Assembly: GCA_035935655.1 (NCBI GenBank)
Contig: DASYWW010000039.1
Coordinates: 62,001 to 126,000 of the forward strand
Direction of reading: 5' to 3'
DNA: 64,000 bases
Origin: Candidatus Bathyarchaeia archaeon
Lineage (GTDB): Archaea > Thermoproteota > Bathyarchaeia > 40CM-2-53-6
Of this stretch, positions 1-64,000 are shown piece by piece (the stretch's first letter is position 1; the number at the start of each line of letters is the position of its first letter). The position numbers and the translations under genes are program-made. The notes under the pieces are model-generated. The model was not told the DNA's origin, did not search any database, and saw only the letters and a list, made by a program, of their open reading frames with translations.

Positions 1-117
1 TTCCTCTTCGCTCCTTGCAGCCAGCCATAGCGCCTTCCTATAATCTGGGTATTTCGCGAGGAATGCCTCCAGGTAATTCTCCTGTGGAGTCTTCGAAATG
101 TTTGAAGGATCAATCGT
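1..117 (-). CDS. partial CDS of unknown function running off the left edge
   Basis: The minus strand reads 39 codons without a stop to the window edge, giving a protein-like stretch that includes YLEAFLAKYPDYRKAL and WLAARSEEE. No AUG, GUG or UUG lies in frame near the beginning; the most economical start is ACG at 117, overlapping the stop of an upstream mini-ORF (TGA at 110-112). An alternative is one gene broken by a frameshift near 110-130. I do not recognise the family. The start fits the near-cognate start pattern seen elsewhere in the window, but this is the weakest example. Confidence 0.4.
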
Positions 118-229
118 GGCCTGAGATAGTATCGCGGTTCTTGAGGAATGTTGTGACGATGATGTTCTTGACACGAGGCTCGCCTTCTTCAGGAGGACCC
201 TCGAAATACCTAATGGTTGTTTCAGGGAT
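110..229 (-). CDS. possible mini-ORF or 5' part of the left-edge gene
   Basis: A 39-codon open frame follows a TAA at 230-232 and ends in TGA at 110-112. It carries an acidic stretch with EGPPEEGEPR followed by a beta-like segment. It has no usual start codon. It could be a small coupled gene, the N-terminal part of the left-edge gene separated by a frameshift, or non-coding. No function is proposed. Confidence 0.2.
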   Translation of the reverse strand: MPETTIRYFEGPPEEGEPRVKNIIVTTFLKNRDTISGHD

Positions 230-465
230 TTATTCGGCTCGTTTTGTCCAAAGCAAAAACTAGGTTACAAAAGGTCGCCTAGTTACAAAACTCGAGAATA
301 TCGAGATTCGATACTTCATACTCCGTAAGCTATCCAATAGTAGCTGGTGAGTCGAAACGAGTGAAGGGAGAGCTTGTGCGACGAGCGAAGAAAAGATCGA
401 ACGAGATCCCTGCCGGAGGTACCGATGACGCCTAAGCGGCAACCTGGTCAATAGAAAGAGCTAAG
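230..465. other. intergenic region with direct repeats and a palindromic motif
   Basis: There is no convincing gene here. It holds a direct repeat TTACAAAA at 265-272 and 283-290, immediately followed by the palindromic motif at 291-305. A plus-strand frame is open to a stop near 432 with a basic tail but has no usual start, and is not called. Confidence 0.5.
291..305. promoter_or_regulatory. palindromic motif CTCGAGAATATCGAG, copy 1
   Basis: This 15-base inverted repeat (CTCGA, five bases, TCGAG) recurs with one change upstream of the cupredoxin gene (31907-31921) and, on the minus strand, upstream of the BNR-repeat gene (39813-39827). Here it lies about 190 bases before the channel-like gene. 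A shared regulator site is inferred, not shown. Confidence 0.45.
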
Positions 466-495
466 GTGGCATTCTATCAGAGTAATTGTCCACTT

Positions 496-873
496 ATGAC
501 TCAAGGAGGCGTCAATAGACTGGTCCGACATCCACTATCTCCGTTCAAGAAGAGGGCATTCTTCGCGATCGTGATCCTAGGAGTCGTTATGGCTATTGGA
601 ACGCTGGGAATGATGGGCCTGGAAGGGTGGGACATCGTGACCTCGTTCTATTTCATGTCCCTCCTAGCAACAGCCGAGGGCCCTGCACAGTCGCCGATGA
701 CTGTTGGAGGCAAGATCTTCGCGTCCTTCATGGCTTTCGTCTCGATAGGAGCGGCAATATCCGCGATCACCTTTACGTTCGGACCGCTCTTCGGCTCGAT
801 CTTGAAGGAAGGATTCGTGTACGTCGAGAAGGAGGAGGACAAACTAAAGACTAGACTTGAACGCAAGGGTTAA
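496..873 (+). CDS. two-helix membrane protein resembling an ion-channel pore domain
   Basis: A protein of 125 residues with two strong membrane segments, roughly residues 22-40 and 76-96. Between them the pattern (TSFYFMSLLATAEGPAQSP then GGKIFASFMAFVSIG) looks like the pore helix, filter and second helix of two-helix potassium channels. At the filter position it has TAEGPA instead of TVGYGD, so potassium selectivity is not expected. A charged tail rich in E and K follows. An in-frame GTG at 466 would add ten residues; ATG 496 is preferred because it leaves a normal short N-terminus. It stands alone and faces leuS. The channel relation is inference from pattern only. Confidence 0.7.
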   Translation: MTQGGVNRLVRHPLSPFKKRAFFAIVILGVVMAIGTLGMMGLEGWDIVTSFYFMSLLATAEGPAQSPMTVGGKIFASFMAFVSIGAAISAITFTFGPLFGSILKEGFVYVEKEEDKLKTRLERKG

Positions 874-914
874 GCGCATTCCGCTTCTGACCAGTAGACC
901 TAAGACTCGCGGGA

Positions 915-3812
915 TCATTCCAGGTAGATTGCCGGCCTGTACGGTTCCGACATCCTAGCCCGTCCCTTAGGGTCATTTATCTTTGGATCTCCCTCCTGCC
1001 AGACGTCGATCGCGCACTTGAATTCTCGCCGATAGAAATCCGCTGAATCAGCAAAGATACTATTCTCCGCAACGATACCATCTTCCAAGCGTGACCGTCG
1101 CATCTCGTTGGGCATCTGGTTTGCCTGTTGAATCGCTTTGCCAGCATAGTCTGCAGCCGCCTTTCCTAGAGATCGAAGCTGAGGATCTGCCATGACTTCC
1201 TTGATGAAGTCGCTTTGTCTCTTCTTCTCTTCTGCAGCCTTCAATGCTTTGAGGAGGACCTGCCACTTCCAATCAGTCGCCGTGTAGTATGCGATTCGCT
1301 TCGGGGTGATGCCTGTGGCCTTCAGAATCTCGCCCGTATCATCCAGCACATCTCTTATGAGTGCTTCCGCTCGTTCCGCCGAGGGATCCTTCTGATTCTC
1401 GTTTTCTTCAGGCCAGTCTGCCTGAACAACGAATCCCGTGTTTCCAATACGGCTCCACATCTCCTCCGCAGTATGCGGAGCTAGCGGGGCAAGCATTCTC
1501 GTTCTGGTCTCCAGAACCTTCCGTAGAACCCAGTCTCGATTGTCCGACCTCGACTTTTTTGGCCCCAGTCTTCTATTGTACCATGCAATATCGTTCTCAA
1601 GATGGTAGAGGATGACGTTGATTGTTTCTCTGACCCTCAGCCTATCCAGCGCATTCGTGGCCGCGTGAACTGCGTTGCTCAAGCGGCTGATCATCCACCG
1701 GTCTAGCGTGGAAGATCTCGATTTCCTAGCGGTTTTCTTCGATCCTAGTTTTCTCGACTGTCCTATCAGAGCTGCAAGTCTCTCTTGGAGAGATAGGGCA
1801 AGGGTTTCACTGAAGTCAGTGTCCTGGCCCAGTTCAGCCGTTACCATTACTCCCACACGGACTGGATCTGCTCCGAACTTGGCAATTCCCTGTCGGAGCG
1901 GGATAATGTTCTCGAGCGATTTCGACATCTTCGCGCCTTCCATCAGGACGAAACCGTTGGCGACAATTCCCTTCGGCCACTGTTTCTCAGGGAAGAGGGT
2001 TGAGTGATGGAATATGTAGAAAGAAAGATGGTTGGAGACGAGGTCTCTAGCGGAGTGGCGCATGTCAACCGGGTAGAAGTATTCGAACTCGGCTCGAATA
2101 GCGCTCAGTATTCTCTTGGGTATCCCAGTTTGTCTGGCCACGGCATCGAGGGTTCCGTGTCCCAGAAGTGTGAAGCTGAAGAAGGCGTCAGATAACCTAG
2201 ATTTGTCTTTCTCGAATTTCCTGAAGACCACCCAGTTCTTTGCGAAGTACTTCGATAGTATGTAGTAGGCCATGTACACGACGGAGTCGGATAGTGCTTC
2301 GATGATCCAGTTCATGTCCCACGGAAGCTTTGTCCCGAGACCTACCGCGCGTGCGCAGGCCCTTTCCTTCAGCCAGTCCATTGTGTAGTTGAATTCGGGC
2401 CGGAGCTCTTCCGGAAGGATGACCATTTGGTCTAGGCATTTGTGGGCTAGCTTCTTCCATTCCGGGTCGCCGTAGTTGATGAACCACTGGTTTTCCAGGA
2501 TGTGGACTAGACACTTGGTCCCGCACCGGCAGACCACCGGCGCATTTCTCAACTCTAGTAAGATCTGAATTTTTCCCTGTCTTGTCAGTTCTTGGACGAT
2601 GGCCTCTCTCGCCTTGGCGACATGCATGCCGGAGTAGCTGCCCGTGTTCTCTTTCATTACGCCGTCGTGGAATTCCTTTGAGTATAGTTCCTGGGTGGCG
2701 TGCTCTAACCGAGGGTCTTTCTGGTCTTTGACTTTGAACTTCTCGATCAGATCTGCAGCCGGGAGATCAGAGAAGCCTTCGAGCCTGATTATTGATATTG
2801 GCTGGACCGTCTGAAGGATCTGCCCCGTCTCCGGTGAAGAAGCATACTTCTCTTTGAGGTCGGCCAGAGCTTGAAAGTCGTAGGGAGCATGTCCCGGAAC
2901 GGACATGACTAGCCCTGTTCCATTGTCAGGTTGCACGAAGCTTCCCGGAAAGATTGGGATCTCCCGGGCAGTGACGGGGTTGTGGACAGTCTTCCAAAGC
3001 AGATCGCTCGCGCGGATTTCGCGTTCTACCGTAACATTGTGGTTCTGGTGTTGTAGTTTCTCCACCGCTTCTTTGCTGACGATCCAAGACTCGCCGTCAA
3101 CATTCGCTCTAGTGTAGGTGGCATCCGGGTTGACCCAGAGGTTGGTGACTCCGAAAATGGTCTCAGGCCTCAGGGTGGAAGTGGGATAGAAAGCTCCATC
3201 CTGTTCGAACTTGACCAAGTATGATTCTCCGATATCAGGCTCCACATCGCCCATTGTGTCGACAACTCCCACAGGGCTCTTGTCGTTGGGACACCACGCG
3301 ACCGGATGCGTTCCTTTCGTGATCAGGCCTTTCTGTTTCAGGGTCTGGAAGTGCCATTCGATGTAGCGATTGTAGAGTGGATCTATTGTTGTGAATTCTC
3401 GACGCCAGTCGATCGAGAACCCGATCTCCTCCATTCCTTTCTTAATATCTTCCCGAAAGTACGACGCCATCGTTTTCGGGTCTTTCAGTTTCTCCTGTGT
3501 GGATTGTGGGATTCCGTAGATCTTGGTGAAGGTCTCAACGATCTCCGGATCGCCCTCGCGTAGACGCTTGCTCATTGCGAACAGTGGGGTGCCTGTGTAG
3601 TGGAAGCCCATTGGGAAGAGCGTGTTGTAGCCCTTCATCCGGTGATACCGGGCGTTAACGTCGGCGATAGTGTAGGTCCGTGCGTGTCCAATATGTTGGG
3701 GAGAGTTAGGGTAAGGGTATGCGGCCGTTACATAGTACTTGGGTTTTCGACGGCTAGGTTCTGTTTCGTGAATCTTGCGCCAGTTCCACTTCTTCTGCCA
3801 CTTCCTCTCCAT
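915..3812 (-). CDS. leuS: leucyl-tRNA synthetase, archaeal type
   Basis: A class I synthetase of 965 residues that charges tRNA-Leu in the cytoplasm. The HIGH motif is HIGH at about residue 40 within PNSPQHIGHARTYT, and the KMSKS motif is present as AKMSKSLENI near residue 640. An editing (CP1) domain lies between them, with a stretch GTGLVMSVPGHAPYD typical of the family. The C-terminal anticodon-binding and tail region is full length. It starts ten bases after the alaS stop on the same strand, so the two synthetase genes are probably cotranscribed. Confidence 0.97.
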   Translation of the reverse strand: MERKWQKKWNWRKIHETEPSRRKPKYYVTAAYPYPNSPQHIGHARTYTIADVNARYHRMKGYNTLFPMGFHYTGTPLFAMSKRLREGDPEIVETFTKIYGIPQSTQEKLKDPKTMASYFREDIKKGMEEIGFSIDWRREFTTIDPLYNRYIEWHFQTLKQKGLITKGTHPVAWCPNDKSPVGVVDTMGDVEPDIGESYLVKFEQDGAFYPTSTLRPETIFGVTNLWVNPDATYTRANVDGESWIVSKEAVEKLQHQNHNVTVEREIRASDLLWKTVHNPVTAREIPIFPGSFVQPDNGTGLVMSVPGHAPYDFQALADLKEKYASSPETGQILQTVQPISIIRLEGFSDLPAADLIEKFKVKDQKDPRLEHATQELYSKEFHDGVMKENTGSYSGMHVAKAREAIVQELTRQGKIQILLELRNAPVVCRCGTKCLVHILENQWFINYGDPEWKKLAHKCLDQMVILPEELRPEFNYTMDWLKERACARAVGLGTKLPWDMNWIIEALSDSVVYMAYYILSKYFAKNWVVFRKFEKDKSRLSDAFFSFTLLGHGTLDAVARQTGIPKRILSAIRAEFEYFYPVDMRHSARDLVSNHLSFYIFHHSTLFPEKQWPKGIVANGFVLMEGAKMSKSLENIIPLRQGIAKFGADPVRVGVMVTAELGQDTDFSETLALSLQERLAALIGQSRKLGSKKTARKSRSSTLDRWMISRLSNAVHAATNALDRLRVRETINVILYHLENDIAWYNRRLGPKKSRSDNRDWVLRKVLETRTRMLAPLAPHTAEEMWSRIGNTGFVVQADWPEENENQKDPSAERAEALIRDVLDDTGEILKATGITPKRIAYYTATDWKWQVLLKALKAAEEKKRQSDFIKEVMADPQLRSLGKAAADYAGKAIQQANQMPNEMRRSRLEDGIVAENSIFADSADFYRREFKCAIDVWQEGDPKINDPKGRARMSEPYRPAIYLE

Positions 3813-3822
3813 GGCGTGCCAG

Positions 3823-6615
3823 TCAAGCTGGGCCGGCGTTGCTGATCCCCTCCTCTGCGACTACTGATTTGAGCTGTTGGGCGATGACTTGTTCCGCGAC
3901 CTTTAGCGCCTCATCGGCTTTGTCCTTGGATGGACCCCCTCCTGTCGCGAAAAAGGGTCGTCCTCCCCCGCCTCCGCCTAGGACCTTAGAGGACTCTGAA
4001 ACAATTTGTCCAGCATTGATGCCAACAGCGACCGCATCACTGCCAGCCGCTACGACCACCAGAACGCGTTCTGAGACTTCGAATATTACTGCGAGCATTT
4101 TAGGATCTGTTTCCTTGAGCCGATTTGCGACTTCGACAGAATCGATGCCCCTTCTTTTCGAGGTCTTCATCAGTACGAGTCTGACTTGTCCAACAGCCAT
4201 GGCTTTCTTCGCTAGCTGCTTGACATGGGTCTCCATCGTCTTTGCGTGAACCTTGTCCAGTTCTCTCTCGAGAGCATCCCTCTCCGCCACGATTGCCTTG
4301 ATTGACTCTGGAAGCTTGTCAGGCGTTGTCTTCAGGAGATCGCCTGCCTTTGCAAGAGCTTCGCTCTGCTGACTGATCCGTTTCAGTGCCGGTTCTCCTG
4401 CTGAGAAGACGATTCTCTCGACACCGTCTTGGAGTTTGCTAATTTTCTCGATCTTGAAGACCCCGAGTTCTCCGGTTCTCTTGCAGTGCGTTCCTCCGCA
4501 AGCTTCGGCGTCCCATCCTCGGATTGTCACTACTCGGATCTTGGATCCTGGAACTGCGCCGCCCTGATAGAGCCTGTAACCGTACTTCGCCTCCGCCTTC
4601 TCTCGCGCCATCCATGCTACCTGGACAGGTAGGTCTCGAAGAATGACCTGGTTGACCAGTTTTTCGATCCGTTCCCTTTCTTTCGGAGTAATCTCACGCC
4701 AGTGTGTGATATCTAGCCTGCTTGTCTCCACCTCTTTCTGCGCGCCGGCTTGCCAGACGTGCTCGCCGAGCACTCTGCGCACTGAACCTATCAGCGCGTG
4801 AGTGCCAGTATGGTGGCGCATCAGATTCACGCGGCGCTGCCATTCGATCTCTCCCTCGACCATGTCAACCTCTTGGTCGAAAGGCTGGTCCAAATAGTGA
4901 ACGATCACGTTTCCGAACTTCTGGACATCCGTAACCTTCACCTTCTTGCTTTCAGTTCGGAGCTCGCCGTGGTCGGCAGGTTGGCCTCCTCCTTCAGGAT
5001 AGAAACAGGTCTGGTCAAGCACGACCGCTTTTTCCGCGGGTGTTGCTATGATCTTCGCTTGGAAGCTGGTCTGATACTCATCGTCGTAGTATAGCGCGCG
5101 TGTTGCCGGGAGACCCTTCAACCTTGCTTCCCATTCTGGATCGGTAGTGGGCGACTCCAGACTGGTGGTCGGCTTCGAGTGGCGTTCAGCGACTAGCGTC
5201 AGGAAGTTCTCGGGAACGTCGACCTCTACTCCAACCTTCTCCGCACTTTCTTTCACTATCTCAGGAGCTAGACCCTGGGAGTCGTAGAGCAGGACGAGTT
5301 GATCTGTAGGGATCTTTCGAATGCCTTGACTCGAGAGTTCCTTTGAGAGTCGGAGTACCGCTTCAGATCCCTTGCTGATCGTGTCTTCGTATTTTTCGAC
5401 TTCAATCTTCAGCGCTTCCAGTATCTCACTTCTCATCTCTCGAAGGAGGTGGAACTCTCCACCCCACATCTTGATCTGTTCTTCGACTATGCGGGGAAGC
5501 TCCTGAAGAATCCCTAGCTGTCGTGCCAGTCTTGCTGCTCGGCGAATGATAAGCCGGGTCAGATAGCCTTCACCGACGTTAGACGGAACGACGCCCTCGG
5601 CTAATAGGAAGGAAATCGACTTTGTATGGTCGGTGATTGCGAATGCAGCTTCTAGGTTCTGCACAATGTGGCGGAACGCTTCCTTGTCGCGTCCGACTTC
5701 TTTCGCGGTCGCTTCGATATACTCGTCTCTAGAGGCTCTGCTGGTTGCGCCGTAGATCCCGGCCCACTTCGTGAGGGTTGCTAGCGTATTCTCGTTGAGG
5801 TCGACCTTCGCCAGTTCCATAACCTGAGCTAGAAGGGGGCCATATACTGCGTGGAATCCACTTGGCGAGCCCTGTGAAAGCCAAGCCCATCTTTCCATCC
5901 CGTACCCCGTATCGACTGTCCTGATTGGAAGTGGTATGAGGTCCTGTCCTTGGACCTTGTATTCCATGAAGACAAGTGTCGATATTTCCAGCCCCGCGAC
6001 GATTCCTTCTAGGTCCGGGCCAGCATTTCCTCCGCCAGACCAGAAGTGTTCCTTGTACGTGATTGATTCGGAGGGGACGCCCATTACATCCGATAGTAGT
6101 TTGTGGTGGTAGCGGACGGTATCGTCTTTCCAGTAGATTTCCTTGTCCGGATAGTTGAAGGCATGTGCTCCCCCCATTTCGAAAATGGACATGTGTCGAC
6201 CCGCCGCGCCGACCTGTTCGATGTCGGTGAAACGAATACAGGGCTGGCTTATGACAAGCGGGTTCGCAGGAGGAGGCATCGTTCCTTCCGTGACGTATGG
6301 TTGGAAGTCGTAGATTGACGCGCCTACCAAGTAGACATCGTTACGCCAGCGAGCCACAATCGGATAGGGCTTGATCCTTGCATGACCGCGTTCGGCGAAA
6401 TAGTCCATAAATTGGATCCGCATCTCAGCTAGACTGTAGCGTCTTCTTGTCGGAGGAGTTCCGATGAACGAGTACGGGGCGCACGGAACCTCACCGCAAG
6501 TTGTCTGGTCAGGAGCTGCCCAGTAGTTACTGCCGCACGACGGACACTTTCTTCGAATAAATCCTATTTCTTTGAAGAACTGGAGGGCGAATTCTTCCGG
6601 GTTTATCTCTGGCAT
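3823..6615 (-). CDS. alaS: alanyl-tRNA synthetase, archaeal type
   Basis: A class II synthetase of 930 residues that charges tRNA-Ala. The N-terminus has the archaeal Cys cluster (CPSCGSNYWA and a following C...C pair, residues 24-46). The editing domain carries HHTGTHALIGS near residue 600 and the Cys/His site CGGTHC near residue 700. The C-terminal C-Ala domain ends with a glycine-rich GGGGGGRPFFATGG segment. A TATA-like box at 6642-6651 lies about 30 bases upstream of the ATG, which suggests a very short leader. leuS follows directly. Confidence 0.97.
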   Translation of the reverse strand: MPEINPEEFALQFFKEIGFIRRKCPSCGSNYWAAPDQTTCGEVPCAPYSFIGTPPTRRRYSLAEMRIQFMDYFAERGHARIKPYPIVARWRNDVYLVGASIYDFQPYVTEGTMPPPANPLVISQPCIRFTDIEQVGAAGRHMSIFEMGGAHAFNYPDKEIYWKDDTVRYHHKLLSDVMGVPSESITYKEHFWSGGGNAGPDLEGIVAGLEISTLVFMEYKVQGQDLIPLPIRTVDTGYGMERWAWLSQGSPSGFHAVYGPLLAQVMELAKVDLNENTLATLTKWAGIYGATSRASRDEYIEATAKEVGRDKEAFRHIVQNLEAAFAITDHTKSISFLLAEGVVPSNVGEGYLTRLIIRRAARLARQLGILQELPRIVEEQIKMWGGEFHLLREMRSEILEALKIEVEKYEDTISKGSEAVLRLSKELSSQGIRKIPTDQLVLLYDSQGLAPEIVKESAEKVGVEVDVPENFLTLVAERHSKPTTSLESPTTDPEWEARLKGLPATRALYYDDEYQTSFQAKIIATPAEKAVVLDQTCFYPEGGGQPADHGELRTESKKVKVTDVQKFGNVIVHYLDQPFDQEVDMVEGEIEWQRRVNLMRHHTGTHALIGSVRRVLGEHVWQAGAQKEVETSRLDITHWREITPKERERIEKLVNQVILRDLPVQVAWMAREKAEAKYGYRLYQGGAVPGSKIRVVTIRGWDAEACGGTHCKRTGELGVFKIEKISKLQDGVERIVFSAGEPALKRISQQSEALAKAGDLLKTTPDKLPESIKAIVAERDALERELDKVHAKTMETHVKQLAKKAMAVGQVRLVLMKTSKRRGIDSVEVANRLKETDPKMLAVIFEVSERVLVVVAAGSDAVAVGINAGQIVSESSKVLGGGGGGRPFFATGGGPSKDKADEALKVAEQVIAQQLKSVVAEEGISNAGPA

Positions 6616-6641
6616 CTATCGTATCCCTCCAAGATTGGTCC

Positions 6642-6651
6642 GGAAATAAAG
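6642..6651 (-). promoter_or_regulatory. TATA box of alaS-leuS
   Basis: On the minus strand this reads CTTTATTTCC. It is centred about 30 bases before the alaS ATG at 6615, the usual archaeal distance for leaderless or near-leaderless transcripts. Confidence 0.5.
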
Positions 6652-6739
6652 AAGCTTGGTCGGAAGAGCTTCTCTAGAAGGTTGTCGATCTGAGGAGAAG
6701 ACTATGCGGAGCTATACCGCGAACCTCCTTCCTCACTTT

Positions 6740-7042
6740 CTAACCGAAAAGTGCCCCGAGTCCAGCTAGGGCTTCCTCTTCTTTCTTCTTCTCTTCTTCG
6801 GCTGGCTTCTTGTCTTCCTTCTTTGACTCGGTCGGCGCTGCTGGTGCTGCAACAGGGGCGGACATTACACTGGCGGATTTTAGAGCTTCGTCGATGTTGA
6901 CTTCGGATAGTGCTGCGACGAGGGCTTTGACTTGGGCTTCTTCGACTTTGCTGCCCGCCGCGATTACGACTTTTTTCACGTTCTCTTCTGTTACTGGCTG
7001 CGCTGATGAGTGCAGCAGGAGTGCAGCGTAAACATACTTCAC
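6740..7042 (-). CDS. rpl12: ribosomal protein L12 (P1), archaeal stalk protein
   Basis: A protein of 100 residues with an N-terminal helical dimerisation domain ([13 protein letters not shown]), an Ala/Pro hinge around residues 62-75, a very charged lysine/glutamate stretch, and the conserved tail ending in LAGLGALFG that contacts translation factors. It starts with GTG preceded by a GAGG-like site. It lies 60 bases downstream of the P0 gene, its ribosomal partner, as in other archaea. Confidence 0.96.
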
Positions 7043-7102
7043 TTTGCTTTTTCCTCTTTTCTCAGGATTGCTTGGATTTCAGTCGAGCATCAATTCTTGC
7101 AC

Positions 7103-7978
7103 TTAAGGGTTTCCGGGTGTCGCGCTGGAAATCTTCTGGTTCAACGCGTTTGCGTTCATGACTGCGCGTCTCAGCACCGGTTCGACGGTACCGCTTTCAA
7201 GGAAGCCTGCTTCTACGGCGATCGCCAGCGCCTCTCTCATTCCCTTCCCCAGGATTCTAGGCGCGTTCTCAGGAGTCACATAGCCAGCATCCATTGAAAG
7301 GCTAAACGCGTTGCTTACGGCTTGGAAGACGTCTTTTCGATAGGAGCTGATATCGAGGACTAGATCCTCAGATCTGAGGATGGTGCCGTTATCAAATGCT
7401 GTAGACAGGGTGAGCCCGGCCTCCATAGGCTTGAGTCCAAGTTTGGAAAGCACGGAAGCCATCTTCGGCGTGATCAGGTCTCCTCGTCTGGCGACTACAG
7501 AGTCTCTTGCAACCCAGATGCTTCCTCCCTCGATTCTTGTCTGGACTTTGATCTCTCCGAATTCGGAGATCACCGGGCCGGGGGGCAGTCCGGTGTTTCC
7601 TGCCGGAACCATGATCTCGCCTGTTGCAATGTCTCCGGCTTTGGCCGGTACCCTGACCTTGCTTTTTTCGAGCAGTATTATGAGAGAGTAGGGGTTGACA
7701 TCGGTGAATAATAGTATGTTAGATCCCTGGAGGTCCTTGACGAACTCTCCGACCCTCCCATGACTGGACTCCGATAGCTCCACTGATTTCCGCAACAGAT
7801 TGTTCTTGGTCACCACCATCGCGACCCTGTCTCGTAGACGTTTGCGTAATTCGTGGATCTGGGATGAGCGAACCTTAGTTAGGTCGGCTGCTGCTATTAC
7901 AGGATACTTCTCCAAGAGAACTTGCAGCTGGGCTATTGCCTCTTTCTTCCAAGAAGCAACTTTCCGGGTTGTTGACAT
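7103..7978 (-). CDS. rplP0: ribosomal protein L10 (P0), stalk base
   Basis: A protein of 291 residues that anchors L12 dimers to 23S rRNA. The N-terminal rRNA-binding domain includes the family pattern VVTKNNLLRKSVELS near residues 56-70, and the domain II insert typical of archaea and eukaryotes follows (GNTGLPPGPVISEFGEI). The C-terminal region has helices for L12 binding but no long acidic tail, so it is slightly shorter than many archaeal P0 proteins. It starts four bases after the L1 stop. Confidence 0.96.
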   Translation of the reverse strand: MSTTRKVASWKKEAIAQLQVLLEKYPVIAAADLTKVRSSQIHELRKRLRDRVAMVVTKNNLLRKSVELSESSHGRVGEFVKDLQGSNILLFTDVNPYSLIILLEKSKVRVPAKAGDIATGEIMVPAGNTGLPPGPVISEFGEIKVQTRIEGGSIWVARDSVVARRGDLITPKMASVLSKLGLKPMEAGLTLSTAFDNGTILRSEDLVLDISSYRKDVFQAVSNAFSLSMDAGYVTPENAPRILGKGMREALAIAVEAGFLESGTVEPVLRRAVMNANALNQKISSATPGNP

Positions 7979-7982
7979 TGTC

Positions 7983-8645
7983 CTATGCCACCGTGGCGAG
8001 AGGTATCTTTACCAGTGGTCCCATCGAGGCTTTGATCGAGACTGCCTTGATGTTCTTGGGACCCTTTTCCAGTTTCGCCTCCAACCGCGAGATAACCGTC
8101 TGAATATTCAGAACCAGGACATCATCCGACATGTCTTCAGTTCCGACCTTAGCCTGGATTACGGGCTGATCCTTCATCTTGAGCCGTACGTTGCGTCGCT
8201 GGCGCTTGATGATATCATCAATCGGCGCTGTAGGAGGTATCGGTGTCGGCATCTTGCCCCTAGGTCCGAGAATCTGCCCAAGGGTCTTTCCCACCTGAGG
8301 CATCAATGGGGCCTCTGCGACGAAGAAGTCGTAGCTTTGAGCGATCTTCCTGGCCTGTTTTTTTTCCCGTCCCAGCTTGTCTAAGTCCTCCCTGCCAATA
8401 ACGATGTCCGCGCCAGCATTCTTTGCTCGAACGGCCAGGTCGCCGCCCGCAATCACTGCAACTTTCGAATCCTTGTCAGCAGCTGTAGGGAGTTCTAGGT
8501 TCTCGTTAATCCTGCCTTCAGGCTTCTTCAGGTCTATCTCGCGAAGCTTGACTGATAGTTCGATTGCCTGGGTAAATTTCCTCTTCGGTGTCTTACTCCT
8601 CACGTCAGCCAGTGCTCTTGTGATTGAATCCTTAGACAGGGGCAT
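7983..8645 (-). CDS. rpl1: ribosomal protein L1
   Basis: A protein of 220 residues forming the L1 stalk. It has the two-domain pattern, with FTQAIELSVKLREIDLKKPE near the start and the signature LGPRGKMPTP near residue 127 in the second domain. In several archaea L1 represses its own operon by binding the mRNA; nothing in the sequence here proves that. It starts with ATG and lies 17 bases after the L11 stop, inside the L11-L1-P0-L12 operon. Confidence 0.97.
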   Translation of the reverse strand: MPLSKDSITRALADVRSKTPKRKFTQAIELSVKLREIDLKKPEGRINENLELPTAADKDSKVAVIAGGDLAVRAKNAGADIVIGREDLDKLGREKKQARKIAQSYDFFVAEAPLMPQVGKTLGQILGPRGKMPTPIPPTAPIDDIIKRQRRNVRLKMKDQPVIQAKVGTEDMSDDVLVLNIQTVISRLEAKLEKGPKNIKAVSIKASMGPLVKIPLATVA

Positions 8646-8662
8646 TCTTTCCGTTTTCTCTC

Positions 8663-9154
8663 CTATTCCAGTTCCTTTAGCGCAGCGTCATACTGACCTG
8701 CGTCGAGGTTCTTGATGAAGTCTTTTGGTTCCTTAGCATCCACCGTAACGCCCATGCTTACACACGCACCGGCAACCTCCTTTACAGCCGATTTCAGAGT
8801 TCGCGCGTAGCTATCGGTCCGTTTCATCTGAGCAATCTTCACGATCTGTTCAGGAGATAGATTGCCTACCTTCGTCGCTTTGGGCGTTGCCGAGCCCTTC
8901 TCGACTCCCAGTTCCTTGACTATCAACGCGGAGGTGGTGGGTGTGCCGATTTCAACCTCGAAGCTCTTGTCTTCCACGTTCACGAGGATCTTCACAGGGA
9001 CTTTCATCCCCGCGTAAGCCTTGGTGAGCTCGTTGATCCTGTTTACGATCTGTAGGATGTTTACTCCCAAAGGTCCGAGCTGTGGACCGAGTGGGACGCC
9101 AGCTGTGGCTTTGCCGCCGTCTATTATCGCGTCAACTGTTTTCTTGTCGGCCAG
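8663..9154 (-). CDS. rpl11: ribosomal protein L11, apparently starting at CTG
   Basis: A protein of 163 residues binding the GTPase centre of 23S rRNA. The N-terminal signature DGGKATAGVPLGPQLGPLG lies upstream of the first ordinary start (TTG at 9070), so translation must begin further up. An in-frame TAG precedes it by nine bases, and the only plausible codon between is CTG at 9154, giving the expected N-terminus L/M-ADKKTVDA. The start overlaps the end of the Spt5 gene by 23 bases. A lost ordinary start through sequence error cannot be excluded, but an overlap with spt5 in another frame argues against a simple indel. Confidence 0.95.
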   Translation of the reverse strand: MADKKTVDAIIDGGKATAGVPLGPQLGPLGVNILQIVNRINELTKAYAGMKVPVKILVNVEDKSFEVEIGTPTTSALIVKELGVEKGSATPKATKVGNLSPEQIVKIAQMKRTDSYARTLKSAVKEVAGACVSMGVTVDAKEPKDFIKNLDAGQYDAALKELE

Positions 9155-9629
9155 CTTCCTCTACCTCTCCTCTACTCACGAGCTTCACATAGTCGGCGTG
9201 TACAGTAATGGGCAATGTTGCGAAGCCTTCTTCCAATAGTTCGATGACAACCTCCTGTTTGACTTTGTCAACGTGGGTGATCTTTGCCTTCAGTCCTCTG
9301 AATGGTCCACCGACAACTTCGACGAGGTTTCCGACGCTTAGCTCTTCGATGACTGGTTTGGTTACGATGAATCGCTCGATGGCTGCCATGGACACGACGC
9401 CTTTTGTTCTGGTTCGGGCGTGTCTTGTCCCTGCTATTGCTTCATCGACAAAGTGGGGCCCCATTGCTTCGACGAAGATGTAGCCTTTGATAACTTCTGG
9501 AGCGAGTATTGCAACAATCGGCAGTTTCTTAGGCTGGATTCTGCTGGCCATGAGGTCTACTACAGTTCTCTCTTGTCCGCTGGTTGTGCGGACTGCGTAT
9601 ATGGAAGTCTTCTGAGTTTGGGTCGCCAC
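9132..9629 (-). CDS. spt5: transcription elongation factor Spt5 (archaeal NusG)
   Basis: A protein of 165 residues with an N-terminal NGN domain (YAVRTTSGQERTVVDLM) that binds RNA polymerase with Spt4, and a C-terminal KOW domain (VGNLVEVVGGPFRGLKAKI near residue 100). An extra tail, EVEEAGRQENS, is encoded over the start of L11. The position between SecE and L11 is conserved in archaea and bacteria. Confidence 0.97.
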   Translation of the reverse strand: MATQTQKTSIYAVRTTSGQERTVVDLMASRIQPKKLPIVAILAPEVIKGYIFVEAMGPHFVDEAIAGTRHARTRTKGVVSMAAIERFIVTKPVIEELSVGNLVEVVGGPFRGLKAKITHVDKVKQEVVIELLEEGFATLPITVHADYVKLVSRGEVEEAGRQENS

Positions 9630-9644
9630 AATCTTTCCCTTCTA

Positions 9645-9845
9645 TTACCTAGCAGGAGCCTGGCTAGCCGGCAACTGGTACAGTCCGACTACCCAGAAAA
9701 GAATTCTGAGAACGAACCCTATTCCCCCGACGATCGCTACTCCTATCAGGATGATTTTGATGTTGAGTTTCGTTTCTTGCCAGTCTGGCTTCTGGGCTAC
9801 GTGAAATAGGCGTCTCGCCGATTGAAGGAAGTCTCCAATGCCCAT
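9645..9845 (-). CDS. secE: preprotein translocase subunit SecE (Sec61 gamma)
   Basis: A small membrane protein of 66 residues: an amphipathic N-terminal helix (FLQSARRLFHVAQKPDW) and one membrane span, residues 29-53. It clamps the SecY channel. It starts with ATG and is the first gene of the L11 operon, 15 bases before spt5. A TATA-like box lies at 9890-9901. Confidence 0.95.
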   Translation of the reverse strand: MGIGDFLQSARRLFHVAQKPDWQETKLNIKIILIGVAIVGGIGFVLRILFWVVGLYQLPASQAPAR

Positions 9846-9889
9846 TACAAGCCCTCGATCATGGATCGGAGTTCGATGGAACCGACCTT

Positions 9890-9901
9890 CCTATTTTAAC
9901 C
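9890..9901 (-). promoter_or_regulatory. TATA box of the secE-spt5-L11-L1-P0-L12 cluster
   Basis: On the minus strand this reads GGTTAAAATAGG, about 45-50 bases before the secE ATG. It predicts a leader of about 20 bases. Confidence 0.45.
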
Positions 9902-10012
9902 ATGCTAGCCGGCGGGGTTCTTGAAAGCTTTCAGCCGCGATGCTGATTATAGCCGCGCCCACTCGAGATGCAACAATCGCTGGATTTGAGAAGGATTTCA
10001 TCCTCAGGCTGG

Positions 10013-10936
10013 CTAAAGGATGAGCGAAAGAAGTCCCTTAGCAGTATGCAACCTGTTTTCAGCTTCATCCCAGACCACTGACTGGGGACCATCGATTACG
10101 TCTCCAGTAACTTCCTCGCCCCTGTGGGCAGGGAGGCAGTGGAGAAAGATTGCACCAGGCTTAGCGTGCGAGAGTAGCGTCCTATTGACTTGGTATTTCG
10201 GAATGAACATCGATAGTCGGGCCTCCTTCTCTTTCTCCATTCCCATTGAAACGAATGTGTCCGTATAGACAGCATCTGCGGCTTTCACCGCCTCTTCAGG
10301 ATCCTCCGTGATGCTAATAGACGCTCCTGACGCCTCGGCAGCCTCTTGGGCGTGTCTGATTGCTTCCGGGTCCGGGCCATAGCCTTGAGGCCTTGCAACA
10401 GATATGTTGACCCCTATCTTCGCACACCCGATCAAAAGGCTGTTGCATACATTGTTTCCGTCGCCTACGTAGGCTAGTTTTAGGCCCTTCAAGCGTTTCT
10501 TGTACTGGATTAGCGTCAAGAGATCTGCGAGAATCTGGCATGGGTGGTGCTTGTCCGAGAGGCCATTGATGACAGGTGCGTCCGTATTCTCAGCGAGTAC
10601 GACTAGGTCGTCGTGGGAATAGACTCGCGCCATTATGGCTCTGACGTACCTGTCCAACACCTTAGCGGTGTCCGAAATCGTTTCTCCTCGTCCCAGCTGC
10701 ATTTCATTCCAGCTGAGATAGACGGGGTGGCCACCGAGTTGAGCGACTGCCGTTTCGAAGGAGACGCGGGTTCTTGTCGAAGGTTTTTGAAATATCAGCG
10801 CTACCGCCTTTCCCTTGAGTTGTTGCAGAACCCTCTTCTGGCGTGCCATTATCGAAGAGCGTTTCAGAATAAGATCGATCTCCCTTGGAGACAATTCGAC
10901 CAACGAGAGAATGTCTCGCCCTTTCAGACCAACCAA
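10013..10936 (-). CDS. argF: ornithine carbamoyltransferase
   Basis: An enzyme of 307 residues that makes citrulline from ornithine and carbamoyl phosphate in arginine synthesis. The carbamoyl-phosphate loop STRTRVSFETA is near residue 54, HPCQILADL near residue 130, a Met-containing ornithine loop (VSMGMEKE) near residue 228, and HCLPAHRGEEV near residue 265. The start is TTG at 10936. No other arginine genes are adjacent. A TATA-like box CTTATAAGAG at 10981-10990 is about 50 bases upstream. Confidence 0.96.
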   Translation of the reverse strand: MVGLKGRDILSLVELSPREIDLILKRSSIMARQKRVLQQLKGKAVALIFQKPSTRTRVSFETAVAQLGGHPVYLSWNEMQLGRGETISDTAKVLDRYVRAIMARVYSHDDLVVLAENTDAPVINGLSDKHHPCQILADLLTLIQYKKRLKGLKLAYVGDGNNVCNSLLIGCAKIGVNISVARPQGYGPDPEAIRHAQEAAEASGASISITEDPEEAVKAADAVYTDTFVSMGMEKEKEARLSMFIPKYQVNRTLLSHAKPGAIFLHCLPAHRGEEVTGDVIDGPQSVVWDEAENRLHTAKGLLSLIL

Positions 10937-11068
10937 GGTTTTCTGCCCTCTCCGCGACTGTTCGTCGGCTGTGGACTCGCCTCTTATAAGAATCCGCTAG
11001 ATCGAATCTTCGCGTTGATCTCATAAGTTGAAAAACGAGTTTAAATCCGGCCGTCGGGGAATCTAGCT

Positions 11069-11347
11069 GTGAATGGTATGGTTGATCTAGAAATAACCTA
11101 TTGCCAGCCTTGTGGTCACCAGCCACGCGCTGTTGACATGGTCAATCAATTGCTTGCGACTTATGGCATGCCGCTAAATCGCAAGCTGACGATCTCGTTG
11201 AAACCAGCGGACCAGGGAGTCTTTGACGTTGTACTTGATGGCCAATTGATCTTTTCCAAGCACCAACAGGGTCGGTTTCCGACCATGGACGATCTTAAGA
11301 AACCGCTTGACCAGAAGCTCACGATTTCTCTAGAGACTCCACAATAG
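11069..11347 (+). CDS. Rdx-family thioredoxin-like protein (SelW/SelT-like)
   Basis: A protein of 92 residues with the CxxC redox motif in YCQPCGHQPRA at residues 11-21 and the family's later pattern GVFDVVLDGQLIFSKHQQGRFP split over residues 49-70. Rdx proteins are small thioredoxin-fold redox proteins of largely unknown partners; here both positions are Cys, not selenocysteine. The start is GTG (ATG at the fourth codon is an alternative). A TATA-like TTTAAATC at about 11040 lies 25-30 bases upstream, so the mRNA is probably leaderless. It is divergent from argF. Confidence 0.8.
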   Translation: MNGMVDLEITYCQPCGHQPRAVDMVNQLLATYGMPLNRKLTISLKPADQGVFDVVLDGQLIFSKHQQGRFPTMDDLKKPLDQKLTISLETPQ

Positions 11348-11405
11348 TTAACGGGTTGGACCCTGCTCCACGAGGGTCTTGCTGGGAACTACACTAGAAT
11401 CGCAT

Positions 11406-12311
11406 TCATCCAACCAGATTTTTTACGATAGTCTGGGGTTGGAATGGCTCTAGGTCGTCGTATCCTTGCCCTGTTCCGACCATTGTCACCGGCCGACCCA
11501 TTATGTAGGACAATGATATCGCGTTACCCCCTTTGACATCAGCGTCTAGTTTCGCGAGGATTATCCCATCGACCTTGACTGCTTGCGAAAAGACCTTGCC
11601 CTGCTCCACTGCATCGTTGCCGGTAAGAGCATCAACGACTAGGATCGTCAGATCGGGTTTCGTGACTCTGACAATCTTTCTCATTTCCTCCAGCAAATTC
11701 TGGTTTGTCTGCATCCGGCCAGCGGTGTCTATCAGAACCGCGTTGATCCCGTGCGCCCGCGCATAATTGACTGCGTCAAACGCGACAGCAGCTGGATCGG
11801 CTCCATACTGGTGTTTGATCATTCTTACACCGATTCTTCTGGCGTGCTCCTGGAGCTGTTCTATTGAACCTGAGCGATAAGTATCGCTGGCGGCCAGAAT
11901 GCAGGTCCTGCCTTTTTTCTGGAGAATGTGCGCCAGCTTTGCAATGCTGGTTGTTTTCCCGGTTCCGTTAATGCCCACAAATACTATTATCGCTGGCTCG
12001 CCAGCGTTCCTTTTCTTTTCAATCACCTCGAAAATATCTAGCCGTCCCGCCCTATCTAGTACCGACAACAGCACGTCACCCAGAATGGACTTCACCTTTC
12101 CTCTAGGATCCGAGAATCTGGCAAACTGGACGTGTTTCAGCTTCTCCTTTAGTTCAGTTGCTACGTAATCTGCAACAGAGACTGCAACATCACTTTCCGC
12201 AAGTGAGAGGCGGAATTCGTCTAGAACCTTGTCTAAATCCTCTCCTTGAAGTTCTGTTTTGGCTACCCGGTCGTAGAAGTTGGAAAACTGGGCTCTGAGT
12301 TTGTCAAACAA
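11406..12311 (-). CDS. ftsY: signal recognition particle receptor FtsY
   Basis: A protein of 301 residues containing the NG GTPase pair. The P-loop is GINGTGKTTS near residue 114, followed by DTYRSGSIEQL, the DTAGR motif near 195, and the DGIILAKLDADVKGG guanine-binding region. The acidic A domain is nearly absent, as usual in archaea. It works with SRP54 in membrane targeting. The TTG start overlaps the last codons of the prefoldin gene by eight bases. Confidence 0.96.
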   Translation of the reverse strand: MFDKLRAQFSNFYDRVAKTELQGEDLDKVLDEFRLSLAESDVAVSVADYVATELKEKLKHVQFARFSDPRGKVKSILGDVLLSVLDRAGRLDIFEVIEKKRNAGEPAIIVFVGINGTGKTTSIAKLAHILQKKGRTCILAASDTYRSGSIEQLQEHARRIGVRMIKHQYGADPAAVAFDAVNYARAHGINAVLIDTAGRMQTNQNLLEEMRKIVRVTKPDLTILVVDALTGNDAVEQGKVFSQAVKVDGIILAKLDADVKGGNAISLSYIMGRPVTMVGTGQGYDDLEPFQPQTIVKNLVG

Positions 12312-12774
12312 TCTCTACCGGTCCACCGCCTTTCTTGCGAGCCAGATCCTCGAGGCGGGCTCGGTAGTCTTCCGTTTGGTTAATGATCTGGTTCAGCTGT
12401 TGAGTAACGTTGATCCGTGCCTTGTCCAGATCTGTAGCTCTCATGTTGAGATCCTTGATCGCGTCATCCACTGTTTTTTCCAGACAGACTCCCGCCCCAA
12501 CTCCAATTATGATGTGCTCCGGGTCTTCGAGCTTTGACTTGACAAACGAGCCCGACCCTATCGGAATAAGCATCTCAACATCCCTTCCAGACTCCTTCGT
12601 ACCTTCCAGAGTTTGCTTTGCAGTCTGAGTCTCAGACAGGGCGCCCGTGACAATGTCAAGTCTTGATGATAGAACTCTCGCGGACCCCTCCAGCATTCTG
12701 ACCTCCACAAGTAGCTGGCGCATTTCCTCGTCCAAGTTTCGAGGGGCAGCCATCTGTTTCTTCGAGCTCGCCAT
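12304..12774 (-). CDS. pfdA: prefoldin alpha subunit
   Basis: A protein of 156 residues: two long coiled-coil helices (residues 10-50 and 105-150) around a beta hairpin (MLIPIGSGSFVKSKL and VGAGVCLEKT). The alpha subunit pairs with prefoldin beta into the hexameric chaperone. ATG at 12774 is chosen; it overlaps the LX stop (ATG/TGA overlap), and the preceding in-frame TTG would add one residue only. Operon: LX, pfdA, ftsY. Confidence 0.95.
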   Translation of the reverse strand: MASSKKQMAAPRNLDEEMRQLLVEVRMLEGSARVLSSRLDIVTGALSETQTAKQTLEGTKESGRDVEMLIPIGSGSFVKSKLEDPEHIIIGVGAGVCLEKTVDDAIKDLNMRATDLDKARINVTQQLNQIINQTEDYRARLEDLARKKGGGPVEIV

Positions 12775-12977
12775 CAAGCCGCCTCTGGCTCTGGCATTTC
12801 TTCAATCTGTTTGATTGTTATTTCGAACCTTCGGGCCTTATGGCGGCTTCCCATTTCAGAGTAGAGGTGCTGCAAGGCGTCCTCTTTCTTTACCGCCTTG
12901 ACATCTTTGGTGAAGGGGAGCTTGTCTCCTCCCTTACGCAGTTCGCCTATTATCTTGAATCGTCTTACCTGACTCGT
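12774..12977 (-). CDS. rplX: ribosomal protein LX/L18a (L20a), no ordinary start codon
   Basis: The frame encodes a full LX protein of about 67 residues: VRRFKIIGELRKGGDK, then DALQHLYSEMGSRHKARR, then FEITIKQIEE. The frame is open from a TAA near 13015, but has no AUG, GUG or UUG before residue 43. ACG at 12977 gives the family-like N-terminus M/T-SQVRRFKI. It sits between eIF6 and prefoldin alpha, its conserved archaeal neighbours, and its stop overlaps the pfdA ATG. Gene identity is secure; the exact start is inference. Confidence 0.9.
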   Translation of the reverse strand, partial: TSQVRRFKIIGELRKGGDKLPFTKDVKAVKKEDALQHLYSEMGSRHKARRFEITIKQIEEMPEPEAA

Positions 12978-13027
12978 TGTGGTAGCCTGCCTAGAATATC
13001 CGGATTTGAGGATGGGCCTTACTTAAC

Positions 13028-13693
13028 CTAATCCGTTTGGAAAGCGTTACTGAGGGTGATTAGCTCGGCGCCCAAAGTGTGTGATCCTACTATTGCTCCT
13101 CGGGAGTTTACTACTAATCCAGCCTTGGGATATGGGACCCCTGAGTTAACGGTCCCCTTTGACACAGGAACGCCGAGGACGCTTGAAATGGTCTTACTTT
13201 CATTGTCGCTGATCATCGGGTTCACTAGAACTCCTTTGTTTGAAGCTGTGGCAAGCGCGCCAACGTGAGGAAGCCCTCCGATTGTTGAAGGCCGGACGGG
13301 GACATCAAGTGTCTCTTCGAGTTCTGCGACCGTATTGTGTTTGAGTCGCGGGTCGATTATGGCACCGTGATCGTTGCAGAGTATAATGTTGCCCAGTGCT
13401 GTTCTTTTCTCCTTAAGGATCTCGACATGTACTCCTGTTGAGCGAAGTTGTTTTAGTTCGTCTTTCGTTGTAATGTATGGGACTAGAACAGCATTGGAGT
13501 TGCCGGTGACATAGATTCCAACGAGTCTGGACTCTGCGATTCCTACCGAGCAGGCTTCTACGCCTAATATGTCGTGGAAGCTATTGATTTTCTTGTGAGA
13601 AAGGCCCGCCGGCAAGATCGCTAGCTTGTCGTTCGCGAAAGAGAAGATTCCGACGTTCGGATCCCCGAAGATATCAGACAGAATTATGGGCAC
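13028..13693 (-). CDS. eif6: translation initiation factor aIF6
   Basis: A protein of 221 residues with the fivefold pentein propeller, seen as repeated blocks such as NVGIFSFANDKLAILP, GLPHVGALATASNKGVLVNP and GVPYPKAGLVVNSRGAIVG. It binds the large ribosomal subunit and blocks joining. It starts three bases after the L31e stop within the S19e-to-FtsY operon. Confidence 0.97.
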   Translation of the reverse strand: MPIILSDIFGDPNVGIFSFANDKLAILPAGLSHKKINSFHDILGVEACSVGIAESRLVGIYVTGNSNAVLVPYITTKDELKQLRSTGVHVEILKEKRTALGNIILCNDHGAIIDPRLKHNTVAELEETLDVPVRPSTIGGLPHVGALATASNKGVLVNPMISDNESKTISSVLGVPVSKGTVNSGVPYPKAGLVVNSRGAIVGSHTLGAELITLSNAFQTD

Positions 13694-13696
13694 TAT

Positions 13697-14155
13697 TCAT
13701 TTTCCCTCACCTGGAAACACGATGACCTTGCCTTCTTTGTCCTTTACGACTCTTATCCTAATTTTTCGAGGAGGTTTGCTGATTCCTCTGGCCCAAAGAA
13801 GACTGTTTGTCTCTTCGCTCAGCGAGACATTATCCGTTTTCATTCTTTGCGCAGCATACTGTCTGACGTATCTTATGGCTCTAGGCGTTCGTTTTTCTCT
13901 TGGAGCTGTCCAAATACGCCTAAGATTGAGATCGTAGAATTTCTCCTCAACGATTTCTATCTCCTCCTCTTCTTCAGCAGCCTCTTCAGCGGCTGGAGCC
14001 TCTGGGGTCTCTGGCGACTTTACATCTGACTCGAGCTCCTCCGTTTCTTCCTCTGCTTTGGACCCCTCGGTTCCGGGATCGATCTTAGAAAGTTCAACAT
14101 CATTAGAGGGTTCGATGTCGGCATCTTCCTCGGTCGCGACTTTTTTCGCTGTCAT
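13697..14155 (-). CDS. rpl31e: ribosomal protein L31e with a long acidic N-terminal extension
   Basis: A protein of 152 residues. The L31e domain occupies roughly residues 70-152 (FYDLNLRRIWTAPREKRTPR, then LLWARGISKPPRKIRIRV). Before it are about 65 residues that are almost entirely acidic or Ala/Pro-rich (EEETEELESD, EEAAEEEEEIEI). Normal archaeal L31e is about 80-100 residues. The extension is in frame from a good ATG directly after L39e, so it appears to be translated; its role is unknown. Confidence 0.93.
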   Translation of the reverse strand: MTAKKVATEEDADIEPSNDVELSKIDPGTEGSKAEEETEELESDVKSPETPEAPAAEEAAEEEEEIEIVEEKFYDLNLRRIWTAPREKRTPRAIRYVRQYAAQRMKTDNVSLSEETNSLLWARGISKPPRKIRIRVVKDKEGKVIVFPGEGK

Positions 14156-14160
14156 CTAGA

Positions 14161-14316
14161 CTACACTTTGATCTTCGTTTCTCGCCAGTTTCGTTGCTTT
14201 GGGTTCCTCCGAACTTTACCCTCGGTTTTGGCCACGACCCATGACGGGACAGGCTGGGCCTGGTTCAGCGCGTGCGATAGGTGCTTCTTCTTCCCAGACG
14301 GTTTGTGGCGTGCCAT
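14161..14316 (-). CDS. rpl39e: ribosomal protein L39e
   Basis: A basic protein of 51 residues, too short for many gene finders: MARHKPSGKKKHLSHALNQ at the start and a conserved WVVAKTEGKVRRNPKQRNWR core in the second half. It lines the exit tunnel. It lies between PDCD5 (14317) and L31e (14155), the common archaeal order. Confidence 0.96.
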   Translation of the reverse strand: MARHKPSGKKKHLSHALNQAQPVPSWVVAKTEGKVRRNPKQRNWRETKIKV

Positions 14317-14661
14317 CTATGCTCTCCTAATCTTGATCTCTTTTTTCTGCGATTGTAGTTGGACCAGAGTCTTTTTCAATTGCTCATCAGTGATTTGCGT
14401 TTGAAGACGTCCTGACTGAGCGAGTTGTATGAGCTGCATTTCCAATTCCTCGGCGAATTCTGGCTTGACCATTCGGATATTGGCAAGCCTCTGCCTTGCT
14501 TCCGGTGTGAGAATTTGGCGAATGATGGATTGTTTCTGACGCTCCACTTGTTGCTGAGCCTGCGACCGGCGTTGCTCATCGTAGGCTTGCCTCTGCATAT
14601 CGGCCATTCTTCGTCGACGTAACGCTTCAAGCTCTTCGTCTGTGTAGTCTCCATTGGACAT
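14317..14661 (-). CDS. PDCD5 family DNA-binding protein
   Basis: A protein of 114 residues: a charged N-terminal helix rich in Arg and Gln (EELEALRRRRMADMQRQ) and the compact triple-helix core (ILTPEARQRLANIRMVKPEF) followed by the basic tail KKEIKIRRA. Archaeal members bind double-stranded DNA; the cellular role is not settled. The ATG overlaps the S19e stop by one base, and the stop directly abuts L39e. A distant paralogue lies at 16327-16713. Confidence 0.93.
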   Translation of the reverse strand: MSNGDYTDEELEALRRRRMADMQRQAYDEQRRSQAQQQVERQKQSIIRQILTPEARQRLANIRMVKPEFAEELEMQLIQLAQSGRLQTQITDEQLKKTLVQLQSQKKEIKIRRA

Positions 14662-15113
14662 TAACTTGGGGCCTCTTGAGGCCGGGCTTTCAATTCTTTG
14701 ACAACCTCAGCCGCAGTGCGGTTTAGAAGGGCTACACCTTCACGAGTCAGTTTTCGGCCTTTTTTCCCATCCACAGCAACGAGTTCGGCTTTCTGAAGTT
14801 GTTGCAAGGGTTCTCTAATGGCAGAGCCTCCCGCGGGAACGTGATGGGCTGGTCTATTTCCATGACTCGCACGTCCACCGTATTGGACTCGTAACCGCGA
14901 CACTCCGACTGGTCCGCGTATGTACATCTTTCGTAGGAGTGAGGCGCATCTGAAGTACCACCAATCCGGGTTCTGTGGTGGTCTCTCTTTGTGAGCACCA
15001 GTTTTGGCGAACTCGGTCCATGGCGGGGGTGTGATGTCGCTCACGCTTTCTTTCAAATGCTTGGCTAGCCTATTGATCAGTTCCTCGGCTGGAACCTCGA
15101 AAACTGTGGGCAT
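14661..15113 (-). CDS. rps19e: ribosomal protein S19e
   Basis: A protein of 150 residues with winged-helix architecture. It includes WTEFAKTGAHKERPPQNPDW near residues 33-52, the block YIRGPVGVSRLRVQYGGR near 69-86, and REPLQQLQKAELV near 106. It is required for small-subunit maturation. It is first in an operon of PDCD5, L39e, L31e, aIF6, LX, prefoldin alpha and FtsY. A TATA-like box is at 15166-15176. Confidence 0.96.
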   Translation of the reverse strand: MPTVFEVPAEELINRLAKHLKESVSDITPPPWTEFAKTGAHKERPPQNPDWWYFRCASLLRKMYIRGPVGVSRLRVQYGGRASHGNRPAHHVPAGGSAIREPLQQLQKAELVAVDGKKGRKLTREGVALLNRTAAEVVKELKARPQEAPS

Positions 15114-15165
15114 TTCTGGTGATTCCTAGTTGATTCTAGATTTTCGGCCGAATGGCGGGGACAGC

Positions 15166-15176
15166 GTAATATAAGG
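15166..15176 (-). promoter_or_regulatory. TATA box of the S19e operon
   Basis: On the minus strand this reads CCTTATATTAC, about 55 bases before the S19e ATG, in the gap between the RNase P component gene and S19e. It predicts a leader of about 25-30 bases. Confidence 0.45.
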
Positions 15177-15197
15177 CTTCATTGAAAAACGCCGCGG

Positions 15198-15548
15198 CTA
15201 TCCGAGTTTTCCGTATGGATACCTTCGAATCGCACCACAGTCGAGACATGAAATAGTGATTCTTGAATTGGCAGGACGAAGCCTTACTCGCACGTTTCTC
15301 CCGAGAACTAAAGGCTGGCCGCAGTTCTTGCACAGATAGTGCTTTCTCTCTCTTGGAATCCTAACCTTAGTCCGGGTAGAAATCTTCCGAGCGAGTCCAA
15401 CGTACCTCTTCGACAACTCAACATTCCGAGGAAAGATTTCCTCGGCCTGTCGGAGGAGAATGTCTATGCGTTCACGAGCAACTGTTGCGACGACCGATCG
15501 CATCTTTCCGTAGCTTCGCCTCGTAGGCCTACTCCTCATGAGACTCAT
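15198..15548 (-). CDS. rnp4: RNase P protein component 4 (Rpp21/Rpr2)
   Basis: A protein of 116 residues. Helical N-terminus (RERIDILLRQAEEIF) and the four-cysteine zinc site CKNCGQPL near residue 73 and CLDCGAIRRYPY near residue 99. It helps the RNase P RNA process tRNA 5' ends. It is divergent from nep1 and upstream of the S19e operon. Confidence 0.94.
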   Translation of the reverse strand: MSLMRSRPTRRSYGKMRSVVATVARERIDILLRQAEEIFPRNVELSKRYVGLARKISTRTKVRIPRERKHYLCKNCGQPLVLGRNVRVRLRPANSRITISCLDCGAIRRYPYGKLG

Positions 15549-15581
15549 AACCTAGCCCGGTCAGTGTGTGAGTGATCAGCA

Positions 15582-16289
15582 TTGGTCCTATCACTAGTTC
15601 TTGCGGAATCTTCGATAGAGCTCGTGCCTAATGAACTGCTCCACCACCCTGCAATATTGAAATGGGCGCACAGGAAGAGGAAGGATCCTCATACGCTCGT
15701 CCTTGACCAGACTTATCATCACTCAGCCATCCTCCGACTGGGACCCAGCGGAACTGGAAGAGGCCGTCCTGATATCCCCCATCTCTCGTTGTTTCTTGCA
15801 CTTGGTTCGCCGCTCAACCAATCAGGCGGACTAAGATGTTACGTGCACACGAGAGATGACAATATCATCAAAGTCGATCCTAAGACGAGACTTCCGAGGA
15901 ACACCGATCGTTTCACTTCATTGATCGAGCAACTCTACCAGGAAAAAGTTGTTCCTACAATAGGACACCCTCTCTTGTCGATCGAGCCTGGATCCATTGG
16001 GAACCTGCTTGACGATTTATCAGGAGAAGTCATTGCGCTTACAACAGAAGGCATCCCCAAACGTTTGGGTGAAGTGGCTTTGAGATTGGCAGATCTTCCC
16101 AAGCCAGTATTGTTGGTTGGAGGCTTTCCAAAAGGGCATTTCTCGAAACAGGTGCTTTCCAACGCCAAGGAAACTTATCAAATTCACAATCAAGGTCTAG
16201 AGGCATGGACAGTTGTCGCTAGGGCGATCTATGACTACGAGAAAGCAACCGCATTGCAAGGCGATTCTCCAGAAACTAGCCTTATGTAG
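15582..16289 (+). CDS. nep1: rRNA small subunit pseudouridine N1-methyltransferase Nep1
   Basis: A SPOUT methyltransferase of 235 residues. It has the N-terminal HRKRKDPHTLVLDQTYHH block around residues 30-47, GRPDIPHLSLFLALGSPLNQ near residue 61, and the knot region VLLVGGFPKGHFS near residue 182. It methylates a helix 35 pseudouridine of 16S rRNA and is needed for ribosome assembly. The start is TTG at 15582, giving MVLSLVLAESS. It is divergent from rnp4 and precedes the PDCD5-like gene. Confidence 0.94.
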   Translation: MVLSLVLAESSIELVPNELLHHPAILKWAHRKRKDPHTLVLDQTYHHSAILRLGPSGTGRGRPDIPHLSLFLALGSPLNQSGGLRCYVHTRDDNIIKVDPKTRLPRNTDRFTSLIEQLYQEKVVPTIGHPLLSIEPGSIGNLLDDLSGEVIALTTEGIPKRLGEVALRLADLPKPVLLVGGFPKGHFSKQVLSNAKETYQIHNQGLEAWTVVARAIYDYEKATALQGDSPETSLM

Positions 16290-16326
16290 ACCAGGGCGGA
16301 ACTTCTAACTTGAATGATCTAGACTG

Positions 16327-16713
16327 ATGTCCTCAGACTTAGATCTTCAGAGACAAAAGAGAGCTCTGGAACTCCGTCGCAAAATGCTGCAGTCCCAGGC
16401 CAAACCATTTACAGCTCCACGACCAAAGCCGGCCGAATCCCCGCACGACATCGTTCGCAAGATCTTAGCAGGTCGAGGACCCGAAGTAATGGAGACTGCG
16501 CGAAGATATTATCCCGCCGAGATTGAACGATTGGAGGCAAGGATCGCCGCCCTGATCACTGAAGGGAGACTGAGGGGCCCGATATCGGCAGAGGAGCTGT
16601 ATGCTTTCCTCAGACGACTCGGGTTAGTATTCAGCATGGACGTGAAGATCAGAATAAAGGAGCACGGCGAGCTCAAGAGTATCGAAGAAAAGCTTCGAAA
16701 ATCATCCACCTAA
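16327..16713 (+). CDS. PDCD5-like paralogue
   Basis: A protein of 128 residues. Its core follows the PDCD5 layout: RKILAGRGPEVMETARR aligns with RQILTPEARQRLANIR, then a helix ending TEGRLRGPISAEELYAFL aligns with QSGRLQTQITDEQLKKTL, then a basic KIRIKE tail. Unlike PDCD5 it has an extra C-terminal helix. The similarity is my own alignment by eye. It follows nep1 by 38 bases on the same strand, so a link to ribosome or nucleic-acid work is plausible but unproven. Confidence 0.7.
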   Translation: MSSDLDLQRQKRALELRRKMLQSQAKPFTAPRPKPAESPHDIVRKILAGRGPEVMETARRYYPAEIERLEARIAALITEGRLRGPISAEELYAFLRRLGLVFSMDVKIRIKEHGELKSIEEKLRKSST

Positions 16714-16838
16714 GGCCCTCTCGCGACTCTTCACGGAATCTTCGTGGACAGTCCACATGGACCATAGTACTCTAGGACCAGTCAGGTGGGCACGGAAGAC
16801 ATTTTTTCGTTCGGCCTCCCCATAAGCACCGTTCAGCT

Positions 16839-17456
16839 TTGGCAGCTACTGCAGGTGCGTTCAACGTTCCTCTAAAGTGTACCCCGGAAGAGACCAAGCA
16901 CTTTGTCGAGCCAGCTATGAAAGAAGCTGAAAGCTCTAACTTCACGGGGGCTTTGGAGGTCGTTAACGATGGGTTGAATGCCCATCCAGCCTCCGAAGGG
17001 CTTCTATTTCTCCGATCATATTTCTGTTACAAAATCGCAGACAGCATAAGCAGCGAGCTGAGCGCACTCCCACAACCGATCCAGCCGTTAGGCGAGGGTG
17101 TGCTGATGGTTGACGGCGCCATGACGAACCAGATGCTGGGCCGATTCCAGGAAATAGTCAAAGTTCTCGGGGACGCTGAGGAGGCGATCAACGAGATATT
17201 GCAGGTGAACCCGCGCAACAACGAGGTCACTGCGTTTAGGGCTTACATTGACAGCAAGCTGCAAAAGCTGGGGCAGGAGTCCGAGAATATGCGGATGACT
17301 TTTACAAATACTCCTAATATTGCTGGCGGTTTCTGCGTAGGATGCAGGAAGAATATTTCGTTCGACACGCAGACGGTCGTTTTTCGAAAGACCTCGTCCA
17401 TGCAACTGGAAGTCTGGCATCTGCCCTGCTTCAAGAAGCAGGGTGACAAGAACTAG
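16839..17456 (+). CDS. TPR-like protein with a C-terminal zinc-binding motif
   Basis: A protein of 205 residues. The first 150 residues are helical with TPR-like pairs (EAESSNFTGALEVVNDGLNAHP and EAINEILQVNPRNNEVTAFR as separate segments). Residues 165-200 hold FCVGCRKNI and WHLPCFKK, a CxxC plus HxxC arrangement that resembles half of a LIM or PARP-type finger. The start is TTG. I do not recognise the family. It is convergent with the YgfZ-like gene, overlapping by four bases. Confidence 0.7.
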   Translation: MAATAGAFNVPLKCTPEETKHFVEPAMKEAESSNFTGALEVVNDGLNAHPASEGLLFLRSYFCYKIADSISSELSALPQPIQPLGEGVLMVDGAMTNQMLGRFQEIVKVLGDAEEAINEILQVNPRNNEVTAFRAYIDSKLQKLGQESENMRMTFTNTPNIAGGFCVGCRKNISFDTQTVVFRKTSSMQLEVWHLPCFKKQGDKN

Positions 17457-18487
17457 ACTAGTTTGATTATTACCGTCGACTTTGGGCCTTTGTCTGATTC
17501 CACGACTAGCTTTGTTCCCTCCTTGGCAAAGTCTCTTTGGGCATAACCCAATCCAACGACTAGCTTTAGCCCGGGAGAGAATGCGGCGCTTGTGACATAA
17601 CCCGCTTCCTTGTCACTCGCGTGAAACTTCGACTTTGGAACGGGTGCGTGATCCGAGTCCGTTTGGAATTGGACGAGATTCTTGTTGACTCGACCGATGT
17701 GAGTGGCTCGGGCAACAACTTCCTGACCAAGATAACATCCCTTGGTGAAGCTTATTGCGTCTTTGTATCCCGCTTCGAGGATTATGGTGTTCTCATCCAC
17801 GTCGATCCCGTATCTCGGATGTGCTGCTTCGAGTCTGAGAATTTCCAGAGCATCTAGCCCTACGGGAGTCACTCCCTTTAGAAGGAAGCCTTGCCAGACG
17901 GCTTCCGCCTCATCGTTTGGAAGTATCACATCGTAGCCAGACTGGCCGGTTCTGTCGTGGCTGACGATCATGGTGGGTCCGAGCATCTTGTGCTGTAACG
18001 GTTTCATGTCTGCAAACGAAGTTCCGAACAACTCTCTCACGTTCTCAGCAGCTTGCTGCCCCTGCAGTGTCAAATGAACGAATTCAGAGGTGATGTCTTT
18101 GACCTGAACATCTTCCGTGATGATGAAGCGGTCGAGGATTTCTCTGACTTTAGCTCCTGGAGCATCGCCGGTGTCTACAAGAAGATCGTCCTCTCTTGCG
18201 TAGAGATAGAGGTCTGCGAGGACTCTGGCCTTTGTGTTAAGGAGCGCAGACCGGATGCCTGTCCCGCCACTCAACTTTGAGACCTCGTTGGTAAGTAGTC
18301 CGTTGAGGAAAGAGTGTCTGTCCTTCCCGGTTACTTGCAGCAGGCCAGTGTGGGAGAGGTCGATCAGACCCGCGTGGTTGCGAATGGCCCAGTATTCTTC
18401 AACCGGACTCGTGTAGGATAACGGGATCCGGCCTTCCTCAAACCTGGCACCCATCTGCTCATGGTGCAGGACCAAGGGATTAGACAA
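17453..18487 (-). CDS. ygfZ: folate-binding YgfZ/GcvT-like protein
   Basis: A protein of 344 residues with the aminomethyltransferase fold: an N-terminal IDLSHTGLLQVTGKDR segment, and the YgfZ signature KGCYLGQEVVAR near residue 245. That motif marks YgfZ-type proteins, which bind tetrahydrofolate and aid Fe-S cluster proteins, rather than true GcvT of the glycine cleavage system. No glycine cleavage genes are nearby. It is a stand-alone gene. Confidence 0.88.
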   Translation of the reverse strand: MSNPLVLHHEQMGARFEEGRIPLSYTSPVEEYWAIRNHAGLIDLSHTGLLQVTGKDRHSFLNGLLTNEVSKLSGGTGIRSALLNTKARVLADLYLYAREDDLLVDTGDAPGAKVREILDRFIITEDVQVKDITSEFVHLTLQGQQAAENVRELFGTSFADMKPLQHKMLGPTMIVSHDRTGQSGYDVILPNDEAEAVWQGFLLKGVTPVGLDALEILRLEAAHPRYGIDVDENTIILEAGYKDAISFTKGCYLGQEVVARATHIGRVNKNLVQFQTDSDHAPVPKSKFHASDKEAGYVTSAAFSPGLKLVVGLGYAQRDFAKEGTKLVVESDKGPKSTVIIKLV

Positions 18488-18609
18488 GCCATCCTAGGTG
18501 GTTCCATTCCTGGGTAATAGGATTGAGCCTTCGCGGCTCAGTGTTTAGTTTGCGTTCGAGGGGTATTGGAAAGAGTTGTTCTTGAGATTGTCTCGTGCTT
18601 GCAGTTGGT

Positions 18610-19005
18610 TCAGAATGGGAGTGGTCGAAGATCTGGCTTCATCCAGTGGGAGCGCGCGCTCGGGCTAACCAGAGTTTCTCGTCGCCAGTGAAGGTAGGGG
18701 AGCTGTTTGTTCAATAGGGCTGGAAACGTGGTGAGGAAATGTTCGAATTCTTGATGAGTAGGATCCGCTTGAATGGCGTGGTTCACGATACGAATCCAAA
18801 ACTGTGTGAGAGTCTCATTGAATGTGTCGCCAGCTCCTTTGAGGATCGCGTATTGCTCTATCCCACTTGCGAGCAGTGGCAATGCCTCTTCAAGACTATG
18901 CCTTCTCAGTATGAGCCAAGCGAGTCTCAAGTGCCCGCGATGTCGAAAATCCTCCGACGTAAGCCTACGCTCGTGGAATGCTCTGAAGAATTCTTGATCG
19001 TTCAT
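18610..19005 (-). CDS. conserved hypothetical protein
   Basis: A helical protein of 131 residues with conserved-looking blocks FRHRGHLRLAWLILRR (residues 20-35), NETLTQFWIRIVNHAI near residue 63 and HWRRETLVSPSARSHWMKPD near the C-terminus. I recall similar unnamed proteins mainly from bacteria, so transfer is possible, but I cannot name a domain. It is isolated between the YgfZ-like gene and a plus-strand zinc-ribbon gene. Confidence 0.65.
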   Translation of the reverse strand: MNDQEFFRAFHERRLTSEDFRHRGHLRLAWLILRRHSLEEALPLLASGIEQYAILKGAGDTFNETLTQFWIRIVNHAIQADPTHQEFEHFLTTFPALLNKQLPYLHWRRETLVSPSARSHWMKPDLRPLPF

Positions 19006-19129
19006 CTGACGGGCCCGTGACGACCGGACGAATATGTGCCTTTCTAAGGGATTATCGTTCCGTTGGGTGGGCTTTTCGCTATAAGTTCAAATTACTGTGC
19101 CAAAGGTACCGAGATAAGCGGCGTTTCGG

Positions 19130-20126
19130 TTGTATTGCTCGAAGTGTGGGACTCAACTGCAGGGCGATGCCGCATTCTGTTTTAAATGTGGAGCAAGCTT
19201 GAGCCAGGCGTCTACAACTAATCTAAGTCAACCTAACGTCGGTTCCGCTGGACCGGTTCAAGTGGTGGCGCCTTCCGGCGCAACTTCGCTAAAGTGCCCT
19301 AGCTGTGGAGCACCGATTGCTCCGAAGTTTGGAGAGATGATAATCACATGCGAGTACTGTGGAAGTAGTATCACGCTCGGGAATTCCGGCTGGGCAAATA
19401 TCCAGAAGCAGACAATGCTTCCTCTGAAGATTCCGACCACCGATGAGATTACCGAGCGGGTCAGGTCGATGATGGATAGAGGAATGCTTAACAGGCATTT
19501 GCAGGAGAGTTCGACGCTTGAAGAAATGACTCTCTCGCTCGTGCCGTATTGGCTCGTTGCGGTCTCAGCAAGAACCTCTATCGTCGCGACGGACATGATA
19601 ACTGAAAGCGCTACTGTTGCGACAACAGCGGCCTTGTTCGGAGTCTTGGCTGGGGGAATGGGTGGTGGACGAAGAGGTGGGTTCGGCGGCGCTCCATTGT
19701 TAGAGGGTGCGATGCTGGGTTCGATGATGAACCGGGGCACGGGAGGCGGAAACAAAAAGGCGATTCAGATGAACGAGAACTACAACTTTCCGATAATAGC
19801 CCTGAAGGCGCTTACGACCTATCAATCTCATGATTACGAGTTTGATCTCGAAGGTAGAACCTTGTTTGACATTTCACGGTTTCCAAAGGGGGATAAAAAC
19901 GCTGAATGGTGATATCAGTGAAGACGCGACAAAATTCCAAGCGAAGACACTTGTCGATCAGCTCCAATCGCAAAAAGCGCACGCGAAGTATCATATGATT
20001 CAGCAGATATCCTCCGAAGAGGATGTGTCCGACGCCGAGCTGTTGCATGTTCCAATATGGTTTGCGAGATACGATCATAAAGGAAACAAGATCGTTCTTG
20101 TTGTCGACGGAATTCCGGAAGCATAA
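19130..20126 (+). pseudogene. zinc-ribbon protein split by a frameshift
   Basis: The first frame (19130-19912) encodes an N-terminal zinc ribbon (CSKCGTQLQGD...CFKCG), a second CPSCG...CEYCG ribbon near residue 65, a glycine-rich segment, and then breaks after ISRFPKG. The sequence continues one frame over to 20126 (IKTLNGDISEDATKF to VVDGIPEA). The junction is a run of five G near 19888-19892; removing one G restores one protein of about 330 residues. This is either a recent mutation, a sequencing error at the run, or programmed slippage. The start is TTG. Function unknown; similar proteins carry a membrane- or PH-like body after paired ribbons. Confidence 0.75.
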
Positions 20127-20200
20127 TCAATAGTATGGGTTTGTAGCATTGTGATATGCCGTGGGCATGGTCGCGAGTGGTGCGGCCGCCGGGATTTGAA

Positions 20201-20226
20201 TTCCCGAACCGTTGTTGAGGCGGTTT
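20201..20226 (-). other. non-canonical tRNA intron in the T arm (position 53/54)
   Basis: The 26-base intron forms its own stem AACCG/CGGTT. Next to it the four-pair central helix CCCG/CGGG joins exon and intron, flanked by three-base bulges GGA and AAT. Cutting after the second base of each bulge leaves G53 joined to the TTCAAAT loop. This is a textbook bulge-helix-bulge. Confidence 0.88.
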
Positions 20227-20241
20227 CCCGGGTCGTCAGCG

Positions 20242-20259
20242 TTCTGCTGTGCGTTGGTT
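20242..20259 (-). other. canonical tRNA intron at position 37/38
   Basis: The 18-base intron ends in GCAGAA; its GCAG pairs with CTGC of the anticodon loop as the central helix, with bulges CAA and AAC. The inner part forms a loop without a clear stem. Removal gives anticodon GCC followed by A37 and C38. Confidence 0.85.
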
Positions 20260-20325
20260 TGGCAGGCTGATATCATAGACCAGGCTAGACCACGGCCGCA
20301 CGAAAAAGAACGCGACGCTTGGGGT

Positions 20326-20334
20326 CATTTAAAG
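20326..20334 (-). promoter_or_regulatory. TATA box of tRNA-Gly
   Basis: On the minus strand this reads CTTTAAATG, 27-35 bases before the mature tRNA 5' end, the distance expected for a tRNA transcript that starts at or just before position 1. Confidence 0.55.
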
Positions 20335-20462
20335 ACTGGGAATGTGACGAGGGATGCGCGGGATGGTCGCGCTTTCGCAGCCGGCCTTCACAGCGAATTT
20401 TCTCGCGGTCTTAAATAGAGAGCTTCGGTCTCCGTTTGAATTATTTCATGAGGGGTTAGGCT

Positions 20463-21359
20463 TTGAGTATCGCCTTGGAAAATTTGCGACGGGATCTTCG
20501 CACCAGATTGGAGAACGATCCACAGATGTCGACAGGCTGGATCGCGTTCCCCCTCTTCCTGATAATATCGATCATAGTATTGTTCATAATCATCCTTGCT
20601 GAAATATTCGGCTACATATTCTCCCTCCCAACTGGAACCGCGTTCTCGTATGTCGATTTTCTCCGGACGATAGCGCTGACGCTATTGGTTTACTCGCTCG
20701 TTGCATTCGTGCTCAACATCGCCATCTCATACATGATCTACAAGCTCGTAAGGCGACGAAACACCCACTTCGCCCGTCAGACTCTCCTCTACGAAGACCT
20801 TGCCAGCGCAGCAGAAGAACTGGCGACGAAAAAAGGAGAGCGAACGGAGGCTTCGATTGGTCTCAACAATCTGGAGCGAATCGCGAGAGAGGCGCGAGTC
20901 TATGAAACCGAGAAAAACGCTGCTCTATGGGTAATGCTTACCCTCGCAGGCACATCTCTTCCCTTCGTCGCTCTGGCGACAACTTCAGCTAGCCCTGGCC
21001 TATTGCCACTCTTAGCCGTCTTGTACGTCTATTACTTTTTGATGAAGGACTTCTTCAGACACGAACGGAGGGAGGACCAGTTCATCCGAGAGCTGCTAGG
21101 AGTCCTCACCATCTCAGGGGTACATGTCTCTCTACCATTCAGGAATCCTCCATTGTCAGAGAGAAGCTTCGCCGTGTACATTGTCTTGAGCATCGTAACC
21201 CTTGGATTCTTCTGGGTCTACTGGGTCTACGTTCTCCTCAACGACCCTAACAACCACTTCCGACAACAAGCAATGATAGAAGACACACTGATGGCACAGA
21301 TGAACGCCCTTCTAACATCAGCCTCGCCCTCCAACCCGCAACCTGCGCCACCCGCATGA
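20463..21359 (+). CDS. multi-pass membrane protein with DUF4234-like C-terminus
   Basis: A protein of 298 residues. Hydrophobic segments lie at about residues 27-50, 62-95, 155-195 and 235-258, separated by a cytoplasmic-looking charged helix (about 100-150). The last part, RSFAVYIVLSIVTLGFFWVYW followed by NDPNNHF, resembles DUF4234-type segments; this is pattern recognition only. The start is TTG. Its stop overlaps the next gene by four bases (ATGA), and the next gene is a paralogue. Confidence 0.8.
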   Translation: MSIALENLRRDLRTRLENDPQMSTGWIAFPLFLIISIIVLFIIILAEIFGYIFSLPTGTAFSYVDFLRTIALTLLVYSLVAFVLNIAISYMIYKLVRRRNTHFARQTLLYEDLASAAEELATKKGERTEASIGLNNLERIAREARVYETEKNAALWVMLTLAGTSLPFVALATTSASPGLLPLLAVLYVYYFLMKDFFRHERREDQFIRELLGVLTISGVHVSLPFRNPPLSERSFAVYIVLSIVTLGFFWVYWVYVLLNDPNNHFRQQAMIEDTLMAQMNALLTSASPSNPQPAPPA

Positions 21360-22129
21360 GTCTACCCAGCCTTCCGACAGCTCGGCCAGACATTTCATAT
21401 CTTATCGGAATAAGAGTTAGAACGGATCTCGAAATTGACCATGCCTGGATTGCCTTAGCCTTTGTCAACTACGTCATTTGGGCAACCTTTCCAATTCTAT
21501 ACTTCATTGTGGCAAGAGTCGCTCTTCCTTTAGTAGCATTGTTCGCTGTCGTAGTCGGCCTGATGGGCACTGCGACCTCGCTGGCAGTGGCATACCTCGC
21601 TTACTCGCTTGTCAACGTAAGAAACCAGCATTTCGCACGCGAGCAAGCGCTATTGACAGAGTCTCTCGGAGTGGTAAAGAGCAGAGTGCCTCAGGGAAAC
21701 TTGAGAACATTGCTCCCACTTGATTCAGCCGAGCAGAACTTCCAGTTCCTTGTCCATGAAGAGAAGGAGAAAAGCGCCGTGCTTTTGGGATTGTTCGCAC
21801 TGATCCCGTACTTCGGAATTCTCGTGCTGATCTTCATTCTTGGAATTTTCTCACGAGACCTGCAAAAACACGAGAGCAGAGAAGAGATGATCCTGGATGA
21901 TCTCGACAGAGGCCTAAGAGAGTCCAATCTTACGCCGTTGATCCGTCGGAGTGGATTCGTTCCTAGGAGGTCTGTTCCGTTGCTGGTTGTTGCGAGCATC
22001 TTGACCCTGGGAGTTTTCTCCCTCATCTGGCTCTACCTCGCGATTAAGGATTTGCGCGCACATTTTGGTTATCATGCAAGACTCGAGACGAATTTGCTAC
22101 CCTCTCTATCATGGGGCTCCACCAACTGA
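21356..22129 (+). CDS. membrane protein, paralogue of the preceding gene
   Basis: A protein of 257 residues with the same plan as its neighbour: N-terminal spans (about 30-85), the shared block NVRNQHFAREQALLTE (compare RRNTHFARQTLLYED), a middle hairpin, and a C-terminal pair SVPLLVVASILTLGVFSLIW followed by HFGYH. ATG at 21356 overlaps the previous stop, and its own stop directly abuts the GTG of the SpoIIM gene. A tandem duplication within one operon is inferred. Confidence 0.8.
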   Translation: MSLPSLPTARPDISYLIGIRVRTDLEIDHAWIALAFVNYVIWATFPILYFIVARVALPLVALFAVVVGLMGTATSLAVAYLAYSLVNVRNQHFAREQALLTESLGVVKSRVPQGNLRTLLPLDSAEQNFQFLVHEEKEKSAVLLGLFALIPYFGILVLIFILGIFSRDLQKHESREEMILDDLDRGLRESNLTPLIRRSGFVPRRSVPLLVVASILTLGVFSLIWLYLAIKDLRAHFGYHARLETNLLPSLSWGSTN

Positions 22130-23740
22130 GTGGGTGGTTCGAGTAAGGTGGGTGATGCTTCTTCGTTTAGAGTCAAGAGGGTCTTCTTCGATAGGATTTT
22201 TGAGAAGTCATTCTGGACATGGAGAAAGCATCCAGCTATCATCGTTCCGACAATGCTCGGATCTGCCCTTCAGCTCATTTTGCAGTCCATTGTAGTCCTT
22301 GCGCTGATGCTTCTTCTGACGAGCTGGGCAGTAACAGGCTCGCTGTCGCGGTTTCTCGCCGAGTATGGCAACACCGGACTGTCGAGCTTGTTTGTCGACC
22401 CGGCTTTTTCGGCTAGCCTCATCTCGGTAGTTACAATGGTGGTTGTGGGACTTGTTTTTGTCGCGTTGATAGGAGGAGGCTACATCTATTCCTCCGAATA
22501 TGGGATGTACCTGGAAGCCTTGAGCAAGGACAGCGTTCCCCTGAGGTCGGTTCTCGAAAACGGCTCTCGCAGATGGAAACCTATGGCTTGGACACTGCTC
22601 CTCTCCAACGTGATTACTTGGGGCCCCGCAGCAGTGGGCTATCTCGTCGTTAGCTCGTCTGCGGCCAGCGCTAACAGCTTGGAGGGGCTTTTGGCAACGT
22701 TGATAGCTTCCTTCATCTTTCTGCCCCTCTTTTTCGCATCGCTCGTACTAGCCCTGTTCACGATCTTCTCCTACCCTGCTGTGGTGGTAGATCAGCTCTC
22801 AGGGCTGAGAGCTATCCGCCAGAGCTTCCGAGTGGCGAGCCACAATCTCGGCATCACACTTACCTACTCGGTCGTCCGAATAATCTTCCAAGTCCTCCTT
22901 CTCCTGGTCGTTGCCTTCGCGAGCGTTATCGGGTTGCCTCTGACATCCCTGATCACTTTGGTCTTGAGCTTCGTCTTAACGCCGATTCTGCACATGACGA
23001 AGGCGTGGATCTACTACTATGCTACGCCTGCTGTTCCTGAGATGCCGTTTCAGGTCGCCGACCCGATCTGGCAGGATGTCTTTCATCGATTGCCGCGGGC
23101 GGCGTGGTTGAAGATCAAGATTGGGCTCTCGGAGGGGTTCAGATTCGTCACCGGGCCAAGAAACCTTCCGTTTCACCTTTTTTCCGCTCTCGCGTTCGCC
23201 CTCGGAATCTACATGGGCTATTTCGTCTCGGTTAATGGCGTAGCAGGCTATTTTCTCAGTCAGGGCTACCAGCCAGGGCATGGCAACAGCCTTCTGGCGA
23301 GGCTGCCCGTGCCGGCGCTTCCTGCGCTTGGTGTCGACATTTTCCTCAACAACTGGTTGGTCTCAATCGCTACAGGGCTCTCCGGACTGGCGTTTGGCGC
23401 TCCAAGTTTCATTACGATAATGTTCAACGGATTCATTCTAGGAGTGCTGCTTGCTCCCCAACTGTCACCAAGCATGACGATGTTCTTCGCTGCGATCCTG
23501 CCGCACGGAATTATCGAAATCCCCTCATTTGTTTTGGCAGGATCTGTGGGGTTGAGGCTGGGTTACGCGGCTTTGAAGGCGAAGTTCCAGCGCGGACCCG
23601 AGAATGACGAGTATCTCTCGAAGACTCTTAGGTTAGCCGTGTACGTCGTTGTCGGACTTGCGCCCCTGTTTCTAGTCGCAGGCTTGATAGAAGCGGACAT
23701 TACGCCAAGAATCATGCAGATGTTTGGCTGGACGTTCTGA
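22130..23740 (+). CDS. membrane protein with C-terminal SpoIIM (stage II sporulation M-like) domain
   Basis: A protein of 536 residues. The N-terminal half (about 1-290) has five or six spans and a cytoplasmic segment, like membrane domains fused to glycerophosphodiesterases. The C-terminal half (about 320-536) matches SpoIIM-type proteins: NNWLVSIATGLSGLAFG, MFNGFILGVLL and ILPHGIIEIPSFVLAG. In archaea such proteins are not linked to sporulation; membrane remodelling or transport is suspected. It is the third gene of the operon that starts at 20463. Confidence 0.8.
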   Translation: MGGSSKVGDASSFRVKRVFFDRIFEKSFWTWRKHPAIIVPTMLGSALQLILQSIVVLALMLLLTSWAVTGSLSRFLAEYGNTGLSSLFVDPAFSASLISVVTMVVVGLVFVALIGGGYIYSSEYGMYLEALSKDSVPLRSVLENGSRRWKPMAWTLLLSNVITWGPAAVGYLVVSSSAASANSLEGLLATLIASFIFLPLFFASLVLALFTIFSYPAVVVDQLSGLRAIRQSFRVASHNLGITLTYSVVRIIFQVLLLLVVAFASVIGLPLTSLITLVLSFVLTPILHMTKAWIYYYATPAVPEMPFQVADPIWQDVFHRLPRAAWLKIKIGLSEGFRFVTGPRNLPFHLFSALAFALGIYMGYFVSVNGVAGYFLSQGYQPGHGNSLLARLPVPALPALGVDIFLNNWLVSIATGLSGLAFGAPSFITIMFNGFILGVLLAPQLSPSMTMFFAAILPHGIIEIPSFVLAGSVGLRLGYAALKAKFQRGPENDEYLSKTLRLAVYVVVGLAPLFLVAGLIEADITPRIMQMFGWTF

Positions 23741-23768
23741 TCTAGTATTCTTTGGTTGGTGCAAGAAT

Positions 23769-24224
23769 TTGCCAGTCTTCTATGTTGATGGGCAGAGTCA
23801 GGGAAACGAGCAGAACAGCCTACCTCGAAAGGCGAGAATCGCAGTCGCCTACTCGGAGTCGGATACGATCGACCCTGGAAAGTTCAGGGTCTACTGGCAG
23901 GCTATTGGAGACAGGACTAACAACGAGGCTGAGTACTATGCCTTGCTCAAGGCCTTGGAGATGATCGAGACGAAGGCGAGCGGAAAAGTTCCCGGCAATA
24001 TCAGTGAGGCGTTGATTCGTTCGGACTCCAAGCTCATCGTTAGCCAGGTTAATGGGTTGTGGAGGGTTGAGGATGAGAGGCTCATGGAGCTGAGCAGCCA
24101 GGCCAGAGATATGATTGAGAAGCTAGGCTCTATCAGACTGGAATGGGTTCCGAGAGAGGAGAACTATGCTGGTCTCTGGCTGGAAGGAAAACTGAAACCC
24201 TTGAGTGTCGAACGAGTGCAGTAG
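23769..24224 (+). CDS. RNase HI-like protein lacking the last catalytic aspartate
   Basis: A protein of 151 residues from TTG 23769. RNase H features: VDGQSQGNEQ near the start (first Asp), NNEAEYYALLKALE (Glu) near residue 58, and RSDSKLIVSQVNG (Asp) near residue 95. The final motif, usually with AD, is NYAGLWLEG here, so the fourth carboxylate appears missing. The N-terminal open frame extends upstream to 23724, overlapping the SpoIIM gene, but that part does not look like the family. It may still bind RNA-DNA hybrids. Confidence 0.75.
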   Translation: MPVFYVDGQSQGNEQNSLPRKARIAVAYSESDTIDPGKFRVYWQAIGDRTNNEAEYYALLKALEMIETKASGKVPGNISEALIRSDSKLIVSQVNGLWRVEDERLMELSSQARDMIEKLGSIRLEWVPREENYAGLWLEGKLKPLSVERVQ

Positions 24225-24426
24225 TAATTCAGTCGACGCTTAGTTTTTCCTCAACCTTTTTCGGGGATAGGCTCTCCTTCATAGGAGAAGGTTCTTCGGC
24301 CATCATAGAGAGGGGAACACCATTCTCATATCGCTGGCAGAGTTAGTCCTGACGTGAGGCGAGCGCGAACGGTCTGGCGGACTGTTTCCGGGCTCGTAGA
24401 TTGACCTAGGAGAATCGTGATAGGAC
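24225..24426. other. intergenic region without recognised features
   Basis: There is no convincing reading frame on either strand, no T-loop or other tRNA sign, and no strong hairpin that I could see. Confidence 0.4.
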
Positions 24427-24666
24427 TTGGACAAGTTTTCCACTATCCGGAGCATTAAGCTGTCTTACAAGATTGACCAGGTCGAGAACGGTTGGACTGT
24501 AACGACTATGGACGGAACTGTCTTCGTTTTTCCTGATGCGAAGGAAATGGCGGAGTGGTTCTGCATGGTCGTCGGTGTTCCCTTCCTGTACAGGAAGGCG
24601 GAGCTGGATCCGTTGGAAGAGGAGATCCGGAAGCTTACGAAGGCGACGGCCAGCCTCCTAGCCTGA
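24427..24666 (+). CDS. small hypothetical protein
   Basis: A protein of 79 residues, TTG start. An N-terminal beta-rich part (IKLSYKIDQVENGWTVTT and TVFVFPDAKEM) and a C-terminal helix (LEEEIRKLTKATASLL). No family recognised. It precedes the PH/zinc-ribbon gene on the same strand. Confidence 0.55.
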   Translation: MDKFSTIRSIKLSYKIDQVENGWTVTTMDGTVFVFPDAKEMAEWFCMVVGVPFLYRKAELDPLEEEIRKLTKATASLLA

Positions 24667-24801
24667 CCCTTTCAAGGCTCTTGGTCTGGTACTGGAAAAC
24701 AGATATTATCGATAACTGTTGATGTTTGCTGGAGGATCCTAGCCTTAGCAAACGTCCCGTCGGATATTACCCGAGTACTCGGGCCTGGTGAACAGGTCGA
24801 A

Positions 24802-25248
24802 TTGTACATTCAGCAGAAGATCTATCATCCCAAGATCAATATTGACTCTGTGGTCTTGACTACGCAGCGGATTATTCTGCGTCACCCGCACGAGCTGGGT
24901 CTGAAGAAGGATTTTACCGATTTCAACTATACGGATGTTGCGAACGCGATTCTCGACAAGGGAATACTCCGATCGACCGTGAAGATTACGCTGCGGTTTG
25001 GTGGTGACCCGTTGAATCTCAATGATCTTCCGAATAGTGACGCGGAGAAGGCTTACGGGATTATTAGATCGAATATTTCGCGGTTCCAGACGCCTTTCTC
25101 AACAGGCTACGCGGGGATGGCTCCGGTGACGCCTGCGGCTGTGGTCCAGCAGCAGCCTCCGCAGATGCAGGGGATTGTCTGTGGTAAGTGTGGGGCGCGG
25201 AGTGCGGCTGGGCAAAAGTTTTGCGGGTCCTGCGGCAAAGCCTTCTAG
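24802..25248 (+). CDS. PH-like domain protein with C-terminal zinc ribbon
   Basis: At least 148 residues. The body looks like a bacterial-type PH domain (YIQQKIYHPKINIDSVVLTT then QRIILRHP), and the tail has CGKCGARSAAGQKFCGSCG, a zinc ribbon. The coding pattern extends upstream in the same frame (LANVPSDITRVLGPGEQVE) to about 24750 without AUG, GUG, UUG, CUG or ACG, so the real start is unresolved: either an unusual start or a frameshift near a GGAGG at 24731-24735. Function unknown. Confidence 0.7.
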   Translation: MYIQQKIYHPKINIDSVVLTTQRIILRHPHELGLKKDFTDFNYTDVANAILDKGILRSTVKITLRFGGDPLNLNDLPNSDAEKAYGIIRSNISRFQTPFSTGYAGMAPVTPAAVVQQQPPQMQGIVCGKCGARSAAGQKFCGSCGKAF

Positions 25249-25279
25249 ACATGAACTAGCTCTGTCTGAGTCGTCCCTA

Positions 25280-25477
25280 TTATTTTGGACGGGATTGGTC
25301 GGCTTTCTCTATCACTCGGAGTATCCTGGTGAGGAACGCCTGTTCCTCCACGTCCCCTGACAATAGTATTCTCCAGTGAACCCTCTCCTTCTCATAGCAT
25401 AGTCCGCAAAGGTAGAGGTTGGAATCTTCTCTCTTAGCCACGTCCTCGAGGTCTCGTCGACACTCGGCGCACATCAT
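25280..25477 (-). CDS. small four-cysteine protein
   Basis: A protein of 65 residues with CAECRRDLE at the start and CGLCYEKER near residue 24, a CxxC...CxxC zinc-binding pattern, followed by a helical tail. No family recognised. It is convergent with the PH/zinc-ribbon gene and downstream of the aldo-keto reductase gene on the same strand. Confidence 0.55.
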   Translation of the reverse strand: MMCAECRRDLEDVAKREDSNLYLCGLCYEKERVHWRILLSGDVEEQAFLTRILRVIEKADQSRPK

Positions 25478-25543
25478 ACGCTAGAACTGGCTAGTTCGTG
25501 GGATAAGTAGGGTAGAGACCGGAGAAAGGAATCATCGATACTC

Positions 25544-26371
25544 TCAGGGCATGTTTGTCGGGTCCCATGAGTTGCGGAAATTCTCATCCAGCGAGTCGAG
25601 TATTCGCATATCCTCGGGTGGGAGGTTGTAGTCGAACACCTGGCTGTTCTCCTTGATCCTCTCTTCCCGAACCGATTTCGGTATGGTCACGAGGTTGTGT
25701 TGGAGGCCCCAGCGAATCAGCACCTGGGCAGGGGTCTTGTCGTGTTTCTTGGCTATTGCTTGGAGTTTCGGATGGTTGAGCTTCGTGCCCTGCGTCAACG
25801 GGCTGTATGCTTCCAATTGGATCTTGTTCTGTTCGCAGTAGTCTAGGAGTTGTTTCTGGTATAGGAAGGGGGTGAACTCTACCTGGTTCACCATCGGGAC
25901 GACATCTGCGTCTTCCAAGAGCTCCGTTAGATGTTGGATGGTGTAGTTGCTGACGCCGATGGAGCGACATTTTCCGTCCTTCAATAGTTTGGTTAGAGCG
26001 GTCCAACTCTCATTCCTGATCTCTGGGACGGGCCAGTGTATTAGATAGAGGTCGAGATGTTTCAGTCCGAGTCTTTTCAGGCTCTGGTCGCAGGCTCGGA
26101 GTGCGCTTTCGTATCCGTGGTCGCTGTTCCAGAGTTTGGTTGTGATGAATACGTCTTCGCGTTTGATCCCGCTGTTGCGGAGTGCGGCGCCGACGTCGGA
26201 TTCGTTGTTGTAGATTCGGGCGGTGTCGATGTGGCGGTATCCGATCTTCAGCGCGTATTCTACTGCTGTCTGGGTTACCTGTCCGGGTGGCGACTGGTAT
26301 ACTCCGAGGCCGAGGCGTGGAATCAGGACGCCGTTCTTGAGCTTGGTGAGCTGTTCGACTGCAGCCTGCAT
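25544..26371 (-). CDS. aldo-keto reductase
   Basis: A TIM-barrel NADPH-dependent reductase of 275 residues from ATG 26371 (an upstream ATG at 26407 adds 12 residues). The catalytic set is visible: Asp and Tyr in HIDTARIYNNE, Lys in TTKLWN, His in LIHWP. The nucleotide region IPKSVREERIKEN is near the C-terminus. It is like the 2,5-diketogluconate reductase subgroup; the real substrate is unknown. Confidence 0.92.
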   Translation of the reverse strand: MQAAVEQLTKLKNGVLIPRLGLGVYQSPPGQVTQTAVEYALKIGYRHIDTARIYNNESDVGAALRNSGIKREDVFITTKLWNSDHGYESALRACDQSLKRLGLKHLDLYLIHWPVPEIRNESWTALTKLLKDGKCRSIGVSNYTIQHLTELLEDADVVPMVNQVEFTPFLYQKQLLDYCEQNKIQLEAYSPLTQGTKLNHPKLQAIAKKHDKTPAQVLIRWGLQHNLVTIPKSVREERIKENSQVFDYNLPPEDMRILDSLDENFRNSWDPTNMP

Positions 26372-26672
26372 GGGCAGATGATGGACTGTTCGGGGGTTCC
26401 ACTTCAACCTTCATCCTCAAGAATCGTTCGGGGAGAAGTTCCGGAGAAACCACTCTTGCGTCGCGGGATGTACTCGCTAGTACCCCCTTCTTGGTCGGAG
26501 GATTTCCTGTCTGGAACTGATATTGGGCGAGTTAGGCAGGTCAGGGCGTAGTCTGGGCTTGAATGATTATTGAGTTTGCTTGCTCTATCGCGCGGTTCAC
26601 GAACGATTTTCAGGCGAGATCAGGGGATGCTTTATATCGGTGATCAGGGCTGATAATGGGCTTGTTTGGGGC

Positions 26673-26858
26673 TTAGGCTTTGCCGCGGATCCATCTTGTC
26701 GTGGCTGTGGGCGCGGATGGGCTCCTTCCGCTGCAGACTTCTTTGTGGATTTTCTCGTAGAAGAAGCGGTCGAATGTTTCCCCGCATTTTTCGCAGGTCA
26801 CTTTTCGAGACTGGTGGGTGGACTTGAAAGGGGACTTCTTCATGGGAGCGTTGCCCAT
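26673..26858 (-). CDS. small C2H2-like zinc-finger protein
   Basis: A basic protein of 61 residues containing CEKCGETFDRFFYEKIH then KEVC, close to a classical C2H2 finger with Cys as last ligand. Similar small fingers are common in archaea and of unknown role. A longer overlapping frame (26644-26916) lacks this motif and is treated as a shadow. Confidence 0.5.
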   Translation of the reverse strand: MGNAPMKKSPFKSTHQSRKVTCEKCGETFDRFFYEKIHKEVCSGRSPSAPTATTRWIRGKA

Positions 26859-26916
26859 TAGCGATCAGGTAACTAGTGGTTGATGTCTCCTCTAAAATCT
26901 TCTTCTGGGTGATCAC

Positions 26917-27299
26917 TGGCTTGGGGTAGATGGGGCGTTTGTGGAGACGTGGGCGTGCGACTCGAGCAGTGCCTAGGAGCCCCCCCGAAAATCAGGATTG
27001 TCATATCAGAAAACCGGATTCAAAAAGTGTTCCAGAGATCGATCTCGGAGTCTGGTAAGGAAAACGGGGTCTGAAAAAAGGGTTCAAAAAAGTATTGGCT
27101 CTGGAAGGCGGTTTTGTTAGCTGATTTCTGACCTGTGATTTCCGGGTCGAGGGGATCATGGTTTATCGTGCTCGGTTTGGCCCTGCTGTCAGGCAGGCTC
27201 GGGACTGGGGGCGTTTTTTAGGATCCGGTCAGCCCGAGAAGAACGATCCTCGAATGGATCCTAACGGTCAAAGCTAACAAGTGTAGATATTTCAGAGAC
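26917..27299. other. intergenic region, 383 bases
   Basis: Nothing gene-like is seen. It contains purine-rich stretches with two loosely similar blocks (AAAACCGGATTCAAAAAGTG near 27010 and GGGTTCAAAAAAGTATTGG near 27080). No tRNA fold or long inverted repeat was found by eye. Confidence 0.4.
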
Positions 27300-27896
27300 G
27301 TGTTGAGCGAGGAGAGGAGAGCTTTGAGTTCTGTTCCTCAAGTCCGGATCAGGGCGCGGCTCGCCAAGCCTCCGGACTATGTCCTGGTAAAATTTCCGCG
27401 CTACGAGCGAGATTTCTTTCATGGCTATGCCAATTTCATCCTCGGACTGATCCTCTCCCAGGAGATCAGGAAAATGCTGAGCATTCTGGTTTCCTCCGAG
27501 GGGATTCGCTCAGATCGATCCATTGATCTACGCGTGATGATCTTTCCAGCCAAACAATTGAGACGGCAGCCCTCCAGAATTCTCTATGGCAGCTACAGTC
27601 ATTCTCTCGCACAGATCAGCCTCTACCCGCTGAGGATCAGCAAGGATCGGATTCGGCGGGAGGGAACAGCACTTTTCTCAGCCTCTCTTTACGATCTCTC
27701 GATCTCGCAGAGGAAACTTATCGGCGAGGTTGCCACGGCAGCCGTTTCCACGCTCATCCACGAGGTCTTGCATGTGAAGTTCCAGCAGAGAAGCCTTGCC
27801 CGGTATGTCGAGGAGGGAATGGTTCAGAGATTGGAGAAGACATACATGAGGCAGTGGGCGGACAAGCTTGACGGGGTCCTAAGGTCGCGATTCTAG
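27300..27896 (+). CDS. putative zinc metallopeptidase (HExxH)
   Basis: A protein of 198 residues. Near residue 158 it has STLIHEVLHVKFQQ followed 17-18 residues later by YVEEGMVQRLE, an HExxH plus downstream Glu arrangement as in gluzincins. The rest has no recognised domain and no signal peptide. It is probably cytoplasmic. It is followed by a TPR gene on the same strand. Catalytic activity is inference. Confidence 0.65.
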   Translation: MLSEERRALSSVPQVRIRARLAKPPDYVLVKFPRYERDFFHGYANFILGLILSQEIRKMLSILVSSEGIRSDRSIDLRVMIFPAKQLRRQPSRILYGSYSHSLAQISLYPLRISKDRIRREGTALFSASLYDLSISQRKLIGEVATAAVSTLIHEVLHVKFQQRSLARYVEEGMVQRLEKTYMRQWADKLDGVLRSRF

Positions 27897-27947
27897 GCGA
27901 ACATAGATCATGGTCTCGGTGTGACGGAGGACTAAGAGTCGGGAGTT

Positions 27948-28928
27948 GTGAACACGCCTCAAGCAGTTACTGAGAAAGAGGCACGACATTATCTCGCACT
28001 TTCCCGCGAACTACGCTGGACGTTCCCTTCATCTCAAGGCACTCCAATCATCAGAGGACACGCCACGAACCAGCAGGCTGAGAAAGCTGTCCATGATCGA
28101 GAATCCTACGCAAACGCAGCGCGTGTCTTACTGGAGAATGGAGACGAGGAGGGCGCGGTCGAGATCGCGGCGAATGCCTGGCGACTCTGGGTCCTGGCCC
28201 AAGATGACCAGGGCGGACACGCATTTCTCGGTTCGGTCTTAGATAAGGGAGAGAAGAAGCCGTCACGGGCCAGATCGCTGGCATTGTATGGCGACGCGCT
28301 AATGGCGTTCAGGCAGGGGAAGATTGAGGAATCACGACAGAGAAGCCAGGCTGCGCTAGACGCAGCACTAGTAGTAAATGATCATGAAGCGCTGACGCTT
28401 GCGTATCTCGGGCTCAGCCGTGTAGCGTTTGAGGACGGCGACTATGTCAAGTCATGCGAACTTGCCGTCAAAGCTCGAGAGTTCGCGCGGAACTTAGATC
28501 CGGCGATGGGACAGGCGCCGTTGTTCCTTCATGCCTCGGCGACCCGGCTCACCCGTGATTACGATCGGGCGGCCGCTTTGTTTGAGGAAAGCCTCAAGCT
28601 GAATCGGAAGATCGGAGATCCCGGAATGGTGGTAGCTGAGCTGCAAAACCTGGGTTTTGTCGAGATCCACCGAGGCAATGTGGACAAGGCAGAACGCAAC
28701 TTCACTGAATCCGAGCGATTAGGATCCGGAAAAGATCCATACAGTGCAGCGATGACGAAAGTCAGTCAGGCTGCTATCGCATTCCTACGGGGAAAAAGGG
28801 ACGAGTCCCGCGCTCTCTTGGAGCGTGCTCAGTCCATGTTCAAAGAGGCTAAGATTGATCCGGGTCCTGACGACCTGTTCGAGATCGACTGGCTTCGCGA
28901 CCAGTTGAAGAAAAATACCAGAGGTTAG
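27948..28928 (+). CDS. TPR-repeat protein
   Basis: A protein of 326 residues, GTG start. At least five TPR-like helix pairs are seen, for example AANAWRLWVLAQDDQGG, ALYGDALMAFRQGKIEESR, AYLGLSRVAFEDGDYVKS, LQNLGFVEIHRGNVDKAERN and SQAAIAFLRGKRDESRAL. A protein-protein scaffold is expected; no partner can be named. Confidence 0.8.
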   Translation: MNTPQAVTEKEARHYLALSRELRWTFPSSQGTPIIRGHATNQQAEKAVHDRESYANAARVLLENGDEEGAVEIAANAWRLWVLAQDDQGGHAFLGSVLDKGEKKPSRARSLALYGDALMAFRQGKIEESRQRSQAALDAALVVNDHEALTLAYLGLSRVAFEDGDYVKSCELAVKAREFARNLDPAMGQAPLFLHASATRLTRDYDRAAALFEESLKLNRKIGDPGMVVAELQNLGFVEIHRGNVDKAERNFTESERLGSGKDPYSAAMTKVSQAAIAFLRGKRDESRALLERAQSMFKEAKIDPGPDDLFEIDWLRDQLKKNTRG

Positions 28929-28949
28929 CGGCAAACCTGTGGATTTTTC

Positions 28950-29552
28950 TTGAGTGAAAAGACTCTAGGCCCCTGCACCCTCGAGGGCAGATTCGTAAGG
29001 CTGGAACCTCTTCGAGCGAGTCATGCCGCGGCGCTGTGGGAAGTTGCTAGGGTGATGGACTGGGGTTGGATGTTGAGCCGACTGTTGTCTAGAGAAGATG
29101 TGGATCGACGGATCGCAGATGGGGTAAGGGCGGAGGAGGGAAGTGAAGCGTACGCGTTCGCCGTCTTTCGAAGGCGAGACAACTTGGTGATCGGAAGCAC
29201 ATCCTATTTTGGAGTCGCTCCAAAGCGCAAGATTGCTGAGATCGGCTACACCTGGTACCTGCCTGAGGTTTGGGGCACAGTGGTAAACCCGGAATGCAAG
29301 CTCCTTCTGTTGAGGCATGCTTTCGAGGACTGGGACGCGATCCGTGTGCAGCTCGGGACTGATTCAAACAATGTCCACTCACAACGAGCTATCTTGAAAC
29401 TTGGAGCGAAGTTTGAGGGAAGGCTGAGGAATCACGGCTTTAGACATGACGGGTCAATCCGCGATACAATGCTCTACTCGATAATATCCAGTGAATGGCC
29501 CGCGGTCAAGAAGGGACTCGAAGCGAGAATAGAGAATTTCTCTAGAACCTAG
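28950..29552 (+). CDS. GNAT family N-acetyltransferase (RimJ/RimL-like)
   Basis: A protein of 200 residues, TTG start. It has GRFVRLEPLRASHAAALWEV at the start, the RimL-type IGSTSYFGVAPKRKIAEIGY segment split around residue 90, and VQLGTDSNNVHSQRAILKLG, where the acetyl-CoA loop and the SQRAILKLGAKFEG hallmark lie. Target unknown; many relatives acetylate protein N-termini or small amines. Confidence 0.88.
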   Translation: MSEKTLGPCTLEGRFVRLEPLRASHAAALWEVARVMDWGWMLSRLLSREDVDRRIADGVRAEEGSEAYAFAVFRRRDNLVIGSTSYFGVAPKRKIAEIGYTWYLPEVWGTVVNPECKLLLLRHAFEDWDAIRVQLGTDSNNVHSQRAILKLGAKFEGRLRNHGFRHDGSIRDTMLYSIISSEWPAVKKGLEARIENFSRT

Positions 29553-29634
29553 CGCCGAAGGTCTGATTTGTAAGGGGTCGCCAAACCTTTTTCTTACCGT
29601 AGTTCAACACCGCTCCCAGAGAAGTATTCGCACG

Positions 29635-29868
29635 TTGAAGACAGCTGACAAAACAGATACTTGGTGGGAGAGAGCTAACAAGAAGCTCGCCGAATCTACA
29701 CTCAAGACAAGATTCACACTTAACAAGGAGGGCAGAGTCGAGGTCAACCCTCCAGTTCTCCCAGAGGACTATGAAGAGACACGATTGCTCTTCGAAATAG
29801 TGGACGATGTCTTCGCGATGATCGAAGAGGAACGGGAAGAAGCAGAGCTCGACGAGCCAGACAACTAG
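29635..29868 (+). CDS. small acidic hypothetical protein
   Basis: A protein of 77 residues, TTG start, with TWWERANKKLAESTLKTRF near the N-terminus and a strongly acidic C-terminus (EEEREEAELDE). No family recognised. Confidence 0.5.
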   Translation: MKTADKTDTWWERANKKLAESTLKTRFTLNKEGRVEVNPPVLPEDYEETRLLFEIVDDVFAMIEEEREEAELDEPDN

Positions 29869-30032
29869 ACACTTTCCGAAGAGACCTCTTTCTGCCGTTC
29901 GAGAAGAGTCCCTCCCGACTCTACGAGTCCAAGATACAAGAATCAACCTGCAGATGCCGAAGGGAAGCTCCTTCAGAGAAGATTTCCGCACTGTCTAAAT
30001 ACTGGACATTTCCACGTTTTCGTGATAAGCTC

Positions 30033-31493
30033 ATGTCCAAGTCAGCTTGGGGAGTGACCGTCCTTGCGGTTCTACTCGCTATCCTTGTCCTATCTCCCGC
30101 AATTATCTCGGCTCGAGCCACACCAACCTCATACGTGCCTGGAGTGACTCCTGGACAGTGGGCCAAATACAAGGTCCTCTATGACTCCTGCTCTGCATCC
30201 GACCCTACCTATTGTGCAACGTCCGGCCCCAAAGGCTTGGATGTCGACTATGGCTTACTCCAGATCGAAACGGTTTCCGGATCCACTGTTACCCTAAGTC
30301 TGCTATCCGTTTACAAGAATGGAACAAGCTCGCATACAGGAATCATGGCGGATGTCTCATCTGGAACCATTAATGGCACCGGACTGGGAGGCAGCTCCAG
30401 CGCCGACTATTTTGTTCTCGCCACAGGCCTCACAGCTACCGACCCGATTTGGAAGACCTCAGTGAACCCCGCACCGACGCTCAACACCACCAAAACCGCG
30501 ACGGTCGTAGGCAGTCCTAGAACTGTCAATGATCTCAATTATTCACTCTCATACACTAGCATGTTCGGGAGCTTTTCCTCGGCGACCGGGTATTCATTCG
30601 ACCAAGCATCAGGACTTTTTGTCGAAATCGCTGTCTCATTCTCTTCAACATTACCAACTGGAAGCAGCGAGTTTGCTTTCGCAATTGGAATGATTGACAA
30701 CAACATTTGGCATGCCTCGTACTTGCCGGACTATGGCCTCAACGCGAACCCAACTACTCTAAGCATTACTGGAACAGCGACTGGTACCGCTTCGATTACT
30801 CCGTCCCGGTTGTATGCGTTTTCGGCTAAGATCGACCTCAAGGCCACCGCATCTGCTAGCGGCGTAACCTGTTCACTCTCTCCCAACACTCTCGATAAGA
30901 GCCTCTCTGACTCTTCCACTCTATCATGCTCTGGTTCTCCTGGATCGTACACCGTAACAGTCCAAGGAAATGGTAGCTACCTCATTCGCACCGTTGCAGT
31001 CTCGGTCAACATCGTTTCTTCGTCCAACTCGAATCCGGACTTCCAGATATCGTCAAGTGGAGGAATTAATTTCCAGACGGGAGGTTCTGGCACTTCTACG
31101 ATCACGATAACTGCCCAGAACGGCTACAGCGCAGCTACGAATCTCGAAATTAGCAGCACTCCGTCCGGTCTCACATGTAACCTCAGCAAGAATACTGTCT
31201 CCGGATATGGTACTTCGACCCTTACGTGTTCGGGTCCACCGGGAACCTACACGGTGACAGTCAAGGCGACCGGCGGAGGCACTACACATTCCACTCAGAC
31301 AACAGTGACTGTCAACAGTGCTGCGACACCTACTCAGCCAGCTAGCAGCCTCCCGATGTCGTACGTCTACGCTGGAGTAGGCATTGCCGCAGCCGCCGCT
31401 GCCGGAGTTCTCGGCTTCCTTTTCCTCAGGAAAAAGCCGGGCGAGGCTGGCGCCGCAACCAGCGACGCCACAGCAACGGCTACCCAAGCGTAA
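30033..31493 (+). CDS. exported protein with Ig-like repeats and C-terminal membrane anchor
   Basis: A protein of 486 residues. A signal peptide covers residues 1-28 (AWGVTVLAVLLAILVL then ISARA). The body is rich in Ser, Thr and Gly, and the second half has two related beta-sandwich repeats with paired Cys (GVTCSLSPNTLDKS and GLTCNLSKNTVSG; each followed by LSCSG or LTCSG). A membrane helix at about 447-468 is followed by LRKKPGE. A TATA-like CTAAATACTGG at about 29996 lies 37 bases upstream. A cell-surface role is inferred. Confidence 0.85.
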   Translation: MSKSAWGVTVLAVLLAILVLSPAIISARATPTSYVPGVTPGQWAKYKVLYDSCSASDPTYCATSGPKGLDVDYGLLQIETVSGSTVTLSLLSVYKNGTSSHTGIMADVSSGTINGTGLGGSSSADYFVLATGLTATDPIWKTSVNPAPTLNTTKTATVVGSPRTVNDLNYSLSYTSMFGSFSSATGYSFDQASGLFVEIAVSFSSTLPTGSSEFAFAIGMIDNNIWHASYLPDYGLNANPTTLSITGTATGTASITPSRLYAFSAKIDLKATASASGVTCSLSPNTLDKSLSDSSTLSCSGSPGSYTVTVQGNGSYLIRTVAVSVNIVSSSNSNPDFQISSSGGINFQTGGSGTSTITITAQNGYSAATNLEISSTPSGLTCNLSKNTVSGYGTSTLTCSGPPGTYTVTVKATGGGTTHSTQTTVTVNSAATPTQPASSLPMSYVYAGVGIAAAAAAGVLGFLFLRKKPGEAGAATSDATATATQA

Positions 31494-31591
31494 ATTCGCG
31501 CCTGATCCTCCAGCGTGAGTCGTGAAGCCCTGACATCGGGTACACGCGATTAAAGACCGACGGATACATCACTCGCCGATTGCGAATCGTC

Positions 31592-31885
31592 TTGGCTTCT
31601 ACCGGACGCTTTGGCTGGTTCCTTATCGGCGTGATAATCGGCGCGATAATACTCCAGCTCTACAATGGAATAGTCGGGTTTCTACCGGGCTGGCTTAGAA
31701 CCGGAGCAGTCATTGTCAGATTCATAATCAGTCTCGTCGCCTGGTTCGGCCTGATGCTCGCAGTCGCCAGCGTTCTCGGATGGCGAGTCGTAAGAAAAGA
31801 CCAGATGAACTACCTCCTAGTCGGATTCGGCGCCATCATCGTCACCCTGGAGTTATTGCTTGCCATACCCTTCGGTCTTGCCTGA
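31592..31885 (+). CDS. small three-helix membrane protein, paralogue 1
   Basis: A protein of 97 residues from TTG 31592, chosen to match the paralogue at 33006 (MASTGRFGWFLIG versus MAFTERFSWFLRG); an upstream TTG at 31580 adds four. The shared core WFGLMLAVASVLGWRVVRKD and NYLLVGFGAIIVT is nearly identical in the paralogue. Family unknown. It lies just upstream of the cupredoxin gene. Confidence 0.7.
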   Translation: MASTGRFGWFLIGVIIGAIILQLYNGIVGFLPGWLRTGAVIVRFIISLVAWFGLMLAVASVLGWRVVRKDQMNYLLVGFGAIIVTLELLLAIPFGLA

Positions 31886-31906
31886 GCATTTTTCGATATG
31901 TCGTAA

Positions 31907-31921
31907 TTCGAGAATATCGAG
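31907..31921. promoter_or_regulatory. palindromic motif TTCGAGAATATCGAG, copy 2
   Basis: It is identical to copy 1 (291-305) except for the first base, and the next eight bases are also similar. It sits about 24 bases upstream of a TATA-like TGTATATAG at 31944-31952 in the cupredoxin promoter, a good position for an activator. Confidence 0.5.
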
Positions 31922-31983
31922 TTTCGAGAATTTTGAATCCCTGTATATAGTGTTAAATTCGAACCGCGTATGCGTGTGTGAGT

Positions 31984-32020
31984 ATGCCGGTTATAGATTT
32001 CAATCCTAGGCTACCGGCAT
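31984..32020 (+). promoter_or_regulatory. 5' leader hairpin of the cupredoxin gene
   Basis: Eight-base arms ATGCCGGT (31984-31991) and ACCGGCAT (32013-32020) enclose 21 bases. With the TATA box at 31944-31952, transcription should begin near 31975, so the hairpin would be at the start of a leader of about 150 bases. This is unusual next to the many short leaders in this window. Confidence 0.5.
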
Positions 32021-32128
32021 TATCGAATGAATACGGGACGGCAGAAGAAAGAATCAGTGGCACGATCGAGAACGCCGAAGGGGGGCGCTGTGATACGAAA
32101 TACCCCAGATGGAAAGGGAGGTTTGAGA

Positions 32129-32704
32129 ATGAGAAAAATGGTTAGAATAGTCCCCATCTCTATCGGAATGATAGTTCTTCTGATGGTTATGTCCCCGGTA
32201 CTGGCTTCGTCGAACGGGCCAACTGTCAAGATCCTTGGAAACGACTCGTCACGGATTAACGAGAGAGTTCTCAGCACTTACCATTTCGGCCCTGGCAGGA
32301 TACACGTTATGCCAGGAGGCATGTTAACGTTCACTAATATCGGAACTTGTAGTGTTCCAGCCGACTGCACCCACACGATAAGCATCGTCGATGATTCGCA
32401 GCTTCCTGTGAATGTCACTCAAGTCTTTGCATGCCTCTTCGACTTCCCTGGAACGGTCTGTGGTGTTATCTCCAGCGCACACTTCCCGCAGGGACCCACG
32501 GGTCCGGTGAATCCGGTGGCCAATGTCACTGGTGAGCCTTCTGGATTCCGGGGAGGGAACTCGTTTCTGATAAATCATGGACAGACACTTGACATCGGTA
32601 TCACGGCACCGACTGGCACTACAATTCACTACATGTGCGCTATTCATCCTTGGATGCAGGGCGCGATTATTGTGGGACAGGATGCGACAAACACGGGAGA
32701 GTAG
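32129..32704 (+). CDS. exported cupredoxin (plastocyanin-like blue copper protein)
   Basis: A protein of 191 residues from ATG 32129, supported by GGAGGT at 32118-32123 and by a signal peptide starting there (MRKMVRIVPISIGMIVLL, ending SPVLAS). An upstream in-frame ATG at 32027 is the alternative. Type 1 copper ligands are visible: His in DCTHTISIVDD, and Cys, His, Met in YMCAIHPWMQG. It should work outside the membrane as an electron carrier or copper protein. It is flanked by two paralogous small membrane proteins. Confidence 0.88.
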   Translation: MRKMVRIVPISIGMIVLLMVMSPVLASSNGPTVKILGNDSSRINERVLSTYHFGPGRIHVMPGGMLTFTNIGTCSVPADCTHTISIVDDSQLPVNVTQVFACLFDFPGTVCGVISSAHFPQGPTGPVNPVANVTGEPSGFRGGNSFLINHGQTLDIGITAPTGTTIHYMCAIHPWMQGAIIVGQDATNTGE

Positions 32705-32769
32705 TTGTACGAGAGGATTCCAATCCTCTCTCCTCTTTTTCAACTTCCGAATACTAGGCGGTCATTAGC

Positions 32770-32914
32770 CTCGCCATAGAGGCTCATTTGTCAGATAGAC
32801 ACTTCGAGCGCCTGCTTTCTTGGGCGGATGTAGTGCGGTTGCACGTGGGGAGGAGGTCTCTGGGGAGTACGCTTCCCTCGTCGGTTTCGGCACCATCACC
32901 ACTCTATTCGCCTA
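32770..32914 (+). pseudogene. possible remnant of a third small membrane paralogue
   Basis: A frame ending in TAG at 32912-32914 reads GEYASLVGFGTITTLF, close to NYLLVGFGAIIVT of the paralogues at 31592 and 33006, preceded by LGGCSAVARGEE where they have LGWRVVRKD. No start or first helices remain. This suggests decay of a third copy; the similarity is short and may be chance. Confidence 0.3.
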
Positions 32915-33005
32915 GGTCCGTCTTCCAGAAAGACCGGGTAGGTGACGGTGGATCACATTTGATTAAGAACCTAGAGGGACGCGGACAGGAGAACAGCGAG
33001 TCACA

Positions 33006-33317
33006 ATGGCCTTCACAGAACGCTTTAGCTGGTTCCTGAGAGGCGTAATCCTAGGAATCGTAGTCATAGTAGTCTACTATCTAGCCTCAATTTTCGTGAT
33101 TTTTCCCGGATTTCGTGGGGAGCCGACACTGGCGATTATCATTGCCTTAATTGAGCTGGTAGCCTGGTTCGGACTGATGCTCGCGGTGGGCGGGGTTCTC
33201 GGATGGCGAATCATACGAAAGGATCATGTGAACTATCTCCTTGTCGGGTTCGGCACGGTAATCATCACCCAACAATTAGTAGATTACGTACAGTTCGCCG
33301 TCAGCTGGTTAAGATAG
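33006..33317 (+). CDS. small three-helix membrane protein, paralogue 2
   Basis: A protein of 103 residues, ATG start. Three hydrophobic segments (about 12-33, 45-70 and 80-97). WFGLMLAVGGVLGWRIIRKD and NYLLVGFGTVIIT match the paralogue at 31592. The two copies flank the cupredoxin gene, so a link to its membrane context is possible. Confidence 0.75.
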   Translation: MAFTERFSWFLRGVILGIVVIVVYYLASIFVIFPGFRGEPTLAIIIALIELVAWFGLMLAVGGVLGWRIIRKDHVNYLLVGFGTVIITQQLVDYVQFAVSWLR

Positions 33318-33331
33318 AGTGGGTAGCCCGT

Positions 33332-34225
33332 CTAGCTTGACCTGAGAGATTGGCGTCTTCTAAGGAAAAATATCAAGGTAGCGGTGGACGCCACGATTCC
33401 GGTGAGAAGAATATGCCAGTATTCTAGGATCGAAGAGAAGATCTGGTTCGGGTTCTGGTTTATCACTGGACCTGGAGTTGGCCCTGTCGTCGGGTTAGAA
33501 GGCGGGACGGTTGCTTGTGTCGCGACCAATGTTCTAGGACCTAGCCAGTAGTCTCCTTGGTCATTGATCGCATCAACCCGGAAGTCATAGTTCGTTCCTG
33601 GTGTCAACCCGGTGACGATCACGGTATGTGTTGTGTTGGAGATTGTGAGCCACAGATCGTAGGACAGAGAGCCACCTATGCGGTATGCGACGGTGTGGGA
33701 ACCGTCCTTTGTGTTGGTCCATGTCAGGGTTAGGCTGGTGGTGCCTACGTTGGAGGCGATGAGTGCGCTGTTGTCTGGCCATGGATGGGTGAAAGGGTCC
33801 GTCGGCACGTCAACAAACATTACCATTAGCTCACCTATGACAAATCCTGGCCATGGAGGACACGACTTGTCTTCGGGTATGCAGAGAATGAGATCTCTTC
33901 CGACCCACTGAATGTACGACCTTTCTTGCAGTTCTTCCTGGACTTCGTCCTGCACCAATATTTTGCTCAGATCTGAAAGTCCTACGGTATAGCTTATCCT
34001 AACTGTTACGCTCCGTTCCATGTTGAACACTTGGGAAACCTGAATTCCCGCAACGTGGGACGTGTGCCTAGCTATGGTTGATAGATCCTTTTCTAAAACG
34101 GTCCTGAATGGATAGTTCGATTCTGCCCGAGCAAATGGCAAGCTCGACATGCCGTTGAGCGACAGAAAGACTAGAAAGATTATCGTGACAAGCTTTGTTT
34201 TCGAAATTCCCAACTTAGCTGCCAC
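33332..34225 (-). CDS. exported protein with fibronectin type III domain and C-terminal anchor
   Basis: A protein of 297 residues. N-terminal signal (KLVTIIFLVFLSLNGMSSLP), a novel region to about residue 150, then a fibronectin III domain (residues 150-240: NVGTTSLTLTWTNTKDGS and VTGLTPGTNYDFRVDAIND), a Pro/Asn linker, and a C-terminal helix (ILLTGIVASTATLIFFLRRR). A cell-surface adhesion or binding role is inferred. It is downstream of no obvious operon partner. Confidence 0.82.
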   Translation of the reverse strand: MAAKLGISKTKLVTIIFLVFLSLNGMSSLPFARAESNYPFRTVLEKDLSTIARHTSHVAGIQVSQVFNMERSVTVRISYTVGLSDLSKILVQDEVQEELQERSYIQWVGRDLILCIPEDKSCPPWPGFVIGELMVMFVDVPTDPFTHPWPDNSALIASNVGTTSLTLTWTNTKDGSHTVAYRIGGSLSYDLWLTISNTTHTVIVTGLTPGTNYDFRVDAINDQGDYWLGPRTLVATQATVPPSNPTTGPTPGPVINQNPNQIFSSILEYWHILLTGIVASTATLIFFLRRRQSLRSS

Positions 34226-34286
34226 TAATCACCGCTTCACTTGTTTACTTGCAGTTCAATCTCATAATCTTAGCTGAGGTCCCTGG

Positions 34287-36152
34287 TTAGCGCTGTCCTA
34301 GAGCCATATCTAGGAATCTTGCTGCTCGCTTGAAGGAGTCTATCTCGTTCTCCCGTTTTACAAACCCATGTCCTTCGTTTTCGTAGATTTTGACCTCGAC
34401 TGTTACTCCGTTTTTCCGTGCTGCTTCGGCCATCTGTTGTGTTTCTTCGACTGGGCATCGGATGTCGTGTCGGCCAGCGAGCAGGAGGAGGGGTGCACGT
34501 ATTCGGTCTGCGAAGAATAGTGGCGAGCGGTCTTGCCAGAGGTCGCGATCCTGTACCGGGTTGCCCATCAACCATTCATCGTTTTTCTGTAGCACCGGGT
34601 CTTCGTTCATGTGGGCTGTGAACCAGTTGGCGAGGGGGACGATGCTAACGCCGGCCGCCCATATCTCTGGAGTTTTTGTGAGAGCCATCAAGGTCAGATA
34701 TCCTCCCCAAGACCCGCCCATTACTGCGATTCTTTCTTGATCGACGTAGCCTGTTGTTTTGAGGTAGTCGACTGCGGCGACGAGGTCGTTTAGATCGCCT
34801 TTGCCAGCGTCTTTTCGGAGGGATTCCATGAAGACGCGTCCGTAGCCTGTTGATCCGCGGTAGTTTGGGGCGATGATGATGTATCCGTGGCTTGCGAGGT
34901 ACTGGATGTTAGGGTACCAGCTGTTGAAGTGTTGCCACTGGGGTCCCCCGTGAATGTAGACGATGGCTGGGTGTGAATGGTCGGGTTTGATGTTTGGAGG
35001 TACGTAGAGAAAGCTGGAGATGGGGGTCTGGTCTTGGGCCGGGTAAATGATTAGGTGTGGTTGGACGAAGTTGTCCTGGTTTAATCCCCCGACGAGTGAG
35101 TAGGTGATTTGTTTGAGGGTGCGGGCTTTGAGATCGTAAATCCAGATATCATGCGGACTATCGCCTGATGCGTGGATAATCGCGAGCTGTTTGCCGTCTG
35201 GACTAAACTTGGCGGCGCGTATGACTCCGTGGCCCGGTGGGATCTCTTCCTCTTTTCCGTCGAGGTCCCTGATGTAGAGGTGGATGTTGCCCGCCTGGTT
35301 GACAAGGTAGGCATACTTGTCCTCTGCTGGGCTTGTGTCTACTAGCTGGCTGTCCCAATCCTGGAGGGTAAGCCACTGGAACTCTGCGCTCTCCTTAAGA
35401 TCCATTAGAGCGACTGCTTCGATTCCCTTGTCGTTCGCATTGCTGGTAACATAGACTCGTTTGTTGTCCCGGGTCCAGCCGCCGACGATGCTGGTCGAGC
35501 GATCGTCTATTACAGAGAGAACTGTCTCGCGACCCGTCTCCATATCATGGACGCTGACGCCGGTGTACTGGTAGTTTCTTGTTCGGCAGAAGGCGAGTTT
35601 TTTTCCGTCAGGGCTTGGCTCGATTGCTTCGCAGTCGCCAGTCTCGCTGCTGATTATCTTCTTGACTGTTCCTGTCGCGAGGTCGTGGTGGAAGATAGGA
35701 TAGGTTCCGGGTATGTCGCGCTCGGCCGCGTAAACGAGCGAGCGGCTGTCAGGGCTCCATTTCATGTCTCGATAACCGATCTTCTCCGTCATCGTGATAT
35801 TCCGAGTCGTGTTCTCTGTCAGATCCAATAGGTAGAGGTTGGGCTTCTCATCGCCCTGATAGTCCTGGGAGTAGAGGAGGTGCCGGCCGTCGGGAGAGGG
35901 GTCGGCTAGATCATTCCTCTCATCACTGACTGTTAGCTGGACGGGCCAACCGCCCGCGCTTGGCACGCGCCAGATATTGTATCTTCCAGTAATATTCGTC
36001 TCGAAATAGATATGCTCACCATCAACCGACCAGCGGAGGGTGAACATGGAACGCGTGTAGTAGAGCGTGTCGATGTCCAACGGACGATAGGCTGGGTTAG
36101 ATGGACTACTGACTGCGTCACTAGCCAGTTTCGACGCGGGTGTAGGAATCAT
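34287..36152 (-). CDS. S9 family peptidase (acylaminoacyl peptidase-like)
   Basis: A protein of 621 residues from ATG 36152; the open frame extends to 36293 but overlaps the plus-strand gene and looks unlike the family. An N-terminal beta-propeller has repeats such as SPDGRHLLYSQD, SPDGKKLAFCRT and SPDGKQLAIIHA. The C-terminal alpha/beta hydrolase has Ser in GGSWGGYL, Asp in GRHDIRCP and His in NEGHGF. No signal peptide is seen, so it is probably cytoplasmic and degrades peptides. Confidence 0.93.
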   Translation of the reverse strand: MIPTPASKLASDAVSSPSNPAYRPLDIDTLYYTRSMFTLRWSVDGEHIYFETNITGRYNIWRVPSAGGWPVQLTVSDERNDLADPSPDGRHLLYSQDYQGDEKPNLYLLDLTENTTRNITMTEKIGYRDMKWSPDSRSLVYAAERDIPGTYPIFHHDLATGTVKKIISSETGDCEAIEPSPDGKKLAFCRTRNYQYTGVSVHDMETGRETVLSVIDDRSTSIVGGWTRDNKRVYVTSNANDKGIEAVALMDLKESAEFQWLTLQDWDSQLVDTSPAEDKYAYLVNQAGNIHLYIRDLDGKEEEIPPGHGVIRAAKFSPDGKQLAIIHASGDSPHDIWIYDLKARTLKQITYSLVGGLNQDNFVQPHLIIYPAQDQTPISSFLYVPPNIKPDHSHPAIVYIHGGPQWQHFNSWYPNIQYLASHGYIIIAPNYRGSTGYGRVFMESLRKDAGKGDLNDLVAAVDYLKTTGYVDQERIAVMGGSWGGYLTLMALTKTPEIWAAGVSIVPLANWFTAHMNEDPVLQKNDEWLMGNPVQDRDLWQDRSPLFFADRIRAPLLLLAGRHDIRCPVEETQQMAEAARKNGVTVEVKIYENEGHGFVKRENEIDSFKRAARFLDMALGQR

Positions 36153-36225
36153 TTGTCCGAAAGTGCCGAAACCGGAATAGTTAGAACTATCGGAGAAGAT
36201 AATCATCTCAACGTGAGGATACCCG

Positions 36226-36744
36226 ATGGGAGTTGTGCCTTCTGAAGGTAGCGTTGTCCAGTTTCCCTTCTTGGAGAGGCTAGAGCGAATCAACAGCGTC
36301 TACCTCCACAAGGACAGAACACGCCTCGGTTACGGTCTGTTCATCACAGACGACAGGATAGTTGGGCTGAGGGGGAGCCGTCTATACTGGCTTGTCACAA
36401 TTCTCCACACGATGGTAGTCCCTTCCGGATCAATCCTCGGGATATTCTATCCCCCATTCGGCGAGGGACTCGGACCACTCCTTCTTCTTCTCGCTCTCTT
36501 TATAGTCGAGCTTGCGTGGATTGGTATCGACTGGTTGCTGGTGGTTCCAGCTATCGATCGCATCTTTCGCGGGAGAGATTTCTCGATCGACGAATTGGAA
36601 GAGAGGAAGGACTTTGAAGCTAGGAGAAGTGTTGTCTGGGAGATAGAGGTCAAGCAGGGCAAAGATGCTTTCAGCGGGGCGGGTCGAGTTCAGGCTCAGA
36701 TCGGGTCGAGGGTTCAACCTTCGAATCTTGTGGACGAGGAGTAA
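36226..36744 (+). CDS. membrane protein of unknown function
   Basis: A protein of up to 172 residues. After a short beta-like region (HKDRTRLGYGLFITDDRIVG, possibly PH-like) come two hydrophobic stretches, about 52-85 and 88-112, then a charged tail with SIDELEERKDFEARR. The start is uncertain; ATG 36226 is used. It is divergent from the S9 peptidase gene. Confidence 0.6.
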   Translation: MGVVPSEGSVVQFPFLERLERINSVYLHKDRTRLGYGLFITDDRIVGLRGSRLYWLVTILHTMVVPSGSILGIFYPPFGEGLGPLLLLLALFIVELAWIGIDWLLVVPAIDRIFRGRDFSIDELEERKDFEARRSVVWEIEVKQGKDAFSGAGRVQAQIGSRVQPSNLVDEE

Positions 36745-36858
36745 TAGCCGACGGTTTGAGGAAATGTTCGGACTGATCGAGACCCTTACAGGTTGCCAGC
36801 CCATCTACAACCATAAGGGCTGGGCAATATGGAGACTCAATTAGATCTTTTCATCGGT

Positions 36859-37092
36859 TCAATCCAGGCTTTTCATCCTACGCTTCCAGACGGCCGGAAA
36901 CAGTCCAAAGAGGAATATTACCAAGCCCAATATCGTCAGGTACAAGCCGAAAGTCTTGGGACAAACGACTCCCGAGGGTGGCGGGGGAGCACAGATCGGG
37001 GTGCTAAATTGGACTTGTGCTCCGTAGAGCGCGAGGCCGAGTCCCACGATTTCTACGACGAGTTCAACGAAGCGTCGGCTGATAGTAACCAC
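36859..37092 (-). CDS. small membrane protein with two spans
   Basis: A protein of 77 residues: span 1 at about 9-27 (VELVVEIVGLGLALYGA), a Cys/Pro-rich loop (CAPPPPSGVVCP), span 2 at about 47-68 (LYLTILGLVIFLFGLFP), and a basic end. The opposite-strand frame at 36829-37113 is hydrophilic and is judged a shadow. Family unknown. Confidence 0.6.
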   Translation of the reverse strand: MVTISRRFVELVVEIVGLGLALYGAQVQFSTPICAPPPPSGVVCPKTFGLYLTILGLVIFLFGLFPAVWKRRMKSLD

Positions 37093-37125
37093 AACCCCCC
37101 ACCCAAGGAATAGTTGACTTTTTTC

Positions 37126-37764
37126 TTATTTCGCTATCTCGGTGGCTTTTTGAAGGCGTTCGATTCTCTGGTTAACCGTGGGCCAAAGATGGAAACGTTT
37201 CCGCGGATATCCCGTGGCAGAGATTGCTTCTCCATATTTTGCCAGAGTCGCTAGAAGTTCTTGTTTTCCGAACTTGTCTGCTGTTCGTCTATCAGCATCA
37301 TAGAAGAGGCGTCTCCAGCGTCTTCTGATGTATAAACCGAGCACAATGCCTGAGTAAAGCACGTAGAGAGCCATAATGGTCAGCAGGAGCTCGAGGTAAT
37401 AGGGTCCTCTGCCAGAACGGAATAGAGCGATCAAGGCGAAGGCGAGGGGAAAGGGCGCAGGGGCGAGCGGTAGGAGCAGGTGCAGTGCGGGGTCGCGACC
37501 GTCGTCTCGCAATAGGACGTAGTTGTAGATTATCTCTGGTGCCAGCAATGTCTTCCAATCTTCAGGTGTCAACTGGCCCTTGAAGCTCTGAGGGAGTCGT
37601 ACCTCTCCGTACCTCACAACCACAAGGTGGGAACGAATATCATTGTCCCAGATGACCGCGTCTGGTTCGGGCTTGGTTATTCCAAGCTGACGAAATAGCT
37701 CGCCAGCATACTTCAGAATCTTCTCATCATCTGGACTGTTAGAGACATCTTGAGCGGGAGGCAC
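37126..37764 (-). CDS. M48-like membrane protein that has lost the HExxH motif
   Basis: A protein of 212 residues from GTG 37764, chosen because a TATA-like TTATAATC lies about 25 bases upstream and the longer frame overlaps the next gene with low-complexity sequence. The layout follows M48 peptidases: VRLPQSFKGQLTPEDWKTLL, then APEIIY where HELGH is expected, two membrane helices, and YDADRRTADKFG where the third zinc ligand motif EADxxA lies. His and Glu of the motif are gone, so it should not be an active protease. Confidence 0.6.
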   Translation of the reverse strand: MPPAQDVSNSPDDEKILKYAGELFRQLGITKPEPDAVIWDNDIRSHLVVVRYGEVRLPQSFKGQLTPEDWKTLLAPEIIYNYVLLRDDGRDPALHLLLPLAPAPFPLAFALIALFRSGRGPYYLELLLTIMALYVLYSGIVLGLYIRRRWRRLFYDADRRTADKFGKQELLATLAKYGEAISATGYPRKRFHLWPTVNQRIERLQKATEIAK

Positions 37765-37864
37765 AATCTCTCTCTTGCATCTATGATTATAAGTGGCGAG
37801 GGTGCTAGGCCGGAAAAACAAGAAAGAGGGGATTGCCAGTCCTTGGGGCTGGCGCTTTGGGGGT

Positions 37865-39724
37865 TTAGCTGGCGTTGATGTTGAATATGGCGATGAATAT
37901 GTCGCTGTCGAATTTGCCTGGCGTGACGCCTGTGTAGACCGCGTATATCGTACCATCGTTTGTGATGAGGTCGTTGTTGTAGTCGCCGATGAAGGCGCCG
38001 TCGCGGAACGCGTTGTCAAGGTTTGATGCGAACTGTGCGATCAATGTCTCCTTCCATGTTACCAGGTCGGTGCTGGTGCCAACTGTCGCGCGTGCTAGTT
38101 TGTTCGGGACAGGGGTGTTGTCGTAGCGTCTGTCTTGGTATAGGACGGCTACTTGGCCTTTCTGATTTACGGAGACCCATGGATAGAACTGGTCCTTGTT
38201 GTTCACCGTGCCAGGTGCTTTGTCCTGGTTCACCTGTATTGGCTCTGTCCATGATGATCCCTGGTTGTCTGATCTGATGATGAACACGTCGTTGTCTGTC
38301 ATCTTGCCAGCTGGGCATGCGTAGCCTGATGATCTTGGACCGACAGTTACGCCTGAGAACTCGCCTTGGTGTGCTCGATCGTCTGCCCAGGCGATGTAGA
38401 GCTTGTCATTGGCAGCGTTTGTCCCGTCGACTTTGATCGCAAATCCTTCAGTGGCCGCTAATCGGAAGTTACTGTTGCAGAGCGTGGATCTTCCTTGTCC
38501 GCCCGTGGTCTGTGTTGGGTAGTCTAAATTGGGTTGGTCGTAGACTGGGAATGTTGCCTGGAAGGGTCCGTCGACGCTGAAACCGGATCCGGGGTGGACT
38601 CTGCTGACGAGGTATTGGTCCCGTGAACTTGTTGCGCTGAATTCTCCGTTGATGAAGGTGACGTAGATGGTGCCATCGGTGCCGACTACTGGGACGGAGA
38701 ACTGGTCTTCGACGCATCGGCCTGTATTTGCTGGGATGGCTGGGAACATGCAGTTTGTGTTGCCAGGCGCTCCGGTGACATCGATGGGGTTGGAGAACGT
38801 GTCCCCGCGGTCGTCCGAGTAGGCGAGCATGATCGGTGAACTCGTAGCGAACATGCCTGAGGGGTCGAGGTTGAACTGCGACCACGTGACATAGATGCGA
38901 CCGTAGAACAGGCTAGTGGGGGTGTTGTCGACCGCTATCCATTCCTTGTCGTTGAATGTCATGCAGTTTTGGCCTGTGGGTCCGCCGTCATAGTATGTGA
39001 TGGTTCGTATTCCGCCGCCTGTTGCAGTGGGTGTTGCGAGGAATCTGTTGATGACGGGCCGTGTCCAGTCGAGTCCGTTGCTTGATCGGTAGAGGAATAC
39101 TCCGCTCGCGCAGTTGTCGTTAGCGAAACCGATGCTGGTATAGTAGTATTCATTGTATCTTGCGCCGTAGACCAAGGCCGGGTCTCCGGTGCCGATTGGC
39201 GGGGCTGAAAAGACACAGGTAGAGCCTGACCCGCCCGCGCAGAGAAGCGGGAAGGGTGGGAAGTATGTGGGTGAAGGGAACGCCGCTCCTTTGATGTGAG
39301 TGTAGACGCCTCCGCCTACCGGGCCTCCGATGCCATAGTCGTTTGCCCCAACTACGACAGTTCCAGTTGAGGGATTGGCTGTGACGGCAGGTTCGTCTTG
39401 TGGTCGCTGGTTGTAGTTCTGGTTGATCCGGTAGCTGTTTACTGTTTGTATGGGACCTACGTCTCCGCCGTTGTCATCGTGATGATCATCTCCCGTCTCT
39501 GGACCGGTATAGCCCATGCTGGTGACCTTGGCGAACATTGACAATGATGCGATATCAGAGAGGGCGGGTATTGCCTTAGGTGGGCTGGTCGGGTCCTGTC
39601 GGATAGGCTTGATCAGACTGGTGGCGAAGAGGGTCGAGGTTAGCAACATGACGATTAGCACAATAGCTATTTTGGTCGTGAAAGTCGTTGCGAGGATCTT
39701 GTGGAAATCTCTTTGACTAGACAT
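37865..39724 (-). CDS. exported BNR-repeat (sialidase-like) protein
   Basis: A protein of 619 residues from ATG 39724; the longer frame to 39991 runs through the promoter. A signal anchor covers residues 12-36 (TKIAIVLIVMLLTSTLFATS). The body is a beta-propeller with Asp-box motifs (SDDRGDTFSNP, SDNQGSSWTEP and SSNGLDWTRP). No sialidase catalytic set is recognised, so glycan binding or a structural role is as likely as hydrolysis. A TATA-like GCTTTTATGC is at 39758-39767 and the palindromic motif lies further up. Confidence 0.85.
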   Translation of the reverse strand: MSSQRDFHKILATTFTTKIAIVLIVMLLTSTLFATSLIKPIRQDPTSPPKAIPALSDIASLSMFAKVTSMGYTGPETGDDHHDDNGGDVGPIQTVNSYRINQNYNQRPQDEPAVTANPSTGTVVVGANDYGIGGPVGGGVYTHIKGAAFPSPTYFPPFPLLCAGGSGSTCVFSAPPIGTGDPALVYGARYNEYYYTSIGFANDNCASGVFLYRSSNGLDWTRPVINRFLATPTATGGGIRTITYYDGGPTGQNCMTFNDKEWIAVDNTPTSLFYGRIYVTWSQFNLDPSGMFATSSPIMLAYSDDRGDTFSNPIDVTGAPGNTNCMFPAIPANTGRCVEDQFSVPVVGTDGTIYVTFINGEFSATSSRDQYLVSRVHPGSGFSVDGPFQATFPVYDQPNLDYPTQTTGGQGRSTLCNSNFRLAATEGFAIKVDGTNAANDKLYIAWADDRAHQGEFSGVTVGPRSSGYACPAGKMTDNDVFIIRSDNQGSSWTEPIQVNQDKAPGTVNNKDQFYPWVSVNQKGQVAVLYQDRRYDNTPVPNKLARATVGTSTDLVTWKETLIAQFASNLDNAFRDGAFIGDYNNDLITNDGTIYAVYTGVTPGKFDSDIFIAIFNINAS

Positions 39725-39755
39725 TTCTTCTCTGTTTCGGGTCTCAGCATATTCT

Positions 39756-39852
39756 TCGCATAAAAGCGAAGTCTCGCACGCAGATATTTTCGGACCTCCA
39801 ATGATTTCTAGACTCGATATTTTCGAGTTGCGATAATGTCGGGCCACGATAC
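39756..39852 (-). promoter_or_regulatory. promoter block A, shared with block B
   Basis: Read on the plus strand it begins TCGCATAAAAGCGAAGTCTC and ends GGCCACGATA. Block B (40208-40286) begins TCGCATAAAAGGTAAGTCTC and ends AGCCACGATA; the middle parts also align (ATATTTTCGGA with ATATTCTCGGA), with about 16 extra bases in A containing the palindromic motif. On the minus strand it holds the TATA box CTTTTATGC of the BNR gene. Confidence 0.6.
39813..39827 (-). promoter_or_regulatory. palindromic motif CTCGAAAATATCGAG, copy 3
   Basis: On the minus strand this differs from copy 1 (291-305) at one base, G to A in the spacer. It lies about 46 bases upstream of the TATA box of the exported BNR-repeat gene. 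Confidence 0.5.
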
Positions 39853-39926
39853 ATTCAGACAAAGAAGATTCGATGACAGCTTGAACGGGGCGACCCGGGA
39901 CTTCAAGCAAAGACCTGACACGTTGT

Positions 39927-40115
39927 TCATCGGCAACTAGAAGAGGAGGTTCCGGGTCTAAACTGCCAGAGCGCGAGGAGGAGTAGTCCACCCATGAATA
40001 CTACGGTGCCGAGTACCGCGAAGTACGAGGCGAGTGCTTTGTTAAGGTAAGTCGCGTAGAACGCCAGCCCGAGTCCGGTGGCTGCGAGGATTACTGCCGC
40101 TGGGAGTTGGTACAT
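39927..40115 (-). CDS. small two-span membrane protein
   Basis: A protein of 62 residues from ATG 40115 with two hydrophobic segments (PAAVILAATGLGLAFYA and YFAVLGTVVFMGGLLLLAL). An upstream ATG at 40208 lies only four bases after the block B TATA box and so should not be in the transcript. Function unknown; shared promoter sequence links it to the BNR-repeat gene. Confidence 0.55.
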   Translation of the reverse strand: MYQLPAAVILAATGLGLAFYATYLNKALASYFAVLGTVVFMGGLLLLALWQFRPGTSSSSCR

Positions 40116-40207
40116 TGCGCGCCTTATCGGGGTCCACTCTAGTGTAAATTGTTCCTGTCGCGCATCTTTTCGCCCGTTGACCCGGTTCCGGGTCACTGGC
40201 GGATTCA

Positions 40208-40286
40208 TCGCATAAAAGGTAAGTCTCGCAGGGAAATATTCTCGGAAACCGATAATCTCGACAGGCGATAATTTAGAGCCACGATA
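40208..40286 (-). promoter_or_regulatory. promoter block B, shared with block A
   Basis: The second copy of the block described at 39756-39852. On the minus strand it contains the TATA-like CCTTTTATGC at 40210-40219 and the upstream element TATCGTGGC found at the same end of block A. Confidence 0.6.
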
Positions 40287-40398
40287 TATTCCGGTGAAGA
40301 TGGCTTTGGTCACTTGATGCCAAAAGGCGGTGGTCTCGCGAGTCGGTGACTGCAGGAAGCGATTGTCCCAATATCTTAATAGGTGTAGTAGTAGAGAA

Positions 40399-40412
40399 GT
40401 ATACTGGTATAC
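40399..40412. promoter_or_regulatory. probable operator of the first VapBC pair
   Basis: GTATAC-TG-GTATAC: two identical six-base palindromes two bases apart, directly before the antitoxin TTG at 40414 and about 25 bases after a TATA-like TTAATAG near 40375. It would overlap the transcription start, as expected for an autorepressed toxin-antitoxin operon. Confidence 0.6.
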
Positions 40413-40413
40413 C

Positions 40414-40623
40414 TTGGCATCGCCCGACAAGACCGTGAAGATCTCGCGAGAGACTCTGTCCCACCTAGAACATCTCCGGGACGAGATGAAGGCCGCGAGC
40501 ATAGACGAAACCGTGAAGGCACTCATCAAGAGCCACCGTCGGAGGATTTTGGTCGGAGCCTTCGGGGCTGACAAAGGAAGGGTCAAGCCTTTCAGTGAAG
40601 ATGACCGGGGTGAAGACCGGTAA
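40414..40623 (+). CDS. vapB: VapB-like antitoxin
   Basis: A protein of 69 residues from TTG 40414, in a frame that is open from 40330. N-terminal ribbon-helix-helix pattern (KTVKISRETLSHLEHLRDEM then SIDETVKALI), and a basic then acidic tail that would wrap the toxin. It lies eight bases upstream of the PIN gene. The operator at 40399-40412 supports this start. Confidence 0.75.
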   Translation: MASPDKTVKISRETLSHLEHLRDEMKAASIDETVKALIKSHRRRILVGAFGADKGRVKPFSEDDRGEDR

Positions 40624-40631
40624 GAATAGTC

Positions 40632-41024
40632 GTGGACGCTTACGCCTGGATAGAGTTCTTCCTAGGAACTCGGAAGGGAAGCAAGGTCAAAGAGCTGATC
40701 GAGACGGTTGAGGACGCGTATACCCCTGACACTGTTCTAGCTGAGCTGGCGAGAAAGTACTTTCGCGAGAGATCGCCTGAGAAACTCGTCAGAGAGAGAC
40801 TGACAGCAATTCACGGTGCATCTCAGGTGCTCCGGATATCTTCGGAGTTGGCCGTTCAGGGGTCGAAAGCGTACCTGGACCTGTTCGAGCGGGCGAAGAA
40901 ACGAAAGCTACAGTCGCCAAGCCTCTTTGACGGTCTCGTCCTCGGAGCAGCTCGCCTACACGATGCAAGGGTAGTTACCGGTGACCCCCACTTCGAGGAC
41001 CTTCCCGAGACCATCTGGATCTAG
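40632..41024 (+). CDS. vapC: VapC-like PIN-domain toxin
   Basis: A protein of 130 residues, GTG start. PIN carboxylates: Asp in VDAYAWIEFF at the start, Glu in TVLAELARKYF near residue 38, Asp in LFDGLVLGAARLH near residue 101, and Asp in VVTGDPHFEDL near residue 118. It is an RNase, usually acting on tRNA or rRNA. Paired with the upstream VapB. Confidence 0.85.
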   Translation: MDAYAWIEFFLGTRKGSKVKELIETVEDAYTPDTVLAELARKYFRERSPEKLVRERLTAIHGASQVLRISSELAVQGSKAYLDLFERAKKRKLQSPSLFDGLVLGAARLHDARVVTGDPHFEDLPETIWI

Positions 41025-41038
41025 CAAAACCAAGACGG

Positions 41039-41509
41039 CTATGCGGGCATTTTCGAGTAGTACTGTTTGAGCGTTCGCAGCATCTCTGGATCATGGTGTT
41101 CTTCGATGATAATCCGATATCCCTCGTCTTCCTCTCTAGTGACCAGCTGTTTGGTCGCGTAGACCTCACCAATGTAGCTGTCCTCCTCGATTATTCCGAT
41201 TCCTTGTGGCCGGCGGCGGAGGACGTCGAAGACGATCTTGAGAAGATTATCCAGATCCTTCACGGGACGAGTGTCTGTTACAGTTGGTGAGCCCTTCCAG
41301 AGGAGGAAGACGACTGTTACCGCAACAAGTCTACCGGCCAGTTGTTGTCTGAGCCGTTCGAGATCGTCCTTGGACAGCCGTTCCTTGATGGCGTTGGCAA
41401 GCTTCTCCTTCTTCTCAACAGTATTCTGCCCGTTGCCTGGGGTTAACGGCTCGAACGGAGCAATGGTGAGGTCTAGAAGGGTCCTTTGAGCTTCGAGCTG
41501 TTGTGTCAA
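41039..41509 (-). CDS. RusA-like Holliday junction resolvase
   Basis: A protein of 156 residues from TTG 41509; the open frame runs further up (to 41893), but that part is antisense to the hsdR remnant and not protein-like. The RusA hallmark KDLDNLLKIVFDVL is near residue 87, followed by GIIEEDSYIGEVYATK, matching the DxDN...D and second acidic cluster. A coiled-coil-like N-terminus (KLANAIKERLSKDDLERLRQ) is unusual. Typically phage-derived. Confidence 0.75.
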   Translation of the reverse strand: MTQQLEAQRTLLDLTIAPFEPLTPGNGQNTVEKKEKLANAIKERLSKDDLERLRQQLAGRLVAVTVVFLLWKGSPTVTDTRPVKDLDNLLKIVFDVLRRRPQGIGIIEEDSYIGEVYATKQLVTREEDEGYRIIIEEHHDPEMLRTLKQYYSKMPA

Positions 41510-41554
41510 ACACGCACGCTGGAATTCCAGACTGCGACCTAGGGAATTAGTGTT

Positions 41555-41779
41555 TTGGGAGATGAGACTCTGAGGAAAATCGCATTGGAATTGATACAAA
41601 TGATGAGGAAAAGTGTGACAATAGACTGGACGCGAAGAGAGAGCGTACAAGCAGAAATTCGTCTTAAAGTCAAGAAAGTCCTGAGAAAATACGGCTATCC
41701 TCCCGACAAACAAGAGAGAGCAACTCAAACTGTACTGGAGCAAGCAGAACTGATAGCGAGAGATTGGGTACGTGCTTAG
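41555..41779 (+). pseudogene. hsdR: C-terminal remnant of a type I restriction subunit HsdR
   Basis: Only about 74 residues remain, matching the very C-terminal helical domain of Hsd[19 protein letters not shown] then [20 protein letters not shown] and [15 protein letters not shown] lies directly upstream, and over 700 residues with the nuclease and helicase domains are missing. No hsdM or hsdS is seen. It is the footprint of a lost restriction system. Confidence 0.8.
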
Positions 41780-41889
41780 AGCAACCAGAGCTCCTAAATT
41801 GAAAGAGCGATTTTCCTCCACATGAGTCCCATCCCCAGCTAGAACAGAAGAAGAGTGCCTCGAGGCATTTGGGAGAGACGTTGAGTTCA

Positions 41890-42399
41890 TCAAACCGGAG
41901 GTTGATAATGAACCGAGGACAAGTTGATGACGACAAAGGCTTCTTCCAATTTTCCGTAGCCATTTTCGTCTCTGAAGAGATCGAACCTCGGATTTGTGAT
42001 CGCCTTGCCTGATTGGATACCCGTTAGAAGTACGTGGTATTTGCCTGCGTTCTTGCCCGTCTTGTTCCTGGACGCGAGTCTAACGAGTTCGAGCGAGGGA
42101 GTAATCCAATAAGAACCCGTCTGTTCCGAATGAAACATGAAGAGAAAGTTCTCCCGAGGCTCCTTGATTTCGAACGCCGCAATTCTTCCGGCGTCAATTG
42201 GTATACAGTCCTTTGACCTAGCCTTGATTTGGAGGTCAACATAGGCTGGTCTTCCATTGACAATTTTGCGAATGACACAATCTATTCCTTGATCGTCGAT
42301 GAGTATCTGATAGACATGGTAGCTCCTCTTCAAGAGTTCAGATATCGCAGCGTATTCTTGTCGCTTTCCAAAGGAAGCGAGGCTTCGGTATGCACCCAT
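41890..42399 (-). CDS. PD-(D/E)XK nuclease-like protein
   Basis: A protein of 169 residues. The core fits: Glu in RQEYAAISELLKRS (residue 15), Asp in DDQGIDCVIRKI (residue 40) and DLQIKARSKD (residue 55), the usual (D/E)xK strand with Gln-Ile-Lys. It resembles archaeal DUF4365-type and restriction-type nucleases. It lies between the RusA-like and NERD genes on the same strand but with 128 bases to the next gene. Confidence 0.7.
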   Translation of the reverse strand: MGAYRSLASFGKRQEYAAISELLKRSYHVYQILIDDQGIDCVIRKIVNGRPAYVDLQIKARSKDCIPIDAGRIAAFEIKEPRENFLFMFHSEQTGSYWITPSLELVRLASRNKTGKNAGKYHVLLTGIQSGKAITNPRFDLFRDENGYGKLEEAFVVINLSSVHYQPPV

Positions 42400-42527
42400 A
42401 ATAACAAGACTACTTTTGACCGGGTTAAATCCCTCGTGATACTGTCATCTTTCCTGCAACGATTCCAACGGGAAACCAGTTCGGATTATTTGGTCAAACC
42501 AAGAAGGGCAAAGAGACAAGCGTAAAA

Positions 42528-43262
42528 CTATGCTTTGGGCATTCGGTTGCTCGCGAGAATCCTGTCTGCCAACTTGTCAGAATATGTTGCCGTCAATCGA
42601 AATCCTGGCTTTTGAGCCAGGAGAAAGCTGCAGATGTGGCCATTTTTCAAGACCGGGACTGTCGGGCTGTGCAACCACAATTGTACAGATGGATGGGCGA
42701 ACACGATAATTGGATTAACGTCCGCTGTGAACCCAGACGAGTGAAGCAGATTAGCGAGGACTCTCGCGTTATTTCGAGCTTGAACACTTACACTAGAAAC
42801 GTCATACTTCTGGCGTCTTCCTTGGAAGAACCATCTATCACCATAGCACACGTACTTACCCGAATAGTTCTTGGTCTCGATGACAAAGACCCCTGTGGGT
42901 CCGATCACGATGTGGTCGATGTTTCCCGAGCCTCCTGGAAGCATTACATCGTTTAGCAGAACGAACTCGTCGCTCAGGTGGGAGAGCTCCCAAGTTACTA
43001 CCTCTTCGCCTTGGATGCCTTTCCTCGTGGGCGCACATTCCTGCCATGAGCTCAACGCTATCAACATGAGAACCAGTCCTGGCGTGAAAAACACAAATCC
43101 CGCAATGAATCCGGTTCCGGGATCCAAGAATTCGGTTAGTAATCCGGCTGGAACTGCCAAGCATATGAAACCAATCCCGTAAAGCCCGTATCGTCTGAGT
43201 CGTCTATTGCTTTCCTCGACTTTTCCCTTTGCGTAGTGTGATACTGGTTTGACTATCTTCAA
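42528..43262 (-). CDS. NERD-domain nuclease-related membrane protein
   Basis: A protein of 244 residues. Two N-terminal membrane helices (about 24-46 and 50-72), then a NERD domain: GIQGEEVVTWELSHL (Glu), GSGNIDHIVIGPTGVFVIE (Asp), and ETKNYSG (Glu-x-Lys). The C-terminus has AHPSVQLWL. NERD domains occur in DNA-processing and defence-linked proteins. A membrane-anchored nuclease is inferred. Confidence 0.85.
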   Translation of the reverse strand: MKIVKPVSHYAKGKVEESNRRLRRYGLYGIGFICLAVPAGLLTEFLDPGTGFIAGFVFFTPGLVLMLIALSSWQECAPTRKGIQGEEVVTWELSHLSDEFVLLNDVMLPGGSGNIDHIVIGPTGVFVIETKNYSGKYVCYGDRWFFQGRRQKYDVSSVSVQARNNARVLANLLHSSGFTADVNPIIVFAHPSVQLWLHSPTVPVLKNGHICSFLLAQKPGFRLTATYSDKLADRILASNRMPKA

Positions 43263-43338
43263 ACAAATGAAAAGCTGTGGAGCACAGACAATTAAGTCGC
43301 TAGGGAACAGCGCGGCCGGTTATCTGCCTCGCGTGGTT

Positions 43339-44781
43339 TCAACCAGCATCTCTTTTCGCCTTGGTGACTTTGGTCTGCTTGACGCGTAAGCATTCCGCGA
43401 GGGATCTTTTATGTGTAGTGCAGGCGATCAGGTCAAAGCGGTTGTCCAGGAAAGCCGCTTCGGCCCAGTTTGTCACCAAGCATTCATGACTATCGCCGTC
43501 GGTTGTACTTACCTGGAACTTTTGCCTGTCACTTGTGACCATGATTTTTTGAGGAAGAGGTGCTCCGAGTACTCGGCGTTCATTCCTGCGTTCATATGGG
43601 ACTATTCGGTATATTCCCTGAGAAACATTAGAGGTATCCCAAGTCCAGGTGTAGCTGTCCCAATTTCCGAGCCATAGGTGGCTTTTATCAGGCTTCTTTT
43701 CATAAATCCAAGAGGATAGTTTTCTGTCTGGGTCGGCGGGCAAAGTGAATGGACCGCCGACGAGAATCCCGTCTAAGGTTTGAACTTCAAACATGTTGGA
43801 GCTTGGGAGGAACTTGCTTTCATCGCCCAAATTGGTGACCATGACATTTATCGGTTCTCCCACTTTGCATTGGACCCGGTCGACTGTCCAATCCCCCTTG
43901 CCCCAAGTAGGGCTCAGACGTTGAGCCATGACAATGAATGCTAAGGACGCAAGGAGCAAGAACGATACCAGGGTCGACAGAATCACCAAGGCTACTTCAG
44001 ACAAATGGAAGAACAAGTAGAGCATCGCTAACTTCACACCAAGAATTGCAAACCCGAAGACGTAAAGAGAGGTCACAAGATTCTCATCGATAACCCTCTG
44101 ACTAAAATCCACAAGCCATCTCCCAAGTCTCAGGATCTTGGCTCGGCGCGATTCACTTGTCCTGAACGTCGACAATGCCCAAGCCCATCGTGACAAGACC
44201 CGCACTCTGATAGATGATGTTCTAGTTCTGGCAGATCTCGATTTTGCCAGCATTATCGATTGCGAGATTGGGATAATTGAAAAAGCGACCAACAAGCCTA
44301 ATGTGATGTATCCGTTGAGTGAGAGGGAGAGTGTTTGAGACACAACAGCAAGTCCCAAGCCAAAAACAGCGACTAGAAAGAAGAAATAGACGAGATCAGT
44401 ATGCGACAGCTCGAACGATCTTTTGTATCGCTCGGAGATCTTCTCCGTCAACTCGAAGTTCATGACTCTTTCAAGTATCCTTGCCCTCCCTGCAACGGCG
44501 TCTTGGAATAGGCGATAGCTTCTCTCCACGTATCGCAGAGCTACTATTAGCAGCATCATCGACCCTATTGCGGCTAGCTTGACTTGATCGGTGAGCGCGT
44601 CTTTCCCGCCTATTGATGATGGCAGTAGAAATGAGTTAATAGCAAGTAGAGCCGTTACGACAGTGAATCCGTATTTTCTCAGGTCGCTAATTCGATCGTC
44701 AAAGTCCTTCAGGAGACTTCTTGCGGCCTTCCACTCTTCCAACCGATTAGTAGTAAGCGAGTCCGTCGACGTGAGGCTCAA
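43339..44781 (-). CDS. large multi-pass membrane protein of unknown function
   Basis: A protein of 480 residues, TTG start. Helices at about 35-55, 65-85, 130-150, 155-175, 240-265 and 270-290, with charged helices between them (RSYRLFQDAVAGRARILERV and ELTEKISERYKRSF). The C-terminal 170 residues are a soluble beta-rich domain with many Trp. The first two-helix unit resembles two-helix effector modules of bacterial conflict systems, but this is weak. It starts at a shared region with the divergent cassette at 44771. Confidence 0.7.
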   Translation of the reverse strand: MSLTSTDSLTTNRLEEWKAARSLLKDFDDRISDLRKYGFTVVTALLAINSFLLPSSIGGKDALTDQVKLAAIGSMMLLIVALRYVERSYRLFQDAVAGRARILERVMNFELTEKISERYKRSFELSHTDLVYFFFLVAVFGLGLAVVSQTLSLSLNGYITLGLLVAFSIIPISQSIMLAKSRSARTRTSSIRVRVLSRWAWALSTFRTSESRRAKILRLGRWLVDFSQRVIDENLVTSLYVFGFAILGVKLAMLYLFFHLSEVALVILSTLVSFLLLASLAFIVMAQRLSPTWGKGDWTVDRVQCKVGEPINVMVTNLGDESKFLPSSNMFEVQTLDGILVGGPFTLPADPDRKLSSWIYEKKPDKSHLWLGNWDSYTWTWDTSNVSQGIYRIVPYERRNERRVLGAPLPQKIMVTSDRQKFQVSTTDGDSHECLVTNWAEAAFLDNRFDLIACTTHKRSLAECLRVKQTKVTKAKRDAG

Positions 44782-45001
44782 TGATTATCTTCAACATTCC
44801 GTAGACATTGATTTCCTCAATTATGGCTTGCCTTTCTTAGAACCTCGGCAAGTCAAGGAGACATTGCATTATCCCACGGAGTTCTCATTTTCCAACCCAG
44901 TGCAATTAGGATCTGATCTTGGAATGGTCAACACAATGGTCAAGGACCCTCAGATAGGAAGATCAATAGGAAGCTGGATAGAGAAAAGAAAGCTAGAATG
45001 A
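44771..45001 (+). CDS. small protein, first gene of a coupled cassette
   Basis: A protein of 76 residues from GTG 44771 (a later ATG at 44934 is possible). It contains HYPTEFSFSNPVQLGSDLG and KDPQIGRSIGSWIEKRKLE. Its TGA overlaps the ATG of the next gene (ATGA at 44998), which supports translation. Its start overlaps the divergent TTG of the large membrane protein by 11 bases. Family unknown. Confidence 0.5.
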   Translation: MRLNDYLQHSVDIDFLNYGLPFLEPRQVKETLHYPTEFSFSNPVQLGSDLGMVNTMVKDPQIGRSIGSWIEKRKLE

Positions 45002-45177
45002 AACAAGATAGGAAAGCTCTACTTGACCCGTTAGATTCACTCGCTGATTCCCTAGCTCAGGTGCACACCCTGAAAGCCATAGAGCTCAAGAAGGAGCGGG
45101 ACAAGCTTAACGATACGGCAGACAGGGTTTCGAATTTTTCCCGTCGAAAAGTTGTCATTAGAAATGATACGAAATGA
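44998..45177 (+). CDS. small helical protein, second gene of a coupled cassette
   Basis: A protein of 59 residues, mostly helical and charged (LAQVHTLKAIELKKERDKLN). It overlaps both neighbours by ATGA (44998 and 45174). It is too short for most ORF calls. The coupling is the main evidence that it is real. Confidence 0.6.
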   Translation: MKQDRKALLDPLDSLADSLAQVHTLKAIELKKERDKLNDTADRVSNFSRRKVVIRNDTK

Positions 45178-45497
45178 CAATCGCAAAATTAGGCTCTCGT
45201 TGGTCCGATGACGAATTTGTATTGGCCCTAGCGCTTTACAAAACTCCAGGTGTCAGACTTGACAAGAGAGATCCTAAAGTGGTTGAACTGGGTCAAATTA
45301 CTGGTAGGACTTCTTCATCAATCGCGCGTCGGCTGGCAAATTATAGAGCAATTGACACAGAGAATCGCTCTGGACTTACCCATTATCCCCTAGGGGCAAA
45401 GAGAGCGTGGAAGCTGTTTGAAGGTCGGGATGAAATGCTTACGATCGAAGCGGCGAGATTGAAATGCAAACTCCTTGACCGAATTGCTGGAAGGTGA
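45174..45497 (+). CDS. SANT/Myb-like domain protein related to the N-terminus of HNH endonucleases
   Basis: A protein of 107 residues. WSDDEFVLALALYKTPGVRL, then VVELGQITGRTSSSIARRLAN and a later GLTHYPLGAKRAWKLFE follow the N-terminal domain of a family of HNH restriction-like endonucleases, but the HNH nuclease part is absent: the gene stops after the domain. It may be a truncation or a stand-alone DNA-binding protein. Third gene of the coupled cassette. Confidence 0.7.
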   Translation: MTIAKLGSRWSDDEFVLALALYKTPGVRLDKRDPKVVELGQITGRTSSSIARRLANYRAIDTENRSGLTHYPLGAKRAWKLFEGRDEMLTIEAARLKCKLLDRIAGR

Positions 45498-45681
45498 CAC
45501 CCTTAGTCAGTGTCTTTGATCGAAGGTAGGGTTTCGCGGGAGTAGGAATCTCATGATTCATGTGTAATCGATTCAACATCGGCAGAGCAGAAGAGTTTGA
45601 AGAACTGAAACCCAAACCGATGTTGTTCAGAACATTGTTCCACGGGAGCAGGGGCTAGAGGTTTTCGTAGAGTCGACCCTT
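45498..45681. other. intergenic region with a long inverted repeat
   Basis: Nine-base arms CAACATCGG (45574-45582) and CCGATGTTG (45617-45625) enclose 34 bases that also contain GTTT...AAAC. It may form a terminator-like hairpin between convergent genes. No gene is seen. Confidence 0.45.
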
Positions 45682-46143
45682 TTACACGAGTACGGGAACT
45701 AGAAGTCCTAGAAAGACGCCGTAGACAATGTGTGCTAGCAAGCTGCTCGTCAAGCCTTTTGTTGTCATTCGGAAGCATCCTGCGGACTCGAACAATCCTC
45801 TAGTCAGATAGGGAGATACAATCCAGAGGACGATACTGTACACAACACCACAGACAACAGTCGGCAGAAGCAGAACTGCTGCTTGGGACAAGATAAGGAG
45901 AACAAGAAAGAGTATTCCTAGGATTGTTGCGTGGAACAGGTGCATTGCGACAGCCATCAATGCTCCCGGTCTTCTCTGGGTGAATTTTCTGATCAATACG
46001 GATACCATGACACTGTTCACCTGCCACTCCGCCACACCCTCCAATCCCCACTTTTTCCAGAAGGCAAATTCGAAAAGAGTCATCAGGACACCTGCAGCCA
46101 GGCCTGCGAGGCCTGCTCCTACGAGTCCGAGTGAAGGCGACAT
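45682..46143 (-). CDS. integral membrane protein of unknown function
   Basis: A protein of 153 residues from ATG 46143, supported by a TATA box at 46169-46178 about 28 bases upstream (leaderless). Four spans at about 8-28, 60-90, 93-110 and 135-152. It has LLILSQAAVLLLPTVVCGVV and SSLLAHIVYGVFLGLLVP. No family recognised. Confidence 0.7.
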   Translation of the reverse strand: MSPSLGLVGAGLAGLAAGVLMTLFEFAFWKKWGLEGVAEWQVNSVMVSVLIRKFTQRRPGALMAVAMHLFHATILGILFLVLLILSQAAVLLLPTVVCGVVYSIVLWIVSPYLTRGLFESAGCFRMTTKGLTSSLLAHIVYGVFLGLLVPVLV

Positions 46144-46168
46144 TCGACCGACACTTGAAACCGGCCAT

Positions 46169-46178
46169 ACTTTTATCC
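46169..46178. promoter_or_regulatory. probable bidirectional TATA element
   Basis: ACTTTTATCC on the plus strand and GGATAAAAGT on the minus strand. It lies about 28 bases from the minus-strand ATG 46143 and about 40 bases from the possible ACG start of the plus-strand repeat protein at 46213. Confidence 0.45.
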
Positions 46179-46212
46179 GCCTTCCAGCCCACAGTCTAAG
46201 CAGGCTTCTCAC

Positions 46213-48120
46213 ACGTTTCAAGAATATCCCAAGCCACGGTCATCGTTTTTTCGAGCGACCACCTTGGTGATCATCGCTCTTGCACTATCAGCGACAATAC
46301 AGGATTCTCGTGCAATACCGGCTTCCCCCGCTTCCCAGGGTCCAACGACTAGCGCTTGGGTCAAGACCTACGGCTGGGTCGGTAACAGCGAAGCGCACTC
46401 GGCCGACAAGACCTCTGACGGGGGTTACATTGTTGCCGGTTCTACCAACGAGACCACATGGGCCATCCAAGGGTCACCCCCTTCGATTGGTTCTGATTCT
46501 GACGGGTGGATTCTCAAGCTAGACTCTTCAGGCAGCGTCCAGTGGCAACGATCCTACAGAACGACTGGTATCGATGCGTTGTTCAAGGTCAAACAGATCA
46601 GCGATGGCGGTTACATCGCCGTTGGCCTAACTCGTCTGCCAAACTGGGGAGATGTGAACGCGTGGGTGTTGAGGGTCGATTCTCAAGGAAACGTTCTCTG
46701 GGACAACTCGTATGGAGGCAGCCAGACAGAGCAAGCGAACGACGTTGTCCAGACGAGTGACGGAGGGTTCCTAGTCGTTGGCTTCACCTATTCGTTTGGA
46801 GGATTCCCAGCGTGGGCTTTGCGTCTCAACCAGGCGGGAGGAATAGTCTGGCAGAAAGGATACAACACGACAATCGGCGAAGCCGACGTTAGTTCGGTCG
46901 TAGCCACTTCCGACGGTGGATTCGTTATCGCTGGATCATATCGTTTTGATCACAACTCTGGTACGAGTTTCGTCGAGGCTTGGTTGGCCAAGATAGACGA
47001 GAACGGAAACCTCGTCTGGCAAAGGAGCTACGCGGGTGAGGGAAAAGGAGACCAGGCCTACTCCGTCAGCCAGACCTCTGACGGCGGCCTCGTGCTCGCC
47101 GGCTTTACAACCTCCTACGGGGACTCGTATGCAGCGATCTGGGTCCTGAGACTTGATGCGCAGGGCGGCATCATATGGCAGAAGGCGTACGGTGGTGGAG
47201 GCTTGAACTTTTTCGATCAGGCTTACTCTGTGGCCCAGCTTTCCGATGGCAGCTTCATCGTTGGCGGATCCTCGTCTAAAGCGGTGGTCCTAAAACTGGA
47301 CTCGCAAGGAAACGTCGTTTGGAGTAGAGGATATGCCGCGGCTCAGTTCTGGCAGACCCTCCCGTCACCTGACGGCGGTGTTCTTCTCGAAGGGGGCGGT
47401 CTGGTCGAGTTTGGCAGTGGCAATGGCGGAATGGCGCTTGTTGTCAAGCTTGACCCCGACAACTTGATCGGACCGGGCTGCGACCTTGAGGGCCCGTTCA
47501 ACGCCACAACGGTCGACAGCACCGCGGTCCCCGCCGCGACTCTACTTTCGAGCTTCAACACGCTAGCCCTGTTTTACCCTGTTAACGCTATCGTGAAGGA
47601 CACCGCAACCACCATCTCCACGCTATGCAGCCAATTCGAGATGACGGCCACCCTAAGCGCGGATGCGCTAACACTGCACGCCCTCGACAAGGTGGCCATT
47701 CACGTCCACGCATCCAGCGACAACACTCCCCTCACCGGCGCAAACGTCACCCTGGACCGAAACGTTCCTGGGAACTTCTCCAAGACCACAGGTCTGACGG
47801 ACAGCACTGGTAATCTGACGGTCTTTTACGGAGCCCCAAACGTCTCCACAGCTACCACCATAACGATCAACGTGACAATTTCCAAACAAGGTTACTGGAC
47901 AAGCCAGAAGCTGATTCAACTAACAATGAACCCGCTTCAAAGAGTGTCACCAAACACGGCCTCGTCTATTCCGTGGCGCTATCTGATCGTAGGAAGCATA
48001 GTCCTCGGCTCAGTCCTAGGTCTGACAGCGATCTTCCTGGCCCGTGGTCGAAGGGCCAAAACCACCGAAACCCCTCCGAGCAGCCCATCTTTTATCGATG
48101 CAGATCCGCTCTTATCTTGA
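46213..48120 (+). CDS. large exported repeat protein with C-terminal anchor
   Basis: A protein of 635 residues if ACG 46213 is used, or 618 from TTG 46264. Only the longer form has a complete signal peptide: basic KPRSSFFR before the hydrophobic TTLVIIALALSA. Seven repeats of about 50 residues follow, each with a DGG(Y/F)-(I/L)-x-x-G strand (SDGGYIVAGST, SDGGFLVVGFT, SDGGLVLAGFT) and a W-x-L/R-x-(L/V)-D strand, a probable beta-propeller. Then an Ig-like domain (about 480-580) and a membrane helix near the end. A cell-surface role is inferred. Confidence 0.85.
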   Translation, partial: TFQEYPKPRSSFFRATTLVIIALALSATIQDSRAIPASPASQGPTTSAWVKTYGWVGNSEAHSADKTSDGGYIVAGSTNETTWAIQGSPPSIGSDSDGWILKLDSSGSVQWQRSYRTTGIDALFKVKQISDGGYIAVGLTRLPNWGDVNAWVLRVDSQGNVLWDNSYGGSQTEQANDVVQTSDGGFLVVGFTYSFGGFPAWALRLNQAGGIVWQKGYNTTIGEADVSSVVATSDGGFVIAGSYRFDHNSGTSFVEAWLAKIDENGNLVWQRSYAGEGKGDQAYSVSQTSDGGLVLAGFTTSYGDSYAAIWVLRLDAQGGIIWQKAYGGGGLNFFDQAYSVAQLSDGSFIVGGSSSKAVVLKLDSQGNVVWSRGYAAAQFWQTLPSPDGGVLLEGGGLVEFGSGNGGMALVVKLDPDNLIGPGCDLEGPFNATTVDSTAVPAATLLSSFNTLALFYPVNAIVKDTATTISTLCSQFEMTATLSADALTLHALDKVAIHVHASSDNTPLTGANVTLDRNVPGNFSKTTGLTDSTGNLTVFYGAPNVSTATTITINVTISKQGYWTSQKLIQLTMNPLQRVSPNTASSIPWRYLIVGSIVLGSVLGLTAIFLARGRRAKTTETPPSSPSFIDADPLLS

Positions 48121-48138
48121 GGTCACAGGGAGGTATTC

Positions 48139-48965
48139 TTGGAGACGGGTTTTGTCGAGGTGGACGGTGGCAAGCTGTACTATGAGACAGACGGCCAGGG
48201 ACCCGCTCTCGTCCTGATACATGCAGGATTCCTGGACTGTAGAATGTGGGACAGCCGGTTCCAGCTCTACTCGAAAAACTACACGACCATACGATACGAC
48301 GTCCGCGGCTACGGTAAATCCGATATCGCAAAATCGAAATATTCTGATCATCAAGATCTCCGAGCACTGCTAACACACCAGAATATCGCTCGCGCTACAA
48401 TCCTAGGCGTTTCCAACGGCGGCAGAATCGCGCTAGATTTCGCCGTAGAATATCCCGGTATGGTCCAATCTCTCATCCTAGTCTCTCCGGGCGCGAGCGG
48501 CTACAGGGTCTCCGGCCCAGAGGAAGAAAGGCTCTGGAACGAGTTCGAGGAACAGATGAAGCCGCAGGAGGTCGCGGACCGCGAGGGCCGAGCAGCAGAC
48601 GCTGTCGAGATGGATGTCAACGCCTGGCCGCAGCACAAGACCCTGCCTCCCGTCAAAGCATTCGCGAGATCGCCATGAATAACTTTCACGTCTACGCCGA
48701 GAAGCCCTGGCAGTTCATGGAGAGACCGAACCCGCCGGCCTTTCAGAGATTATCGGAGATTCACGTTCCGACCCTCTTCATAGTCGGCGACAAAGACATG
48801 CCCGCCCAGATCCTCGAAGTGGACAACATCCACAGGCACATGCCCGGCTCTAGAAAGAACGTGATCAAAGGCGCGGATCATATTCCCAACATGTCAAAAC
48901 GCGAAGAGTTCGACAGCATAGTGCTCGACTTCCTGAAACAACCCTCTATCCAGATACAGGCCTGA
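48139..48965 (+). pseudogene. alpha/beta hydrolase split by a frameshift
   Basis: The first frame (48139-48678) starts at TTG after GGGAGGT and includes the nucleophile elbow GVSNGGR near residue 94; the second frame (48675-48965) supplies Asp in VGDKDMP and His in GADHIPN. The join near 48640-48655 (CCTGCCTCCCGTC) is one base out. Together they give a normal hydrolase of about 275 residues. Without correction the first product lacks Asp and His. Either a real mutation or a sequence error; the two frames also overlap as ATGA, which could allow two chains. Confidence 0.8.
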
Positions 48966-49106
48966 CCGCAACAATGACAAGCAGGTCGCAACCGGGGAAA
49001 CATTCCACGTCGCGAGTGTTTATGTTAGCTTGCACCTGGGCGTACGAAATAGGATTATGGAACAGGTAGGAATAGCTTAATAATAGGAATATGCCCCTAA
49101 TCAAGT

Positions 49107-49328
49107 ATGACTCAAGAGGTTGTTGTGACGAGGCGGGGCCAGACAACCATACCTCAGGAGATCCGGAAGAAGCTCGATATCCGAGAAGGAACAAGACTGC
49201 TCGTTGATGCTGAGGGAGGAAAGGTTGTCTTCCGGAAGGTCCCGTCGATCTTCGATCTCGCCGGAAAGAGCAAGATGACCAGGGAAGAAGCCTTCAGACG
49301 TCTCGACAAGATGCGAGAAGAGAGCTAG
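49107..49328 (+). CDS. AbrB-type (SpoVT/AbrB) antitoxin
   Basis: A protein of 73 residues: VVVTRRGQTTIPQEIRKKLD and GTRLLVDAEGGKVVFRKV form the swapped-hairpin DNA-binding fold; a helical tail (MTREEAFRRLDKMREES) would bind the toxin. A TATA-like TTAATAAT near 49077 lies about 28 bases before the ATG, so the mRNA is probably leaderless. Direct repeats TAGGAATA at 49067-49074 and 49084-49091 flank the TATA region and may be operators. Confidence 0.85.
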   Translation: MTQEVVVTRRGQTTIPQEIRKKLDIREGTRLLVDAEGGKVVFRKVPSIFDLAGKSKMTREEAFRRLDKMREES

Positions 49329-49329
49329 A

Positions 49330-49698
49330 GTGCTCTTCGACACCCGCTATTTCTGGGCCGTCTTCACAACAAAAAACCCTGAACAGCTAAGCAAGCTGAG
49401 AAACATCTTCGACGAATCCAAGAACGCGTTCGCGTCCACGATAAGCCTCTACGAGATCTACAAGCTCACCATCAGCCAAGAAGACAGAACGGTCGCAGAC
49501 CTCCGAGTAGACTCTGTCAAGAAAGAATTCACCATCATAGACGTCGATCCGGAAATCGCGGAAGAGGGAGCAAGGATAAGCCACCGCGTCAAGGTTCCCA
49601 TGGCCGACGCGCTAATAATGGCAACCGCCAGAAAGCTGCGAGTTCCCTGCGCCACCGACGATCCCCACTTCACTGAAGTAAAGCGTATCTGGATCTAG
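49330..49698 (+). CDS. vapC: VapC-like PIN-domain toxin
   Basis: A protein of 122 residues, GTG start one base after the antitoxin stop. PIN residues: Asp in LFDTRYFWAVF, Glu in SLYEIYKLT near residue 42, Asp in VPMADALIMATARKL near residue 94, and Asp in CATDDPHFTEV near residue 111. Second toxin-antitoxin pair of the window. Confidence 0.87.
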   Translation: MLFDTRYFWAVFTTKNPEQLSKLRNIFDESKNAFASTISLYEIYKLTISQEDRTVADLRVDSVKKEFTIIDVDPEIAEEGARISHRVKVPMADALIMATARKLRVPCATDDPHFTEVKRIWI

Positions 49699-49785
49699 CC
49701 CAACCATGCCAGGGTTCTCTCTTGCTCAGGGTCGAACATCGACAAAAATGTCTACAAGTAAGACCGGAAAACCCTCATACGCACC

Positions 49786-50352
49786 ATGAACATAATCGGA
49801 GTCTCCCGTTCACCGACGCCCTACAAGGTCAGGACGCCAAAGGAACAGTATGTACGCTGCGGCGCGGACATTTTGCTCAACGCCGTCGGACACGATCTTG
49901 AGGGAGAGGCAACGTGCGTTATCTGCGGACGGCCAACCCGGCTGACGATCGTCGAAGGAAAAATCAGTAAACTTCAACCTGCCAGCGCAGTTCTCCACGT
50001 CGTAGAGATCCGGTCACTCGGACAGAATGCCCAGGTCGTATGCGAGGGCAGTCCTCTCTTCGACAAGAAAGGGTGCCTTCAAACTTGGTTGAAGACCTAC
50101 AAGGGACTACCCGGACGAGTCTACAGTCTTCAAGAGTACATGGCTCGAGCCTCAGAACTAATATCTGAGCGTGTAGGACCCGCCCGGTCGGAACCAGAGA
50201 ATTACCCCATCTCCAAGAGTGTTCAGGTCATGCGATGCGCTGATTGCGATTGTTCGCCGGCAGAATGCTCGAATTCAAGGTCTGCCATAGAATGCCCGAG
50301 CTGCCGGTTAGAATCCTGCTGCTGTTGGGTCGCTCCCACCTCGCCCTCCTAA
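49786..50352 (+). CDS. MerB-like (alkylmercury lyase-like) protein with extra Cys-rich tail
   Basis: A protein of 188 residues. CGADILLNAVGHDLEGEATC then CVICGRPTRLTIV and a later FDKKGCLQTWLKTYKGLPGR followed by VYSLQEYMARASELI follow the layout of alkylmercury lyase-like domains, though the diagnostic two Cys plus Asp of true MerB cannot be confirmed. The C-terminal 40 residues have CADCDCSPAEC and CPSCRLESCCCW, an unusual Cys cluster that may bind metal. No mercury genes are nearby. Confidence 0.5.
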   Translation: MNIIGVSRSPTPYKVRTPKEQYVRCGADILLNAVGHDLEGEATCVICGRPTRLTIVEGKISKLQPASAVLHVVEIRSLGQNAQVVCEGSPLFDKKGCLQTWLKTYKGLPGRVYSLQEYMARASELISERVGPARSEPENYPISKSVQVMRCADCDCSPAECSNSRSAIECPSCRLESCCCWVAPTSPS

Positions 50353-50479
50353 AGCCAAAGAAGAAATCTTCCCTTTCATGTCAGAACGGCGAAAGCTCAA
50401 TACCCGTCCAACTTTCAGAAGATATCAAGAAAGATTTATGGAAGTTTGTGGTCCTGACTTTCTTGACTTTGGATCACCC

Positions 50480-50818
50480 CTAACGCGAGGAAGCCGACTC
50501 GTTCCCGTCTCGGTGCCATAGCGACGGCAGGCTTGTGAGTTTTTCCCACCCTCGTCCCGGGTCTCCGATATCTTCGACGGCGATATTGTCGAAATAATCG
50601 TCTAGGACAGCAGCCCTCTCCTGCGCGAGAGGTGGAACACAATAGTCCTCCTCCTCCCATAGAGCCAACCCATCCTCCCTGAGCCTCGCGTTGACAAGCC
50701 CGTTTTCAAGCGATCGTCCGAACGGACGCATCCTCGAAATCTCCCGGGAGTCAAGCCTCCCCCTCAACTCGAGAAGCCTTTCGACCCGAGGCTTGGCTGT
50801 CACCAACCAGAAGACCAT
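50480..50818 (-). CDS. hypothetical protein
   Basis: A protein of 112 residues from ATG 50818 (an upstream start at 50878 is possible). WLVTAKPRVERLLELRGRLD, a middle segment RPFGRSLENGLVNARLRE and an acidic part EEEDYCVPPLAQERA. It has mixed charge and no membrane segment. Family unknown. Confidence 0.55.
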   Translation of the reverse strand: MVFWLVTAKPRVERLLELRGRLDSREISRMRPFGRSLENGLVNARLREDGLALWEEEDYCVPPLAQERAAVLDDYFDNIAVEDIGDPGRGWEKLTSLPSLWHRDGNESASSR

Positions 50819-50916
50819 ATGCTCGCAGACCTCAAGTGTCAATACTAGAGATCGAGAATAAAGGGATATTCGCTTCAAAATTGCACAAAGCCCGACAGGT
50901 TCTAGCGTGATTCTGC

Positions 50917-50951
50917 TCGGCCACTGTTTCTAATCAGCTGTGGCCGATTAG
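50917..50951. repeat. overlapping inverted repeats between divergent genes
   Basis: Arms TCGGCCAC (50917-50924) and GTGGCCGA (50940-50947), and a second set CTAATC (50930-50935) and GATTAG (50946-50951). The 3' arms overlap, so the two hairpins cannot both form fully. The region lies between the minus-strand gene ending at 50480 and the coiled-coil gene at 51068. Confidence 0.45.
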
Positions 50952-51067
50952 TAAACGACGTCGGGTCCTTTACGAAACCCCAGACTCCATAAGCGAAAAA
51001 CGGCCCATTTTCAATTGTCTCTCCGATTCAAAGGGTTAAATGGCTTAACTTCGATTGGATTGACAGA

Positions 51068-51262
51068 ATGAGCTTTGCTGCAGCCGAGAAAGCGGCGAAC
51101 CGGATTATCAAGAACATGAATGATCAGTTCGAGAACCTCCAAGGAAAAGCGACAAGTCTCGAGCAGCAACTTACGGATATCAGTACGCGTGTAACTCAGA
51201 TTAGTGAGCAGCTGAAGGGAATCGAGAAAGCTATCAAGGCAGTCAAACAACGGGTAGTCTAA
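51068..51262 (+). CDS. small coiled-coil protein
   Basis: A protein of 64 residues, nearly all helix, with heptad-like spacing (LEQQLTDISTRVTQISEQL). Similar short coiled-coil proteins occur in archaeal gene neighbourhoods; no function can be given. A TATA-like GGTTAAATGG near 51033 is 30 bases upstream of the ATG. The next gene begins two bases after its stop. Confidence 0.65.
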   Translation: MSFAAAEKAANRIIKNMNDQFENLQGKATSLEQQLTDISTRVTQISEQLKGIEKAIKAVKQRVV

Positions 51263-51264
51263 TC

Positions 51265-51585
51265 ACGTCGAAGACAGTCTATCTCCACAGCGTCTCGATA
51301 CGGGGGGTTACGAAGACCACAGAGTACGCCACGAGCGAGCGAATAGATGAGTCAATCGCCGCCCTGAGGGCAGTCTACAAGATCTCACTCGGCAGATATG
51401 TACAGGACTTGCTAGGTGGTACAGTCGATTCAGTCTCAGTGGCCAAGGACTCTCCGTACTGCTACTTCCACGCGAGACGGCTGGAAAAGTCGCTCTCGAT
51501 AACGATCAAGGAAAAGGATCGCATCGTAGAATTCTCGATGCCCCTGCACGAGGCCAAGAGGATTCTGGTTCCCCCTCGAACCTAG
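51265..51585 (+). CDS. conserved-looking protein with no ordinary start, probably ACG
   Basis: The frame reads 106 residues: SKTVYLHSVSIRGVTKTTEY, then SIAALRAVYKISLGRYVQDL and CYFHARRLEKSLSITIKEKD. It has no AUG, GUG or UUG before residue 40. ACG at 51265 lies two bases after the stop of the coiled-coil gene and gives M/T-SKTVYLHS, so coupling is likely. The end overlaps the convergent Ta0938-like gene by four bases. Family unknown. Missed by standard ORF calls. Confidence 0.6.
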   Translation, partial: TSKTVYLHSVSIRGVTKTTEYATSERIDESIAALRAVYKISLGRYVQDLLGGTVDSVSVAKDSPYCYFHARRLEKSLSITIKEKDRIVEFSMPLHEAKRILVPPRT

Positions 51586-51872
51586 GTCCTTTCGCTGAAC
51601 AGGTCTATCCGACCCTTCGAGTCAAACCGGATCGAGAAATTGTACCTCTTACCGCCAAGCAGGGCAGTGCACTCTCGTCCTCTGTAGTTTCCCGTCATTT
51701 TGATCTCATCGATTGTTTTCCATCCTGTTCTCTTCTTGACCTCTCTTATCATGTTCTTGAATTCGACGGCGCATATGTCGCAGCAGAAGAACATGCGTTG
51801 TCCTTCGATCGTTTCCCAGTAGTCGCCCCATGTTGCCTGGCATATCGCGCAGCCTTTCTCAGCTACTTTCAA
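51582..51872 (-). CDS. zinc-binding protein of the Ta0938 type
   Basis: A protein of 96 residues, TTG start. It has CAICQATWGDYWE near residue 8 and FFCCDICAVEFKNMI near residue 28, a Cys set as in the Thermoplasma Ta0938 family (known as zinc-binding, function unknown). The start overlaps the end of the diiron-protein gene by 14 bases on the same strand. Confidence 0.7.
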   Translation of the reverse strand: MKVAEKGCAICQATWGDYWETIEGQRMFFCCDICAVEFKNMIREVKKRTGWKTIDEIKMTGNYRGRECTALLGGKRYNFSIRFDSKGRIDLFSERT

Positions 51873-52761
51873 ACCGTCCGCTCCTCTCCAAGCGCGCCAT
51901 CAGATAACGATCAAAATAATCGATCGACCGAAGAAACGTCGCCTGGACATCATCCGTAATGCCATACAACCTCGAATATTTCTCGACCAGCCCCAGGGCC
52001 CGTTCCGAATGGCCCACATCAGCCTCGTAACCCTCCCGCAAGAACGCCTTCGCCTCCTTCGATATCTCATCATTATTCAATATCACCGGATCAAAATATC
52101 CGATACTAGCACCCTCACCCTTCAACTTCCGATTCGCAATTAATTCTAGACCGTGCATTGCCGCCAAGCCCTCGACCCAGTGATCATCCCGACAGATAGA
52201 GTCCCAGACTCGGATCGCCTCCCTCGTATCCTCCAAAGGCGCCATCCGAAACGCTTTCTCTCGATCTAGACCGAGGCTCTCACCCATCCTCAACAACAAC
52301 TCATAATGGCTCGGCTGACCTGATCCTACGCCACCGTATTCCGTGTTGATATTATCCAGTTCATACAAGACCACGTCCATCTCGTCTGTCCGGGCCATGA
52401 TGTAGCTGCATGACCGGACCCACTGACGGAGGAAATGCTGATGCTCAACAACATACCCCAACAACACCGCCCGGCTAGGATGCTGCAACGCGAGAACAAA
52501 CGGGTGCGGACTCGACCCATAGAACTTCTCGATAAAACGCCGCTTAACCCACGCCTCCAGACTCCCACCTCCCAGACTGAAAAATTCAGATAATAATTTC
52601 GAGAGAGTCTTCCGGTCAGATTTATTCTTGGTAATATTCCGGTTCAACCACATCACATGCCCCGCATCACTCCTCCCCGCCTCTGCAACAAAATGACCCG
52701 CAAGATCCTCAAAATCATCATGCTTCTGAAAACCCACACCACAGCTAGGACACTTCGTCAA
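51859..52761 (-). CDS. zinc-finger haem-oxygenase-like diiron protein (PqqC/CADD-like)
   Basis: A protein of 300 residues. Residues 1-25 hold CPSCG...H...H, a finger. The rest is an all-helical PqqC/TenA-like fold with the ligand pattern of haem-oxygenase-like diiron oxidases: VVEHQHFLRQW (Glu, His), YELDNINTEYG (Glu/Asp), PSHYELLLRM (His), and YEADVGHSERAL (Asp, His). Such enzymes use O2 for N-oxygenation, C-C cleavage or desaturation; the substrate here is unknown. It is the central gene of a coupled minus-strand cluster. Confidence 0.75.
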   Translation of the reverse strand: MTKCPSCGVGFQKHDDFEDLAGHFVAEAGRSDAGHVMWLNRNITKNKSDRKTLSKLLSEFFSLGGGSLEAWVKRRFIEKFYGSSPHPFVLALQHPSRAVLLGYVVEHQHFLRQWVRSCSYIMARTDEMDVVLYELDNINTEYGGVGSGQPSHYELLLRMGESLGLDREKAFRMAPLEDTREAIRVWDSICRDDHWVEGLAAMHGLELIANRKLKGEGASIGYFDPVILNNDEISKEAKAFLREGYEADVGHSERALGLVEKYSRLYGITDDVQATFLRSIDYFDRYLMARLERSGRFESS

Positions 52762-52775
52762 TCTTCTCCGATCTC

Positions 52776-52991
52776 CTACAGCGGGAAATCTTTCGGCAAC
52801 CGACCTCGAAGCTTCTGGTAATCAACATCAGACCAGTACTTTCCCCGAATATCTTCTAACATCTTCTTCAACTGATCAGCCGTCAAACCCCGAGCACTAC
52901 CAACCATTTCCACAGTATGCTCAAAGTCGTCATGACAAGAAGCATAACAGTTGCCCATTCCAGTCATGAGTTCTCGCTCCCTAGGAGTCAT
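52776..52991 (-). CDS. small Cys/His protein coupled to the diiron protein gene
   Basis: A protein of 71 residues from ATG 52991, which overlaps the stop of the preceding gene (ATGA). It has GNCYASCHDDFEHTVE, a CxxxCH pattern, and a helical end with LKKMLEDIRGKYW. The diiron-protein gene follows after 14 bases. A longer frame to 53219 is a shadow of the neighbour. Unknown; possibly a metal or substrate carrier. Confidence 0.65.
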   Translation of the reverse strand: MTPRERELMTGMGNCYASCHDDFEHTVEMVGSARGLTADQLKKMLEDIRGKYWSDVDYQKLRGRLPKDFPL

Positions 52992-53527
52992 GAGCTGTAG
53001 GCCTCCGCATGTCTTTCTTGAATCATTGGAATCGCAGTTTTTAACATCATACTCGCTCGGCTTGCGCTCTGAGCGGCCTGGAAAGAGAGCTCGTACTTCG
53101 ACCCGTTGCTCTTGAGGACAAATGATTCCGGGGTTTTCCATTCGATCACTTTCGGCAAGACCCAGACCCAATCGGAACCCGTTCGTACGACAATAGTGGT
53201 TCCTTTGAATCGAAGCCATCCTGGAGTCGGTCTTCTTGCTTTTACGAAGACGACCCAGAAAGGCAATCCAATGTAGGTGACGATCGAAGTCGTTCCCAGA
53301 ACGATCCCGAATAGACCAAAGCCACTCAAGAATGCCAGGATGAAGCCTCCAATGATGAACCTGAACAGAAAGACGTACAGCTGAATCATAACGTGTCTTC
53401 CCGAGATGAGGAGCCGAACCTGAACTGGAAACTCTTCAACCGGAACTGATAGTTCCTCAAAAACCGAAAAACGCGCTTTGAGAATTGACGCTACCTGCAG
53501 GGCCTGATCGGAAGTCTTGAACCTCAA
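52988..53527 (-). CDS. membrane protein with PH-like domain
   Basis: A protein of 179 residues. N-terminal region about 45 residues, two spans (about 47-70 and 72-95: FIIGGFILAFLSGFGLFGIV), then a beta-rich domain (GWLRFKGTTIVVRTGSDWVW and VIEWKTPESFVL). The TTG start overlaps the previous stop (TTGA) and its own stop overlaps the next ATG (ATGA), which shows tight coupling. Confidence 0.7.
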   Translation of the reverse strand: MRFKTSDQALQVASILKARFSVFEELSVPVEEFPVQVRLLISGRHVMIQLYVFLFRFIIGGFILAFLSGFGLFGIVLGTTSIVTYIGLPFWVVFVKARRPTPGWLRFKGTTIVVRTGSDWVWVLPKVIEWKTPESFVLKSNGSKYELSFQAAQSASRASMMLKTAIPMIQERHAEAYSS

Positions 53528-53766
53528 GTGGCCGCGCTGAAAACTTGAACGGCTCCGATCCCGGTAACGCGAAAACTGTTAGGCGTTGTCCATGTCAGTC
53601 TACGCGGTCGTAGCCCGGTACAGCCTTCGCCTGAAAGAATACGAACTGAGTTATCTCTAAGCACGACGACTGCTGGAGTCCAGAGTTTTCCGCCCTTGGT
53701 CACAGCCCTTAGTGTGTCTCGAAGCGTGAACCATGGCCGTTTGACTTCTGCCTCAAACGAATCCAG
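53524..53766 (-). CDS. small beta-rich protein starting at CTG
   Basis: A protein of 80 residues: FEAEVKRPWFTLRDTLRAV, then KLWTPAVVVLRDNSVRILSG and RRLTWTTPNSFRVTG. The last part resembles IEWKTPESFVLKSNG of the next gene, so the two may share a PH-like fold. No AUG, GUG or UUG is available; CTG 53766 has AGAGGT six bases upstream. Its stop overlaps the TTG of the next gene. Not reported by ordinary ORF calls. Confidence 0.65.
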   Translation of the reverse strand: MDSFEAEVKRPWFTLRDTLRAVTKGGKLWTPAVVVLRDNSVRILSGEGCTGLRPRRLTWTTPNSFRVTGIGAVQVFSAAT

Positions 53767-53864
53767 ATAGGAACCTCTTGGCTGACTTCTAGGATTCCAC
53801 TAATCCTGTGATAAGTCTACAGTTGATGATGAGCAATTGCGCTGACCGAAGGCCCGTTCGAAGC

Positions 53865-53969
53865 TTACAGAGCAAGACTCGTGTTCTGATATTGTTGTTC
53901 TCTCGCATCTCCCATCAGATGTATCCACCTCTGCTGGGCTGAGAGTTTCACTTCGGCTAAGAACTTCAC
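53865..53969 (-). CDS. possible micro-protein
   Basis: A GTG-initiated frame of 34 residues (MKFLAEVKLSAQQRWIHLMG...). It looks protein-like but is short, without a TATA box or ribosome site I could identify. It lies between the divergent gene at 53985 and the cluster starting at 53766. Very uncertain. Confidence 0.25.
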   Translation of the reverse strand: MKFLAEVKLSAQQRWIHLMGDAREQQYQNTSLAL

Positions 53970-53984
53970 TGCTCAAGTCTAGCT

Positions 53985-54347
53985 ATGGAAGAAGCGTGGA
54001 TGAAGATCATTACGAAAGCTAATGGAAAGCGCCTCAAGCCTTGGAAGATAGCTGATACCGTCTTCCATGCGGAAGAGATCGTGAGAGCAGAGCATTTGGA
54101 GCTGATCCAGAAAGCTCACCTGGTTCCACAGTCAGAACGGAAGAAACATGATGGTAGGGACGTGTTCGAGCCAGGAGAAGTCTTCTTCATAACAATAGAT
54201 ACAGAGAAAGGACCGACGAAAGTCGCCCACGTCCACTGGAAAACAATAGTGGACTGCGGAGAACACTACCGCTTCCTCAATCCAGACGGTACACTAGGAG
54301 AACGAGTGACTTCTGCAATCAAGGTTGGAAGAGAGTTTCGGCCTTAA
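53985..54347 (+). CDS. conserved hypothetical protein
   Basis: A protein of 120 residues, alpha/beta mix: WMKIITKANGKRLKPWKIAD, then GRDVFEPGEVFFITIDTEKG and KVAHVHWKTIVDCGEHYRFL. No membrane segment or known motif. Convergent with the AbiEii-like gene, ten bases apart. Confidence 0.6.
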   Translation: MEEAWMKIITKANGKRLKPWKIADTVFHAEEIVRAEHLELIQKAHLVPQSERKKHDGRDVFEPGEVFFITIDTEKGPTKVAHVHWKTIVDCGEHYRFLNPDGTLGERVTSAIKVGREFRP

Positions 54348-54356
54348 CATTTGTAG

Positions 54357-55085
54357 TTACAAGAAATCTCTGAATTTCTGTTCGGCGATAAGAGTCCTGA
54401 CCGAATGTAGGCCATGATTTGCCTCCTTAACTAGGAGCGTAGGATCGCTTCGCATTGCGAATGCAGATTTCAGGTCAGACACGAATCTTGCTGAAGATAT
54501 CTCTCTGATCGCTGAATCAATCTGTTCCAGCAGTTTTTCCTTTGCCCCGCAGGCAGCACATCTCGCAACAGTCTTCCAGTCGACCTTTTCCGACAACACG
54601 ACAACATCGGCGAAGTCCTGTGTTCGACCCGCGTGGAGTTTCATGGCGACGAGCAGGTTTCTCTGGGCCACCCTGGACGGGGTTGAGCCCGTAGCTCCCG
54701 CGACGATCACTTCTGCGGAGTTTTCTCGCATGAACTTGTAGGTCCAGGTTCCCCGAGTTGTCGAGCTAACGACATTATTCACAGAAAACTCAAGCGATAC
54801 TGGTTCTCCGACCGTTTTTCGGTATTCCCTTGTCGTCACGCCAATCGGCGGCCGAAGCCGATCCTTCCATAACTCGTAACCCTCTCCCAGAAGCGTGGTA
54901 TCTATAACTGGAAGATCGTCTCGGTTCGTCGCTAGCTCGCATTCGACAGAGTATCGGTGATGTCCGTACGCGTTGACAGCGTATCCCCCGATCACAACGA
55001 ATCCGTCTGTCGCATCGTTCAAGACTCTGAGAATTCTGATAACCTCCTTCTCGTGCGCCGCTAGGTATCCTGATTCGCTCAGCAT
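54357..55085 (-). CDS. AbiEii-like nucleotidyltransferase domain protein
   Basis: A protein of 242 residues. FVVIGGYAVNAYGHHRYSVE near residue 29 is the GG...G strand of nucleotidyltransferase fold toxins, and the following ECELATNRDD stands where DxD metal ligands are usual, so catalysis is doubtful. Later ARRNLL-type helix (SRVAQRNLLVAMKLHAGRTQ) and DFADVVVLSEKVDW fit the family. It follows a winged-helix gene by six bases, as AbiEi precedes AbiEii. Confidence 0.7.
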   Translation of the reverse strand: MLSESGYLAAHEKEVIRILRVLNDATDGFVVIGGYAVNAYGHHRYSVECELATNRDDLPVIDTTLLGEGYELWKDRLRPPIGVTTREYRKTVGEPVSLEFSVNNVVSSTTRGTWTYKFMRENSAEVIVAGATGSTPSRVAQRNLLVAMKLHAGRTQDFADVVVLSEKVDWKTVARCAACGAKEKLLEQIDSAIREISSARFVSDLKSAFAMRSDPTLLVKEANHGLHSVRTLIAEQKFRDFL

Positions 55086-55091
55086 TTTGTC

Positions 55092-55466
55092 TCAACGCGG
55101 GATCTTGGATTTCAGTCTATGATAGGCCTTGTCGAACACGTCATAGATCTCCTTCCAGAACATACTGTCGGCAAGCTCCTCTGTCGTTCTATCGTCAATG
55201 CGCCATTTCAACGGGTCTTCCAAGTACTCTCGACCTCCAACCGTCACCACGAACTTTGTTCCCAGCGCAACCAGCTTATCATCGATCAGAGTCTGAACGA
55301 CATGCTGGACAATATCCCAAGGCTTCCTCCCCGGAATATTCCAGCCGGAGACTTTCTGGCAATCCTTGACAAGCTGCGGCAGCGTCATCCCCCTCGGGAC
55401 CTCCTTCAACCGGGTCAAGAGTAGTATCCGTCTAATCTCGAGGCCAGCATCAAGCCTACTCTCCAC
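55092..55466 (-). CDS. winged-helix protein, possible antitoxin partner
   Basis: A protein of 124 residues with RRILLLTRLKEVPRGMTLPQ, then PWDIVQHVVQTLIDDKLVAL and VTVGGREYLEDP, a winged helix-turn-helix layout. It precedes the AbiEii-like gene on the same strand with six bases between. A toxin-antitoxin role is inferred from context. Confidence 0.65.
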   Translation of the reverse strand: MESRLDAGLEIRRILLLTRLKEVPRGMTLPQLVKDCQKVSGWNIPGRKPWDIVQHVVQTLIDDKLVALGTKFVVTVGGREYLEDPLKWRIDDRTTEELADSMFWKEIYDVFDKAYHRLKSKIPR

Positions 55467-55528
55467 AGGGGACGACCCCCTAGCGAACCGAAGCTACCAG
55501 CACATTAACAAATTGACACCAGGACCGG

Positions 55529-57151
55529 TTAGACGATCAGTTCTTCCAGGAGACCAACTGGTGCGCCTCCCAATCCCAAGAGCTTGTCATGGAACTCCTT
55601 CGCCCGCGCGGATGGATGCGCGTGGAAGAATCGTTCCCTAGCTTTCTTGATGTACAACTTTCCCAGCGTATACCCGTAGTATGAGTGGTCGAACGTCCCC
55701 CTCAACGCCTCCCGCTCCGCCGGCAGCGTCTCCATGTACGCGTTTTGCATGATGAACTGTCGCGCCTCATTGACCCCAAGACCCTGCGTATGCATCCAGA
55801 AGGATACGATAAACCGACAATCCCTCAACAACGCCTCTTTCAACTGGATGAACCGCAACCCTTCGTTCCCGTATCCCTCGTCCACCATCATCTCCTCACA
55901 GTAGTGCGCCCAGCCCTCGCCGAACGCGTAATTCCAGTACGCTTTCCGAGTCATCGAGTTTCCAAATTCCCGCTGAAACACCCTGTGAGTATAGTGGCCT
56001 GGAAAGACCTCGTGGATCGAAATATCCTTCAGAGTCACGTAGTTGAGATGACGCAACCATTCCTCTTTCGTCCTCGCGTCCCACGAATCCTCCGGCGGAG
56101 TCACATAGTACAACCCCTCCAGACCCTCTTTTTCGAAGGGTCCCGGCGAAGACATCGCCGCGGTGGTCGTCGCTCGAATGTGCATTGGAGTAGGAACAAC
56201 CCTGACCCTTGTTCCGGCCGGGATACTGATGAGATGGTGTTCTCTCAACCACAGCTCAAGATCCCTCAATCCCTCAGCTGTCTCATCGATCAACCGATGA
56301 GAGAGAGGATGATTCTCCTGGATCGAGTCAACAACGCTTTGGACCGTTTGTCCTGGTCCAATCTTCTCCGCCAATTCTCTCAACGCTTTCAGGTTAGACT
56401 CAAGATCCTGCAAGCCCATCCCCAAGACCTCTTCCACGGGCTTGTTGATCCGATCGTTCACCCAGAGCAATTTCTGGAACCTTTCCCTTCCAAGAGCGAA
56501 ATCCATGGAGAGATCGTGTTCCTCACTGAGCTCTTCAACGAAGGAGACCATGGCAACTATAGCTTCGCGCTTCAGAGTCTCAAATTCTTCCCTAACCGAT
56601 CCAGAAGCTTTCCCCGCTTCCACGGTCGCATTCCCGTCAAGATCCCGGAGAACCCCCTGCACCTGCCTAGTCGCAACATCAACAATCGGCTGCGCTAACG
56701 TCTTATCCAGATTCCGTCCAGCCTGGTCCAGAAAACCCGGAACCCGGGCTAGATGTTTGTTCACTGCTACAATCCTAGCGTCCACAGGTGCGTACTCCCG
56801 GGAAATGTACGGCGTCACACTCAACTGTAGAGAGTAAATGTTCGGCCTAGTCGCGTAACCCCGAAGATCCTGAGCATCAAACATCATCCGCTCCAGCATC
56901 GTCTCCAAACACAAAACATCCAACCGCCCATCCTTATCCAGGCCATGACGCTCGCCTCCCAAACGCTCAAGCAACCCAGCCGTCCTATCCATCCAAGCCT
57001 TCAACCCCCCTGGCGAAATGTCAGCCAACAATCCATCGTACTCGTGCAAGCCTAGCATCACAGCCTGCCGCGGACTCAGCATGAAGACGTGATCCCAGAC
57101 CTCTTTCTCCAGCTTATCCAGCCTGGATACTAGACCGGTTTCCACCGTCAA
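55529..57151 (-). CDS. DUF885 family protein, putative metallopeptidase
   Basis: A protein of 540 residues. The hallmark HEVFPGHYTHRVF lies near residue 375, with FGEGWAHYCEEMMVDEGYG about 30 residues later, giving HExxPGH plus a downstream Glu. Such proteins are thought to be zinc carboxypeptidases. No signal peptide is seen. It stands alone. Confidence 0.88.
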   Translation of the reverse strand: MTVETGLVSRLDKLEKEVWDHVFMLSPRQAVMLGLHEYDGLLADISPGGLKAWMDRTAGLLERLGGERHGLDKDGRLDVLCLETMLERMMFDAQDLRGYATRPNIYSLQLSVTPYISREYAPVDARIVAVNKHLARVPGFLDQAGRNLDKTLAQPIVDVATRQVQGVLRDLDGNATVEAGKASGSVREEFETLKREAIVAMVSFVEELSEEHDLSMDFALGRERFQKLLWVNDRINKPVEEVLGMGLQDLESNLKALRELAEKIGPGQTVQSVVDSIQENHPLSHRLIDETAEGLRDLELWLREHHLISIPAGTRVRVVPTPMHIRATTTAAMSSPGPFEKEGLEGLYYVTPPEDSWDARTKEEWLRHLNYVTLKDISIHEVFPGHYTHRVFQREFGNSMTRKAYWNYAFGEGWAHYCEEMMVDEGYGNEGLRFIQLKEALLRDCRFIVSFWMHTQGLGVNEARQFIMQNAYMETLPAEREALRGTFDHSYYGYTLGKLYIKKARERFFHAHPSARAKEFHDKLLGLGGAPVGLLEELIV

Positions 57152-57223
57152 ACCTCAGCTTAGGAAGATCAGAACAGCGATAAAAAGACGGACATTCAGG
57201 AAACCAAGAAAGCCGAAGGAAAC

Positions 57224-57568
57224 CTACTGTTGACTTGACACGACGAGCTTCTCCAGCTCTGGGTTAGAGTCTCGCGCACCAGACGGTTGCGTCTGATTCG
57301 CCTCTAGTTTAGCAACTCTTTTTTCTAGTTCCCATATCATCTTGTGCTGTCCGAACAGCATCGAGAACATCAAGGGAACCTCCTTGATCACCGAAGCCAT
57401 AGTACTAGCATACGGTGCGTAGTGCTTGCACTGTCGTAGCAGATCGTCGAAGATTTCCTTGTCCTCTACTCTGAGAAAGCTCCTAAACTTGCTTATCCGG
57501 TCAATCTCGTCATTCACAACCAGCCGCCATGAAGGAACCGTACGCCCCACAGAACACTCCTCGAACAC
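57224..57568 (-). CDS. conserved archaeal helical protein
   Basis: A protein of 114 residues: FRSFLRVEDKEIFDDLLRQC, PYASTMASVIKEVPLMFSML and WELEKRVAKLEANQTQ. Similar short helical proteins occur in several archaea with unknown role. A later GTG at the VVNDEIDR codons would also be a reasonable start. Confidence 0.6.
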   Translation of the reverse strand: MFEECSVGRTVPSWRLVVNDEIDRISKFRSFLRVEDKEIFDDLLRQCKHYAPYASTMASVIKEVPLMFSMLFGQHKMIWELEKRVAKLEANQTQPSGARDSNPELEKLVVSSQQ

Positions 57569-57617
57569 ACTGCGCCCTGTCCCCTTAATGACTCAGAGTG
57601 CTCCACGATAGTATCAT

Positions 57618-58214
57618 CTAGATGAGGAATGGAATCAGCCGTTTTGTTCGCTTCATGTAACTTGCATAATCCTGGCCGAGCCCCGACAACAAGGCCCGCT
57701 CCTCCACCCATATCCTGTACCCAAAGGCGACGGTGAACAGAACCAACAATGCCAATAGTGCTCCGAGGGACTGCACTGCTAAGCCCAATCCGATGAACGT
57801 GATCAGGACCCCAGTATAGGAGGGATGCCTGACCAGCCGGTAGGGACCCTTCTCTACAACCTTGTGATCCTCGACTATCTGAACCGTGGTGGAGAAGAAA
57901 CGGCCAAGAATCGCGATCGACACCTGACGAACCATGATACCGAGAAAGGTAAGAAAGATCCCGAGATAGAACGTCCAGTCCGGAAGCATTCCAATCCCTG
58001 CGTATCCGAAATAGAAAGCGATGTAGACCGAGAGAAAGATCGTGGCAATGATTAGGACGACGGAGCCTCGGTCTCTCTTTACCCGTCTCGCTCCACGTTG
58101 TCGAAGGCGTGGGATCAGCGTCGAGCCGAAGAGCTCGCTGACAATCCATACGAAATAGGTAGAATCGAAAAGGACAAGGCCGAACCCAGATGCGAAGACA
58201 GGTGAAACTACCAG
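57618..58214 (-). CDS. isoprenylcysteine methyltransferase-like membrane protein, CTG start
   Basis: A protein of 198 residues. The family core is clear: GPYRLVRHPSYTGVLI near residue 125 and EERALLSGLGQDYASYMKRT then RLIPF at the end. The first ordinary ATG (57989) would remove the first 75 residues, which encode normal membrane helices (GFGLVLFDSTYFVWIVSEL and VVLIIATIFLSVYIAFYF). A TAG lies just upstream, and CTG 58214 has GAGGT eight bases before it. It follows the SDR gene by 17 bases. Methylation of a lipid or prenyl group is expected, exact substrate unknown. Confidence 0.85.
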   Translation of the reverse strand: MVVSPVFASGFGLVLFDSTYFVWIVSELFGSTLIPRLRQRGARRVKRDRGSVVLIIATIFLSVYIAFYFGYAGIGMLPDWTFYLGIFLTFLGIMVRQVSIAILGRFFSTTVQIVEDHKVVEKGPYRLVRHPSYTGVLITFIGLGLAVQSLGALLALLVLFTVAFGYRIWVEERALLSGLGQDYASYMKRTKRLIPFLI

Positions 58215-58231
58215 GACCTAGACCTCAACTT

Positions 58232-59041
58232 CTACTTGTCTAGTTTCCAATGTCGTCTCACACCATTCTCGATAATTGACTGAGGCAGGATACGCTTCAA
58301 GGTCTTGTACCGCTTTTCCCTGCCCACCGCGAACTCTAACTTTGGGTTCCCGCTCTGAACAATCTTGAGAACCGTTTCTGCTACTATCTTCGGGTCTTCT
58401 CCGTTCTCAAAATCACTATCTAGTGTGGTTGTAGCTCGTTGTCGTAACTCATCGTAATCCCGTATCGTATACTTCGCGTTCCTTCGAGTATTGCCCAAGT
58501 TTGTTTTGAAAAATCCAGGTTCTATTACAGACACTCCGATGCCGAATGTTTTGACCTCGTGACGGAGCGCTTCAGACCATGCCAACAGAGCAGCTTTTGC
58601 GGCGGCATAGTAGCCTTCGAAGGGGACGGGAAGAATCGCTGCCAGTGAGGATATGTTGATGATCTGGCCAGAGCCTTGTTTCCTCATGGTCGGCAATAGT
58701 GCTTTCGTCACTCTAACATGGCCGAAGAAGTCTGTTTCAAACTGGGCTTTCGCCTCTGCAATCGACGTCTCCTCAGCACCCCCGGTCAAAACGTAGCCTG
58801 CGTTGTTAACCAGAACATCTAGCCGCTCTGTCTCATCAAGCAACTCCTTTACGCCATTCTTGACAGAGTCGTCAGAGTCCAGATCAAGCGCGATCATTCC
58901 CACACCGGGCTCCTGAGGCCTTCCAGATGGATTCCGGCTTGTACCGTAGACCTTGAAGCCGCTGGCGAGCAATATCCGGGCGGTCTCCCTGCCAAATCCA
59001 GACGATGCGCCAGTGATGAGAACGACTCTACTCTCCCGCAT
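58232..59041 (-). CDS. short-chain dehydrogenase/reductase
   Basis: A protein of 269 residues. Classical SDR motifs: GASSGFGRETA (cofactor), NNAGYVLTG, Ser in IINISSLAA and YYAAAKAALL (YxxxK). RNPSGRPQEPG after the second strand suggests NADP preference. It is cotranscribed with the methyltransferase-like gene. Substrate unknown. Confidence 0.92.
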   Translation of the reverse strand: MRESRVVLITGASSGFGRETARILLASGFKVYGTSRNPSGRPQEPGVGMIALDLDSDDSVKNGVKELLDETERLDVLVNNAGYVLTGGAEETSIAEAKAQFETDFFGHVRVTKALLPTMRKQGSGQIINISSLAAILPVPFEGYYAAAKAALLAWSEALRHEVKTFGIGVSVIEPGFFKTNLGNTRRNAKYTIRDYDELRQRATTTLDSDFENGEDPKIVAETVLKIVQSGNPKLEFAVGREKRYKTLKRILPQSIIENGVRRHWKLDK

Positions 59042-59117
59042 GCTCGCTGGGGGAGAGTCTGCAGACTAAATCATTTGGGAGAAAGACCAACAATGGAGAC
59101 TTTGTGATTCTCGAGAC

Positions 59118-59225
59118 CTATCCGGTCAGCGGTCTACTCAGAACCTCAAGGCCTCTTTCCAGATATGCCTTTAGTTCCCTGACCTGTCCGAGTGCTTCTG
59201 TGCCATCACCGAGGGTCATTGCCAA
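59118..59225 (-). CDS. possible small protein downstream of the 59227-59487 gene
   Basis: TTG 59225 is preceded by GGAGG at seven bases and opens a frame of 35 residues (MTLGDGTEALGQVRELKAYL then ERGLEVLSRPL). The GGAGG lies over the stop of the upstream frame. Either a micro-gene coupled to it or the 3' part of the same gene after a frameshift. Confidence 0.35.
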   Translation of the reverse strand: MAMTLGDGTEALGQVRELKAYLERGLEVLSRPLTG

Positions 59226-59226
59226 G

Positions 59227-59487
59227 TCAGATCCTCCTGGCTTGGCTCAATATCTTGGTGAAGACCTCACGAAGGTCTGTCTGAAGTTTTCCTGCTTCCG
59301 TTCCCGTCACAGATTCCTGAATTGTCATATTCGACATGCTCGGAGAGGCGAGGTTTGAGAGGATATGATGGGCAGAGGAGCCCGAATCTATTCCGACCAG
59401 CACGATAGACTGGTTTTCTGAACCACTGCGCCTGTTTTGAGCACTTAAGCAAATTCCTAGGAGAACCACCATCTCCATCCCCGGCAC
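59227..59487 (-). CDS. small hypothetical protein
   Basis: A protein of 86 residues, with ENQSIVLVGIDSGSSAHHIL and a helical end AGKLQTDLREVFTKILSQAR. Family unknown. The opposite strand frame (59104-59358) is less protein-like. Confidence 0.4.
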   Translation of the reverse strand: MPGMEMVVLLGICLSAQNRRSGSENQSIVLVGIDSGSSAHHILSNLASPSMSNMTIQESVTGTEAGKLQTDLREVFTKILSQARRI

Positions 59488-59506
59488 CTCTATCTGTCGA
59501 AGAAAA

Positions 59507-60007
59507 ATGTCTCAACCAGACATCTCATCGGCAACGCGGAGAAGCATCTCAACACGCTCAGTACTACTCGTCATACTCCTCGTCGGACTCGGCGCGGGGG
59601 CGGTAGGCTACGGGCTCAACAACGCCTTTGCAACAACCAACCCATCACAACAAACAACCACCACGAACAGCCAGCAATGGTCCGGTCTGAGGGGGGCCGG
59701 ACCCCCTGGCTGGGGCCGTGAAAGCGGCTCCGCCACAAGCTTCAGAGCCTTCAGCACAGTCACCAACGTCACCGCAACAGGATTCGCCATTACTGACAGC
59801 ACTCACTTCACGATCACCCTTGCCTACCACGGGATCGGATCCACGCCAGCGATAACAGTCGTTGGCCTCGCACTGGGACTTAGCGGCAGCACCACAGTCG
59901 CCTCAGGATGGACCAGCCCAACAACCGTAACCCTAGCCCTCACAGGCACCGGCTCACTCACCAGCACAATGCACGCGCAAGCACTAATCGTTCCTCTTAC
60001 AGGCTAG
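59507..60007 (+). CDS. exported protein, Ser/Thr-rich
   Basis: A protein of 166 residues. Signal or anchor at about 19-41 (SVLLVILLVGLGAGAVGYGL), a Gln/Thr-rich linker, then a beta-sandwich-like domain (FAITDSTHFTITLAYHGIGS and TTVTLALTGTGSL). Cell-surface location inferred. It starts with ATG 19 bases from the divergent small gene. Confidence 0.75.
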   Translation: MSQPDISSATRRSISTRSVLLVILLVGLGAGAVGYGLNNAFATTNPSQQTTTTNSQQWSGLRGAGPPGWGRESGSATSFRAFSTVTNVTATGFAITDSTHFTITLAYHGIGSTPAITVVGLALGLSGSTTVASGWTSPTTVTLALTGTGSLTSTMHAQALIVPLTG

Positions 60008-60018
60008 GATGATCCTCC

Positions 60019-60204
60019 GTGTCTAACCCAAACTCCCCCTTTTCTAGGAATAATCCGACTATGTCGAAGTCGATCCGGGCCCGATTGGAAATTACGCCCC
60101 GATTCCTGTCGCTGGGAGACGAGTGTCTCTCGCGCGGAATGGTAACTTTGGCGATGGTGTTGTTCATGCTAGGGTTCCTGCTCGTCCGACTGCAGTTCTC
60201 CTAG
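60019..60204 (+). CDS. small single-span membrane protein
   Basis: A protein of 61 residues, GTG start, with a basic N-terminal half (MSKSIRARLEITPRFLSLGD) and a span LAMVLFMLGFLLVRLQF at the end. It follows the exported protein by 11 bases. Function unknown. Confidence 0.5.
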   Translation: MSNPNSPFSRNNPTMSKSIRARLEITPRFLSLGDECLSRGMVTLAMVLFMLGFLLVRLQFS

Positions 60205-60217
60205 ATTCCTAGAACCT

Positions 60218-61177
60218 TTACCGTCCTGACGTGAATTGTGGCATCACTAAATCCGCGAAGCGCTTCAGCAAGCTCAACCCGTCCTTGTCTGGGAAATAGA
60301 GGATAAAGTACGAAACGCCGAGTTCTTGGAAGGCTCGCATCTTCTCCGCAACCTCAGTCGATGTCCCGATGAACGGCCTAGTAGAACGCATTCGTTCCAC
60401 GAGCGCATCCGTCGATTCGTCCACCTTCCGATATTGCCCGTAGTATCTGTTGAAAGATTCGCGAAACTCACCCTCATTACTCCCGACCACACAGGTGCCA
60501 TAGTAGGACCTCTCGATAGTATTCAACTTCCGACCAGCACTCTCACAGAAAGTCCGTAGGATCTCCAGCTTGCGCGCGTACTCGTCAACGCTCAAGCCAA
60601 CAGAATTCCATCCATTAGCAAGATCTGCGACAATCCGCAGCAATGTCTTCTCTCCTCCTCCACCGACCCAGATCTTCGACGATGCAGGTCTTGGGTAACA
60701 CCAGGCTCCATCAATCTTGAAATGTTTTCCCTGGAATGTTGTCTGGTCTCGTGTCCACATTGCTCCTATAATCTGGATAGCCTCTCGCAACTGTTGCATC
60801 CGTTCCCCGACGGGCGAAAACGGAATACCGTACGCCTTGTATTCGGGCTCATGCCAGCCCGCACCAAGAGTCAGTTGTAACCTTCCGCCACTAAGATGAT
60901 CGAGTGTCGCACCCATCTTTGCCAGCAAGGCCGGGTAGCGGAAACCGACAGCAGTCGCAAGCGTCCCGAGCGTAACCTTCTTCGTAGCTTGAGCCAACGC
61001 ACCAAGCGTCACCCATGGGTCCAAACATGGCTGCCTGTACGTCTCCTCGTTCCTTCCCATCAGATGGTCGCAGATGAAGAGCCCGTCAAACCCAGATTTC
61101 TCGGCCTCCAACGCCACTTTACGGATTCCATTGTAGCTGATCCCCAAGTGGTTCTCGATCTGAACGCCGAATTTCAT
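60218..61177 (-). CDS. luciferase-like (LLM) flavin- or F420-dependent oxidoreductase
   Basis: A TIM-barrel protein of 319 residues from ATG 61177 (an in-frame start at 61198 adds seven). KFGVQIENHLGISYNGIRKV at the start, GLFICDHLMG, LGTLATAVGFRYPALLAKM and WVGGGGEKTLLRIVADLANG are typical of F420-dependent N5,N10-type LLM enzymes. Cofactor and substrate cannot be fixed. Confidence 0.9.
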   Translation of the reverse strand: MKFGVQIENHLGISYNGIRKVALEAEKSGFDGLFICDHLMGRNEETYRQPCLDPWVTLGALAQATKKVTLGTLATAVGFRYPALLAKMGATLDHLSGGRLQLTLGAGWHEPEYKAYGIPFSPVGERMQQLREAIQIIGAMWTRDQTTFQGKHFKIDGAWCYPRPASSKIWVGGGGEKTLLRIVADLANGWNSVGLSVDEYARKLEILRTFCESAGRKLNTIERSYYGTCVVGSNEGEFRESFNRYYGQYRKVDESTDALVERMRSTRPFIGTSTEVAEKMRAFQELGVSYFILYFPDKDGLSLLKRFADLVMPQFTSGR

Positions 61178-61203
61178 GAACCGTCTCTCAGAATCCACTA
61201 GCG

Positions 61204-62478
61204 TTACGTTTTGGTATTTATCGGCGCAAATCCACGGATTATTCGGTAGTTGTAGCCGAACAGCGCGACCAAAGCGCTGACGACGAGGACTACGCCCACG
61301 AACGGGAGCATGAAAACAGATATGGCAAGAGAGATCCAGGGATACAATCTGAGCCGGCTTCCCTTGAGGAGCCGTATTCCCGAAGCAGAACCGATCACGT
61401 AGACGAGAATTGCAGCACCGCTTGGAATCAAGAGTGCCGTTTGCAGATCGAGATCTAGAAAGTACGATAGCACCAAAGTGATCAAAGAGAACCCTGAGAG
61501 AAGAGCGAGGGAGAGATGCGGGACACGCGTCTTGGGATGAATTCGGGCAATCGCTTTCGGTAGACCCCCTTCTTTGGCAACGGAGTAGATGACCCTAGAC
61601 ATTCCGGTGGTGTACGCGTTGACAGTTCCGAAGATGATGAAGACGGCAAGAACTGCTGTGCTGATCCCTCCGTAGACGCCGAGCGCGTTGGATAGAATAG
61701 CAGCGAACGGGGCGATGCTTCCTCCAGCTTTGTATGCCTGGGTCCCAACAGTTGCGATGGCGACCGAGAGATATAGTGAGCCGATCACGAATACGCTGAG
61801 AACAATACTTCTGTGAAAGTCTCGCTCAGGGTTCTTGAATTCCTCTGCAACATTGGACACGTTCTCGTAGCCCAGATATGACCAGAAGATCAATGCTGCC
61901 GCGGTGCCAATCGGGATGATTCCATACGGAAAGATGGGGGAGAAGTTCTCAAGCCGAATGATTGGAGCTGAAGCAATAACTGCGGTCAGAAGGAGGCCTA
62001 TGATCGCAACTATTACAGCAAGCTGTACTTTCCCACTGACGACAATCCCCCGATAGTTGATCAGGAACGCGCCCAGAATAATGAGTGCCGCGACTCCATA
62101 GATCATCGTCTTGCTCAGCGGAATCGCGTACGAGAGATAGGACGCCGCGATTACGGTAACAACAGGAGCACCTGTGACATACCAGACGATGAAGAGCCAG
62201 CCGACCGCGTCAGCCATTTCCAGCCCGAAGGCTTCGCGTGCAAACGAGTAGACTCCGCCTGACTCTGGCTTCCGAGCGGACAAGCTTGCGAAAGTGTAGG
62301 CGAGAGGGTAGCTGGCTATCGACAACAAGACCCATGCGAGGAGCGAGGCTGGACCTGCAATCTGTGCTGCTAAACCCGGGAGCACTAGGACACCTGAGCC
62401 GAGGACTGAACTCATGTACAATGCGACTGCATATCGCATTGTCACGGCTTTTCGAAGACTTGGCTTTTCCTCGGACAT
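61204..62478 (-). CDS. APC family amino acid permease
   Basis: A protein of 424 residues with about 12 spans. GSGVLVLPGLAAQIAGPASL near residue 27 is the APC substrate helix; AREAFGLEMADAVGWLFI and YLGYENVSNVAEEFKNPERD (residues about 200-225) are hallmarks. A TATA-like box at 62510-62518 sits about 34 bases before the ATG. It imports amino acids or polyamines. Confidence 0.92.
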   Translation of the reverse strand: MSEEKPSLRKAVTMRYAVALYMSSVLGSGVLVLPGLAAQIAGPASLLAWVLLSIASYPLAYTFASLSARKPESGGVYSFAREAFGLEMADAVGWLFIVWYVTGAPVVTVIAASYLSYAIPLSKTMIYGVAALIILGAFLINYRGIVVSGKVQLAVIVAIIGLLLTAVIASAPIIRLENFSPIFPYGIIPIGTAAALIFWSYLGYENVSNVAEEFKNPERDFHRSIVLSVFVIGSLYLSVAIATVGTQAYKAGGSIAPFAAILSNALGVYGGISTAVLAVFIIFGTVNAYTTGMSRVIYSVAKEGGLPKAIARIHPKTRVPHLSLALLSGFSLITLVLSYFLDLDLQTALLIPSGAAILVYVIGSASGIRLLKGSRLRLYPWISLAISVFMLPFVGVVLVVSALVALFGYNYRIIRGFAPINTKT

Positions 62479-62509
62479 TATCCATCAACGGCTCGTTCGA
62501 ATTGCTGTT

Positions 62510-62518
62510 GGATAAAGG
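62510..62518 (-). promoter_or_regulatory. TATA box of the permease gene
   Basis: On the minus strand this reads CCTTTATCC, 32-40 bases before the permease ATG at 62478. A leader of only a few bases is predicted. Confidence 0.45.
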
Positions 62519-62616
62519 CTGGTTCGTCGTGAAGTGACAGAACCACGAATCGCGGTTTCTTTACTTCATCCGGGATCGGACTAAAAATTCTCTCTAACTT
62601 CAGTTAGACGGTTTTC

Positions 62617-62994
62617 TTATCCGTCTTCCTGCCAGCTATGCTTCGCTTGTAGAACTGTTCGGATGAATTCTTTGTAGCCGCTAGTCATCTCCTCATAGGC
62701 TACCGCGACTTCGTTCATGTCGGGAACGAGTGCCCTGAGTTCTAGGGGAAGTATCGTGTTAGTGTTGCGTAGATGGAGTCGGTTTCGGATCCTGCCGAGG
62801 ATCGAGGCTAGCTTGTCGGTCCAGTCTTTCTCCCAGAGTATTCTTACGAACAGCTCTTCAAAGTCGTGTTCCTTGCCTAGGGTCTGTTCCTCGTAATCAA
62901 ACAGTTCCAGCGCTTTCTGGCGGATAGAGTCTGAAAGCAGTACCTGCTCAGGTGGTTCAAAGTCCCCTGAACTCACAGGCCAGCACGACGCCAT
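62617..62994 (-). CDS. hypothetical protein
   Basis: A protein of 125 residues, helical, with EEQTLGKEHDFEELFVRILW and SILGRIRNRLHLRNTNTILP. No recognised domain. It lies between the permease and a small zinc protein on the same strand. Confidence 0.55.
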   Translation of the reverse strand: MASCWPVSSGDFEPPEQVLLSDSIRQKALELFDYEEQTLGKEHDFEELFVRILWEKDWTDKLASILGRIRNRLHLRNTNTILPLELRALVPDMNEVAVAYEEMTSGYKEFIRTVLQAKHSWQEDG

Positions 62995-63129
62995 GTTATC
63001 GTTCTGTTTACGATCGTAATAGTCTCGTGTTACCTCTCCAAGTAAGTGCGCTGTTCAAGATCAAGAGTCGGGAAAAGTTACGGAGGAAGAGCAAGCGAGA
63101 ATCTGTTGATCCGGTGAAAAACCTGACCA

Positions 63130-63408
63130 TTACGGCTTCGAGACGTTTTTCGCACAATTACAGAAGCCTTGCTCTTCGCCTATCTTCTGTTCCTCCCTTG
63201 TCAGCTGGTTGCTGAGGATGTAGTGTTGACAGTCGGGACAGAAGTGTTTCCTTATCTCCGCCAGCCGCTTCCTGTTCTCCTCCAGATCTAGCAAACGCGC
63301 TTTGCCAGGACGTTCATTCTCTTCGACCTTTCGTAAACGTCTCCGTTCCGCCAATGTGAAGCTTAGCTGGGCGCGTTCCCATGGAGGAACCCGTTTCTTC
63401 TCAGACAT
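63130..63408 (-). CDS. small basic protein with zinc-like cysteines
   Basis: A protein of 92 residues from ATG 63408 (an upstream start at 63435 adds nine). A charged helical first half (AERRRLRKVEENERPGKARL) is followed by HFCPDCQHYILSN and GFCNCAKN, a CxxC...CxC set. Nucleic-acid binding is plausible but unproven. Confidence 0.6.
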   Translation of the reverse strand: MSEKKRVPPWERAQLSFTLAERRRLRKVEENERPGKARLLDLEENRKRLAEIRKHFCPDCQHYILSNQLTREEQKIGEEQGFCNCAKNVSKP

Positions 63409-63798
63409 CTCTCCCACCATTCCTCGTGATCCCACATCATAATCTTTCCATTTCTGGGCAAAATAAGCCCATTATCAACCCTGATCTCGGTTCTGGGAAG
63501 CCTCGGGTCAATGTCGGGAAATTCGTTCGGGTTTGTCGCGATATTTCCAGTGCCATCCCAGCCGGGATTGTGCCCGGAATCGCTTGTCTCGCCCATTATA
63601 ACCGTCAGACAGGAAACGGTTTCTAGAAAATCGGGGGTCTTCGCGACTCGACCTCGCGACGCAAGAGCGGTGAGTCCGTATTCGCAGCCTTGTAAGCCCA
63701 GGCCAGCAAAGGCGAGGCTGATCCGACCGCGCAACAAACGCAGGCTAAAGAGAGACCAGGCCCGCCGCGTTTGAAACATAGCGAGAGCAGTGAGTGTG

Positions 63799-64000
63799 AT
63801 GAAGATACTTGGAATTTCAGGCAGCGGCCGGAAACGGTCCTACAACTGGGGACTTCTTGAGGCGGCCAAAGAGTTGCTGCCCGAGAATACGACCCTTGAG
63901 ATTTTCGATGTGTCCCACTTCCCGCTCTTCACCCAGGACCACGAAAGGGATCCGCCTGCTGAAGTTCGATCGTTCAAACAGAAGATACGCGACTCGGACG
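63799..64000 (+). CDS. NADPH-dependent FMN reductase family protein, partial
   Basis: The first 67 residues are present and the gene runs off the right edge. KILGISGSGRKRSYNWGLLE is the flavodoxin-like FMN-binding loop, followed by NTTLEIFDVSHFPLFTQD and DPPAEVRSFKQKI. ATG 63799 is used (GTG 63796 precedes it). Quinone or azo-type reduction is usual for the family. Confidence 0.85.
   Translation, partial: MKILGISGSGRKRSYNWGLLEAAKELLPENTTLEIFDVSHFPLFTQDHERDPPAEVRSFKQKIRDSD

Follow-up and report, generated by a model that had tools for sequence, protein, structure and literature searches.

Five consecutive minus-strand frames, centred on a zinc-finger oxidase-like gene, raise the question of whether they encode one system, and if so what it oxidizes. 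The preliminary description had read them as a five-gene, membrane-associated oxidative pathway with a small metal- or substrate-carrying partner. The DNA analysed here (the window, 64,000 nucleotides) lies on contig C39 of a soil Bathyarchaeia-type MAG of 2.5 Mb, whose closest named relatives in a genome-collection scan were soil Bathyarchaeota MAGs and whose genome encodes a terminal oxidase.

Five frames and a split membrane-protein gene

All five frames are present in the sequence with the positions, overlaps and gaps first described, as follows.

51582..51872, minus strand: Ta0938-family protein, 96 residues (Pfam Ta0938, E 2.6e-38), TRASH-like, CxxC...CCxxC pattern, TTG start
51859..52761, minus strand: zinc-finger HDO-fold oxidase-like protein, 300 residues (TENA/THI-4/PQQC, E 1.1e-31), TTG start
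52576..52761, minus strand: N-terminal zf-C2H2_9 domain of the oxidase (E 2.8e-18; C4, C7, H23, H35; motif HVMWLNRN)
52776..52991, minus strand: small conserved protein, 71 residues, first gene of the module, invariant C15 and C19 (CxxxC)
52988..53527, minus strand: PH-like frame, 179 residues, two hydrophobic stretches
53524..53766, minus strand: CTG-start frame

Pfam assigned no family to the last three. The Ta0938 and oxidase genes overlap by 14 bases, a 14-base gap separates the oxidase gene from that of the 71-residue protein, and ATGA and TTGA overlaps follow further upstream.

As judged from the sequences of relatives, the CTG and PH-like frames (52988-53766) are one membrane-protein gene of about 260 residues that is split by a frameshift. 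In four relatives examined, both parts lie in a single continuous frame of 260-325 residues, the sequence of the CTG frame (42-63% identical) running directly into the PH sequence. Because the two parts share one frame in relatives, the TTGA overlap in the window marks a frameshift, either real or an assembly error. The codon statistics of the PH part are consistent with a coding origin. The gene comprises two PH-like halves, and its presumed CTG start is also found at three further loci (L088, L089 and L090) with no obvious in-frame ATG, GTG or TTG just upstream, which suggests that the CTG start is conserved.

This membrane gene does not belong with its neighbours. Just three of the 60 related genomes searched contained a homologue of the PH-like protein, the gene being rare even within the genus, and in the congener G202 the membrane gene and the oxidase module are on separate contigs (C4 and C41, respectively). 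Profile searches of the flanks detected no homologue of either part near the oxidase at any of 51 other loci. In relatives with an oxidase 84-92% identical, DNA similarity spans the three remaining genes, ends, and restarts only upstream of about 53917, and the stretch 52991-53917 aligned with no close relative. Given the missing homologues beside the oxidase elsewhere and the break in DNA similarity, the membrane component is incidental to the module. The proposed five-family, membrane-associated chain was thus abandoned, since two of its frames are one broken, unrelated gene; the same neighbourhood comparison that sets these frames apart keeps the small protein, the oxidase and the Ta0938-family protein together.

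Two plus-strand genes also lie near the module. One (53985-54347) encodes a conserved orphan of 120 residues that is present at the loci of 8/8 close relatives. The other (49786-50352) encodes a MerB-like protein (alkylmercury lyase, PF03243), a homologue of which is located 144 bases upstream of the module at locus L013 and another close to the module at L054.

Linkage and distribution of the three-gene module

The genes of the 71-residue protein, the oxidase and the Ta0938-family protein (51582-52991) form a genuine cassette, which is found mainly in archaea of soils and hot acidic places. A genome-collection scan with the family alignment yielded 51 loci, whose flanks were searched by iterated profile searches, spanning Bathyarchaeia, Thermoplasmatota, Nitrososphaerota and Sulfolobales as well as distant Actinobacteria and Bacillota. 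At all 49 loci where the sequence extends beyond the oxidase gene, a Ta0938-like gene comes directly after it, and this holds even for the members from Bacillota and Actinobacteria, whose oxidases are only 24-29% identical. The gene of the 71-residue protein, which was found beside the module only, is immediately upstream of the oxidase at 32 of 50 assessable loci. These adjacencies bear out the earlier proposal of a genetic link between the enzyme, a small Cys protein and a metal protein of the Ta0938 type.

The two larger genes also co-occur across genomes. Among 200 Thermoproteota genomes, seven had a substantial oxidase match and the identical seven had a full-length Ta0938-family protein, while an eighth lacked a full-length Ta0938 and its sole oxidase match was a fragment with stops. 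G159, which is among the seven, has stops in its oxidase frame and an intact Ta0938 gene. Stop codons interrupt the oxidase frames of both G159 and G028 (L010, L011), suggesting decay or assembly error. Within the genus and family of the window, 12 related genomes gave an oxidase match and the triad was complete except on one truncated contig; the oxidase was absent from all examined genomes of the same order or class outside that family.

Unbiased clustering of flanking frames revealed no fourth gene common beyond close relatives, the widely shared minus-strand frames being the opposite strand of the three genes themselves, and no substrate, reductase or pathway gene accompanies the module across loci. 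The tree of the module mixes phyla and requires only two changes in small-gene presence, which fits losses in a Sulfolobales group and in a Thermoplasmatales/Ferroplasma group. The small gene was apparently lost in thermoacidophilic lineages, although the tree does not fix the direction of change. The viral contigs searched contained no relative of the module, and a plasmid search gave only partial matches, 24% identical, in Pantoea.

Two variants were observed. A distant bacterial version (L061-L063 and L059; Actinobacteria, Bacillota) has only two genes, the oxidase and a Ta0938-like gene. The divergent module of Metallosphaera yellowstonensis (L055) retains the small gene, which the other Sulfolobales examined do not have; 77 bases upstream of this module lies a gene for a Rieske ferredoxin-like protein, possibly an electron donor.

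A link to oxygen is suggested by COX1, a strong gene for which is present in the window's own genome. COX1 was found in 8/8 genomes with any oxidase match versus 74/200 Thermoproteota genomes overall, and neither COX1 nor the module occurred in any same-order or same-class genome of the 200 drawn. This association rests mainly on two families and, since the genome sample is phylogenetically clumped, is support rather than proof.

Fold and candidate metal site of the oxidase

The AlphaFold2 model of the oxidase, built with 51 relatives, has a pLDDT of 94.4 and shows the all-helical fold of the heme-oxygenase-like dimetal oxidases (HDO). Foldseek ranked SSO2700 (4LQX, TM-score 0.93) first, followed by CADD, PqqC, BesC, TenA and UndA, and sequence-profile searches agreed. 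In an HMMER alignment with few gaps, the CADD residues E81, H88, E142, D178 and H181 correspond to E141, H152, E206, D248 and H251 of the oxidase. These five, together with E134, are invariant in 51/51 sequences and in three further bacterial members. The sixth HDO position, the α3 histidine (H174 in CADD), is Gly244 in the oxidase, Gly in 50/51 sequences and Ser or Thr in bacteria. The oxidase therefore keeps five of the six positions of the 3-His/3-carboxylate set, and E134 could supply a sixth ligand to the metal site first envisaged. Glu134 precedes E141 by two helical turns, at a position that is Leu in CADD. Considering that the α3 histidine is replaced by Gly and that Glu134 is invariant, the sequences could specify a 2-His/4-carboxylate site. 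Two metals are not assured with Gly at the sixth canonical position, and the enzyme might hold a single metal ion or, like PqqC, none. H203, one turn ahead of E206, is His in 50/51 sequences. The bacterial two-gene members (L061-L063, L059) keep all six candidate ligands, with Asn at H203 and Ser or Thr at G244.

In the zinc finger, C4, C7, H23 and H35 hardly vary across the family, and neither does the motif HVMWLNRN. We rejected thiaminase II activity of the TenA type: the TENA domain contains no active-site Cys, and the only nearly invariant Cys residues are C4 and C7 of the finger.

How many metals are bound separates the dimetal reading from one in which the oxidase is metal-free like PqqC and its substrate is a bound cofactor precursor such as a quinone. 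PqqC matches by both Foldseek and profile, one HDO ligand is absent, and Ta0939 carries PQQC as its older annotation (PMC1852104). However, five HDO ligand positions and E134 are invariant even in very divergent members, which would be unneeded without metal, and we consider a metal-free enzyme unlikely. Another reading takes the oxidase as a p-aminobenzoate synthase of the self-sacrificing CADD/PabS type that would supply folate-like cofactors in archaea. Among characterised proteins, the nearest by profile are CADD and further 4-aminobenzoate synthases (E 8e-14 to 4e-10), and Y103, Tyr in 50/51 sequences, occupies the place of Tyr43, which is essential in CADD. The residues consumed in that reaction are nevertheless missing: the position of the amine donor Lys152 (216) is Lys in 0/51, and the region of the sacrificial Tyr27 (columns 85-92) lacks Tyr in all 51. 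In addition, one metal ligand differs from CADD, and the CADD subfamily model TIGR04305 scored 32.6 bits against a cut-off of 200. A CADD-type synthase using Tyr27 and Lys152 was accordingly rejected, and pABA synthesis as such is highly improbable. It keeps a small place among the candidates because only one chorismate-binding enzyme is encoded in the genome, leaving no obvious further candidate for pabB, and because a Thy1/ThyX-family gene ends 3 bases ahead of the 71-residue protein gene at two loci (L019 and L020). A second similar-looking frame precedes the Thy1/ThyX gene there.

Partner proteins, proposed mechanism and comparison with known systems

The Ta0938-family protein scores 130.7 bits against a Pfam cut-off of 27 (PF11494), and the cysteines of its CxxC...CCxxC pattern (C8, C11, C30, C31 and C34) are invariant across 34 members. 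Weak, sub-threshold matches connect it to the TRASH and YHS domains, which are metal-handling domains. The 71-residue protein is predicted as a confident all-helical bundle (pLDDT 95) without any significant sequence or fold match. Its family invariants are C15, C19, F23, M29, R34 and a C-terminal LP..FP. Of the CxxxCH motif originally noted, only CxxxC is invariant; roughly half of the family has Gly or Gln instead of the His, by which we rejected a CX3CH c-type haem protein.

The two partners invite two further readings. The 71-residue protein could be the substrate of the enzyme, a peptide modified at its Cys pair in a methanobactin-type manner with Ta0938 as partner, as its position directly upstream and its strict bond to the enzyme might suggest for a small conserved two-Cys protein. 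It is, however, conserved and confidently folded throughout with no leader/core split, and the module survives without it in two large clades, making this very unlikely. Alternatively, the invariant zf-C2H2_9 domain with HVMWLNRN and the second zinc-binding-like, Cys-rich partner might bind RNA or another nucleic acid that the HDO domain hydroxylates. No nucleic-acid enzyme accompanies the module, the Thy1/ThyX association being confined to two loci, and we give such a role scarcely any weight.

We therefore lean, with some reserve, toward a self-contained, horizontally moving module in which an O2-activating HDO-fold dimetal enzyme works with an obligate Ta0938 partner and an accessory 71-residue protein. 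The core enzyme would most likely bind two transition-metal ions (Fe/Fe or Fe/Mn), activate O2 and oxidize a small substrate. The lability of HDO cofactors (PMC13108848) would be in keeping with a metal partner of their own. The Ta0938-family protein, encoded by the overlapping gene, would most likely deliver or hold metal for such a cofactor, or else complete the enzyme as a Zn-Cys subunit. The helical CxxxC protein would be an accessory redox or metal-handling partner in members from soil, which are presumably mesophilic, and one that thermoacidophiles could do without. More tentatively, the family may form a separate, mainly archaeal HDO branch with a 2-His/4-carboxylate dimetal site similar to that of ferritin-like diiron enzymes, requiring Ta0938 and, in soil archaea, the CxxxC protein; it would then be the first multi-component HDO system.

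Known relatives place this module next to two structural-genomics entries. SSO2700 of Sulfolobus solfataricus (4LQX, a TENA/THI-4 domain-containing protein) is about 50% identical to the oxidase over its full length, including the zinc finger, and has the same ligand pattern with Gly for the α3 His as well as the close structural match given above. Whereas the window has the small upstream gene, the Sulfolobaceae genomes examined lack it except for M. yellowstonensis. Ta0938 of Thermoplasma acidophilum (2FQH) belongs to the same family as the downstream gene (E 2.5e-21), and Ta0938 and Ta0939 have neighbouring locus numbers. Both were listed in 2007 among proteins common to Thermoplasmata and Sulfolobus (PMC1852104), the accessible text of which describes neither a function, nor the cassette, nor the 71-residue protein. 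Our literature search found no paper naming 4LQX or SSO2700, Ta0938 and Ta0939 in this 2007 list only, and no description of the cassette, of the small protein or of any function, so that the preliminary statement that no system of this composition has been described holds for the three-gene set. Two orphan structures of well-studied archaea thus gain a function-sized unit, and Sulfolobus species, being genetically tractable, allow metal count and oxidized substrate to be tested directly.

Among characterised enzymes, the CADD/PabS pABA synthases have the same HDO fold as the oxidase, which keeps five of their six metal ligands and the equivalent of the essential Tyr43. It differs from them in the Gly for the α3 His, the extra invariant Glu134, the missing sacrificial Tyr and Lys, the N-terminal zinc finger and the obligate Ta0938 partner. 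With UndA, BesC, SznF and HrmI it has the fold and most ligand positions in common. Those enzymes are reported from bacteria, and their ligand sets are 3H/3C or 3H/4C (PMC13108848). The family of the window oxidase, in contrast, occurs mainly in archaea, has 2H/4C as its predicted set, and points to an HDO branch beyond the described bacterial one.
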